A stretch of DNA of 64,000 nt from Nymphaea colorata (taxonomy: Eukaryota > Streptophyta > Magnoliopsida > Nymphaeales > Nymphaeaceae). Below are positions 1 to 64,000 of the stretch, in pieces. How positions within the stretch are numbered: position 1 is the stretch's first letter; each line of letters opens with the position of its first letter. Both the position numbers and the translations under genes were made by a program. The notes under the pieces are model-generated. The model was not told where the DNA came from. It was given only the letters and a program-made list of their open reading frames with translations, and made no database searches. The stretch spans positions 19,404,370-19,468,369 of the forward strand of contig NC_045140.1 of NCBI RefSeq assembly GCF_008831285.2, given 5' to 3'.

Positions 1-3000
1 GCAGGCCCCAATTGAAGTGCCTGTTTCTTCTGACAGGTTTTGTTTGTTGACTAAAGATCATGCTATACATCTGCCTTCTCCTTTCGAGAATCAAGGGAAT
101 TATGTGATAAGGTCAGTCTCATTGTTATTTTAGCAGAAAGTTTGAATGGCTTCTTGTTTCTTTTTCAATATGAAGGTGCTTTCGACCTTTCGTTTTTCCT
201 CGTTGATTAATTGAATGGTTGTGATAGCTAATACCTGTGGTTTTTTGGTATTATATGGTTGCATGTTGGTCTAATGTATCACCTGGAGATGTCAATTTTG
301 AGATTCTGATTTTTTGTGAACCCATTTTTCAAATTTTTGCTCTGCATACTGTAAACTGTTTTCTCTCGTTTATTTTAGGTTTTAACAATGATGCTAAATT
401 GTGATTTTAATTTATGAATCAGTTTGAGTCAGTTTGTGCACTGGTTGGGAAAGAAAGCCGAAGATTTGGGCGTTGAGATATATCCAGGTTTTGCTGCAAG
501 TGAGGTACTTATGTAACTCGTAGGTGCTAAAACGACCTTTTTTTGTTTGTTCATATTTATACTTTTCTTTTGCTTTTTTTCTTTGCTTAAGGTTTTATAT
601 GATGAATGTCATAATGTTGTTGGAGTTGGAACTAAGGATATGGGTGTGGCCAAAGATGGTTCCAAAAAGGAAAATTTTCAGCGTGGTGTGGAATTGAAAG
701 GTTGGTGCTCATTAGGCTTCCATACATTTCTTTGGTTTCATGTTTTTTACTGTCTATATATTTGGCAAGGAGCTATTTTGATCGCAAGCCATCTGCTGAG
801 AAATGCTTTTGAAATGATAGTGTATTTAGTTTTTGGTGGTATTTTTCTTTTGATATCCATGTCTAAATTTTGCCATAATTAGACGGTTGTCAAATATGCT
901 TTCTTAAAGTAATTTTTATTGTTATTTTCCTCATCTCATATTGATGCTGATTGTGTGGTGACATAGTAGATTGATAATCTACTATATGCTATCGTGTTAT
1001 TCTTGGGAATTCCCTTAATCTTGTCTGTGCAAGAAGCAAGCACCAAACAATTGCTTCCTCCATTGAAATTGAATCTGGAAAGATGACATCTCTAACAGTT
1101 GTCGTCGAGGCATCCACTAATGGATGTTGTAACTAATCTGAACCAATTTATATTGCTCTGTGTTATTGAGAGTTTGCTGACATTGGCAACAGATATGCAT
1201 TTCGTGGAAGTGCGAAGCATTTTTAGATGGATCAACCAATATGTTACACGAAGATCTTTGAGGAGTTGCATCTTACCAATCCTTCTCTCGTAATATCATA
1301 TTGCTGACTTCAAAAGATCACTTTTTTCTTGATCATTTCACTTTGTACTCCACTCTCTCAGTCTTTCCACCTTGAATCTGGGGAAGTCTGTTGCGTTAAA
1401 AGAAATTCTAATTGCATCTTGGTATTGTTTTTTATATAGGGCATAGAAGCAATATTTTGTCTTTTATCATTTCTATGGAGATCATTGCTTGAGTAGTAAG
1501 TCCTAAAATTGAAAAATGAAACTAATAAGGGGAATGCTAGGAAATAATATGTGGTCTCAAAAACTTTATAAAAAAAAAATGAAAAAATTTTAAGACATAA
1601 AAGAAACAACAAAGAACCCATATACTTAAATAGTTAAATATATAAAATGAGTTTTCTTCTTTTCCAAGAAGCTTGAGTTAATTTTCTATTTATTCTTGAT
1701 TGTCATCTTCTTTTTGATATCTTCAAAATATCGAGTGACATCATTGGCTGATTGTCAAATGTTGGTGACATCGGGAACCCAGATGCTCTCAGATTTTGGG
1801 AATATTGGTTACTGGGGCTTCTATATTCTTTTAAATACTTGTGGCATTTTCATGTGCTCAAAGGTTGAATTTGGCCTTTGCCACGTTATTTTGTTGGATT
1901 TCTTCTAGACGGTATATAGTGATGTATTAGTGTGTTGGTGCAGTTGGACTGGGGTTTGGCATTTTTTAAGTTCTTTCAAAGTAAGCATTTTTTTGTCTGT
2001 TAAGAAGAGATATTTTCTCTGCTTAACCTTTAGTAGAACTTTATAGCTATAATGTTTCTCCCAACTTTAGCAAAGTTAGCTGGGCAGTCACTGTTAGAAT
2101 CAGTCTCCTTGTAACTGTTCATATACAATGACCTTTGTTTATTTTTCTTATTTCCAAAGGCTAATGTGCTCACTTCAGCTAAGCATAAGCCATATATAGA
2201 AACATGTGCTATAAATGTCATAGATGCGTTTTCTATTAAAATCCTGATGTGTTCGTGGAGCTGGCTTAATTGATAATGTTCTGTCTGTTTCATGAATCAT
2301 GCTTTGCATTTTCAAGAATATGTTTGGGTATCCATTTTCTTGGCTAAAAGAGCTTTTTTTAGTAGTTAATTCATTTTTTCCTGTTTGTGGTTGATTGATC
2401 TCCAGTCAGTCTATTGCTTTTCTCTTTGTTCCTTTTTTCCCTCTGTTTGATGTCTTCCTGGTCTAATTATGGAGAACAAATCCTGTCTATTTTGCTTTTC
2501 TGAATGGTGTAGGACGTATAACATTGCTTGCTGAAGGATGCAGAGGTTCATTGTCTGAGGTAAGTGAACTGGTCATGCATTTGTCGGTTTAAAATTGCTG
2601 AGGAATTTCGGATGTTGCTACTTTACCATGAATTAGTTTGTTGAAATTTCCTCTTGTGTGGTGCTAGTAGAAAGTAATAAGGGATCACAAACTGCGTGAT
2701 AAGCAGAATGCGCAGCATCCGACTTATGCTTTGGGCATCAAAGAGGTAACATAACATGTATCTTGTTTCTTTGCATGTACCTGCTTAAATTCAAGGTGAT
2801 AGTTTTGTACATGTTAGCTCAAAGTTATTTCATGGCTGGGCAGATGTAGCAACTTCTTTTTCTAGGCGACCAGACAAACACCTTTTTAATTTTTTTTTGT
2901 CTTTAGTGATGGATTTTTATAGTGGCAAATTTTATCTATCTCCCCCATTGACTGGAAAATGTTTTCTAGGTCTGGGAAATTGATGAAGAAAGGCATTCGC

Positions 3001-6000
3001 CTGGATCTGTTCTTCACACTGTAGGTTGGCCGTTGGATCACAAGACATATGGGGGTTCATTCCTGTATCACATGAAAGACAGGCAGGCATGTTCCTCTTT
3101 CCCTTTCCCCTCCTAATTTAGCATTAAAACAATAAAAAATGATGTGGAAAGAACTGAATATGTGTTATGCAGCTTTTTTAAAATGATTAGAAATGAATCT
3201 GTTTTACATATTTTTTATGTGAATTCATGTTGAATCGAATCTATCAATCTATCTATTATCCATGAATATTTGTTATGTGTTTTCTAAAATATCTTGTTTA
3301 GAAACTTAAAATCATGTCTGTATTTTGTGGTTATTATGAAGTTTTTTTTATTAAATGGTTGTAGTGTATTTTTTTTTTATTTGACTTGTTTGTTCTGTGT
3401 GGCACAGACCGTGGGTTGCTTCTCAATTAAATAAGCACATAGGTACAATCAATAGATACATGAGTTAAAAGCAAAGAAACAAACAGATAAAATAAAGTGT
3501 CTCTTATCGGCTCTACAGCACATCTCTCATCATCATAACAAATTTGACGTCTTGAAGTAATTTATTATACACCCAGTTTGGTTCAGGTCCAAATCCAAAT
3601 CCAGGTCCAAATCCAACTCCAGGTTCAATCTGAAGTGATCTGATCTGTGCACATTCTGTCCGGTTGTTACTTATGATCTCTCAATGTGCACATATTTGCT
3701 TGCACACTGCAACCCTTTTCTGGACAACGAGGGGTCTGTGACCATTTAGATGCTGAATGGTGTTGCTCGCTTTACTATAAATATTCCTAGTTCTGAGTTC
3801 TTTTATTCTCTTCATCATTGAGATCCATATATACACTTCAGGAAGCAATATAAATAGCTGACTGCTGACATTATGTACAATACTTTGAAAACTTCTGCTA
3901 TGACCTCTAGTTAATACTTTTATATCTGTATAATGCACTGAAAGCTTTCTGGCACGTTAATTAAGAGTCCGACTTGTTAATGCATGTGTATGCAGGTCTC
4001 GATTGGACTGGTTGTTGCTTTAGACTATAAGAATCCTTTCTTGAGTCCATTTGAAGAATTTCAGGTACTGTTTTTAAGCTGCCCTTCCTTCTTTCCACTT
4101 CTTGAGAAGCCAACCATCCCTATTTCTTTATACCCCTACTGGGATCTTTTATTCTGAGCTGCTTTGATCAAAACAGAGCTTACAAATGTCATTTACATGC
4201 ATATAGTTAATGAAACCAGTCATTCACTCACTAGAATCACCTCATGTGCAGGAGCTCCAAGCAACTAAGAAAGTCAGTAGCTGAATGTCTTTCATACCAA
4301 ATGATTTTTTGTTTGTGTAATGGCACAATGTGATTTAGATGATTCCTATCAAACCAATTAAGCTCAATCATCCATATGATCTGTTTTGATCAAACAACTT
4401 GCACCAATGAGTTCATAAGAGGGAGTATGAAGATTGGGATCAAAATAGGCATGACAATATTGTACATTCATTTATATAATTTTTTTTTTCAGACTTATTT
4501 GTGGCATGTGGAAGTGCTTTCTTGAGAAGTCTTTAGTTCGAGCTAATGATTTCTTGTTCTCATATCTTGATTCTTATATTTTTATTTATAGATTTTGAGT
4601 TAGGCTTGAAACAGTTGCTTGCTTTACTTCCATGGAAGTCTCTAGTCGCACTGGACTGCTGACTAATATATCATCGATGCTAATTGAGTTGCTTTACCAA
4701 TACTATTGCTGGACTAAAAGTTTTACAACTGAAAGATGACATGACAAATGCCAATTTCATGCATGTGGAGTATTTTAGCAGCACTTCCTGTTCCCATTAC
4801 CTCATTTTGGTGGTGATAATTCTTGTTATGAAATGGATTTGAGGAATCAGATACTATTCATATATTGATGTTTTGCGGTTCTTTTCTACTTCTTTTTTAT
4901 TTTGTTGAGTATCTACTATGGGTAGTGGATTTTTAATGTAGCATTACTTTGCATTCATCTGTCAGAGCACCTTTTGTTGGTTTGCTTTTCTCATTCTAAA
5001 TGTCTTTTTACTCCTTAGAAACTAAAGCAACATCCTTCTATCCGACCTTTATTAGAAGGTGGAACTGTTCTTCAGTATGGTGCTCGGACCTTAAATGAAG
5101 GCGGATTCCAGGTGCATGACATTGATTCCAATCCATCATCCTGTCCATTTTTTGTCTTATAGAAAAATTTGATACTAGCCTAAAAATTTCAGTCGGTTCC
5201 TTACCCTGTTTTCCCTGGAGGAGCACTTATCGGATGCTCAGCTGGCTTCTTAAATGTTCCTAAAATAAAGGGAACACATACTGCCATGAAATCAGGTGGT
5301 GTACATGTACTTGCATTATTAAACTGATCTTGGTTGCTTTGTTCAGCATGTAGATATTTAATACATGCAATTTCGTTATAAATCCAAAGCTTTTTATATG
5401 TTTTGTTTCTGCTCTCAGCTCTTAGATGCATGGATAACAAACTAGGGTGAGTAATCAGTTGACTCGCCAGAATTGGCTCAGTTCAAGTCCTAATAGGGGG
5501 GAAATATTTTACACTTCATTTTGACCAAGTTCAAACCCATCCAAGTCAACACTTGAGTCGGCAAAGTCAACTATAACATGGCCATGCCTGTCGAGTTTAT
5601 CATTGGCTCCTTCAATCTAGCTATTCTAATTTAATAATCTTTGTCTTATAGTTTTTAGTTTGGCTTATGCGCATATGTAACAAAGCACATGCCTTATATG
5701 TTATATATTAAAATTGTATGTAATAAAATATTTATAGGTTAATATTTGACCTTTTTACATTACGAAGCATAAATTTATCATGTTCCTTTATCATGTAAAC
5801 AAGAAATTTGACTCTCCCCAGCCTCTAAGTTGACTTATCCAAATCACCCGATTTCACATTGACCAACTCGACATCATCTCCAGTATTGCAAATGCAAACC
5901 TTGCTTATATGCATTATATCTTCAACTTATTTCCTTGAAAATGGTGGCAAATCTTTTCCTTTTGCTATTCTTTGGAGAAGGGCGGAGCATCTAAATGTGC

Positions 6001-9000
6001 TGAACATGAACTGGTAGAAAGAGTCGATGCTTAAGGCAATGCTTAAAACTGATGACATAGTTAACTCATTCACAGTCAACTCAGTGAACAAGCTTTGTTC
6101 TCTACATAACTGTTGGTGTAGAGTTTGATATATAGTGCTGTTATGGTGAGCCAAGCACTGTCCTGTGCACATTCAGTTCTCTGTCTTTAAAGCAGCAACG
6201 TCCTGCAGTTCTCTAGAGATCACCACAACTTGACAATTTGTCCATTTGACAGTCCTTCATGATTAAATTAAATTTTAGAATGTAGTCATCTTTATTAGTT
6301 TTTTTTTCTTTGTCTTGCTATGATGCCCCCTAAAAAACTGAAAGCTCTTGACCTCCAATCTGGACAGATTTTCTCTCTTTCTGCCTTCTTTCTTTCTAAA
6401 TGTGCTGCAGTATGCTGTTTCCCAAAAGCCATGGTAATTGTTTTATTCTGCATTTCTCAGCTGCATTTATTAAGTAAATAGTTTAGAATTTATTCTAATT
6501 GTACATTGGTATTTTATGCCTTTGACTGTACTTTTCCATCTACGACTTTTGTCCATTTCACAACATTTTATTCTAAGATTATAAAATTGATTATTCCTTT
6601 CATTTGAAATTTGAAATTTGTCTGTTTCTCTATCTGCAGGAATGCTTGCAGCAGAAGCAGCTTTTAGTACTCTCACTGATGGAACTGATATGAAACTGTA
6701 CTGGGATAATTTGAAGAAATCTTGGATCTGGAAAGAACTATATGCTGCGAGGAATTATCGCCCAGTGAGTAACTCTAATGCTCAATCTTTATCCTTGGGA
6801 ATTTATCATGCCATCTTTAGTTTAAAATACTATTAAATAGGTTTGAAGTGCAACATGACGTTATAGATCAAGACATGCAAACTATTCTCCTTTTTCTTCA
6901 TAGGCATTCAAGCGTGGCATGATTCCTGGACTGGCCATTTCTGCCTTGGAACAGTAAGCCCGCGTTTCTTTTGGCTCTTTTCTGGTTTCCTCCTTTCCCT
7001 TCTCATGACTTCTTTTTACACCTTAAATGTCCATATTTGTTATGTTATTACATTAATTTCTTGTTGGCGCTTTTGCTTGTACCAGTTATGTTTTCAAGGG
7101 ACATTTGCCTCTCACATTGAAGCATGGAAAACCAGATCATGAAGCCATCGAGGTAAGAAGTGGTTGATTTCATATTGTCATTGACACTTTCCTGGCTTCC
7201 ATTTTCTTGATGTACGACCATCTGCCATATTTGCAGCCTGCTGCTTCGCATTCGCCAATTGTCTATGCAAAGCCAGATGGCATGGTGTCATTTGATGTTC
7301 TCACATCTCTGTACAGGTTCCATATCTTCTTATTTGATCTGTATGATGTTAATTGTTACAAGACTTTCTTATGATTTTATATGCACTTTATGTGTGTGAT
7401 ACTCGATTGAATAACATAGCAGACTTAAAGTTGCATATGGGGCCTCTTATAGGTATTTATTTTCGTTGGTAACTTGAAAAGTCAAAGTATAATGATAAAA
7501 GAAGTGAAAGAAAGAACAGGACCAGACCATACTGACTAAATCAAGAACAGGTCAGTAAACTTTGTTGGTATTTGACCTTACTATTCCAATCTAGGGTTAT
7601 CTATCATTCAAATAACACAAAAAATTCAAAATTCACTTCAACACATATGCTGTTACATGAATTGCTTGCATACTCCATTTACATTTTGGATATGTCATTT
7701 TCTGCAATGACTACCATCTGTGTGCCTTAGGATGAACTTGGGAAGAATGGCCTGTGGTAGGAGCTTGTGCGTGCATAAGTGCAAAGCTAGAGTCCTTTGT
7801 CTGATTGTTCCTTTATTCTCCACATCAAAGTAACAAACTTTTTTAATTTAGACTAGTAAAATTGGGGGCAATTGTACATATAGTCTTTTGTTTTCCCCTT
7901 CCCTCGTCTTATGACAATGTAGACTGAAAGCAATTGTTGTCAAAACAGCTGGTTTTCTCGGTATAGTGCAGTGTCTCATGGATGGAGATTTTCGATTTAA
8001 ATTGTCCTTCTGGTTGTAGATGTCTGTCTAGTTTATCCTTTTATTGCTGCGGTAGGTTACTTTTCTGGTTCGTGCCTAATACTTTATTTCATTGCTTATT
8101 GATGTGATGTCCTTATGTAGGAGCAACACTAATCATGAGCACGACCAGCCTGTTCACCTTCACCTGAAGGATCCAACAGTACCTGAGCTAATAAATTTGC
8201 CACAATATGCTGGACCAGAATCACGATACTGCCCTGCTCGTGTTTATGAGTAAGGAAAACTACTTGCATTCTGTTACTTAAGTTCTGAAGCAGATGACTT
8301 CCATTCCTGTTTCATTTTTCCTTTTCCCTTTTCCCTTTGGGCGTAGGTGGGTGTGTACCCCATGTGTACGAATGTGTGAGTGTATGACTGCACATGCATG
8401 TTGTGCATGCATGTTTTGATGGATGCATGGAAGCAGGGATGTGTCTGTCTGCAGGCATGTGTACGTGTATACATGTGAATTCCATAGCATTTCACTTCTA
8501 CTGCCTCATTACTGGATACATGTGAATTCCAGAGTAATTCACTTTTACTGCCTCATCAGTCATTACTGGGATCTTCAATGTGAAAATCTTAAGCCACATT
8601 ATGCTTTGTATTAACTTGTTAGTTGGGATACTGCTTTGACTTGTTCATTGTGGTAAGTTGGTCAAATTTCCTGGTTAGAAGAACTAAGAAGCATATGATG
8701 CCTGAACCAAGATGTTCATGCTTATTTTATTTTTTTCTGCTTCTGATCTATTAGGTGTAATTATTTTGATAATGAATAGGTATATAGCGGATGATGCCGG
8801 AAAATTGAAACTGCACATGAATGCTCAGAATTGTCTTCATTGCAAGGTATGCATTTAGTGAAAAATAAGCTCTTCACCCAACTAGTCCTTCATTAATCTT
8901 GGATCAGGTTACCACTGCACACATGTTGCAAAATTTGTTGGTTACATGCTGTGAGGCCCAGAGGTTTTATTTCGCAGAGTTTTATTTCTGTTATTTCCTG

Positions 9001-11107
9001 TTTCTGTGTTTTCAGCTTAGTATTTCTTTTATGTAACGGGTCGGGTCCAGTTAGGCTTTTCTTAACCCAACCCATCACGTTATGTATTTAAGCACGATTA
9101 AGGGATTTAAACCCTAATGAAGAATATTACATTTCTTGAGAGAAGCTAGGCTTCGTGTGTTTTGGGAAGTTAAGACAGAGTTAGGCGCAGGGCAGATCGT
9201 TAGCTGTGAAGAGGCTAACACATGCCTATCTATTTACAATAATATTTACAAAATTTAGCTGGCTACTTTTGGGCCTTCGCTTGATTCTGTCAACTGCAGT
9301 TCCCCTCTAGAATTGCTGAGTCCCAGATCCATAATTTGTCTTGCCAAATGGGATATGGCATGTAATGTTAATATCTTCTGTGTGTGCCTGCATCCTTTTC
9401 TTCTTTTGAAGGTATATTGCTTGAGTAGATCATCAAGATTCCACTTTTCCTGCCATCTGCATGAAAACTTCTCATTCAATGTCTTTCATCAGCAAACACA
9501 GGTTTGAACTCTCAATGTAGGTCCTTAAGCTAATGAGGAGAGACTGCTTCATCATTCTAAATGGAAGTGGTTGACCTTTTACTTTTGGCTTGCATTCTTC
9601 CATTTCAGATATAGTTGGCTGTGCCTGAATTGGACCCAAGATGATTGGTGCAGCTCAGCCAGCAAATAGTTTTATTTCAATTTTCAAATCATTGTGCCAT
9701 TTGCATCCGTTTTAAATGTGGGGTCTGTGCTGGGCCCTTTAAGGAGCTCTCTGCACCCGTCACACCTGCATCAGGTGCTGGTGCTGCATCCTTGTCTACA
9801 GCTACACCCTTGTGACGCAGATAACGGGTCATCCTAATGAGCATCCATAGGTGTTCCAGAAAAGGAGATTTTCCATTGTTGCTAACTTGTTGTGAACTAA
9901 CTTATATAACAACGTTGTTCATCTAGCCAAAATCCAAGTAATTAGTACCTTCATAAGGATGGGAGACTTATTCTGCTAATCTGATGTCACTTCAGTTAAA
10001 GTTCAACTGGCAGAAATTGGTTAACGACCCTTCGGAAAAAGTATGCTAACAAGTGATACCCTTTAGGATCTGCAGTCACTACCAACTTTTCTGTCAATCT
10101 GGGTGCTAATTAAACAGCCCTGATTTACTTTAGTACTTGTCTGATGTAAAGCTCAAGATGGATTTCGTGAGATGGCAATTTAGATGCATCAATGGTAATG
10201 CATCCTGCTTATTAAAATAACATGGAAAATGTACACCTGGTTACAGAGATGTGCCTACATTGCCAAGATCTCACCCCCTTCTTCCACGCATGCTTCCATC
10301 GAGGTGTGCTGATCTATTGGTGGTATAAAATGTTATAATGGCCAAAGTTCTACCACGCAAGAATTCTTAGAAGGAAGAGGGGGCGAGGGATAACTCTTGG
10401 GAAACACTTTAGGCATCTGACTCTCCTTGTTGAGCGACGGACATGTACTCAAAGCATTATCCTTTTCAAAGTGAATTCATTTATTTCTCCCATATTTTGA
10501 ATCTTGGTTTAATTGAAACTTTTGTCCGTGCAATGAGAATACATCCTTAGTACTTGAAATGCCCTATGGATAATCATTCCTATGATGCAGAATAGCTGCA
10601 TATTTGCTACTTTTAACTGTTATTCATTTCTTGCTACAATAAACGGCTACTGCTGCGGACTGATTGTTCATGGACTGAACAAAAATCTAGGACATCTGTT
10701 TTTAACGATAAAATGACACAAGCAAGATGATTTTGCATGTCAGGAAGCCTATAAGTAGATATAAGGTGCTTACAAACTAAAGGAACATGGATAATCTTCA
10801 ATCTTCCATTCTAAATCTGTATATAGGTCCCCTCTATATTGTAGTGCTTTGTGACATCATAGCAAATTTGCAGGAATAGTTTTTGGTATATTTGTTTCTC
10901 CAAATTTATGTTTTTTTATTTAAACTCTATTCATTCCGTTCATGTATGGGTGTGTTTTGCATTGTGCATATTACCATGCTTTGTTCTAATTCACCTCTCT
11001 CTCTCCTCCTCCCTCCCTCTCAGGCATGTGATATCAAGGACCCAAAGCAGAATATCGAGTGGACCGTCCCAGAAGGAGGTGGTGGCCCTGGATACACGTT
11101 AATGTGA
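1..11107 (+). CDS. ETFQO: Electron-transfer flavoprotein:ubiquinone oxidoreductase, 3' 16 exons (5' partial)
   Basis: Mitochondrial inner-membrane FAD/4Fe-4S enzyme that passes electrons from reduced ETF to ubiquinone during branched-chain amino acid, phytanoyl and fatty acid catabolism. Exons: <1-111 (probably starting at 5, after an AG at 3-4), 423-504, 592-700, 2513-2559, 2671-2745, 2970-3086, 3996-4064, 5019-5111, 5193-5295, 6640-6764, 6904-6953, 7086-7152, 7237-7316, 8121-8249, 8780-8846, 11024-11107. All phases join without a stop and give about 468 residues. Visible family marks are [12 protein letters not shown] (FAD-binding region), [35 protein letters not shown], and a C-terminal cluster ligand set: one Cys in [10 protein letters not shown], then NCLHCKAC. 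It ends in the family-typical [10 protein letters not shown]. About 150 N-terminal residues (transit peptide, first dinucleotide motif) lie left of the window. The intron after 3086 uses a GC donor. The last intron (8847-11023) is long and holds a solo LTR. Identity is from remembered family motifs, but the match runs the whole length. Confidence 0.95.
3087..3995 (+). other. GC-AG intron of ETFQO
   Basis: The exon ends in MKDRQ (agg cag) at 3086 and the next base pair is GC, giving AG|GCATGT. The next exon starts at 3996 after TGCAG with VSIGLVVAL. The nearest GT, at 3091, would add four bases and break the frame, so the GC donor is the only junction that keeps the conserved protein. The intron also holds a short CCAAAT-type repetitive stretch at about 3585-3630. 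Confidence 0.8.
8950..9220. mobile_element. Solo LTR of an LTR retrotransposon with 5-bp target-site duplication
   Basis: The 271-bp segment begins TGTGAGGCCC and ends GAGGCTAACA, with the TGT...ACA termini usual for plant LTRs. It is flanked on both sides by the same 5 bases, CATGC (8945-8949 and 9221-9225). Inside is a TATA-like TATTTAAG near 9085-9092. No internal domain, primer-binding site or second LTR is adjacent, so it is a solo LTR left by recombination. It sits in the last intron of ETFQO. The likely superfamily (Copia) is a guess from its small size. Confidence 0.8.
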
Positions 11108-12681
11108 TTTCTCTGTAAAGTGTTTATGAATTGATTGAAACTATTTAAAAATGGAAATCTGATTAGTGTCTTTATGTGATGATGCTTCCACTTTGAATTG
11201 GTATTCTCTGATGGCCACGTACCTCTCTAAATGTCTTTTGGCGGATTTGCAGCCTGATGAATGTGCCAAACCCATCAATGTGCATAATCTCTTCTCCTCT
11301 CTCCCTCTCTCTCCGTCTCCCTCTCTCTCGCACCTTCCTTCCCTCTCTCTCCGCGATTGCCGTTATTGGTCCGTCCAGGTTTAATAAGTTTGGGAATTTG
11401 TTATTTCTCGACGATGTACAACCATACATATTAATCTCCACATTAATACGTGCATGTAACTTATGCAACTGAAATCAATAATAGCGACAGAATCCTTTCT
11501 TGAGTCCATTTGAAGGACCATTTGATCACCCCTGCCTGGCATGAACCTGCTTCTTGTGAGAAGGCACATTTGATCACCTTAAACATGACCAAATGAAAAA
11601 CACAAATCATGCAGTTGAACTTTGTCCACAATGACTTGACCCAAAACTGACTTCAATATCAAATTTGTTAGTTCTTAAAGAGACCTGTAGCTAACTTCAG
11701 TCAGCACCGGAAGGCCTACGAACACATAATAATAAGAATCTAAGGCACATAAAATCACATAATATTAGGACCTGTAGCTAATTTGTTAGTTCTAATATGT
11801 TTGACAGGTAGAACATAGTGTTTCTATCAACATGTTTCAGCTAGTGTTTTATGAATTTGTTCCAATTTTTATAAAAGATTTATGAAACATTTATAGCTGC
11901 CAAAAGACACAAAAGGTTTGAAGGACCAGAAAATAAAAATTTTAGCATTTAAAAATCTTGGAAAAAATACGAAATGCCGGCAAATAACATACCACAATTA
12001 TCCTCTGAATTTAATCAAACAGCCATCCAATTTTTTTATGTAATTCTGAAGCAACCACCTCCTAACAACAAAATATTAAAATAAGTTAGATGGTAAAGGC
12101 TGCACCTGCCTGGCTGCGAACTTCTGTAGACACCAATTGAGTGATGAAATTTGTTGAGCAAATAATCATAGGAGGAAATGTCAATGGATCATATTCAAAT
12201 TGAAAAGTTTATTTACTATATCTAATTTCTTAGGTATTCACATGTTTGAGTTCATGTTGGGATTCAAACACGAACGAGAAAAAGTCTATGGTATATCAAA
12301 ATTGATTTTTAACTTCACAATTCGAATTCGAATTTTATTTTCAGCCAAATCTAAAACTGACTTTCAAATATACAACTGAATCCGAACCACATTATGATAT
12401 GTTAAACACTGACTAGCAAAATATATGTATATATAATGTGCTTATCTGAATTGAATCAATGTGTGATGGAATATTTATTTAAATCTGAATCTGAATCTTA
12501 TCCAATGTTATTTCTTAAGATTAAATCTGATCCAATTTCTTAATCAGGTGCTAATTTTTCTTGTTATCTGAATTTTTTGAAGCGGTTCGGTGAAATATTG
12601 GATCCAAATCTGATCCATAAACATCCTCATAGATTCATAATGACAATCTTGTGTAAAAAGGGTGGCAGGGCAGGCAGGTCC
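11108..12681. other. ETFQO 3' flank and intergenic DNA
   Basis: This holds the ETFQO 3'UTR, a pyrimidine-rich CTCTC stretch at about 11290-11352, the 27-bp exon copy described separately, and then AT-rich sequence without a convincing ORF. No RNA gene or element with clear ends was seen. Confidence 0.6.
11489..11515 (+). repeat. 27-bp exact copy of ETFQO exon 7 sequence
   Basis: These 27 bases are identical to 4030-4056 in ETFQO exon 7, which encodes part of [10 protein letters not shown], and are in the same orientation. The copy lies about 380 bases beyond the ETFQO stop codon. Bases on either side do not match, so it looks like an isolated insertion, such as filler DNA, not a remnant of a whole duplicated gene. 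Confidence 0.85.
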
Positions 12682-12687
12682 CACGTG
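12682..12687. promoter_or_regulatory. G-box (CACGTG) upstream of the plastid-protein gene
   Basis: A perfect CACGTG palindrome within CCCACGTGTAG. It lies about 200 bases upstream of the inferred 5'UTR donor at 12880 of the next gene. G-boxes bind bHLH and bZIP factors and are common in light-regulated plastid genes. The position fits a promoter, but activity is inferred only. Confidence 0.45.
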
Positions 12688-12878
12688 TAGACCAGTTGCA
12701 GATGTAGATTAGGCCATGCCCACCGTGCTCCGACCCGAACCAAACCCAAAGACTGACCGCTCCTTTCCCCCTGCTCGGTCGTCAGGGCGATTGAGTTTCA
12801 GGATTAGAAGAAGGGCCCATCTTTGCCGTGAGAAGGAGCTGAGGATTCTCTCTCGAGGATTCGAGCGGGAGAGACAGA

Positions 12879-13844
12879 GGTACTGTTTCTTCTGTAAACT
12901 CGAGTTTTTGCCTTTTGGTCGGATAGTTGTTGTTCGTCTTGTATGGTTTCTTTGTAGTAAGCTTCTTTCTCTCTTTCTCTCTCTCTCTCTCTCTTTTTTC
13001 TTCCTCTTCTTCTTCTTCTTCTTCTTCTTCTTCATTTTTTTCTATGTTAGCGAAAAGTTCATCATCTCTGAAAAGAAGGATAAAGAGAGAACTTATTAAG
13101 CATCCGTTTTGGTTTTCGATAACCAATTTAAAGAAATGGCGCTGGGTATTCCATGGTGCACGTTCCTTCTCGTTTTGTGTCAGCGTGTCCTCTTTTGTTT
13201 TCGGTGTGTGTCTTACTCATAACCATTTAATATTTTTAGATTGTCGGCTCGCTTCCAGACTCATTTTCAAGGAGGTTTCGGAATGCACCTTTTATCCGGA
13301 AAAGTAAGGCAAGGAATTGCACACGAGAAAGACGATCCCTGATCTTGTGGATAATTGGGTGCACTGGAAAAACGCTTGTCACGAACAGTTTTATGTCGTA
13401 AAGTGTGAAATTTTGTGGAATGCAATGAACCCGTGTATCGTGTTGCTTAGCTGATTTTGGTCTGTGAGAAAATTGTTTGCCCATATAAGTTGATGATAAT
13501 GTGTAAGAACAGCTTCTGCGTGTTTGCCAGCAACAAGTTTTTAAATGTGTTCCCATCATCATCGCTCTTAAAAGTTATTCTAATGGCTACCTGCTCAATT
13601 TTTGTCTCATACCTTTTGACATCCCAGAGAAGAAGACCTTCGTGTCCAGTTCTGAGCAGGGCACGTCTCTCTATGAGGATTCTTTACCAAATATCTTGTA
13701 TGTTTTACCCACGAAAATGAAGTCACCTTTTAGCATTTCTCCAGAAAGTTGATTTGCATTAATTTAGTTTGTTTATCCTTCTTAAAATATACCTTAAACT
13801 ATTTCTCACCAAATGCTTATAGTTGACAGGATTATCTTTGCAGG
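12879..13844 (+). other. 5'UTR intron with CT and CTT microsatellites
   Basis: A donor at 12880 (CAGAG|GTACTG) and an acceptor ending at 13843 (TTTGCAG) define a roughly 960-bp intron in the 5'UTR of the gene starting at 13909. Near its 5' end is a (CT)n tract followed by (TTC)n, at about 12965-13035. Long open frames through this tract are composition artefacts. A four-codon upstream ORF (MLDS, 13877-13891) sits in the UTR exon just ahead of the main start. Confidence 0.55.
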
Positions 13845-13908
13845 ACATTGGTGCCATTGGCTTCTTCATTGCTGACATGTTGGATTCGTAGTGAAGCTTG
13901 AGTTAAGG

Positions 13909-16516
13909 ATGGCTTCTCTTCAGATCAGTGCTTGGTCGCCATGCGCAAGGTTCAAAAGCTTGTCGGGTTGCTGTTCTTCCGCTTCAAAGTCAGTCACGCG
14001 TATGAACATGCCCCGTCAATATTTCAACTTGCAGATGAGACTGGACTATAATACATGCAGCAGCCAGAGATGCACACCCGTCTGTGTGTTTGGCCGTGGA
14101 GGAAAACCAGGGAAAGGAAATGAGGTACTTTTCTTTATTTATATCCTTAGGCTTTCCTTTGGATATGAGAACTAACATATCACCATTGGATTCTCTAATA
14201 TAACAACCTGGGTGCTGAGACATTGCACACCTAAACTAGCTTAGGTCTTAAGTACACTCTGCTCTAATGCTTTTGTAGAACATCAACATCATTGAATGAT
14301 GGAATAGAAATACAATATGAATCTAGAATTGTTTACATCAGCTATTATGTCTTAAAAAACATGAAACTGGAGTTGGTTTTGGGAGCAGAATGGTTGCAAG
14401 CTTATTGTGGAGGTATCTTTTCCATAATCTGTTACTTCTGTTCTGCTCCTCCTTGAAAAACCTTTTTTGTCAGGAAAAAGTTGGAATAGAGGTCATATGC
14501 TGTCTCGTTTGTAGGTTTTTGTGGTAAATTTGTCCTTTTTCTCTTGGAATCTGATTTCATGCTATCATGGATGTCATAATGTTTATGGTTCACACATAGC
14601 ATGCTATATGTGTTACTGCCTACTGGAAGCTTAAATGGTTCAAGTCTAGTTCAGTTGTTGGTTTTAGAATAATTTCTAGAGACAGTTCTCGAGGCTATTA
14701 GGTGGACCTATAGACTATTTGCAACTTTTCCTAATGAGATGGGCCTTGATCAGTCGCAGGTCAAAGTTTACATCTTCCTTTTATCTTGATAAGTAATCAT
14801 ATCTGAATTTTAATCGGTTTTCCAGGGTTCTTCATGGAATCCACTTGAAAATATCATGGATAGGTTCAAGAAGGAATTGACAGTTCAGGATGTCTTAAAG
14901 GAGCAGAAGAGGACCAAACAGATGGAATTTGATGATGGAGATGATGATGGTGGTGATGGAAAAGGAACAGGTGGAGGGGGTGATGGAAGTGGGTCAGAGG
15001 AAGAAAGTTTTGCAGGGGCCTTAGATGAATTACTCCAAGTGATTCTTGCAGCTATTGGATTTTCTTTCTTGGTAAGGTTCAGCTTCACTTACCTCATTAT
15101 GAATTTTTCAATATCTATTACTACTATTGGTTTAGGTTTTGTTTCTAGTATCTTTAAGGGAGTTGTTTTCTTTTTTATATGAGATAGAATCTACTGAAAC
15201 TCTATTTTGCCTATATAAAAGACAAAAATTGCATTTAATCATAGTTGACAGAGTCTAAAATTGAGCAAAAATGGCACAAAATGCACTGACCTCATATGAC
15301 AGTGTGACACAGCTTTTCCCTTATCGATGTGCCCTATCCTGAAGTGTTGTCACATTTGGCTGCTTTAAATGCATGTCTATGTGACACACGTTGATGCAGT
15401 ATGCATTTGCCGAATGAATCTAGGGTGGCACAGCATGGAACTACTTCTGAGGCGGTAAATCAGGATGAAAACTCTTTCAATTTCCTCTAAATGTAAAGGT
15501 GCTAGACACATTTAAAGCATCGACCCGAGGACAGCCCTGGTCATTTATGAAGCCCAGTTGAAATTAAGTTTTTTTAGGCAGGGATTCTGAATCTTTCAGT
15601 AGCATTTCTTCCAACTGTTCCCTGGAATGACCCTTACCTTGGAAATTTTATATGCTGACATTTCACAAAACTGCTCGCAATCTGATCTTTTTTGTATTTA
15701 TAGGCTGTTTTTGGTTTCTGCTTCTTTCTTCCATGTATCTGTACACCGGTGTCTATGATATTAGCCTGTTGGTTTAACTTGTGCTTTTTCATCCTCTATG
15801 CGGAGAAATATGAGCTACACATCAGAAAACCAATCTTATAATCCAACTTCCTTTTCAAGTTCATCTCTAATATGATGTCTCTCCTCTTTTCTCTGTTCCC
15901 TCGCTAGTGTGACTATGCAGTGTCATTGAATTTCTGACAAGGACTACCACCAAGGGGATGACTGGGAGAGCTGCAGGGTCAAAAACTTGTCCTCTTCTTT
16001 CATGGAACTCTTGGTAACTGGCACTCTGTGATTCAGCTCAGGCTGTTAATTACTGAATCATGAGATGCTATGCGCTTGTCTGCCAACATTAACAAACCTG
16101 TTTTTCCCTGTTGACGACCTACTAAATGGTTCCTTCTGTCTAGGAAAAGGAAACGAACTCCTAGTAGTTATAGGTCAGATCATTGCATTACATAAAAAAT
16201 GGCACTCTTCCAGCTCAGCCATGCACTAAGCAGTGTTGTTTACTGATTTGTGCTTCTGTTTTTGCAGTATTACTACATCATAAATGGGGAGGAGTTCAGC
16301 AGGCTTGTAAGAGATTACATTCGGTATCTTTTTGGGGGAAGAAAGAGTGTCCGGCTGACACGTGCCTTGGATAGGTGGGAGACATTTCTTGAGAAACTCA
16401 ATAGTGATACCAGAGTAAGGCCTGATTGGCTCGAACGGGAAATTCTGTCAACACCAACTTGGTGGTATGATCCCGAATGGCAGCAGCCGACATTTCGACG
16501 TAGAGCATCCTTTTAG
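13909..16516 (+). CDS. Probable plastid-targeted single-pass membrane protein of unknown function
   Basis: Coding exons 13909-14124, 14826-15071 and 16268-16516 join in phase 0 to give 236 residues. The start is the first ATG in frame after a TGA at 13873. Residues 1 to about 65 are rich in Ser, Arg and Lys and poor in acidic residues, like a chloroplast transit peptide. Next comes WNPLENIMDRFKKELT, then an acidic Asp/Gly-rich linker at about residues 100-125. A hydrophobic stretch around DELLQVILAAIGFSFL at about 139-158 is probably a membrane helix. The C-terminus is basic and aromatic (VRDYIRYLFGG, then TPTWWYDPEW near the end). I do not recognise a named family; it resembles conserved green-lineage plastid proteins without assigned function. 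The upstream G-box and 5'UTR intron fit a nuclear gene for a plastid protein. Confidence is high that it is a gene and low on role. Confidence 0.85.
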
Positions 16517-18688
16517 CAACTTCTAGAAGTATACATCGAATTTTGCTCTCTAGGCCGGAAATATAAATGGGCTTCAATGGTCAAGTTAGCTTTTGTGCTA
16601 TGTTTTGTTTCTCATTGTGGATCTTGTCTTCTTTCCATGTTTCTTTTATAAAGCATCGCATTTCCAGAAAAACCTCAGGACACCCTCTTTGATTGTAATT
16701 GGTTAGAATCTTGTATAGATGCTGCACAGATCACTAAGCGCAGATTTCAAGCATCATAAATTCGGAGAAAAAATTGGATAGCGTGTGGCCATATAGCAAG
16801 GAAATATGGACTTGGTGCAAATATGTTTGAAGGTGGTCTTGTTTAAGATGTATGGTTAATTTGTCTTTGATTACAGATTCAAGAAATGTGCGTAGTTGGT
16901 GGAAAGCTAAGACCTACCGGCTTTAGGGGACCTTGGCCGGTTGGCCCTGTGCTCATCACGGTGCTACGTCCTGCGTTAGTTGTCAAATCAGTCTTATGTA
17001 ATACGCTGCTGCTTTGGTCCGTACAGCAGTCTCTGCTGGCCCTTTTTGATGGGCAACTTCCTTAGGAAGCGTAGCTCTTTCTTCTCCGATACTGGTCGAT
17101 GTTTGGCACTTACCTCTACTTCACGTTTTGTAGTAGAGACTTAATCCTCTGCAACTCGAAAACTGTCATGATCTTCGCGAAGTCTAAACCAGAATCGGCA
17201 TAGATACAGTTTCCACCTCAAAGTGAACTTGGTGTTTTTGGCGAAGTTTCTGAATGGCAGGGAAATAATGACAATGTCATACTTTTAAAAGTTTTAGTTA
17301 ATTTAGAAATACATTGTAATTTGTTGATGCACCTGTCTGCTAAAATATTACTAACTAGGAAAATGGTAAAAGCTTTGGTAGTAATGAAGGTGCAAAATTA
17401 CAAGGATACCATGTTTTTGCCTTTCAGTTTTATCAGGGCGCAGACATCGTCAGGAGCACATGCTTGGGCCCTTTACTTGGGATTTACTTCTTAGGAACCA
17501 AAGTTTTTAGTGGTCTAAGCTGTGAGAGAGAGAGCTGACGACATAACTAGACGCCATATATCCTGAAAGTTTCAAATTGAACGGTGGTCTCCAACTGGTC
17601 TATCTTCAGCATCAAATACATAGATACCACATTCAGCGTAAATTTACCATGTCATACTTTTCAACTTGGTCTGCAACATTTGATTGCTGAACTGAAGCCA
17701 AAAAGTGGATCTAAATCCCAGTGCCACTGGTACATTGAACTTTCACCATGTCTAGATTCAAAGCTGAAAAAATCCTAATAATAATCTACAAGAAGTCTAC
17801 CGTAAATAGTAGTGAAGCCCATCATGGTCCAGTTTGATTCACATACAGAGCAGCACCGTTTAAAGCTGTGATTATTCAACCCGTTCGTCCCGCCAATGAA
17901 GGACAATAGGAGAAGGGACCTGAATCAAGCTGGAGATAACTAAATGAAGATTAAATTGGATTTACTTGAGACACAAAATTGAAAGGTGATTGGCAAGGCC
18001 AAACTCCATGATCTTAGCTGCATATCGCAGTCCTATGTAAATTAATACCTGCTTTAGTTAGTTTTTACTTGTGCTGGGTCTAGGGTCCAGGCCCAGGCTT
18101 AACGAAAGAACAGGAATTAAAGCAGAATCAAATTAGTTAATTTACCGATCTTATTGAAATTATGATATTTTCCAAGTTTGTGATCACGTCCGAATTAGAA
18201 TATGTGAGTTTCTGCATAGTTGATTCCTTTGCAACACCACGCCCTCTCGAAATGCCAAGAATCATAACATGTGTGTGAGAGAGAGAGAGTACAGTCGATT
18301 TGCATTTTGAGTGTTCCCGTTTTCTACCCTGCATTCAGTACGCCAAAGTTATCAGGAAAATTTGACGACTAAAAGTTTCTTCCTAAATGTTATCTGCTGA
18401 TTCAAGAATTTCTGCCCGTGCTGATTGATTCGGTTAAGGAGAGTGTCCACTGCTTAAACTTGGTTCTGGAATGATGGATGTATTTAGCAATTACTGACGT
18501 AGCTGAATCTTAGAATAGCTAAACCCAAATGTCTCAGCATGATGCCTATCGAAAGCTTGGCCTAGACCTGCATCAAGACAAGAAAGAGAAGGGGAAATAA
18601 CGCAGTAAAGATTTGAAAACTTGAAAAGGTTTATGTTTTCTATTAATGGAAACCCTGAGCAAAATTTTGCAAGAGTTCTAAGTGTGGT
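16517..18688. other. Convergent intergenic region
   Basis: This lies between the stop of the plastid-protein gene (+) and the stop of the trigger-factor-like gene (-). It presumably contains both 3'UTRs. A short (GA)n run lies at about 17524-17532 and another at about 18273-18287. No coding sequence, RNA gene or bounded repeat was recognised. Confidence 0.6.
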
Positions 18689-20158
18689 TTACATATTCTC
18701 CTTAATTGTAAGGGAGACACTGAACTCCAATGCATTTCCAGGTACAAATTGTGCCTCAAGCTCTTCAAAGGTCTCATCAACTCTTAAATCCTTTTCAACA
18801 TTCAATCCTTCCTGAAAATAAAAGAATGAAAAAGAAAAAATTTACGCTATGAATATATCTAGTATATACAGCATTAACTGATGACAAATTACTTCTGGGA
18901 AGGTGCAAACCGTAAATCTGGTCAGGTAAAACACTAATTTTCATAAAAAAAAAAAAGAAATTTTGACTGAACTGCAAATTGAAAATACAGGACTAGAGAT
19001 ATCACATTGTCACTTTGCAATGGGAAAAGACAAACCAAGTTGCACATGAAGATGCTGACCAGCTCCAACCATCGTGTAGTCAAGAATGAACAGGTAAATA
19101 GTTTATTTTGAAATCTTGGAATGTGCTGAAAGTATCAAAGCAAAAGGACAGCTCGAGTTCCAGAGTGTAGAAATAATGAGTAATTTGATAATTTCCAAAT
19201 GGAAAAGGATGAAATTACAGGAAAATAAACATTTAACCTTGATGGTCATGATGCAACTTCAGCAGAAAAGAAAGGAAAATGAGTTCCATATGTTCATCTG
19301 GTGTCTGAGCATGTTCCACCATTAGGGACAATCTTTGTCTATTCACTCTGTAGTACTCATGAGAGGTAATGCTTGGAGTTTTATGGAGTTACTGGGAAAG
19401 GTAAGAACATGTGAATTATATTTGGTAACCTCCTGCACATCATTTTGAGAAAGTTTTAACTCTACTTGGATAATATGCTAAGACTTGTCAGGATAGTATC
19501 AAACAAAGCAAGAACCTTGGTGAGAAAATATAGAAATATCGCCAACAAACTTTTTGTATGTAAATGAAATAGGCAAAAGGTAAGATGTTCGACCTTTTTC
19601 TCAAAAGGAAAAAAGATCACCTGATCAGTTTCCTTGCCATGTACTAAATATGGACAATCCCAACTGACTGAAGCAATGTTGTGAAAGAAAAAAAGGATCC
19701 TATAGTGTATCGGAAAACTAAAAAATACAACATATTGGCCCATGTTGGCCATGACTAAAATAATGTCATATTTTTACTCTTTTCATTAGTATTTTACTCA
19801 TATCAGAACATTGGTCTGTACTATGCAAGAGGCAGAATCAGGCCCCACATCATTATGTTTTAATGGTGTAACACATTGCATATAGGCTGATAGGGGCCGT
19901 CATGCACTGGATTTGGCAACATTACTGAAGAAAAGAGAATTCATGCTTTATAAGAAAAGGCAGACAACAGAATCAAATCCTTTACCTTCTCCACACATTC
20001 AGCTACAGCTGAACCAATGATTTCCCGTATGACATGACTGTTTACTTTTGATGGCCCAAGAATATGCAGAAGTATGTCTTTGGGAATCTGCAAAAGCATG
20101 TGCAAAAAATGCATAATAGTTGCAAGTTTATAGTTACACACACAGAGAGAGAGTCTGC

Positions 20159-20203
<45 letters not shown>

Positions 20204-23200
20204 AATTTCAGAAGTTAATCAGTAGACCTTTACAAGGAAGAGAATGCAAAATTAATTGTGATTGTGGAACATAACTGTTCCTCTGGGAAACAGTCAACAA
20301 CGTCATGACTGACAGACACATATTAGTTGCTTCCTTAAAGCTAGCGCATTGCATATAATTCCTTTTAAATAATTCATAATTACTACAAAAATAAGATAAA
20401 TACTTACATCGGGAGTTTTTCCTGAATAATCCGCATTCCCAAGAACATGAAAACAAGTGAAGGTTGAGACATCAGATTTCTATGTCAAAAGGAAAAATTT
20501 TGATCAAGCACAATATATCCAGCAGAAATTAATTGAAAAATGCACACAGCGATCTATATAGAACTTGGCATAAGCAACAAAACAAGCTAAAGCAGAAATA
20601 GGCCAGTCAACGAGCATGCTGAGGAATGAAGCATTTCTTCTACCCAAAGATTCATCAACATATGTACTACATAAAATCATGATGATAAAAATACAGACAC
20701 GGTAAATTAGACCTTTTCCAGGAGGATCATGGCATATCACTCTTATTGTTTCCCAACTTGCAATAGGTTAATGTTGGACAAGAAGCGTCTCAATTGGTTG
20801 AGATAGTTCAGTCTACAACAAGTGCATTCTGCCAATCCAAGGACAGCCTGGGTGACATCCCAAATGAAGAAATTTTCGGCTTCAAAGACCATTTTAGGAA
20901 AATAAAATACTGTTTGCACATTACTTTTAAATGAGGGATTCTGATGCTGTTTTAGAAAAGCAAAATATTTTCAAGAAATGGCAGAACCATTTTCAAAATA
21001 AACTTTTCTGGAAAAAGTTGATATATGACGAGATGTCTTCTCTTGTGCAGCGCACCCATGCTCCCTCCCTCATGACGTGGTCTGCTAAAGAAATGATGTA
21101 GTCCTTCATTTTCCAAACGATCTTCTTCATTAGACTCACAAGCATCTTGAGCTTCAAAGGAAGAGATGTTCCTTCCATTTCAGATGCATGACCAGAAACT
21201 TCTGCAGGAAGAAATGATGCAGAAGTTCCTTCATTTTTCAAATGATCTTCTTCATTAGACTCATAAGCATCTTGAGCTTCAAAGGAAGAGATGTTCCATC
21301 CATTTCAGATGCATGATCAGAATCACCTGCAGGTTAAAAGCCAAACTTTTTTTTTCTTTTTCTGATGGTTTAATTGCAGATGAGGACACTTCATTAGCTT
21401 AAAGCCTTAAACTTCAAAATTAGTGCCCATGAAAAACCTCGTCAGTAAAAGCCCAAAAAATGATGCACAAATACAATCCAACAGTTTTAGTGAATATATA
21501 TATATACAAGTTATATATATATATATATATAAAGGAAGCATGGATCAATGCCAATAGGGCGTCATCCCCAGACAAGTGCATGCTCAATAGGGGCCGCCCG
21601 ATTTCGTTCAATCGGATGGCCCCTATTCTTAAATAATTAAGAAAAACATAGAAGTTGCGAGGGAGGTGATCTTTCGTACTGCCCCCACGCGTTGAGGAGG
21701 GAGCCTATCGCCTCCCCCTGTTGGGCTTTAGTGACAACCCGACGAGGCTGGCCGACCACTAGGCACCATTGGCGAGCCCATTGAGGCATTGCTAGTGCCC
21801 AACAGAGAGGCGGTCTCCCCTTGCAATTTTTTTTTTTCAAGGGAAGGCCGTCAGCCCCCTGCTATCAAGGACGGCATAGTGGGATGTCATCGGTGGCTTA
21901 GGATCCTTGGATTTCTCCATCCATGTTACTCTGGCCTCTCACAAAAATGCTTCGGGAGGTGTGTTTAATCATGCCTGCCTGATGTATTGCACTGGGTGGC
22001 TATGATTGGATGAGGGCTGGATGGCCGAAGGATTTCACCTCCTCTATACACACACACATACATATATATACACTAACTCACATGTGTAGGAACGAGTATG
22101 GACAGCATGGGTTCAGATGTGGCGACTTTAGAAAATGTGGTTATAGGAGAACAAGAAGGTACTTATATATATGGGCCAACCTTTTTTATCAGCATGAAAC
22201 AAGTATTCGGCTGGAAGAGACATAGGAGTTAAACAGATATAGGCTATTTCTTTAACATGTTAGCAGCAATTTGCAAGTTTCTAAAATTTGAGCCTTTTTT
22301 GTAATATAAGCAAAATCTGAGTAGAGCTATGAAAATTTACAAAGGGTCGAAACCTTTCCACACCCTAATCTGTCTCTCTCACTTAGAATCAACCAATTGA
22401 GGGCATTATGCTTGGTCTCCATGAACACAAAGAAGGAAGGTGGTAGTGACACGAACAAGAGCATGAGGCTGAAATCCATTTCTGGGTCAATAGAGTATGA
22501 TTTTGAAGAGATAGGTGTGAATTTTGGTTGCCTAGCATCAAGAACTTGAGAGTTTGTCCCTCATTTTGTCTGGTCTCTCACTTGCTGGGCAGCACTTTTA
22601 TTTAACTTTTTCTGACCCAGACAAAATGAAAACACTTGAACATAGGTGGGTATGTTTTCGGACCCAGACCTGATCCAAGATGATACCCAATTGAACAGGC
22701 ATACCCACGTCTTAAAAACACTGTACTAACATCGGTATATTAGGCAACTCCACACTCATGTCAGCATGTCTGTGCGTCTGTGTAGATACAAAATTTTATG
22801 GCTTTCATGAGATATATGTGCCCACATTTGTTGAAGTCACCGTGCCATACCTTCCATATCCACACCAATGTGACTCTATTTAATAGCAATAGTGATTTTG
22901 GGGATGATAGTGACACGTGGATAACGGTGATAGAAAAACATGGTTGTTTGATGATGGTTATGAATAGCATTGTCATCATCCAACGTACTAGAGTCAAAAC
23001 AAAAAAGCAGAATTTGCAATGTTTGTTTTTATTATTAGAAAAACAACTTAAATGCCTAAACAGTGCCTTGAGAAATTAGTTCTTAACATGGATTCAAGCA
23101 AAGTAGGATTTCTTTGAACTTCTTTTATGAGTCATCCAAATGGTGACTTTAGATTACCAGGGAACATGAACACAAAATGCTTAAAAGATAACCAGCATTC

Positions 23201-26200
23201 AACTACTAGTCTACTAATTTTACATAAACAAGTTATGCTTGAGTATATTCACATAAAGCTTTACCTCCTTTTACCCTTCGAAAGCCTGGAATGGGTTGTG
23301 CAGCATCAACAAGCTGGGAGAAAACCTTGTCAAAATATTGTTGCGTTTTTTCACCAGATACACATATCTTCATCTACAGCATGTTAACAATGCCCATTTC
23401 CATCAAGAAACTATGGAATCACTTAAACAAATATGTGGGATGAAAACTTGACAAATCAACTGGATAGTTTATGACATACAAAGATCATTGGTCAAAATAA
23501 CATGGCATCGCTGATCTTTTACCTTAATTACATCTGGTTCATCTGTATCAGCATTTGCTGTCAATTCCTCAGGTGAAACTGTAAATACAACAGAACATTA
23601 TTTTGACCAGAAACTCAAGACAGAGGAATCCTTGGGAAGCATCTATAGAAAAGGGGAAAAGAATTAAAATTTTAAAACTAACATCAAGTTGCAGACCTGG
23701 TGTCATAGAGGAAAATTTGACCAAAACTTTTCTGCCAAAGTGGTGTCTTGAAAATGAAGCCCTAAACCAAAGCTCAACTCAATCCGGTTGTCAAAATAAG
23801 ATTACATTTAATGAATGAACATGCAATCCATGGTAAAGCAAATGCGAAACAGAAGGCACACACGCACACACAGAGGAAGAGATTCAATTTCAATCTACCC
23901 ACAGTAGAGAGGGAGAGGAGCTGATGAACATCAACGGAGCCCTCTCATGAACAAGGCAACAAGCAACATACATAAGGGTCCAGGTGACTTCTAAACAGAA
24001 CAATGGTATCAGGGTCGGAAATGATGGGCGGATATAACTAAATGTTTGGAGAGGAAAAAGACCTAGAGGTAACATCTATAGAGTTAAGAGGGCATGTGCA
24101 GGCTCTATTTTCCAGAGGAAGAGTTATCTGGATATTTGCAAGCACAATAAGTGGACAGTGCTGGCAGACATTCAGGATAAAATGACTTCAGAAGAATAGA
24201 CTATAGATTCATCTTCCTAAGTATCAAACATATATGAAGTGCATTTGTAAAAGTTAGTTCCTTTGCCAGAAGGAAGGGATTATTCTCATTCGTTTCCAGA
24301 CCTACAAAATATGGATACAATACTAAAGAAAGGTGCATGGAAACTCGCTGGCCAGAATGTGATCATAAACAAGTAAAAACCTGATAAGGACTGGAGGTCA
24401 CGGGTTATGAGAAAAGTTCCAGTTTGCACTATAATCATAGATCTTTGATCTAACCATCTCCTGGCAGGTATTGCAAGGCATTAGGTGGGAAGCTTGTTTA
24501 TATTATACCTTTTACAAGAACGACTCTTCACCGACCATGCTAAGTCAGTAATTAAGTGGCTAATGAGCTCAGCCTACAACTGTTAATTCATGTTGTTTTA
24601 AAGAATCAAAGACATTTTCATTCACCTGTTGTCTGTGAAAACATTCTTGCATTTTGTTCGTGAAGACAGTATATCATAGTCACAGTGTACATATTAATCA
24701 AATCAAGGCTAAATGAACCCTTTATTTCAAAATAATAACAAAAACAAAAGTTAATGCTAACAGATAACAGTAGGTGAAAACAAAAAAAACATGAAGAAAA
24801 AAGGAGATTCAATTAGGTCCCCTGCATAATGATAATAAGTCAGTGATGCTTGCAGATAATACTAAGATGGAGGGGAAGGTTGGCCGTGTTTAGAACTTTG
24901 CCTTAGGAACAATAGTGTGGCTGCCATGAAATCAGTGGAAATCAAGTCAATGTATCATGGCGTTCCAGCAAGCAGCATCTTTCCAGAAACTCCCAGTTGA
25001 TCAAAACACCCAGTTAATACAAATTCAATGTCAAATGACTACTGTACCCTAGAAACACAATATCAAACTTTGTGACTTTGTCCACCGCACATGTCAAAAT
25101 TTTTGTCTCAAACAGAAAAATCATATCAATTTTGTTCTTTGCAATGTACTTGGAAAGACATTTCTACACCCATTGACTAAGCCTAATGTTCCATGAATCT
25201 GTTTTGATTTACAACATGAACCATGAGCAATTGAGTTTGAACTTTGAATCCCTCTCCCATGGGTCACATCACCAATGAAATGTTCATTTTAGCAAATCCA
25301 CCAAAGGTAGCTGTTTAATTTCCCTTCCCTCCATAAGATGCCTGTCCATCTCAAGAGGAAGACTCTTCAACTAATCACCCCCAACCAGAATTGTATTCTA
25401 ATGCCAATACGAGTTTACGAACTGGGCAACTAAGTTAAGATGCTCATTGTGGAGTCTGCTACTGCCTACAAACATCTTTGCATGAGACAGAGCAAGGTCC
25501 GCTTCTCTTGTATTGTTCTGTCCAACGTAACAAACTTCTTGCATTGTACCTTTCTTAACGTATCTGATGTACAACGGTTAGGCAAGAAATTGAACACACA
25601 AAAGCCACGAAAAACTAAACAACGGAAGCAGACAATAGTTCAAACAGCATCAGTCTCCAACAAGAGACATCAAGAGCTAGTCCGTACTGTGTCTTAGCGG
25701 AATAGAAAGAGTTGATGCCTTTAATACCAGCAACCACATGTACATTGCGACCGATTCTCCTCCAAGCTGCAATCTGTAGAAACAGAAACCTAAACATCAC
25801 ATACTAGAATTTGACTACAATAATTTTATAAAAATACAAATGTAACACCACATTTTTCTCAAAGAAGCAAAGTTGGCTTCAACCAAACACGCCGATAGCA
25901 TGCTTCAGAACTTGGATCTGGAGAGACTTTAAAGCAAATATTAAGCAAAATAGATCATGACGACACCAACCAAACATATGAAAATGCTTCCAATCACAAT
26001 CCACATACTGCGAATACGGACCTCAAGAGGCAGGGGAAAAAGATGCTTACTGAAAAGAACATTGAATTTCAGACCTTAAATCAGTAGCTCCATCCATCAC
26101 AATAGACCCAACACCAAGAAAGCGAACAAGACCACGAAAAGAAAAATAAAAAATAAACCACGTCCTTCCAACGGTTAGTTTACCACACAGTTTAGCAATG

Positions 26201-26543
26201 AAGTCACATCCTTCCAGAAATTCAGAAATATTCATACGCTAATTGCTGGAAATGAAAAGCACAAAAGAGAAACTACATAGGCGAAAATATTCAAGCAAAC
26301 AAAGAAAATGGCTGTTTCTCTAAAACGCCTCATTGAACAAGTGGAGCGAAAACAAATACCCAGATTATTGAGTTCTTGATTAATCAAATATACTGAAAAC
26401 CAGGACAACACAAGAAGGAAAAACTCAAGGAGAAACGTGTTTCAAATCTTATCTCAAAATTTAACTGCTAAAACCACAAAAATTGGAACCTCATCCACCT
26501 TGGGAGTCACAGTAGGTTGGAACTTGAACATGGTCGTTGCCAT
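18689..26543 (-). CDS. Trigger-factor ribosome-binding-domain protein, diverged paralogue
   Basis: Eight exons on the minus strand: 26543-26499, 25773-25688, 24708-24626, 23578-23523, 23373-23265, 20421-20408, 20087-19986, 18811-18689, giving 205 residues. Trigger factor is a ribosome-associated chaperone that docks near the L23 subunit. This protein has only the docking-type N-terminal domain: GFRRVKGGK (residues 120-128) corresponds to the GFRxxK signature, followed by IPKDILLHILG. The N-terminus MATTMFKFQPTVTPK looks like the start of an organelle transit peptide. Exon 3 is the weakest: its acceptor at 24709 was chosen because it is the only nearby AG in phase, and the exon keeps HEQNAR in common with the (+) paralogue's SEQNAS. 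Exon 4 is shorter than its partner (56 against 95 nt) and does not align clearly. The last exon ends earlier (40 against 49 residues). It is the inverted partner of the gene at 28192-34274. Whether it is still functional is open, but no stop or frameshift was found. Confidence 0.8.
20153..20202. repeat. (GT)n(GA)n compound microsatellite
   Basis: Alternating GT followed by GA dinucleotides, inside intron 6 of the (-) trigger-factor-like gene, about 70 bases from exon 7. Confidence 0.9.
20408..20421 (-). other. 14-nt microexon of the (-) trigger-factor-like gene
   Basis: TTCAG|14 nt|GTAAGT in the minus direction. It supplies two bases of a glycine codon and then Lys-Thr-Pro-Asp, completing the GGKTP motif. 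Both splice sites are strong and the length equals that of the matching exon in the (+) paralogue. Confidence 0.85.
21090..21333. repeat. Two-unit tandem duplication, about 121 bp per unit
   Basis: Unit 1 is about 21090-21210 and unit 2 about 21211-21333. Both contain GATCTTCTTCATTAGACTCA and the same CATCTTGAGCTTCAAAGG block, with only scattered differences. It lies in the 2.8-kb intron 5 of the (-) trigger-factor-like gene. Read on the minus strand it gives open, Glu/Ser-rich stretches such as SFEAQDAYESNEEDH. The unit length is not a multiple of three, so the two copies fall in different frames. Confidence 0.85.
21488..21531. repeat. (AT)n microsatellite, two blocks
   Basis: Two runs of alternating AT separated by ACAAGTT, in intron 5 of the (-) trigger-factor-like gene. 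Confidence 0.9.
21586..21627. repeat. GC-rich hairpin, 18-bp arms
   Basis: Left arm AATAGGGGCCGCCCGATT at 21586-21603 and right arm AATCGGATGGCCCCTATT at 21610-21627 pair with two mismatches around a six-base loop. Related words (ATAGGGGCCGTC at about 19890, CAATAGGGCGTCATCC at about 21552) occur nearby. This suggests the end of a small transposon or a repeat family. Confidence 0.6.
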
Positions 26544-28191
26544 CGATGCCGTCCCAGTTCTTTTTGGCGCCTCCTCTCTTATTTAAGACGACGTACACTG
26601 CAACGTTATCAAAATCACTTCACAAATTGAAAAACCTTAAAATTCGGTGAATCGGAATCGTCCGTAAATCGGGAGCATGAAAATTATTTTTATTTAAGAA
26701 GTCGAATAAAACTGAAAACGTAGGAAAATAAGAGGACCGAAATGTACTTTTCAAAATCATGTGCCATAATTTTCAAAATTTGTGGAAAATAATGGGACCG
26801 AAATGTACTTTTGAACCTGGCTTTGATGAAAAAGAAGAATTCTGGAGAGTTACCTTAGGTAGAAAAGAGGTGATGAATCAATCCTATGTTTGATGGGCGA
26901 TGGGCACAATGGAGAATGGAAATCACAGACAGATATGTCACTTGATTCCACAAGTCAAATGTATTTCAATTTTCAATGTACGTTCCTTATCATTTAAAGA
27001 GGAAAGTAAGAAAAGAAAACAATAAAACCCACGTCACTTCACTTGATCGACTCAAATTCAGTTGTCACTTGTTTGATCATGAGATCCATTGAAATGGATT
27101 TAGCACTGATCTCTTGTCTTTAGACAACTGCGCCAATCACCTTTTGGATATTCTGATCACAACCTTCACCACATGCAGCCCTCAGAACTTGCTTGCTTGT
27201 TCATGAACTGACATTGATCTTGTTCACATCACCTACCAGATTGCTTTAGGATCACCCAATACTACCATGGCTTTCCAAAATGCTAATGTGGGTGTTTAAT
27301 GGAAACATGATCTTCTGAACGTAATTGCTAGGGAAACAAGGTGGGTGGCCCTCAAAATTAGAGTTTTAGAGATGGATTCATGGAAATTAATTTGGAGAAA
27401 AGGATTTTGATTTATATATGAAGTGATTGGTTGATGATGGCATGCAAAAACGCCATTTTCTTGCAGGGAGCTCCAGAGAGAAGGATAAAGATCTACTGTC
27501 ATAAATTTTACTCAGCACTCGATGATTTTATTCCATGTGATTGGTTTTCTGATAAAACTTTATTAAGACACTGAAATAAAAATGGTAAGGCTTTACGTAT
27601 AAATTTATGTAATCATCAAAAGTCGAGTGTTTTTGCAATTTTCCTGACAACAAAATTGTAGGAGGCCGTTGCGACCTTTAATCTGCAATCTATTTTCTTT
27701 CCAAGGAAAAATGTTGTTAAATCTCCAAGTACAAGTTACCATGCACATTACTGTGATGAACTGAGCATCATTGCCACAAACTTTTACTTAAAAAGAACTT
27801 CCTTCCCTCAAGAACACGTTCCAGAAATAAAGAGCATGTCGCATATTTTAAAATGGTAGAAAATTAGAGAAATTCATTCCATTTTATAAACATACATCGC
27901 ATCTCCCTTCCATGAATTTTTGAGGTCCGCCCATTTCCGCGCTTCCGATTTCGTTTATAGGGTTCATTATAGTCTGATATCCTCGAAGGGTATTTTCGGC
28001 ATTTTCTCAGACGTGCTTCACTTCGCGAGGGAATGCAATCAATCCTGCAGTTGTGCGGAGTCTCTGTGTCATTTTGGAGGGACATGGGCACTCCGTTTTA
28101 GAAGCATGCAGCGTCTTCGGTTCTTGACGAGAAAATAGATACTACGTCTTAAACAAGGGAGAGGTGCCGAAAAGGGTCCAGGATAGCGTCG
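26544..28191. promoter_or_regulatory. Divergent promoter region between the trigger-factor-like pair
   Basis: About 1.65 kb lies between the two start codons. Roughly the last 50 bases before each ATG still align between the two sides (both contain a CGTCTTAAA word, then GAGAGG, then CGATGG), so the duplication reached into the 5'UTR. TATA-like words are weak: TTAAATAAG on the minus strand near 26580, and GTTTATAGG on plus near 27952. The middle of the region shows no gene or clear repeat. Confidence 0.5.
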
Positions 28192-31100
28192 ATGGCGACG
28201 ACCATGTTGAAGTTTCAACCTACTGTGATTCCAAAGGTAGATAAGCTTCCAATTTTTATGGTTTTAGTAGTTAGATATTGAGATAAGGTTTGGAACACTT
28301 TTTTCTTTAGTTTTTCCTTCTTGTGATACCGGCTTTTAGCATCTTTGACTAATTAAGAGCTCAACCATCTAGGTATTTGGTTTTGCTCCACTTCTTCAGT
28401 GAGGCATTTTAGAGAATGAACCATGTTCTTTCCTTGCCCTGAATTTCTTCGCCTTGGCAGTTTCTTTTTTCTGGTTTTCGTCTCAGTTTGACTGAAGTAG
28501 CCAACAATTACCATGTGAATTTTTCTGAATTTCTGGAAGGATGTAATTCATCTGCCAAATTGCGTTGTTCACGCGTTGGAAGGACTTAATTATTTGCTAT
28601 TTTTCTTTTTCGTGGTCTTGTTCGTTTATTGGAATCAGGTCTATTATAATGGATGACGCCATTGACTCTAAGGTCCCTAATTCGATGTTCTCTTTAGTAA
28701 GCACCTTCGTTTTTCTCCTGCACCTTGAGGTCCGTATTGGAAGCATATAACGATGCAGTATTTTCCATGTCTGGTTGGTTCCATCCTGATTTATTTTGCT
28801 TAAAATTTGCTTTAAAATGTGTCCGAATCCAAGTTATGGTTTTTTTTTTCTCATATTATATGCATGTCGGGATGGTGCTAAATTTGCTTCTCCTTAAAAA
28901 GAAAATTCTGGTGGTACATTTGTATTTTGTTTAAGTTTGTGTAGTCAAATTCTAGTCGGTCATAAACAGGTTTCTGTTCTACAGGTTGGAGTTTTGAGGA
29001 GAATCAGTCACAATGTACATATGGTCGCCGACATTAAAAGCATCAAGTCTTTGTACTCCACTAAGATACAGTACGGTCTAGTTTTGATGCTTCTTGTTGG
29101 ACTAATGTTGGTTTGATATATCATCTACTTCCATTGTTTAGTTTTAGTGGCTTTCTATGTTCCTAGTTCTGGCTTAATCATGACATCTTTGCGCTTACAT
29201 CAGATGCATCTTCTGCCTGTTCTGAGCCTTTCAGCATTTGTCCATATCACTTTGGCTGTTTCTGTAAAAATTGCATGCGTATGCTGTGCTCAAATGTTCT
29301 GAAGCTTGGTTCTTTTATTTATTTTGGAAACTTTCACATCATAGATCTATCTGCCTTCAATTTTTTTTTTGTCAAGCATGAATGACCACTATTTTTTTTT
29401 GAACTCCAATTGATCTGTTGGTATAAGTATCATATTTTGCGTAGTAAAGAATGGAACCAATTCCCATGCAGATCTCAGAGTAACATTCATGACCCCATTT
29501 AGGATAAAATGAATCAACATGACAATAGAGACAAACAGATGCAATGGCAGTGTTTACATGAAGCAGTCGTTTTTCTTTTAAGTGAGAACTCAGAAGCAAG
29601 GTGCTTCAAATGCACTTCAGCAGATACGACAATCAGGTTCAGTTGCATCTATAACTTGGATGGTTGCTTGTGATGCTTTGTGGACTATTGTTCATCTAAG
29701 GCATTTAGCACATAGTCATCTCAAAATGTCTTGTCTAATCGGATGCATTGGACTTCTCTTACATGTTCAACATTTCAACAACAATTGAAACCACCAACCT
29801 GTTTGGATGTATTCAACTTTTTGACTTGGACAAGCATTTTTACCATGCTATGCTGATTTCCTTTGGGCCATCAAACTCTTGGTACCCTTCGTCACCAAGT
29901 TCATAAACGGTGCCCTTAAATGCTCATGGGTTGGGAAACTCTTGTAGCCCATTCACCCATTCACCAAAGGAGCTTCCTTGGCCTTACTTTTGATTTTGAT
30001 TTCTCTCATCATATAAGATAGTTTCTTAATTGTTATTGACCACTCTGAGTTTGACATATCAAAATTAAATTTATAATTTGCAAATGACATGTTATTGTCT
30101 GCCTGATGATCAGTAAATGGAATTATTAGTGACGAGTCCACAAGTAGTTAAGCATATAGAAGTTAAATTTCTAAGAGGCATTACATGTCCTATTTATGAT
30201 TGTTATGTTGGTACATGGATCTGATAATGTGAGCTACTAAGAAAAGTTTCCATCACCAAAGATCTCATAGTTGTCTTAGAAAATAAGCGTATCAGGAGCA
30301 TAAATAGGCATCACTATTGATGATGAGTAAATTGGATATTTGATATGAAATATTTCCATGCTTGATAGTGAATTGCTGGCCATTTGGGCAGGACAAATCC
30401 CAAGTGCTAAAGCATGGATTACAGGCATCGCCTTGAATTGTGACTACAAACCTTGGAAGAGACATGGTCTCTTGATTAATAGAATATTTTCCAAAATAAA
30501 ACCGACCGTGTTGGCAATGTTCCACTTAGCATTTTGTCAAATTTATACTCCTTCAGGGGAATGCTTAAAGTTGATGAAATGTGAATATAATTTTTTATTT
30601 TAGATGCAGCATGTAAAGCCAAAATGTGAAGCTAACACTCTATGGGAACATATGGTGTGATGGCATGTCATTCTATGTATAACTTGGACCTAAGTGATTC
30701 CACGGTTTCACTATTGGTTTTTGGTATACAGATTATTTGGAATAGGTTGGTCCAGCTAGTTCTAGGGAGGAAAATGCACTCATATTGGCCACATTAGGAG
30801 CTGATGGGAAACTTTATGTTTTGGCAGGGAGGGTTTGTTTCGTGTTGTGGGATGGGAGAATATATGGAAATGGATCATTGGGACAAAATATCGTGTGTCT
30901 GCATAAGCTATTCATGGTCTACATCATCTTAGATATAAAGATCTTTTCCATTTCTGTTTGCTTAGCATCAAGTTTGGGGAAAGTGCATCTTTAATCTTGG
31001 CTGATGGGATTAACTCTTTTTTCTATGTGTACATATAGGCATTAGAATGCTCTCCTGTCTTTTATGAATATGTTATAACTTATTAACTTTTAGCAGTACC

Positions 31101-34100
31101 AAAATTTCCGACAACTCGCAATGATGTTTATGTTCATTATCATCAGAGGGACGTCTAGAAAATTTTACCAACTTATATGCTTCCTTGGCACTTGTGGTAC
31201 TTGTCAAAAAATATACGTGTATGTGCAGGCACTAAAATTACATTTGCGGATGTTTGAAACATGTTCATTCACGCCATTGCTTATGCAACAAACTCTGAAG
31301 CCCATAACAACGTTTATATTCATTGTCATTCTTTGGACTCCAGCTACAATTACCAACTTATAACCCTCTTTTAGACTTTTTCTTTATAAATCTTTTCTGT
31401 TAGAATTTATTGATATGCTTCTCTCATATTTGAAGTTTTTGCTTGAGCAGCCTTTATTGTTGCAGTGTGATCACTCATCAACTTGATGCTGCATTTCTTT
31501 ATTCACCACAGGTTATTACATTCTTCTGAGCAAAACGCTTCCAGACATGTTCAGCTTACTGCTAATGCAGTTGGTTCAGGTGAAATTAGTTCTTGATTAT
31601 GGCCCTGGGTATTCAATTTTTTTTTTCTTGCAAATAATTTTAATGATTTAAACCATCTAACTACCAATTTTTGTTTTTTGTTGTTTATTTAGGATTAGAA
31701 GGGTCAATAGCCGATGCAAAGGGAAATGATTTAATCTTGAGAGATGCCAAAGTAGTTTTGGAGTCTCGCGATGATGACAAGATACATGTAAGGCCTTCCC
31801 TGACTCTGCATGCTGTTCTATTTCTTCTACTAGCTGCATGCTGAAAGTCTGAAATATAGTTACATGTTGCATCCTTCTTCATAGTTTCCCATTCACCACT
31901 AAGCTGGTTGAAATTAAATCTTGATGGTGAAAATTTTATCTTTTTGTTGCATTTTATATCACAGTACATGGTAAACATGTTTTGATATTCAATTCGTTAA
32001 CCAGTAAGTCTGTAATGGTCCAATTTTTTGTAGTAAAAATGGTTTGTTTGTTCTGCACTTCACGTCAGAAAACTGAAGTAATTAAATGTGCTACACAGTA
32101 TCATAATCTCATTGACATAACGTCTAAATGATCCTTATATTGATCCTATCTTCATGTTGAGAGAGAAATATGGAATAAAATTGTACCATTCTAATGGTGT
32201 TCACCACGTAAATGCTTCCTTAACTTCAACCAAAAAATTTGCTGATTGTTCTGTTTATTCAAGGTGGCTTTATTGTCTAAGGTCAGTCATTTTTCCCTTG
32301 TTCATGTAACACTGTCCTAGTCAGCCCTTTCTTAGGATGTTGTAATATGTTTATCAATGGGATATGGGTATCATTTCTTTATTCAGATCAGGGCTTGCCC
32401 AATGCCAGGTTGGTGAGACAGATCTAATTACTGTGCTAAGAACACATTTTTCACCTGTTTGGTTTATCAGGTAAGAATTGACTTGACTGGGGAATCAACT
32501 CAGAAAGTGTATGATGATGTTTTAACGAACTTGGCTCGTACGGCACCACCCATTCCTGGATTTCGAAGGATGAAAGGAGGTTTGATTTGTTTCACCACAT
32601 TCATAATAGACTTTTGCATATTTTAAGCATAAAATAATTTATGCTTAATAATGTACTTCACAAGTAGTTACTAATCAGGAACTCTTTTGACTGTTTGCAT
32701 GTGCATCACGGGATTCATTCAGGAAAAACATCAAATGTAAGTACCAGCCGATCTTGGCAGCTTGTTAAGATAGAGTTGCAAGGTGTTCCATGCATATGAA
32801 AACATCTCTGTTCCAATCTTGTTCCTTAATTTTGATTGCTTTAATAGCAAAATTGTTATTTCACTGGGAGATTTCCTCTTAGTTTGTGCTTAAGTAAATC
32901 ATATCTTGCTTTCCTTGACCTTCCGAGTGCAACTCCTAGTTTATTGGCTGACTGAACTTGACTCAAATGGCACTGAGGGTAATAACGAACGTCTTTTCCT
33001 TTTTCCCATCTAATCTGATTTTTCGGATGCTGACTTGTTAAAACTCTAAAGTGTTTCCATTGTTTGAAACACCTATTTTAATAGTTTTTTTTATGCTTTA
33101 AATGATTTGGGCATAATTTTATTTGGGAAGCTCATGGACCAGTTTATAAGGTCTCAAGAGATGGGTGGTATCCTTCTATAGTGCCATAAATCACTCAAAT
33201 AGTCATGGTTAAAACATTCTGTATGTTTTCTTATTGAGTGCTGAGGGAAGCTGCAGAATCTTTGGATGCCATATTTAGGCACAATGCAGGTCGTACCATG
33301 TACTGTTCTGGTCTAGAACCTGTGGGTGCTCTTCATCTGCCTGCCAGGAAAGTGTCTCTGTTGCATTTTTTTAGAATAAACCCATACACCTAGCATCTCT
33401 CTCTCTCTCTCTTTAACACACACAGACTCCAGCAAACTAGGATCAGTAGTTCAGCCGATTGTTATCCTGCAAAAAGGGAAAACACAGCAGAGACACAACA
33501 CAAGAACTTCCAGAGAAGAAGAAACAAGGTCCAGCCCTGATCTGAGGATGGAAGACCTCCTAGTTGCTTACAGTTCCATAAGGTTCTGCATTCCTTTAGG
33601 CATTAGGTTTTATAGGTGATGCCTCCCCTTGGGTCAGTGACCCAGACCTGTGGCCCTATCTCCTTAGTATGGCCTTATTATTAGGTCACCCGACTATCGT
33701 TGCCACTGCCAAGTTCCTCTCAAGAATGTAATCTGTGCTAGGTCAGTGCTCTGAAACTCACAGCCCATTACTTCGAAAATTAATTTACGGTGGACATTTA
33801 TTAAGTGGCCTTTTTAAGATTTTGTAGCACCAGGTTGAATGTGGACCAGATCCCTTAATCTAATGCAGTCACAAATTCCTTTTTCTTCACAGCCACGGTT
33901 GTTTAAATCCTTGAAAGCATTGATTTGTTGAGTTTTTGCAGGTTCCGAAGAACTTTCTTCTGAGTATTCTCGGTGAAGATCGTGTTACCAAGTTCACCAT
34001 CCAAGAAATCGTCAGTGCAGCAACCGCTGATTACGTCAAGAAGGTATATTACGTGGAATGCATGTGAATTTGATTCAGTGATCCTGAATGGCATATCCTG

Positions 34101-34274
34101 ATTGGCACTTATTTATGCACTTAGGAGAATTTGAATGTGAAGAATAGCTTCAGTACGACACAGAGTGCAGAAGAACTTGCTGCCTCCTTCAAGCCCGGTC
34201 AGGAGTTTGGGTTTAATGCGGCGATAGAGCTTGAAAAGTCAGACACTGAAACAAACCAAGCGGCCACTTCGTAG
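28192..34274 (+). CDS. Trigger-factor ribosome-binding-domain protein, probably plastid-targeted
   Basis: Eight exons: 28192-28236, 28985-29070, 31512-31579, 31693-31787, 32471-32579, 32723-32736, 33942-34043, 34125-34274, all in phase, giving 222 residues. The family is plant proteins with just the N-terminal domain of the bacterial chaperone trigger factor, which docks at the ribosome exit tunnel; the peptidyl-prolyl isomerase and C-terminal domains are absent. Residues 1 to about 65 are basic and hydroxylated, like a transit peptide. The domain core begins near residue 70 (GLEGSIADAKG), continues with VRIDLTGESTQKVYDDVL (99-116), and carries PGFRRMKGGKT, the docking-loop signature, at 127-137. 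Then follow VPKNFLLSILGED and AADYVKK-type helices, and KPGQEFGFNAAIELE ends the fold. The first intron still aligns with that of the inverted partner. A plastid ribosome role is inferred from the family. Confidence 0.9.
32723..32736 (+). other. 14-nt microexon of the (+) trigger-factor-like gene
   Basis: TTCAG|14 nt|GTAAGT. It encodes the end of a Gly codon followed by Lys-Thr-Ser-Asn, linking PGFRRMKG to VPKNFLL. Skipping it would remove 14 nt and break the frame. Length and phase equal those of the microexon in the (-) paralogue. Confidence 0.9.
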
Positions 34275-35513
34275 TAGCAACAATGACTGTTTCAGTAGAA
34301 ACTCTTTCGCTCTGTGAGTGTCTATGCACGCCTGTGTATCTGGTTCTGTGGCTGGTACAGTTGAATTCCAGGCTCGAGCCAACTTATTTACAGAAGTAAT
34401 GCACTGGTTCAGAAAACGATGGAATTTTATTGAGTCGAGCACTTGGAACATGGATGTGATGCAAAAGGTATTTCAAAATACATGTACAGCTCAACTGAAT
34501 GAGCCGTGCATGTCTAATAGGAGACAGCTTATTATTGTGTTCATTTTGTACGGAATGAGTTCAGTATTGACAGATTGTGTTTTAAGAAATAATGGACGGA
34601 CTCAACAATGGCCCTTGGTCAGGACGAGTTACAAAATTAAACCATTCAGCTTTACGACAAAATGCACTGGAATTCGTTGCTGTTAAACAAGATTGATCCA
34701 CCAATCTTCACAGACCATGGAGGGTGTGCTGCCACGCGTCTATAGGAGCCCCCGTCCACCTGTTTCATGAAAGCTCCCAAAGAGCAGCAGAGGAAAGACC
34801 ACGGATTCAGACTTCTCTTTCTCTTTGTTATCACTATTGGCTCTTGCCTTCACATCCCTCTAACTCGTACAACCATGGCCGCGGGCTTCTATTATTTTGA
34901 CCAGGTACAGGCTGTCCGGGTTCTTCTGAGTCTCTTTACTGCTTGCCTCCAATTTTGCCCATTCCCTTGTCGTTCTTCTCCTTCGAATTGGTTCCATTCC
35001 TCGTCGTGGTACAGGAGTTATCAAACTGTTATCGAGGGCCTGATAGTTGAGATGGCCAGATGGTGAGTGGTGGGTCTCCTTTGTTCTTGTTTTTGGTGGT
35101 TCGCTGGTTCTGTACTGTTGGTAGCATGCAATGGAGGCGGCTTCCTCACGCTTTTGTTGCCAGAGGTGGTACTGCGCCTACATCAAGCAAGCGGCAATTG
35201 CATTATGGTAGCACCGAGACCATGCTCTGTGACGGCAGCTGTGCTTCCTCAGCTGTCACCATGACCATCCAATGGAAAAAAAAAAGTGGTAATATTGTCA
35301 GCAGGAAAAAGAGAATGGTTTTCATCTAAGAAGTGGCTCATTGTGAATTTGTTAAGAAAAATTAAGCGCTTATTTGTTGACATTTAAAAGTTGAGCGGTT
35401 ATTTATTATTTGGTCAAAACTTAGGTGGTTTTTTTGTATTTGTTTCAAGAAAAAGAAAAAAGCATGGACGAACGAGCAAGGGAAAAGGGACTCGCAAGGT
35501 TTAGCGCCCTAAC
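34275..35513. other. 3' flank of the (+) trigger-factor-like gene and intergenic DNA
   Basis: This is probably 3'UTR followed by unassigned sequence. A strong-context ATG at 34875 opens ten codons to a possible donor at 34905, but no following exon was found. Open frames at 34318-34686 and 35060-35329 show no recognisable domain. Confidence 0.5.
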
Positions 35514-35859
35514 CCTTTGTTTGGTTGGAGGAAAAGGGAGGGAAAAGAAAGGGAAGGAAAGAGAAAGGGAAGAGAAAAGAATGGAAAGAAAAGGAATTAA
35601 AAAGCTTGTTTGGAAAAAAAGAAAGAAAAGAAAAGACTAAATAGCACGTGGATTTAGAAAGGAGGAAAAGGAAAAGAAGGATAGTGTGAGAATAAAAAAC
35701 TTTTTTACTTCTTTTCTTTTCTTTCCAATCCGACCGATTTGGAAGGAAAAAGATTTACACTATACAATTCCTTCATTTCCTTTCATTCTCCTGTAATCAA
35801 ACACGCTTTGCTTTTTTCCTTCCTTTTCCCTCTTTTTTAATTAGCCAACCAAACAAAGG
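35514..35859. mobile_element. Fold-back MITE-like element with purine/pyrimidine arms
   Basis: Perfect 15-bp terminal inverted repeats CCTTTGTTTGGTTGG (35514-35528) and CCAACCAAACAAAGG (35845-35859) bound 346 bp. The left half is almost pure purine (GGGAAAAG-type runs to about 35690) and the right half is its loose pyrimidine-rich complement, so the whole can fold back. There is no coding capacity. No clean target-site duplication was seen, so the true ends may be a few bases off. Confidence 0.65.
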
Positions 35860-37575
35860 AGGGATTGTTCAATCCTTCCCTTTCCCTCCTTTCAAACGAT
35901 GCTGTACAAAGTACTGTTCAGCTTTGCTGATGAAGATTGAAGGATCATGGTAAGGGCCATTGGCGATGTTGATCCTGAACATGCTCACGATTAACTACGT
36001 GAGAGGGAGGGTGATGTCATCTCCCGTAACACCGATGAAGCCAAGAGGCGCATATCTATAGTGTCCGCATGCATGAAAAGGGTCCATGTAGAAATGATGC
36101 CCTTGCTGCTTCCATTGGCGATGATTTTATAGTGTGCGTTTGTTGAAGACGACAATGTGGTGGTTTACTTGAGAAGTCTGTTGAAGATGACAGAGGTACT
36201 GCAGGGAAGTTGAAAAATTTAAGGAAAGCTTTCTTAAATACTACATAAAAAAATCTCTAGGCATAGTAAATTAGTAACAAATAAATAACAAACGCATTTC
36301 AATCGAATTGAATTAAAATAAAATTAGTGTTTCATAAATGTTATACACAAAAAGTAGTTTGTTTCAAATACAACTAACATCAAGTCCAGAATTAGTAAAA
36401 CGATAGGTATGTAGAATCTTCTCCTCTTTGTATCACGCAGTCGATCTCAAGTAGCTCCAGCCCATTCGTCCAAGTCCCACCAAGCGCCTATAAGGAAGCA
36501 AGAGCTTGAGAAAGATCTCAATAGAATGGTCGGCAACCCATACTAGCTGGCTAAAAATACAAGGCAAGACAAAACAACGATAAAAGATATAAATAGAGAT
36601 ACCCAACAGTGCATAGAATACCAATAAATCCAAGTATCCAAATAAACTCGAGACACATAAAGACAATAAAGTAAAAGTGCTCATACAGATGCATCATGCA
36701 TGCAGTCACTATTACACCAACTTGTTGCACAAAGAGGGTAGCTGGAGTGTGCAAGGCTCAATCCGAGGGCACCAGTGGCCGTTGGAATCTTGCTGAAAAA
36801 TAATATACGCCAAAAAAGAAGAATTCTAGGGTTTCTTTCAACAAGTTTTACAACATGGTTAACGTTTTTCTTCTTCATTTTCTCTTTTGAGCTTCTTGTC
36901 AATTTTTGTACTTAATCCTCACCTCCCTTGCTTATTTTCAGTCCCTTTTCCTTCCCTATCAGAAGCAAGTGGGTCCTGCGAATCTGTTTTCCATATCCAC
37001 AGGAAGGGCAGGCTTGCATGACATTCCCGCCCATCTCTCACTCTCTCTCAAAAAACAGAGGCTGCAGTCTATAGAGATCCCTCCATATTTATTGTGTCGG
37101 GGTACACTCTCATTTCTTTTCCGCTTTTCGTACTATTCCACACTGAAAGACAAGGGAATAGGTGCAAAAAGAGATGCGGCTTTGTTTAATCCTTTCTAGG
37201 ATTTGTTCTATCCTTTGTCAATATATTTATGTGTCCAAGTAGCTACTTTTTCAAGGCCTGCTGTGTCCATCTCTTCATACCAGTGCGACACTGACACCCA
37301 TGCGAGTGTGCATGAAACATAGATCAGAACTACAACATACTAGCTCAATGAGGGAGAGGTAGACAAATAGGAAACTTGCTCCTTAGTTGTTTTACGAAAG
37401 GAACCAGATCAGTGAGGTCATGATCAGTGTGGCCTTGCTCCTTAACTAGACGCAAAAAGGCCACATTAACAAGGCCACACAATACAGACAACAAAATTGT
37501 GTCTTGAACAATGAGAACTCACCTGGTGCCTTTGACAAACGACAGTAAACAACCACCAGCAATTCCAGCTTGTCA
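35860..37575. other. Intergenic DNA downstream of ATG12
   Basis: AT-rich sequence holding the 3'UTR of the (-) ATG12 gene near its right end. No gene, RNA gene or bounded element was recognised; open frames here are short and overlap on both strands. Confidence 0.5.
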
Positions 37576-40500
37576 CTAACCCCATGCCATTGAACAAGCA
37601 TAATTCACGACAAGCTTCCCATCAATCCCAAAATTCTGTGTAGTCAATGCAAATGAATGAAAGTGATTAACCAACAAAACAAAATTCATAAATATATAAA
37701 CATTAGTATAAATTTCGATTGGCCTGTTGGATGGTCACAAGGCAAGTCAGTGCAAAGATAGTCCCAGTACTATTCTCAGGAATTTCTTGGGAAGGTTTTA
37801 CAGAAGTTTTTTTTTTTTTTTTACTTTTTTTTTTATGTTGGGAAAATCTCAGAAAGTTAAAAAAGAATGAAGAAAATAAAGTAAAAGTTAATAAAAATTA
37901 TGAGTTTTCAATACTTTTTTGCAAACAATTGACAAATATTTACAAAAGTTTCTTAAATTATATATATATATATATCTGTGTGTGTGTGTGTGTATGTATA
38001 TATATTATCATGATATTAGCTAGATATTTATTTTTTGGAGACATTTGGAAAATATTGCAATATCTTGCCAATGTGATCAGCTATCACCAAAACACCAATA
38101 ATATTAAAATACTTTCACAGATATCGGTGAAATTTGCAACCGATGCAATGCAGAACCCAGTATAATAAGCCTGGCCAGAGACTGCTAAGAAAGGCAGACC
38201 CAGAGTTAGCTTGTATAACAGAAAAATAATCTTGGGCCCCTTGATCCCTTGTTTTTGAAATTACCTGAATTTTAAATATCATTGTGCCTCATGCACGAAG
38301 TTTGTGAAACATAACGCCATGCTCCTACTAGAAAAACTGGACTTTCTGAGTTGGTTTTAACAAGGGAAGGCAAGCTGCTTGGAAGAAAAACAAAGTTTTC
38401 TTCCATTTTATAAAAAATTCTCTTAGGATTTTCCTAGCTGCACATCTGTTTGATTTGATACTACACTGAATAGTTCATCGCAAAGTCACCACAATTGGAT
38501 GAAAAAGAAACTGCCAATCAAGCAATGCTTAGCTAGAAGCTTACATTGTACAAGTCAATCACCAATTCATCAGGATTTGGGGAAAAGGCGCTGTTGATAT
38601 AGACAAACTAACGAAAAAACAAAAGAAAATGATGAATTTCCATAATTTAATGCTGTAGATTACACTAACAATAAAACGTCGGAGAGGGAAAGTACAATAT
38701 CGATTACCAAGCTCTCCCTGTGCAGCTGCTTCCGCAGGAAATCAATTACCTTTGCAAACTTTTCTGTTCCAGTTATCTGTTAATTAAGAAATTCCCATCA
38801 GTATTGGCAACTGTTCTTCTTCGTCAGAAAACAAATGCAAATTCAAGAATAGATTGCACTGTCTACAGTTTCATCAAAAGCAACTATCACTTGCCATTTA
38901 TGTGCTTCAAGCCTTTCCTCCATCAGTAACATGTACGTTCCTAAACATGGTAATTTTAGGGGTATCTTTGCACATACAGTGCTAGAAAATGGTGTTCAAG
39001 AGATGTATAGGAAAAAACACACCTAGGCTACCCTCAGGCGTTTTCTTTTTGTTTGTTCTATATTCTGCACTTCTATTAGATTGATCAAGGTGAATTTTTT
39101 TTCAGAATCCCTAGTTTGACCAGTTGACCCTTTGTCTTTTCCCTCATTTCCCGTTGGGTAGGACCGCCTAGGTCCAAACGGTCCCTACATAGGTGTTTTC
39201 AAGGCCTAGACATGACTTGTGTTTTTAACTACATAGCTTGAGAGAATAATAAAAGAATCCATATAAGATACACAAAGTAAAAGGATAAACACAATAGTGA
39301 CAAAAGAAAAATGACTTGCCGTCCTCCCTAAACATAAACAAATGAAAGCAAATTGTGTTGGCATATAGCAGCCCCTGCTTATAATTTGCACATGTTTCTA
39401 GTTACCAGAACCCAAAGATCCAAACATAGACCAAGAATTAGCTTGACAGGACACACTCTAATAATATTCAAGCACGAAAACAGCAGGATCAGGATGTTGT
39501 TTCCTGGTTATCTTTTTCCTTTGTCATAACATGCATGCTGTTGTATCAAACTTCACCTTATGAGCATTTCAGTCTCAAAGAGTTATCCTCTCTAAGGTTG
39601 AGTCTGATAAGAGGACTGCAAGATGCCACCTTTTGTTTTGATGTTGAAACAAAACTTCTCTTACTGGGTTTTTTTTTTTTTTTTTGCAAAGTGGAGTTCC
39701 ACAGTTAAGCAAGTCAACATTCATAAACTAAAAAGAGTATGTTCCGCAGTTGAATAGTGAACCTGTGGTTAGATCCATTCCCTTCACTTAACTTTCCCAA
39801 ATTTCCCTTCAGATCCAACTTTCCAAACCTAGATATATTAAGATGCTAAGCATGGCTGCAATTGATCCCAAATCTACTTCAGAAGAGCTAACAGACAAAA
39901 GGCTAGGCATTTCTAGTTATTGGTGACAGAATAGAAGGAAGTAAAGGACTTCTAGGCCAAGAAAGAATTCCATGTGGAGGAAGTGAAATTACAAGTCAGT
40001 TAATAAAACAGTCACACTATGTATAAGGTAACAGACCGTCTCCTTGGATGACAATGCCCAACAAGGGAGACAACAAAATGGTACTTGGAGGTTCTTGGGA
40101 AAATGGAAATAGAAGTGTGAGGATGAGAACCCAAAGCAAGTCAAATGTAAAGATGGGAACAACATAATGGTCTGCATATGTGTGCATGAGAGAGGTAACA
40201 GGCAACAGATAAACACTTAAGAGAAAAAGAAATGAACTCTCGACCAGCCAAACCTTGAAAAGACAAGGTTCACGAAAATAAATTAGTCGTAAGGGACTAG
40301 AACAAAGACCACAGGTATCACACAGGGATCAGTCATTTTGCAACCATATCACATCTTGTAAAATATACAAGGACCATTACCATAAACAATTCCCCACCTT
40401 TTGACCTGAAACGAGTAAACTAGATCCTTTTATGTCCCTTTCTTTTAATTCCATGAGTTAGAAACATGGCATCGTCAGCACTTGGATGAACACTACCTTC

Positions 40501-42870
40501 TTTTCATATTTATTTGGTTGACCAAATAAAAAGAGAGTGACATATGACTAAATTCACATTATTATATGCATAAAAAAAATAAAATGGTACAATAACTATC
40601 ATCCTTGATTGGGAAGATTTAATCTGAACGAGAGGAAAAGAACAGCAAGTACGAGAACTGAATTACTTGTATCTTATTGAAAACAGAGTATTATTGAAAA
40701 AAACTGATTGCAAAAAGATAAATGGTGACAGAGATCCATTGCTTTTGTCTGAATGCCAATGTTCTAGTGCACATGCCATTTTTTATTCATTTTAATCTTA
40801 ACCCCTCCTAAAGCATATTGTACATTTGTTTGTGATAAAGGAAGATCACAAGGAACTGTTTCATTTGTGTACCACTAAGTCAAGAAATGATCCCATTTAG
40901 AATTAATAGCATCAAATTGAAGAAAACTCTAAATAGCAGATATGAATCCAGAATAAAACCATATAAAACAAGGTCAGCAAGTGAGATGTGGATAAGCTTC
41001 ATTATCAAGAGGAGAATAACTAGATAGGCCTCAAAACGACAGATATGATAACAACATGATTGTCTAGTCAAAATCACCCTTCAGACAGAATTTGTTTTAT
41101 CACTGCTGCAGCCAATGGCTGAATCTCTTTGACAAAAAATATGTTCTGTTCACATAGAATATGATGTAGAACCATTAAAGAGTTCCTTCCTGATTCACCC
41201 TGACAGTCAAATACCTCATTTAAGTTTTTTTGCAATTGATCATTATTTCATGTTCTATTTCACTCCCAAATGAGGTTCTTTTTCACCTTTCCCTCATGGT
41301 ACCACTTTGCTATCGGTCACCTAGGAGCATTTAGTCTTGCAAGGTGGCCCTCGCTGATTCACACGATTAATCTTGTTCAACTTCAAAGGATTTAAGGTTA
41401 GTCATCACACAAGACTTCAAAACTGTGTCACCTCGCTGATCCCTAATTTTTCTACTTGCTACATATTGTATAATATTAACATGATGACTTTGACCTGGAT
41501 ATGTTCAAACTTATTTTCCACACTTGATATATGCATGAAAACGACCTCATGTAGAGCATATCAGATATAATGATCAAGATATCATTGAACATATACGGTA
41601 GAATAACTAATGTCTTATAACAGCAGATGAGTATTTACTAAACAGTAAACACATATTACACAAGTATATTTCTTCATTTAGACTAGACAGTAGCGTATAG
41701 CACTTCAATTAGATCAGAAAGTACCCTATATTGTGTTATTCTTTTATTTATGCATCCGGTAGAGCTTCTAAGTTCACTTTTTGCATGCTTCTTTTCACTT
41801 CACATTTCTCATGTACTTGTTAACGTCTTGTTTCTGGTTTCACGTCGATCTGCTTCTTAGCTTCACTTCCTTCCTTAGCAATCTTGCTAGTCCCTGATTG
41901 ACAACTCTGTCCAACTAAAAGATCAAAGGGGGCTTCGCTTGTCACTATCAGCACAATCAAGGCATTAAAACTAAACCAACACATCGGATAGCTTAACTAG
42001 TTAGAATCCACAGATTTTTGCCTCTGACGGGCATTTTGACAAATGAAATATTGGTAGCACATGTAAACCTTGGAGTAAAATCGTCCAATCTTTCCTCTTA
42101 CTTCCGTTAGCAATCAAGGTATCTAATATAAAGTCTTTTTTTTTTGTTTCTATTTGCCTTATGCGTAACAGAAATTCCATTCTAATCTCAAAATTCGAGT
42201 GGAGAATCAGCACTAGCTACCATCAGATTATTGTGGATATATATATATATATATGTTCCTGTTATTAACAAAATCATAAATTCACTACAAAATTGTATTA
42301 TTTCCACTAACCGCGCACGTCCCTTATAGGACTGCAAACTGCCCCGAGTCTAGAATACCTTCTTTTGACCCAACAACAGCATTAAAGTGAATGTGAAACA
42401 AAAGGATCACAACCGCGGGCATGGTAAAACCAGTTTCTCGAGTTCACTAATCTCACTAAACGCATCTCAAGATTGATCAGAAACATCAATGGAAAAGTAC
42501 AAACCTCTGCAAGTCTCGTTAAGAAGAAGAAGAAGAAGAAAAAGAAGAAATTCTAGAAGAATATTTACCTTGAATTTGGCTTGTTTGAGAATGGGTGCAT
42601 CGCCGGTCGCTTTCAGATGAACAACGACTGTAACGAAGAAGAACAACAAGTGGAAAGCGATGACTAAACCTCAGGGAACTGGCAGAGCACAATTAATTAA
42701 CGATGAACAACGCAAAAAAGAAATCCTAATTTGTCCTAGTTTCCTGGACAATTGGCTGAAAACACCATCTCAAGAAAGGCCCTTTCGATTTCCAAAGCCC
42801 CGAAGACTAAGCAGGAGCAAGATTCACGATTCGCACCTTTCTGGACGGGAGCTGCGGGCGACTCCGCCAT
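37576..42870 (-). CDS. ATG12: Ubiquitin-like autophagy protein ATG12
   Basis: Five exons on the minus strand: 42870-42837, 42627-42569, 38776-38708, 38607-38545, 37635-37576, giving exactly 94 residues, the usual plant length. ATG12 is a ubiquitin-like modifier joined through its C-terminal glycine to a lysine of ATG5 by ATG7 (E1-like) and ATG10 (E2-like). The ATG12-ATG5 conjugate, with ATG16, promotes ATG8 lipidation on the forming autophagosome. The sequence starts MAESPAAPVQK, then VVVHLKATGDAPILKQAKFK, the hallmark first strands of the fold. FLRKQLHRES, NSAFSPNPDELVIDLYN and NYACSMAWG follow, ending in the required Gly. The start ATG lies in a short 34-nt first coding exon with a GT donor (AAAG|GTGCG). 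Intron 2 is long (38777-42568). The gene looks intact. Confidence 0.96.
37959..38004. repeat. (AT)n(GT)n(AT)n microsatellite
   Basis: Compound dinucleotide run in the last intron of ATG12. A poly-T stretch lies nearby at about 37806-37835. Confidence 0.9.
38777..42568 (-). other. Long intron 2 of ATG12
   Basis: A 3.8-kb AT-rich intron between the exon ending QAKFK and the exon starting ITGTEKF. It contains a (TA)n microsatellite at 42237-42254 and a (GAA)n-type run at about 42522-42550, close to the donor. No embedded gene was recognised on either strand. Confidence 0.7.
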
Positions 42871-44195
42871 TTCCCAAAGCCAGAGCTTTCCGTAATCCGC
42901 TATGTCCAGGAATTTCCCCGATCGGCTCAAATTAAACCGTGCCGGAATTTCCCTGAAGAGCTTTCCTTACTCCTCGAATTTTACCACTCAAGCAGTGATC
43001 GAACGATTTATTTCCTCCGTCGCTCACCGACGTGGACGGTTTCGCGCTCACCAAGTTTTGCTTCCCAGTTTTGGAGATCGTCCCACAAAATGCCACGGAT
43101 CGGGTTCGAATCGAATATGTCGATTCTCGTTATCTTCGCATGGAATTGGAACATCAATAATACAATACAAAAACTAAACTTGAATTGGTAGGACTTAGGA
43201 GGAAGTCCTTCGTATCTTTGCTATAAATAACTGTAACGGTACCGTATCAATCTACTGGTGTATCCGTTTATATCTTCATATTTTTCATATTATCTTCCTT
43301 CTTCTCGTTTCCCCTCTTGTGTTCTCAGTTTTATATAATTCCTTGTCAATTTAACAACACACAACCAAACAACACATATATGAATCATGTAATTTGTATC
43401 TTTACATGCAAAATTAGGGTTTATGACCCCATATAGTTTCTTTCAACATAATATTTCTTGATGTTCCCAAGGTTCTTACCAAGAACCTCACCCACTTCCA
43501 CACTGGGTTTGGGCCCCTCGCTCGATGGATCCCAACTCATCATGTCGGACCCCAACTCATCTCCTAACAACAACAAAAATTAAGAACCAAGACAATAAAT
43601 CAATTAACAAGCTTCTTAATTTACAAGTTATTGAAAATATCTCACAATTTTTAATGCGAAACTAAATTTTTCAAAGTGCTGTGTTACAATTGATCTTAAT
43701 AAGGTACGCGTGTCAGTGCGTGTTCAACCAACTCTAATATTGCTGTCACGACCTGATTCACTCCCATATTAAGCTTGGGCTCTTGGTTCAATGGATTTCA
43801 ACCTGACCCTTAATATTTTCGGTTTTCATCTCAAAAATACTTAGAATCATGACAACCAATCATTTAAAAATGTCTCACAATATTCAACAGGACTAAACTT
43901 TTCAAAGTTGAACGTTACAAAATTTCTAATATAATGAATTTGTGTCGTAAAATCTTTGAAGATGAGCACACAAATGAAGGAATTTTGTTGCTAAAGGGAC
44001 GTATTATAAGAATATGATCACCAATACTGTTTGTGCAAGCTCGGGAAACGTGAAACATGCACTTGAAATGCACGATACATGCCCAAAAGACCGTATTCTT
44101 TGAACTTACTGGCGTTTACCTCATTAACTTGTTTCCATGGTTAGAATAGCAGTCAGTGTCATATAATGAAGCCAGTAATACAAAGGTTGTGAGAA
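42871..44195. other. ATG12 upstream region with a diverged tandem duplication
   Basis: The first 250 bases upstream of the ATG12 start are relatively GC-rich and probably promoter and 5'UTR. At 43225 there is a GCTATAAATAAC motif in an LTR-like setting, but no paired ends or target-site duplication could be defined. From about 43490 to 43690 and again from about 43745 to 43925, two diverged copies share words such as TCAATGGAT/TCGATGGAT, TCTCACAA and TTTTTCAAAG, spaced about 255 bp apart. Confidence 0.4.
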
Positions 44196-44309
44196 GCAGG
44201 AAAATTATATATGGAATTTTGTAAGATCTACCAACAAATGCTTCTAAGTGGCAGGAAGATAATTTATATATGGAATTGTACAAGATTTATCAAAAAATGC
44301 TTCTAAGTG
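44196..44309. repeat. Imperfect tandem duplication, 55-59 bp units
   Basis: Unit 1 (44196-44250) and unit 2 (44251-44309) both run from GCAGGAA through TTATATATGGAATT to ATGCTTCTAAGTG. A truncated third start (GTAGAAAGAT) follows. Confidence 0.85.
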
Positions 44310-44931
44310 GTAGAAAGATCTGTGAAGCAAAAGATGTTGATGAGGCCAATGACATTAATTTTGACCATTGCATTGGACATGGGACTTTTACCTCATTGGG
44401 TAGGTGTCGAGCTAAGATTTTTTTTTTTTTTATTAGGGAGGCCAAACTATAGTTTCAAAATTTTAACAAGAACCAAAATATAATTTTTCAAATTTTTTAT
44501 ATTTAAGCTGAATGAGATTGTTCTGAAACTACCTTCGATGCATAATTTGAGATGGACTGCATTAGGAAGTTATCAAAAATGTCGTTTGTGAGAAGTTCAT
44601 GCAAATGAGAAGTGTGACAAGGCAGATGAAAATTTTAAGTGTTGAGAAAGATAAAAGTTTGATTCGATCTACTTGTATCGACAATCGTATGAACAAGAAC
44701 AGTACTCCAACTTTAGGATGAAATGCGAAGGAATTGAGCTAAACCTCCATTGTCAATAGCAGAGCCAACTAACTGCAAGAGAAGTTTCTGAACCCAGAGG
44801 GAGGAACACAACCACTTGACTGGTCCTCTACATAAACTGGTTTACAAATTTTGGCTCTCCATTATTGTATAGCAAGTTCAGTAAGTGGTGAGATTTAGTG
44901 AGCATTGAGACCAAAGCAGTAGTGGAGGCCA

Positions 44932-45062
44932 GTGTCCGCTGCTGCGGGCAATTGCCCACACCAGCCCCATACAAATTGCGCTATTTATACATTACTACAT
45001 CTATAACTTATTTATGTATAAAATGCTACTGCCCCTTGACGAGAAATTTTTGGCTCCGCCAC
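44932..45062. mobile_element. Small MITE-like dispersed repeat, copy 1
   Basis: The left end GTGGAGGCCAGTG and the right end TTGGCTCCGCCAC form imperfect inverted ends. The body contains GCGGGCAATTGCCCACAC and GCCCCTTGACGAGAAATTT. The arrangement (GGCAATTGCC near one end, GCCCCTTG...TGGCTCCGCC near the other) recurs at 58878-59030. It is the type of short non-autonomous element common in plant genomes. The family name is not assigned. Confidence 0.5.
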
Positions 45063-46011
45063 AGCATGAAAGCTTTATCGTCTCCTTTAGTATGATAGAC
45101 TTCCCGAATGGAGCTTAAAGTACGGCATGCAAAACTAAGAAAAACTCAATTAACAAAAGAAATTAAGTAGGGATTTTGTCTTCCAATATTTCAGCTATCT
45201 AACCAAGCCGTCTATATGGTTGAGAGAAAAACAAGGAGAAAAAGATATGAAATAGTACTACATAAACGAAAATATCTATCACCTTTTTTTCCTTGTATTT
45301 TCTTTAATCATCCATCATGATAGATCAAACATCGTTAGTTAATGGTTGGGTGGCTCTTAAAAGTTAGTCACCATTCAATTTTTTTTTTTATATCTCTTAG
45401 ATATCATAAACACCACTATTCAATTTTTCTATAACTTATAAAAACCAGTGTCAATATATACATATATTGAAAAGCTTGAGCCTATCATTTACCTCTTTTG
45501 AAGCAAAAGAATTGAGGTATTCTTTTGCATGATTACTCAATTTAAAAGGGGAAAGATAATCAGATTCGGCGATTATCAGAATCAAATCATTGGATCCCCC
45601 AGCGGATTTAAGAGTGCCATGGGTCAAACTTTTAACTGTTTTAAAAATATTTCAAGAACTTGTAAATTTATATCTGTGTGTTTTATTCACGATTAAAAAA
45701 AAAGTTGCTCCCTTAATTGCTGCAGCCAATTTCCAAATATTACTTTAAATTTATTTACTGAATCTGCAACCGTACTCGGTTCAACATAAATAATGACAGG
45801 CAACAACTCAGATAAAAAACATTGCCTCAAAAAATAGATAAAAAATTGACCTACATGACTATAGGTCGACGTGACTATACGTCAACAGCACACCAAGATG
45901 AGCAATGCAAGATCAGCAAAACAGGAAAATGAAAAAAATAAGGAGTTGAAGAGGCTGACGAATCCACAGCAAAGCAAGAAAAAACAGCACAAGATCCACA
46001 AAACAACTGAT

Positions 46012-46093
46012 AAATGAATCATCAAATAGTGATATATATAAATGAATCATCAATGAATCATCAAATAGTGATATATATAAACGAATCATCTAT

Positions 46094-46146
<53 letters not shown>
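46012..46146. repeat. 42-bp tandem repeat followed by a (TA)n microsatellite
   Basis: AATGAATCATCAAATAGTG is present twice (about 46013 and 46055), each followed by ATATATATAAA, and then about 50 bp of alternating TA (about 46098-46146). An ORF spanning it is an artefact. Confidence 0.9.
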
Positions 46147-46147
<1 letters not shown>

Positions 46148-46444
46148 CCCACAACAATCGAATGAGCGTCCTGTCCAACTGGATACACTGTCTTTTTTGA
46201 GCAGAAAGAAAACACTAACTACCAACTAAAGGAAATGGAGAGAGGTTTCCGGAGCCGATACAATCCAAATCCCAGGAAAAGTTCGATCCGTTTGCACAAG
46301 CAGCGTTGGGGAGTCTAGTTTTGTCAATGGCGGTCAAAAGTGAGGGGTATTTTGGACAATGGTGGAGGCGGTGATTGCTTCCGTTCCCTTACGTGGTACG
46401 AATTCGCGTTCTTTGAAAAGGGGGGGAGAGGAAGGAAGGTTGAA

Positions 46445-46516
46445 GTGGGACCCACAGCAGCAACCGCGTGGGTCCGGCTGACGCTCTTTAGGTTGGGGGG
46501 AGAAGGTGGGTCCCAC
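46445..46516. promoter_or_regulatory. Cluster of three TCP-type GTGGGNCC sites in a GC-rich island
   Basis: GTGGGACCCAC at 46445-46455, GTGGGTCCGG at 46468-46477 and GTGGGTCCCAC at 46506-46516. Class I and II TCP factors recognise GTGGGNCC-type sites. The cluster is in a GC-richer stretch of about 46320-47060 that contrasts with the AT-rich surroundings. No gene was assigned immediately downstream on either strand. It may be the promoter of the bHLH gene, whose first exon is missing from the model, or of a noncoding transcript. Confidence 0.5.
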
Positions 46517-47952
46517 TACACAGCATAAATTTAGGGCGGGGTCTCGGGTGCTTGCCGGGCCCACCGAGGAAACCGCCTCCTTCTCTCGACGACGATGAAG
46601 AAGAGAGAAAATAATTATTTTAAAGAAAAGACGGCCGATTCTATGACGTGGACTGCCCCGGCTCGGCTCGGCTCTTGCTAGTTTCCACTCGCTCTCAAAC
46701 CCCCAGCCCCCATGCTCACCCCTCTCGAGCCGCTGTTCCAGGAACGGACTCGGGGTTCCCCGCCCGATTCAGAAAAAAAAACGTGTCGGTTTTGTTCTGG
46801 AAAACTTCGTTCCCGGATCCAGAAGCATGTTATCAAATCCAGCGATCCGATTACGATTCCATTAAGTTAAAAGATCTAGATTGGCGTTTATATGACTGAA
46901 TCCGAAGAGGATAGAAGACGGATCCGGATTTTTTGTATTGGTTGGACACTGCTTTTCTTATCCGAACCTGGTTACCATGTGTCCAGCCAACGAAGGTTCA
47001 GTAGAGGAAAAAACCGGGTCCACGTACTTCCGATCCGCACTACGAGACAGGAGCGCAAATTGGCAACATTTTAGAACCGAAGATTTGTCCTGAATTTCAG
47101 ACCAGTTCTTTTATTCTGGATCTGTGTTCATATGTGGACAAGTTGGTGCCTTTTTTTCCCTTTGCGCGTGAAAACTAAAGAGCCCGTGCTTTGAATTTTT
47201 TATTGTAACATTAATAAATCTTACGTTAACTTTGAATTATGGTTGTAATAAAGCCCCTTTTTTATATATAGTTGAGACCTCATACCTCCACTATGGATCA
47301 AATTATAAAAACACGAAATTCATGGACAAGGTTTCGGTGATTTAGTTGGAAAATTGTAAAAAATAAAGAATTTCAGATGTGAGAAAAACAAAGGAAATAT
47401 TAAAATTATGTCTGAAAACTTCTATAGAAAGAATACATTAAAGCATCAATGAACCAATGGATCCTTCTAGAGAAATTTTCATTTTCAGGCACATTTTTTT
47501 GCTATAATGTTCATATAAGCATGCATAGTTTGTGATTTGTTAAAAAAAAAAAAAAGCAAACCGAAAAATGAACATTTCTGTTCTTTCATATGATATAATA
47601 ACACTGTGATATTTTTTTTAGAATGGTTGACAATTGGACTAAGACATAAAATTAAAAAATAAAAATTTAAAGACAGATGAACATGACAAAACAATATCAG
47701 AAGAGAGAAGGTCCGTCGAAAAGTCATACTAGAAGACGGGATGTTGTTAAGATTTTTATCATCTTGTGAAACCGATGGAGATTGACAGATAGCTCCGATC
47801 TCAAATTCAACATATTCAATCACTAATATTCCTTCACTTTATAAGAATCCATTTTCGTAAACAGCCACAATTAGAAAAAGGAAATCTATTTCTTACCATT
47901 ATTTAATTATTCATTTAAATCCAACATTCTTAGCAAGATGTAACAAATTCAA

Positions 47953-47990
<38 letters not shown>
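47953..47990. repeat. (AT)n microsatellite
   Basis: About 38 bp of uninterrupted alternating AT in intergenic DNA. Confidence 0.95.
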
Positions 47991-47992
<2 letters not shown>

Positions 47993-48059
47993 TGCAGTTA
48001 TTTTGATCAAGTATCTTGGCTGACCCGGGCTTTCTTCGAGCTTTTTTTTTTTTTTTTTA

Positions 48060-49952
48060 AATATGAGAGTTAGGGTTGAGGAGCCGGGGCAGGGCGATGG
48101 GCTTAATCATGGTTAAGCCGAGCCGATTGAGCGGCGGCTAAGACTAGTCTGCACGGCTGTTGATGAGCTGTCATATTTATCAATAAAACCCAGGAAAGCG
48201 GACAGGAGTTCCTCACTCTTCATCCCCCTTTGGCGCGCACTAGTTCTTTTGCTCCATACGCCGGATAAGTTGTCTATTCTAATCTTCCGGCGAAGAACGA
48301 CGTGGATTGCTTCATCCGGATGCGGAGTTTCTGTTTCTGGTAAGTATGCGGAATTCTCCGGCGAGATTTTTGTGCAGTTCTTGCGTTTGATGTTCGAAAT
48401 TCACGAAACTCTCGGCAATGGCGTCGTCCGGCCGAACGATCGCATGCCGGCAAGTCTAGTGTTCCATCCATCGCGTTCTTTGCTCGCTTCAGTCGGACTG
48501 TTAACTTTTCGGGTTTCGATCGCGGCCGGTTTTTGCGGTTCCGATGGCCGGAGATTCCATGCGCGAGACGCCGAGAGAAATTTCCCTCTTTCTAGGGAAC
48601 GAAATGACGGAACTATCCACGTACTGCTCGACCTTTTGAATTCTAAAGTAAAAAAGTTTCGTCACTCTGGTTAAGCGAAAGGATAATCTGGTCCTTTTCT
48701 TTGCCAGGGCTGTCCTAGCCCTTTGTTATTTTGGTGGACAATACCGACTGTAAGAATAGCCAAAAGATGCATGGACTTTTTTGAGGGAGAGGGACAGAGA
48801 CTATTCCAAATTGTGTGTTGACAAATTTTGGTTTGTCAGCAGTCCCATTTCATCCTGTTTCCCCACGTTATAGACGAGGTTTCACTCTTCAGAACGACGC
48901 TCTCCTTCCCTTCCTGTCCACCTATGTGGTCAAGCTTGAATAGCGACTTCATTTTCTGCTGTCTCCGTGTGCTACCAGTCCATCTGTCCATTGGCTTCAT
49001 TTTTCTTGACTAGCGTGCAGTCCGCAGAAACAGTAGGATGGCCGAGAAGTCTCCCTAAGGAAGTGCATCCAAAACCCTCGTATGTGGAAAAACCGATCGA
49101 ACATTCTTGTGCGACTTCTTTACCGCCACTTTACATCTCAACCGTTGGCTTATATGGACGGACGGTCTATATGGAAACTGCATGGCGGCTATTCACACAC
49201 CTTCGTTGAAAGTCCCAAACTTTAGAGGGAAAGGGTACTGCTTCTTCACAGCCGCTATTGCACGGAGACGGAAGTGAGGAAAATTTCCCTTGCACCGTAT
49301 ATTGTTGATGTTTTGGTTTCCATCTTCATGAATTTACATCGTGGTTGCATGTGTATTTTTGTGTGTACATGTGCATAGGCGTATGTCTGCATGAAATGTA
49401 GAAGGGTATCGGCTTTTTGCCTGCTTGGATATGTCATATGTGTGGTGCAACTAGCACATTCGGTGTTTGTCCAGTACCTGTAGGGACTGTATCACGGCAA
49501 TAGTAGCATTCCAGATAGCTGAAGAGTTAAGACGACCTGTGAATGTGATACCAAGGTGGAATTTGTTGTCATGATGTTACCTACTAACTAACAAATACAG
49601 ATCCCTCCCGCTTAGGCGAAAATCATTGCATGATTTCATTTATTTACTATTTTAATCAACTAATTCGTCTGGGAAATCATTTTATATTCTATTGTGCTTT
49701 AGAAGTACCATCAATTTATGCAGAACCTACGCTATATTTTTTTCCTTGTCCTTTTTTTAAGAAAGTATATTGTATTCTTGAATCATTATGCCTATTGGTT
49801 AATCAGTGTCGTTCTTCTTGGTGCGTAAGTAGATTCGGAGATCGCAGCGTATGATTGGCCATTGCCTAAAATCTGATTATTTACTTAATCAACTCCACCC
49901 AGGTGCAAGCTGACTTCAGATTGCACGCTAGAATACATCTTTCGGTCGTCAA

Positions 49953-50003
<51 letters not shown>

Positions 50004-50689
50004 AATTTTCTCCATTGATTTCATAAAGCGGCCGAACATATTGACCTATGTCTTTAAATAATGGGGATCGTTCACCAAAAACTGTTTCATTGTTTCGCAT
50101 TGTTTAATTTGCTTAGTACGAGCATGCTGGTGAAGGTCTACCTACCAATAGTTTTCTTTTTCTTGCCTGAAGTTGTATGCGTTCAAAATTCTCACTGGAT
50201 GAGATGTCTGATGAAACAATGCCTGAAAAGATGTGAAATGTCAAGCGCCAGTATTTATGAGTTTCCCAATGTTCATTCCATGAATGAATATATAGATCCA
50301 TCTAACTGGATGGGATGAAGATGGGTCCATGGCCCTGGCGCCCACCTGTGCAGCTTGTAAGCAGCATTCGCACGATCATTCTAGCTATCCACCAAGCAGA
50401 GCCATGTGGGTCATATTCTGTTGGGTCTGCCCCAAGAATGTGTATGCAAATGGAAGGACAGAATCTGGCCTTCCCCACACCCAGCTCTGGAAGCCCCGTC
50501 CAGCCTGTGCTTCGCCTCGTCTCTTCTGCCTTGCTAGCATTGTTCACATGACAAACAGAAGTGACTTATTTTGCAAGGGGCGTTTCAGTTGATGATGAAA
50601 CATTATGAACCCATCCACTGCATTGACGAGCTTTGGCTTCCAATTTTGCATAATAATGAAAGCTGGTCTCTGCTTCTTTTTTTGTGCAG
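48060..50689. other. Region upstream of the bHLH exons, possible untranslated or first exon
   Basis: 48060-48680 is GC-richer than its surroundings and carries a very strong donor (TTTCTG|GTAAGT at 48339/48340), as expected for a 5' exon. The short frame opened by the ATG at 48320 has the wrong phase to join directly to the bHLH exon at 50690, so if it is used it would be untranslated or joined to another exon. A (GA)n microsatellite lies at 49955-50000. No other coding exon could be supported. Confidence 0.35.
49955..50000. repeat. (GA)n microsatellite
   Basis: About 46 bp of alternating GA on the plus strand, 690 bp upstream of the first recognised bHLH exon. Confidence 0.95.
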
Positions 50690-53600
50690 CGGAAGTCAAA
50701 CTTGAAATTAAAAGGGGCAGAAAGTTGCAGCCGATGACAGAGCTCAAGAGGAGAGCCTCATCTCTTGAAGGAGGGGCCAATAATTGCGATGCCATAAAGA
50801 AATATAGGACGGAGGGGGCCATGCCTAGAGCTTCTATAAAGGTTCGTGTAATTAATTCCCCCCTTCCTCTTCTTTATCATCCTTTCTATTTTTCCTTTCT
50901 TCTTTTGTTGTGTCTGGCAAAATTCAACAAGTGGGTAGCTCAGCTACGTTGTCTACGTAATAATGTGTGGTTCGCTTGCTTTCTTCCTGTGGACTTTAAT
51001 AATCCGGATTGCATGCTGGTGTGAGGCCTCCAATTCCAATTAGTCTCTCTGAGTTGGATCCGTACCTAGTCTGGCACTCGGGCCTTGTCCCACCAAGTGG
51101 GCCCGAAAGCATGTTGAGTCGAGTTGGGTCAGATGGAATCGGAACCCTGCTTTGGCCCCTGCGATTAGTCGTTCTCTCTTATCCTCTTCTTTATGTTCTG
51201 TTTATCTGGATTCGGACCCACCCCACCGCCCATGTCCAACGCGTCCAACTAACCTTGTCTTGAGCGATGGATCCCTTTCGGTTCGCTCCTTATTTATGGT
51301 CTAGATTGTAGGCCACTCTACGGAAGTTATTCATATATTTATCTCTTCTTCACGCGGGATCCGTATCCCAGTCATAATATCGTCAAACTGCCCATTTGTT
51401 AGATCCCGACTTTCAGTCCGGATCATTCGCATCATAATTGATTATGTCCCGAATTCTTTGGGCATTTCATTCTGAAAAGAAAAATGATGGCAGAAAGGAT
51501 CCAGCGGAAGTATTAGTTGCCCGGAACTTGTTCCTTCATTTTAAATGATTTTTTTGGGTGTTCTTTTCCTTTCAAATTTGAACTGTAAGTGTGAATGTGA
51601 TCTTAATGGTTCAAAACCTTTTAAAACCGTTTATTGGATGACTGAATGAAAGCTTGTAAGAATGAAAATGTGGTGATATATCATTTCTCAAATATTATAG
51701 GCTATGGAATTTTATTTGTAGATTTAATCCAGTAATACACTTACTACCTTTTGGAAACATTGAAAAAGCACATAGGATTGTTGCACAGCGTGACTCATTG
51801 CATCATGTCTCCAGTAAAGAAGGTAATCCGTATTTTCTTTTGCCAAATGGTGCCTTCTTCGTTGTTGTTTTGTAAAAGTAAAGCCAAAAGATTAGGTGCA
51901 CGTTGCAGCTTTCTGGTGCAATAATAGTTCAAGAATCCATAATGCATTTCTAGGCTTTAACCATGTGACGTAGATTTCGTTTAGAACTTGGAAAATCGAC
52001 TTAAAGTTATGGTCTGTGAAATGTAGCTACACACAAAGTTTCTTCAATTGCCCATTTTTACTGTCTCGAACTTTTCTCGAACAAAAAGGAACCTACAGTA
52101 TGCTGTATGCGTTTGAAATGAAAGGTCCCTATCATAATGGCATCTAAGATTGTGCGTCGTTCTTTATTCCCATGATGGCAGTTGAATGGTGTCCGCCCTT
52201 ACAGGTAATGACAGTCGAGGGCATTGGAATTATTCTTCTATCCTCACTTTGGTAACATTTTACTATTGTTATCAAGTGCAAGGATATACGAATAACCTTA
52301 ATCATCTGCCGTGCTAAAGGTATGACCAGGGTTGGCTAAACATATCTTCCAATATTAGAGCTCCTGGATTTGGAAACAGTATATGTGAAGAAAAATTATT
52401 TAAGTGTTTTCGAAATTTTAATCATATAGATACAACAATCATATTTGAGAGCCTACAACAATATGTTTGGATGAGATATTGTGATTAATTCATAAAACTT
52501 AATATATTTTAGAGTAGCAATTTGTTTTATTCTTAGAAGATCTTGTTTTTTCACATCCAAATGAGCCAGTTGTAAATTTCTTAAAAGTTTTTGAGGATAC
52601 CGCCAAAACGACAGCTAGCATGTTGATCTCGAACAAGTTTTCTGGAATACATTGCACCGGAACCATTATCCGAATTGTGCATTTCTATGGTGAAGTTCAT
52701 GTTCCCATTTTCCAAGTAAGTGAAGAGGTATTATTGTCATTTCTTTCATTATTGAGCTTACATAATGGTACCGGTTCAATGCTCTAAATCCTGCTTCCCG
52801 ATATTGTTTCTACAATGTGAAATCTACGTGTTCTTTTTCATAGGGAAAAAGCGCATCACTGTTATTCATCATTTAGCATTTGATCTAACTTCTAGGATAA
52901 TTGCACGAGTGTTTATTTTCTATTGGTATTATTACTTCTAAGGCAATCTGCGGTAAGGTGCCCTTGTTTTACCGTCAACAAAAATGTACCTCATACCTGA
53001 GTTTATAAACAACGGGCAGGCCGGAAATAAAAATATTCTTTTCATATAAAACCCCTCAGGCCGAGGGCTAGATTGACATGGAAGCCCCACGAAACAGAAA
53101 CTAACAAATTGCAAAGCACAAAAAAATTGAATTGAGTCAGTCAGGTTGCTGATGCAGTGAATCGGCCAATTTATTAATTTTGAATTAGGTATAAACGAAC
53201 CTTAGGCTTAAGATTCATATTTTTGTTCTAGTTTGCTACTATTACAGCCATTGGCCAAAAATGCCTGCAAAAGTAAGCCCTTTATAGTTAGATACCACTG
53301 GAAAAGACGATTAATTTCATCGTGTTAAGAGGAGGGTTTGTCTTTGATTTCATTGAATAAAAAAAACATGAATCGTTTACCACTAATTAATTGTGTCATC
53401 TCAATTTCTTGACTCTTCCACCACATTAAAAAGAACGTTGACAGAGAAAATACTCAAACGCAAGGTATGGTAACTCATAAAAAATGTCTAGCAGTCTAGG
53501 TCAGATGAAGATGGGGCCGCAGCCGTGGTCTGTACGGTTGTAAAAGAAATAATTAGTTCTTACTTCCTAGTCTTCCCCATTTTTCTAGTGCTTGATTTCC

Positions 53601-56600
53601 CGCTGCTCGTATTTTAATCGCCTATTGGTATTTGGCAACCGTGCGTGGAACCATCATCTATTAGATGACGGCCGGGCTTATATACGGTGAGACATCTTCT
53701 CTGGGAATATCTGTATTAATTTTAAGACGGGTTGAGTGGATGCAGGCAAGGAATGAAAAATTCAGCGAGAAGATCACGGCCCTCCAGCAACTCGTTTCTC
53801 CCTTCGGCAAGGTACGTTCGGTGCTTCTGCTTTTACCTTTATTAATTAGCTCTTTCAGGTCGAAGCGGCCTATGTTTGAAATGTCGTGCATGTGAGTCTG
53901 TGACGTGTTCGGGTGCTTGAATATACAAAAATGACCCAAGAAAATTTTGAGTACAGAGAGAAAATTCTATGCGGATAAAAATGAGGTAGAACGTTGGCTC
54001 ATACGGGTCTTTTAGAGAATTTTTTCTTTTAAAATTGTACTTTTAAGTTGACATGTATGCGTGTGTTTTTTTCAATAGAAAAATGTCGCTGTTTGGCCGA
54101 TCTTTTAGTTACGGTCATCAAACGATACTCAAGAAGATAGAGAGCGTTAGTTGTCTGATTTTCTTGTGCTCGCTGAATAATATCACTAGCAGTGTTGAGT
54201 GATATAGTTCAATGGGCATCGACTCTTGGGGTTTGCATTGCACATGTATCAGTAACGCTGGAAAAACAACGTCAAAGAACACTAGATTATTTGTTTCATT
54301 AGATGTAGACATGCTTTGATCTGGCATCGGTAATATTGCTAAGTACGCATGAATGAACTCGTAGACGATCCATCGCTTGTATCACCAAAAAGAGACTTGT
54401 TCAAAGTCCAAACCTATGGCTTCACCAGTTCCATGGGAGAGATTCTTATGCTAATTGCTAGGGTTGATTTATAAATGTTAGTGCGAGAAAATTGTGTGTG
54501 TGTGTATCTGTGAGGTTTTTGAAGATTAGTGTACTAAGTGTGCATCACCATGAATTATTTGCAACAATGATCAGATATAATAAGTGTGCATCACCATGAA
54601 TCATTGCAACTATGATCAAACCATTATTAGATGAGTTACAAACACGTACATGTGGATTCGTTTTTCAAATGATAGTCACCTTTTTTTATTCCGACATTTT
54701 TGAACCCTCCAGGCTCCATGTCTATTTGTGCAGTTATACTGTACGAGGAATACTTAGAAATTAAAAACCACTAGGCAATCAAACAGTCGAACGGGCAAGA
54801 TTCATTTTACAGTAGTCCAAATACAAGGAGACAGAGTTCCTTTTTTTGCATATTACATGAATCATTAAAAACTTGACAAGTTTTAAATATTATAGTTGAT
54901 GTTCACCACAAACGAAGTCAGGAAGCTGTCATTGCACTAATGAAAGTATTAACAACTAAATGAAAAACTCATAGAGGTGTCTTAAAGATTAGGATGGCAT
55001 CTATCCCTTCCCTTGTTAAAATGACTATGGCACTGGATCTGAATAATGGAAGTCCTTTTGATTGTGAAAAGGCTAATGTCTGGTCTCTGCCGGTATAAGA
55101 GCCTGACATCTCCCGTCAGTGTTGGCACAATTCATAGTCGGTTGGGCCTAGCTGGCTTCCGTTAGGTCAGTGACTGGCATAGAAATTTTGCTTTGAAGGG
55201 CACAGACATATTTAGGGCCAATCAATAACATATGTGAACCATATAAAAGTGCAGGGTAAAAAAAAAAATTGTAAATGAACATCCAACAGTCTTTATTTGT
55301 CTACGAGAAAAAATATTTACTCACCAACAATAAAAGAAGTAATCAAGCGATTTTTGTGGAATATAAACTCGACTGCCAAATCTTATGAAAACATGACAGC
55401 CACGGTGCCTCTTATTCGAAAAGGTAAATGATATATATGTCTTTTATGTTTTTGAATTAAATTTGAAAATATCTTCTAAAACAAAAATTAGAGAAAAACT
55501 TGAGAAAGTTAGAGAACATCTTAAATTTTAGAGTGGCACTTACATTGTGTCCTTTTTTGAAATTGAATCCAAATTCCGGGGTACGCAATTGCCCTCCCTG
55601 AGCGAAATGCAGCTTTGCCACAGAGTAAGAGTCAGGTTGAGGTGGTTGAGGTGCGCATGTTTGATTTTTGCGGCTCCCGGGCATAGTTTTTTATCCTACC
55701 GGTTTCCTACTTGATTAATATTTGACTACTCCGCATCTGTAGGTACTTGACGCCTTTTTTGCAAGTTTTATAGCAACATATTCTAATGCTTGTTCTTGAT
55801 GTTGTGCATGTCACAGACGGACACAGCTTCGGTTCTTACGGAGGCCATGGGATACATCAAGTTCCTCCATGACCAAATACAGGTTTCTCTTCATCTCCGA
55901 ACTAGCCCCTGAATTTTATTCATAGGACAGTAATTCAAAGGCTTGAATACAGGATATTGCAGCCAAATTTTGATCCAATTAGTCGGATAAAGTAAGAAAA
56001 TTCAAATCCGATTAGTAACTCGAATTCAAATCAGCATAGAATTTTCACACTGAATATTTGAATCCTATTTCATGTAAATGACTGAACTAAAGTCTGTGTA
56101 TTTTGCACATTTAAATCCAAAATTCGACTCGAAGTCTGGATAGGCAGTATCTAGTTGGCTGGACGGAGTCTGCAACGACCGGATGTGGTCTGACTCATGT
56201 CTTCATGTTCTTTTGCCATGGAAAAGAAAGGAGGCTTGTTCGACACTTTTATTTCATCGGCTTTGTCAATATAATATTTTCTTTTATTTTTTACCATTTT
56301 AGGTTTTAAGTGCACCATATCTGCGGGGAACTCCGGTGGAACAACTACAGGTAAGGGATCTGTGTTTTCCATGTTCATCGAGTAAGATTCTTTTTAACTT
56401 CGAAGGTGGTAGTCTCTCGATGCCTGGCTGCGTGCAGTAAGTCGAGGCTTAGAGTTGAATTCCCCAATTTTCCCATTTGCCAGTAAAACCCAAAAGTACG
56501 CATTACCATCTTTCTTCTGGCCCTCCCGCCCATGACCTTTGTAACTTTACGGTTTTCTCTAAGTATAATATAAAAAATGATATCCTGCTTTGCATTTCTT

Positions 56601-56727
56601 GTAGGCAATAGATTGCTCGTTGAGAAGCAGAGGCCTGTGCCTTGTGCCCATCTCTTACACCCTCAATGTGGCGCAGAGCAATGGAGCAGACATCTGGGCA
56701 CCTGTCATGGCAAACCCTAAGTTTTGA
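50690..56727 (+). CDS. Atypical bHLH transcription factor, first exon not found
   Basis: Exons 50690-50841, 53746-53811, 55817-55882, 56303-56350 and 56605-56727 join in phase and give 150 residues to a TGA stop. The helix-loop-helix is split over two exons: [22 protein letters not shown], then [22 protein letters not shown]. This is followed by VLSAPYL and the family's C-terminal [12 protein letters not shown]...NGADIWAP block. That combination marks the plant subfamily of bHLH proteins with [11 protein letters not shown], close to Arabidopsis bHLH112/113-type members. The basic region lacks the usual His-Glu-Arg E-box contacts (here R-N-E-K), as is normal for this subgroup. The first exon seen begins in mid-codon after TTTGTGCAG, so at least one upstream coding exon must exist, unless translation starts at the internal ATG in [11 protein letters not shown]. 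Target genes cannot be inferred. Confidence 0.85.
50842..53745 (+). other. Long intron of the bHLH gene
   Basis: A 2.9-kb intron with donor AAAG|GTTCGT and acceptor GATGCAG. The sequence is AT-rich apart from a GC-richer patch at about 51030-51260, with no domain seen in its open frames. Confidence 0.65.
54535..54622. repeat. Tandem duplication, 46-bp unit
   Basis: TAAGTGTGCATCACCATGAA occurs at 54535 and 54581, and both copies continue with a related TGCAAC.ATGATCA segment. It lies in the bHLH intron 53812-55816. Confidence 0.85.
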
Positions 56728-58877
56728 CGTCATCAACTTCCGTAACCTGCGTATTCAATAAGTTAATCTTTAGTGTTTGGTGAGTGGTCAGCAAAAGATT
56801 GGAAGTAGTTAGAGAAATTGGGAGCACCTGAAAAACGGATAAAGAAGTGAAGATGGCAACTAACAACTGAAGGGTAATCCAATGCATTGTGTGTCCGAGC
56901 TGATAAAATAAGTTTGAAGAGCCAGGAGTGGTTCTCGGCGATTTTTGCGGCTGACAGAAATGTTACTAATCCAACTAAGAAGTACAACTTTGATCTTAAT
57001 ATGTGGAAATAGTTGAAGGGGGTTATTGTTTTACTAGATATTGTATTTAGTAAGATTCGTGTATGTAATGCATGTACTCATGTAACAATATCTCTTTGTA
57101 TATAGGGGAATATGATCCTTAAAAGGGTTCTGCTTTCTCAACCACAGACACGCGACACACACAAACACGTGACTTTTGAACGGAATCCTCAAATCATATC
57201 AAAATTTTCTCCAGAAGTTTTAGAAATTGTGGAAACCATGACACATGAGATGGTTAGGAAATTCTCTGCCAACTAAGCGATGACGGGCGAGAGAATGCCG
57301 GGAACGAAGCTTGGAGCTTTTTGTTCCCGCTTTGTCTTCTCTTGCAGATTTTGCAATGACTTCGGATCGCCAAAATGGTGATCTTGAGTCCACTATTTGT
57401 TAAAAAGGTCAGATATTTTTAGCTTCGTGCTTGAAAATTTCTTGACTCTCATATATAAGAACAATTTAAAGGTTCTGAAAAATGAACTACCCACAAAATT
57501 CTGTATCGTCTGCGTACTTTGGAGAAGCAATTCACCAGCTTATTCCCTTGCATTAAACCGTACTAATACACCTATAAGGAATAATTTTCCGGGATACGTT
57601 TTCATGCAAAACAGCAAACTGTTTCATTTTGTCAAATGAGTCGAACAAACACCTAAAAACCATGTGTGGTATCCAATTAAAGATTTAACAAGCACCTAAA
57701 AAAGCAACAACTCTTCTCTCTTTCGAGAAATATAAGAGAAGAAAGATTTTCATGTAACACCAACTTTTGACCATATCACTGTTCTAATTTTCTTGATATG
57801 TTCCAACTTTTATTGACAAATGTAGAATAGGAGATAAATCTATTATTACCCTCTTAGCCTTAGACAAAATCTATGTAAAAAAGAAAGGAATGAGAGCGAT
57901 ATCCCAGTTTTTTGTGGAAAAGATTAGAACATTTTACATCTAAAAGGAGAATTTTGGAAGAACATAAACTATCATGCTTTCTGAGACTCTTTTTTGACAG
58001 TTGCTATTAAAAGTGAAACCTTTATTTAAAACATTACAAATGTGACGCAAATACTTGGAATTATGCTTAAAAAAGAGGCCATTTGGTAAGAAAGTGTTCA
58101 TGAAATAATGTTCTAAGACCACCATATTATTTTCCACAAAATGGGTGTGATTGATAAATCCAATGATCAACCATTGGACATAATCGCACAATGTATTCTG
58201 GAACAAAAACGTGGTTTATTTGAAATGTGTTTTAAGAACATAATGTTCCTTTTACCAGACGCCCCTCGTAGGGTTTGAAAAGAAAATTTGTCAAGAACAA
58301 AGTTTCCAGTTAGCAGCCCATAAAAGGTAACGTGATTAAAACAAGTTAATATCATACAAACATAGGTCTGGAGGAAAATTAAAGTCCACTGGGTTTCTAT
58401 GCACAATGGATTATATGGATCCCATGCAGCTATGCATCAGATCCAAGTAATCAAACATTGCCTAATCCATTTCATAATCAAACCCGCAATCCAATTCCTA
58501 AATCAATCATATTCAGCAAAAATAAAGATTTGTAGTAAGTTGGAACTGAATCACCAATTGGACTTGGACTTTCTTCACGATCCTCACGAATTGGATTCCA
58601 ATACAAATTGGATGTCAGATCATATGAGACCAAGAAATATGGTAGCACACGCGCACGTATTCCAGCCAAATGGGGGACATTCTCGCAACAAATTGACGCA
58701 AAGAGGTCATCAGTTCAATTGCATGCATCCTACATGACAACTGAGATTTTGGCATATATCAAGCAGCACCACAAAAACATACAATATCCAGATTGTTGGG
58801 GCTTATGCCAGATTTAGGACCAAGACATAGTTGAAGTGGACCTCGTCTCATTACCGACATTTTATTGGATCCTGAGG
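56728..58877. other. 3' flank of the bHLH gene and intergenic DNA
   Basis: Probable bHLH 3'UTR, then AT-rich sequence. Open frames here are short, overlap each other on both strands and show no recognised motif. Confidence 0.5.
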
Positions 58878-59030
58878 CAGGGGCAGGTGTGGGCAATTGC
58901 CACCCAAAAGAAAAAAAAAAAACTTATTTTTATATTGACAGTTTTGGGCAATTTTTATCATTTACATGGTTGATGCCCCTAAAAAATTTTACTAGTGTGC
59001 CTTGGCCAAATATTTCTGGCTTTGCCCCTG
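58878..59030. mobile_element. Small MITE-like dispersed repeat, copy 2
   Basis: CAGGGGCA at the left end and TGCCCCTG at the right end are perfect 8-bp inverted repeats. The interior has GTGTGGGCAATTGCCACCC and GTGCCTTGGCCAAATATTT, paralleling the element at 44932-45062. An A-rich run follows the first conserved block. No coding capacity. Confidence 0.5.
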
Positions 59031-60161
59031 ATTCAAGATAGTAGAGACTTTTTTTTTTTTTTTTTTTTGAAAAAAAGGGTTGTGATTGCATGTCAACATA
59101 AATGCTGGAAGCAGTCAGACTTCTTAGTTGTTCGCCGCCCTTTGATGGTGAGCACAGGTCCGAGTTTGATCTATTTTTTTATAAAATCAAACTCTTTCTG
59201 CTATGTGTCTATAATCTATATTGATATACTCTCATCACTAGATGTACTTAATAGAAGTATTATAATCCGAATGAGTCAGAGTTTTAGCTCAATTTTGGTT
59301 CCAGTTTCCTGATACGCTTCAAACTCATGGGTAGAGCCACATTTGCATATATAAATAATATAAACATTGATATCGAGATAAACCCATATCTATCACCAAC
59401 ATAGATCAGTTGAGCACATGAAAGCAAATCAGATTCGTATGGAAATTCATAGAGAAAAAATAAAATGATATACATATGGGGGCTTGTTTCTGCGGCCTGT
59501 TTATATTCTACAAGCCTCCAATGGCACCTTTCACAAAGCATGCATGGATGGTGGCGATTCAACTCAAGGTCACATAGGAACATGGATGAACGGCCTTGGA
59601 TGAGAAAATGAGTTGTAAAAATCGAGTTTTTTTTTTTCTGTCCTTTTGCATTGAAAGCAAGTTTTGGTAGGTACCACTTTTCTGCAAGTTGTATCTTCTC
59701 AACTTTCATCTGTGGATTGGAACGCTTTAATTTTGCAGAAGGCACCTTTCTTTGATCTGGACCATCTTGCGCTGTCTTATTGAAAGCTAAAACTAAGACT
59801 TTGATGAGACATATTTACTACATTTTACATCAACTTTGTAGTAGTAGAATGCTGTCGATGCTGGAGTTGACCATTGCCGAAACAACCCTGCTGGAGCTTC
59901 TTCCTACTGATAAATCAAATCAGAAAAATGGGAGCAGTACAGCAAAGCAGAATGCATCAAATTGCTTTACACGACATCAAAAATCAAACCAAAGTTGGTT
60001 ATACGTCTTGCATGCACAGAGTGGCGCAGGCACAGATCATATCAAACCAGAAAAAGGCAAGGCAAAATGGAGAAGCTTATCAAGTTGAAAGCATCCATCT
60101 GTCGGACCCCAAAAAGCGAAGCAAAGCAAAGAGATGACGCGGAATTGCAGAATTTCATTTT

Positions 60162-60491
60162 ATGGGCCACCCCAGCAATTTGATCATGTCTACTGGAAAA
60201 GTTGGGCTTCCCTTGGCAGCATTGCCTCACTCATTTCAGCCAAAGCCAAACTTTGTGATTGGACACAAGAACAGTGGTGGAACACTTTTCAGCTTCGATA
60301 CAATTCAAGAGGATTTCGTTATCAGGAAGGATGTCGTCTCCATGAGTTCCTTCAAAAAAAATTGTCACCGAGCAGCAATGTCAATAGGTTTCCTGCTCTG
60401 GCCCTCGGATAAAAGGAACAAATTTGGAGGCAGAATTGACCACTCGTTTGCCGCACATTCGGAGGCCAACCACAATCTAACGACTGATTGA
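60162..60491 (+). other. Possible orphan ORF, 109 residues
   Basis: An ATG-to-TGA frame with plausible codon use: many third positions are C or G, unlike the AT-rich surroundings. It begins MGHPSNLIMSTGKVGLP and contains FVIGHKNSGGTLFSFD. I do not recognise the product, and it has no clear splice partners. A second frame overlaps it (60134-60412), so it may be a gene fragment or chance. Confidence 0.2.
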
Positions 60492-61470
60492 GTTGCAATT
60501 GCATGCTACCAAATATGCACCAAAGGCGTGGGAGCATTTTTTTTTAATTTTTTTTATAAAGAAAGTTAACATTTTAAACATTTTTATCTTTTATAATCTT
60601 TTTTACCCATTTTAAAAGTTTTTTTATTATTTTAATAAGAGCATTTTGGTCATTCTTAGTGCACCAAATTTTGTGCATGTAACCAGCTTGGTCTCACAAG
60701 GATTTGCTCATAATGTGCAATAACCAAGATGCTTCATTAAAATAAAAAAAAAAAGGTAAAAAAATTGTAAAAAAGTCTAAAATATCTATTTTTTTACCAA
60801 CATGTCAAAAAATACCACCCGCCTTCAGCTCGACGGCGCACCCCTACCTTCTTGTGGTTCAGGCAAATAGCACCAATATGCGAAAGACGTCATCTACCTG
60901 TGTTCTGTCTGACCAGCTATGCTACTTCCCTTCCCTTAAAACCAAAAGTATCAAACTATCGACAAGCCTTCCCTCGAAATTCTTTTTTACTGCTTTTCAT
61001 TTGAAAACTTTTGTCAATTCTCCTTCTCACCGCGTCTTTTGTATTCATTAGGTGAATTGGTATTGTTTTTCCACCAAATGCATGAATTTTTTGCAAAGAA
61101 TTGAAGCTTAGCAAGATTACTATAAACCTGGTTGTGTAGAAAAAACCTGACCAAATATTCTCCGAGAAACTTAGTTATTAAAGAGCAAGCTTTGTAACTT
61201 CATTTTAGGGGACTTTAGTAGGGTGTCTGGATCAACGAAATAAACTTATGAGATGTCCAAAAATGCCAGGTTTTTCACAGTTTTACAAAAATTGGGTTTA
61301 AATTCAAAACCCGATCGAACATGTTCGGTATTCAAAATGACTAAATTGCCTCTCTTTGGGATGGTGCAAATTGATTTTCTTTTCTAGAAAAATCTCGACA
61401 AAAGACTGTAAAATGGTCGAACACGATGTTAGGTGTTCGGGCCCTTAACACGAATTGTCCAAAAATTACT

Positions 61471-61655
61471 ATTAAGAAAAAATGGATAAAGCAATACCAG
61501 TCAGTGGAGATGTCAATATAGATCATCTTCGAACCAGACGTAACTTTTTCATTAGGTTCACATATGCTATTAGCAAAAAATGGATAAAGCAACTCCTGTC
61601 AGTGGATAGATCATGTTCGAATCAGATGCAACTTTTTCATTATGATCACATATGC
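61471..61655. repeat. Imperfect tandem duplication, about 98-bp unit
   Basis: Unit 1 (61471-61568) and unit 2 (61569 to about 61655) share AAAAAATGGATAAAGCAA, GTCAGTGGA, TAGATCAT and CAACTTTTTCATTA-type words. The second unit lacks about a dozen bases in the middle. Confidence 0.85.
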
Positions 61656-61956
61656 ATACTCAAATTTGGATCCTAATACAAATAAAAAAAGGTTGGTATA
61701 CTGTATTTGAATCCAACTTCTAAGTCGACATTCCAAATTTTTATATTAACATCTGAATTAGAATATAAACCGCATTAAAATATGCTAACAAACCAAACTT
61801 TAAAATGGGTGCACATTGAATAAAGAATATTTATTTGAAAACTCTAGTTTGAATCTGATTAGATAAATCAGAATCAAATTCGACAGAATGTCGTTTATTA
61901 GAATATAACCTGGTCATACAGAAAAAGCCGGAAGATTCTCAAAGGTCAAAACTATC

Positions 61957-61977
61957 ATATATATATATATATATATA
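61957..61977. repeat. (AT)n microsatellite
   Basis: About 20 bp of alternating AT in intergenic DNA. Confidence 0.9.
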
Positions 61978-61979
61978 AA

Positions 61980-63300
61980 GAAAACGATGGAGTTTTGAGT
62001 CCTTTTTGACTATTAAGTATGAGTCCCATCTTCCTGTCAAGTTGGAAGGGGCCTGACGGGGGGCCAAAAATGCGTGGCGGTTGTTCTTTCTTTCGTTCCA
62101 AGTAACTGAGAATTGTCCTTCCGTTCTGCCTGTAATAAATACTCTCTTTGTGGGTTCAACCCTTCGCTGCAATGTCATATTACTCTTCATAATAAACTAA
62201 ACATGTCACATTCTGCCTCTTAAATTACAAAAAGTCTCCTGCTACTACCCCTTCGTTTCGTTTATTAGGAAAAATTAATATTCTCAGTCCTACCACTTAT
62301 CTATAAATTGGAAAGTAGAATCATGCTTTATGATTCAAGATTCTTGTAATAAAAACCACACTTCTCGCAAAAACTGTCTATAACTATAGGAACCCAAGGT
62401 GAACTCTTGCTAGACACGGAAGAGGGTAGCTGCAATTTTCTTTTAACAATACCCTTGTGTTGAATTACATTAATTTTTTTCTTTTTGTTTTTTCAAGTGG
62501 CATAACACATCTGGTCCAAGAAAGGTGAAGTTGTCAGGTTGATTTTTCGTAAGCACTATTTCTTTAGGTTGTACTTCACTGTGCGTATATATATAACACT
62601 CTAGTCTAGTCAACAGATGTATTGAGTGTCTCAAAACAATATTATATTATATAAGTAAAAACCAGACAATTTTTTTTAATTAAAAATGATTTTAAATAAC
62701 ATATAAACATTCTAGTATGTTTCTACAAACTATTTTAATATAAAACGTGTTTTGAATCAGATTGTTTTTATGAAAAATTGATTATATATATTCGAAAAAC
62801 ATGGTTGAACTAATCGATGAAAGTTGGCAGTTAGATTGATTCTTGTAAATGCTACTGAATGCTTAATACACAAGCTAATCCTAAAACAACCCAGTAACTT
62901 GGGGTTCGGCCTCTCTCGCTTTTACTTTTTTGGAGTAGGAGTGCGGTCTTTGGGTGGGTAAAAGCTGCTTGATCTTTTTACTAAATTCTTTAGCGAGCAT
63001 GGTTGGTTGAAGCCTGAAGCCTTACCTACCCACACTTCTCAGCCTGCCTGAAAGTGGACGCTCCTGCCGCCTTCCCTTCCTTGGATACACTCGTAATATG
63101 ACTTGGATTATGGAACCCAAAACAGAAAAGAAGAAGAGGGAAGAAAGGTTCGAGTCCACTATTGCTAGCCACACATTCTTGAATCTACTCTCCGCCACAA
63201 ATTTCGCTTCCTCCCAACTATCCCCCCACAGCACGAGATTGAGGGAGAGATACACCCCAAGAAATGGTTGAGAAATCAATAAACACTTCTGTTGCAGAAC
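61980..63300. other. Upstream region of the B-box gene
   Basis: AT-rich intergenic sequence becoming GC-richer from about 62890. The last part (about 63280-63496) is probably 5'UTR: it contains a CTCTCTCT pyrimidine tract at 63326-63339 and a short upstream ORF (MCAS, 63391-63405). No perfect G-box was seen. Confidence 0.4.
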
Positions 63301-63496
63301 TTGCTTCAGCCAGTCCAGCGGACTCCCTCTCTCTCTCACAGATATATCTTTGATCAGAATCGTTTCCTTTTTTGTGGGTTTCTGGAATTGATGTGTGCGA
63401 GTTGATCTCTCTGTGGTGGGGAAGGTGTTGGTTGTTGAAGCATACGGAAGGAGAGGTGGGTCGGGGGGAATAGCAGAGAAGGGGAAGCAGTTAGTG

Positions 63497-63682
63497 ATGA
63501 AGATCCAGTGTGATGTGTGCGAGAAGGCGCCGGCGACGGTGATATGCTGCGCGGACGAGGCGGCGCTGTGTGCGAGGTGCGATGTCCAGGTGCACAAGGC
63601 CAACAAGCTGGCCAGCAAGCACCAGCGCCTCCCCCTCCACTCCCTCTCCTCCGCCAACTTCCCCCGCTGCGACATCTGCCAG
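63497..63682 (+). CDS. Double B-box zinc-finger protein (BBX), first coding exon (3' partial)
   Basis: 62 codons from the ATG at 63497. MKIQCDVCEKAPATVICCAD opens a class of plant BBX regulators (the STO/BBX18-25 group) that work in photomorphogenesis, often with HY5 and COP1. Zinc ligands of B-box 1 are visible: C5, C8, C17/C18, D20, C25, C28, H33 and H42, within the family pattern ALCxxCD...NKLASKHQR. The exon ends RCDICQ, the beginning of B-box 2, which in relatives continues in the next exon. The following bases are GC (CAG|GCATCT), so a GC donor is inferred; reading on gives a low-complexity Ser/Pro tail and a stop. Exon 2 is not found before base 64000, so the intron runs out of the window. 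No CCT domain is expected in this group. Confidence 0.9.
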
Positions 63683-64000
63683 GCATCTCCCTCTCCCTCC
63701 CCGTCTTCCTCCGCTCTTCTTTTCGTTTTTAAATTGATTATTATATATTATTATTATTGTTTTTCTATATTTGTTGACCATATTATTATTATTATTATCG
63801 TTATTTCTTAAGGATTTTTCTTCACAAAAAAATCAGGAAATTAGTTTCTGCCGAAACCCAAAACTTTGCCTTTAAATTCATAATTATATTATTTGTTTTG
63901 TTTGACAGTAATTGGGAAGTGGATGCCATCGTCATTTTAGTTTGTGCAATGAGTTTTCATCACTCATGTAAATGTTCTTTCCATGCTATTTTGTTGAGAT
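63683..64000 (+). other. Start of the first BBX intron
   Basis: AT-rich sequence with ATT-repeat microsatellites (about 63737-63757 and 63780-63799). No B-box 2 coding sequence was seen up to the window end. Confidence 0.6.

Follow-up and report, generated by a model that had tools for sequence, protein, structure and literature searches.

A mosaic head-to-head pair of Tig2-like genes in Nymphaea colorata with an apparently younger 5′ kilobase

Two Tig2-like genes lie head to head in the window, the whole 64,000-nucleotide stretch of Nymphaea colorata contig NC_045140.1 that was analyzed here, and their silent divergence shows the pair to be a mosaic in which the 5′ kilobase (5′UTR, exons 1 and 2, and intron 1) appears several-fold younger than the sequence that encodes the mature domain. 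With modest confidence, we favor an explanation in which an old inverted duplication was followed by ectopic gene conversion of the 5′ ends, in a pair of genes predicted to be Tig2-like and to act in plastid 50S assembly. As a rule, a transit peptide evolves faster than the protein to which it is attached. In this pair, by contrast, the targeting end and its intron are more similar between the copies than the domain is, which shows that the ends of a gene for a plastid protein may differ in history at one locus. Such pairs should not be dated from a single end. Tig2 has been described only lately as a factor in plastid ribosome biogenesis, and a second, divergent copy would allow a test of role division.

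Gene models and protein family

Two eight-exon genes occupy opposite strands, with ATG codons at 26543 (− strand) and 28192 (+ strand). The 1,649 bp between these codons bear out the initial annotation, which had placed the starts of two opposite-strand genes about 1.65 kb apart.

28192..34274, + strand: Tig2-like gene of 8 exons (+ copy), 222 amino acids plus stop, defined by the exon-by-exon model and Trigger_N
Exons of the + copy: 28192-28236, 28985-29070, 31512-31579, 31693-31787, 32471-32579, 32723-32736, 33942-34043, 34125-34274
18689..26543, − strand: Tig2-like gene of 8 exons (− copy), 199 amino acids plus stop, defined by the exon-by-exon model and Trigger_N
Exons of the − copy: 26543-26499, 25773-25688, 23761-23697, 23578-23523, 23373-23265, 20421-20408, 20087-19986, 18811-18689
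32471..32736, + strand: exons 5 and 6 of the + copy, coding for the docking loop PPIPGFRRMKGGKTSN
20408..23373, − strand: exons 5 and 6 of the − copy, coding for the docking loop QPIPGFRRVKGGKTPD

Exons 1, 2, 5, 6, and 7 measure 45, 86, 109, 14, and 102 nt in both copies, and the intron phases are equal at seven of seven introns, so that the equality in length and phase noted earlier for these exons was confirmed in the rebuilt models. Exons 3, 4, and 8 are unequal, with 68, 95, and 150 nt in the + copy versus 65, 56, and 123 nt in the − copy. The same phases in all seven introns, along with the same lengths of exons 5 to 7, show that the gene bodies descend from one gene. Borders of the GT...AG type are found at 14 of 14 introns of the two models, but this rule guided the choice of exon ends and hence provides no independent evidence. 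Exons 3 and 4, which hardly align between the copies, are the least certain part of both models, which were built from genomic sequence alone.

The sole Pfam match of the + copy protein is PF05697 (Trigger_N) at residues 86 to 209 (E value of 1.8e-9), and that of the − copy protein is the same family at residues 77 to 196 (1.1e-9). With Trigger_N alone in each protein and a pairwise alignment at an E value of 7e-52 (83 identities in 212 columns), both copies encode the same single-domain ribosome-docking protein, as had been claimed. Comparison with TIGR00115, the NCBIfam model for full-length trigger factor, gave a match of the − copy to the first 101 of 410 positions at 27.1 bits (cut-off of 180.2) and no match of the + copy. 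The sequence PIPGFRR-x-KGGKT, containing the GFR ribosome-docking motif, is present in both copies, and an N-terminal extension of 76 to 85 residues, the putative targeting part, precedes the Trigger_N domain in each.

Arabidopsis Tig2 (At2g30695) is described as a truncated plastid trigger factor that aligns with the ribosome-binding domain only, has a GFR motif as well as a chloroplast transit peptide of 54 residues, and promotes the maturation of the plastid 50S subunit, most of all in the cold (PMC11731035). TIG2 is named in mosses and higher plants (PMC5587573), and the accounts in PMC11731035 and PMC5587573 mention a single Arabidopsis Tig2 gene. The window genes resemble Tig2 in having a single trigger factor ribosome-binding domain, the GFR loop, an N-terminal extension, and a similar size, and also in being without a PPIase or a C-terminal chaperone part; unlike Tig2 of Arabidopsis, they form two divergent head-to-head copies with a common 5′ end that is apparently younger. 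Judged from sequence, the pair likely represents paralogous plant Tig2-like genes that are predicted to be plastid targeted and to have one ribosome-binding domain each. The suggestion that they provide two chaperone isoforms is doubtful, because Arabidopsis Tig2, the nearest characterized protein, did not prevent the aggregation of RbcL or GAPDH, the two substrates tested (PMC11731035). Among the papers listed by literature searches, none was seen to report two Tig2 genes in head-to-head arrangement.

Divergence of the 5′ block and of the gene bodies

When the two gene regions were compared by blastn, one long match was obtained (28145-29154 versus 26590-25601), with 75.7% identity over 1,032 columns.

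28145..29154, + strand: arm 1 of the 5′ block, comprising the 5′UTR, exon 1, intron 1, exon 2, and the first 84 nt of intron 2
25601..26590, − strand: arm 2 of the 5′ block, the blastn match to arm 1

The match may continue weakly to about 29208 in arm 1 and 25555 in arm 2, an extension whose score 3 of 200 shuffles reach; no additional copy of the block was found within the window. The arms are 89% identical in exon 1 and 80% identical in exon 2; intron 1 is 77% identical, with differences at 164 of 710 sites (K of 0.28), and the beginning of intron 2 is 78% identical. Identity drops to 44% on either side of the block, which we read as the level of a forced alignment. The earlier statement that the 5′UTR ends align holds for the 47 nt before the ATG, of which 31 are identical (66%), but not farther upstream, where the scores for 100 and 300 nt are at shuffle level (reached by 170 and 41 of 200 shuffles, respectively). 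Along the block, divergence was without significant unevenness at the 100-nt scale (740 and 800 of 2000 shuffles); the corresponding counts were 81 and 101 of 2000 at 50 nt, and at 25 nt the differences were clustered (31 of 2000 shuffles for all sites and 1 of 2000 for non-coding sites).

The coding sequences fall into parts of very different divergence. Exons 1 and 2 have a dS of 0.295 and a dN of 0.167, with 65% amino acid identity over 43 codons, versus a pS of 0.69, a dS of about 1.9 (values near 2 being saturated), a dN of 0.51, and 42% amino acid identity over 115 codons for exons 5 to 8. Synonymous sites are saturated in exons 3 and 4, for which identity is 17% over 41 codons. The gap in pS between exons 5 to 8 and exons 1 and 2 is 0.45 (95% bootstrap range of 0.24-0.65) and was zero or less in 0 of 1000 bootstraps. 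If exons 5 to 8 had diverged to the extent of intron 1, their 53 synonymous differences out of 77 would have a probability of 2e-17. Four-fold sites gave 4 of 12 in exons 1 and 2 versus 15 of 25 in exons 5 to 8, numbers that are too small to decide alone. The dN/dS of about 0.27 in exons 5 to 8 points to constraint on the domains.

Introns 3, 4, 5, and 7 are at shuffle level between the copies, with scores reached by 112, 185, 25, and 158 of 200 shuffles, respectively, and the scores of the intron 2 tails were reached by 21 and 104 of 200. Control windows of 81, 113, and 143 bp taken from intron 1 (n = 67, 64, and 61) scored at least 16, 27, and 45, versus 10, 11, and 15 in introns 7, 3, and 5. 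An apparent similarity in intron 6 (score of 27, shuffle maximum of 18) was rejected as a (CT)n(CA)n microsatellite, with 150 of 200 shuffles reaching the score after masking. These compound microsatellites, at 20160-20201 and 33397-33433, have the same gene orientation in intron 6 of both copies, which could be due to chance or could be a faint trace of common origin.

The low silent divergence in the 5′ block, set against the high divergence in exons 5 to 8 and the unalignable introns, indicates that the 5′ ends parted several-fold later than the gene bodies. The silent divergence of the tract lies far below that of its flanks, as in a pair undergoing interlocus gene conversion, and the even level along the whole gene that is typical of a recent whole-gene inverted duplication was not seen (0.295 versus 1.9).

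Possible origins of the 5′ block

In the favored explanation, an old inverted duplication would have created the head-to-head pair, and one or more later ectopic gene conversions would have copied the 5′ end of one gene onto the other. Conversion would have evened out only the ends nearest the axis, with the domain parts continuing to diverge under purifying selection. In both genes the block lies at the end nearest the axis and in homologous position, and this placement, together with the shared phases, suits conversion in an old inverted pair. By analogy to Tig2, both products may enter plastids by means of almost identical targeting peptides, and they may dock at the large-subunit tunnel exit via GFRR-x-KGGK and act in 50S assembly, with their roles perhaps divided. 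Allelic recombination in Arabidopsis is described as favoring promoters, with crossover-linked tracts of ∼300 to 400 bp on average and minimum tracts of up to 1,229 bp (PMC3865688); a conversion tract of 1 kb is thus possible but long. The excess of the block over the average published allelic tract counts against conversion, as do the unalignable introns elsewhere, which would hinder pairing of the 5′ ends if these had not stayed similar from an early stage.

The main rival to gene conversion is a partial inverted duplication (i.e., transit-peptide capture), by which ∼1 kb of one gene, containing the 5′UTR, exons 1 and 2, and the start of intron 2, would have been duplicated in reverse orientation in front of an older neighboring paralogue and would have replaced its first exons; we regard this as a tentative possibility on the unlikely side. 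The block's sharp left edge, 47 nt ahead of the ATG, beyond which no sequence aligns, and the even divergence at the 100-nt scale are consistent with such an event, for which there is a precedent in rpl32, whose transit peptide is described as derived by exon shuffling from a copy of SOD1 (PMC8018952). However, the piece must have landed in phase on exactly homologous exons of the adjacent paralogue, and the intron 2 tails, examined with a simple open-frame scan that returns many chance frames, showed no clear remnant of earlier first exons. The evenness at the 100-nt scale fits one event of any kind and is not specific to conversion, and the clustering at 25 nt could reflect several tracts, uneven constraint, or alignment error; the divergence pattern along the block does not separate conversion from partial duplication.

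We assign a rather low probability to the proposal that these are two ancient Tig2 paralogues with different mature domains, maintained head to head in inverted arrangement, in which recurrent conversion holds the plastid-targeting exons alike and leaves the working domains free to diverge, amounting to concerted evolution of the transit peptide alone. If this were true, one common import signal would serve two divergent 50S-assembly factors.

A single inverted duplication of the entire gene, as old as the 5′ block and with rapid 3′ divergence thereafter, was the view of the initial annotation and is very improbable. The inverted layout, the common exon lengths and phases, and the common 5′ block agree with it, but the silent sites of exons 5 to 8 and introns 3, 4, 5, and 7 are unlike intron 1 (p = 2e-17 for the silent sites), and introns and silent sites are not sped up by selection on the protein. 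From the proposed local inverted duplication with both copies open, we retain the paralogy, the inverted head-to-head arrangement, and the two open copies, but not the single event at one date, given a K of about 0.28 in the block versus a dS of about 1.9 in exons 5 to 8 and the unalignable introns 3, 4, 5, and 7. The contrast in age goes toward two old, separate copies, the situation that the annotation itself had named as speaking against a local duplication. A sequence or assembly artefact, or one unexpressed and decaying copy, might be suspected for a gene pair known here from genome sequence alone, but is extremely unlikely given that the 23% divergence of intron 1 exceeds the haplotype level and that each copy retains an open frame through all eight exons, with phases that agree between the copies and a dN/dS of about 0.27 in exons 5 to 8.

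Gene conversion between old inverted paralogues has a known counterpart in GOT1p1/GOT1p2 of Tigriopus, a conversion mosaic between paralogues that is described as shown by population data (PMC3728101). That pair and the window pair are alike in that stretches of low and high divergence adjoin in one paralogue pair; they differ in that conversion is inferred from one genome in the present case and that the targeting end and its intron make up the similar part. In SOD1-rpl32 (PMC8018952), as in the window pair, the segment for the targeting peptide and the mature protein differ in history, but the genes involved are unrelated, whereas the window pair consists of paralogues of one family at one locus. 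Conversion mosaics, as in the account of PMC3728101, and transit-peptide transfer are already known; beside them, it is unusual for a targeting end to be younger than its domain in genes of a single family at a single locus.

Spacer, database searches, and other features of the window

Both putative promoters would be located between the arms of the block.

26591..28144, no strand assigned: spacer between the arms, 1,554 bp, G+C of 0.37, not mirrored

Comparison of the spacer halves gave no match between them, and the idea of one divergent promoter region finds no support in this sequence, which is without mirrored parts. On the side of the − copy, the spacer contains two 32-nt direct copies (26723-26815) that are 91% alike and 61 nt apart.

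Relatives were sought in several collections. None was confirmed in viral_contigs, which cannot speak for plants, among 21 matches to patterns taken chiefly from the N-terminal part and 51 matches to domain patterns, nor in genome_contigs (bacterial and archaeal, and silent on plants), among 68 matches to the chiefly N-terminal patterns and 73 to domain patterns. The plasmids collection, which says nothing about plants, yielded no relative of the − copy domain, the only query used. A search of the Protein Data Bank by sequence with the + copy returned 28 rows at E values up to 1, which were rejected; the best was a HisF design (0.0023), and two rows were trigger factors (0.66 and 0.76). The three capsid/Gag rows returned for the − copy (E values of 0.27-0.55) were dismissed as chance. 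Rfam gave no match at the gathering score in the window.

Intron 5 of the − copy contains a tandem direct repeat at 21102-21333 (unit of 125 nt, 1.9 copies, 92% matches) that, when read on the − strand, is an open, acidic stretch (ISSFEAQDAYESNEED...). The open frame overlapping this repeat (20996-21304) had no Pfam match; the repeat could be a relic or an alternative exon. Outside the gene pair, open frames at 14814-16513 on the + strand (MDRFKKELTVQDVLKEQK..., ...INGEEFSRLVRDYIRYLFGG...) resemble exons of one gene and have no Pfam match at an E value of 0.01, and the start of a B-box zinc finger gene (Pfam PF00643, E value of 5.3e-7) is found at 63392-63808 on the + strand.
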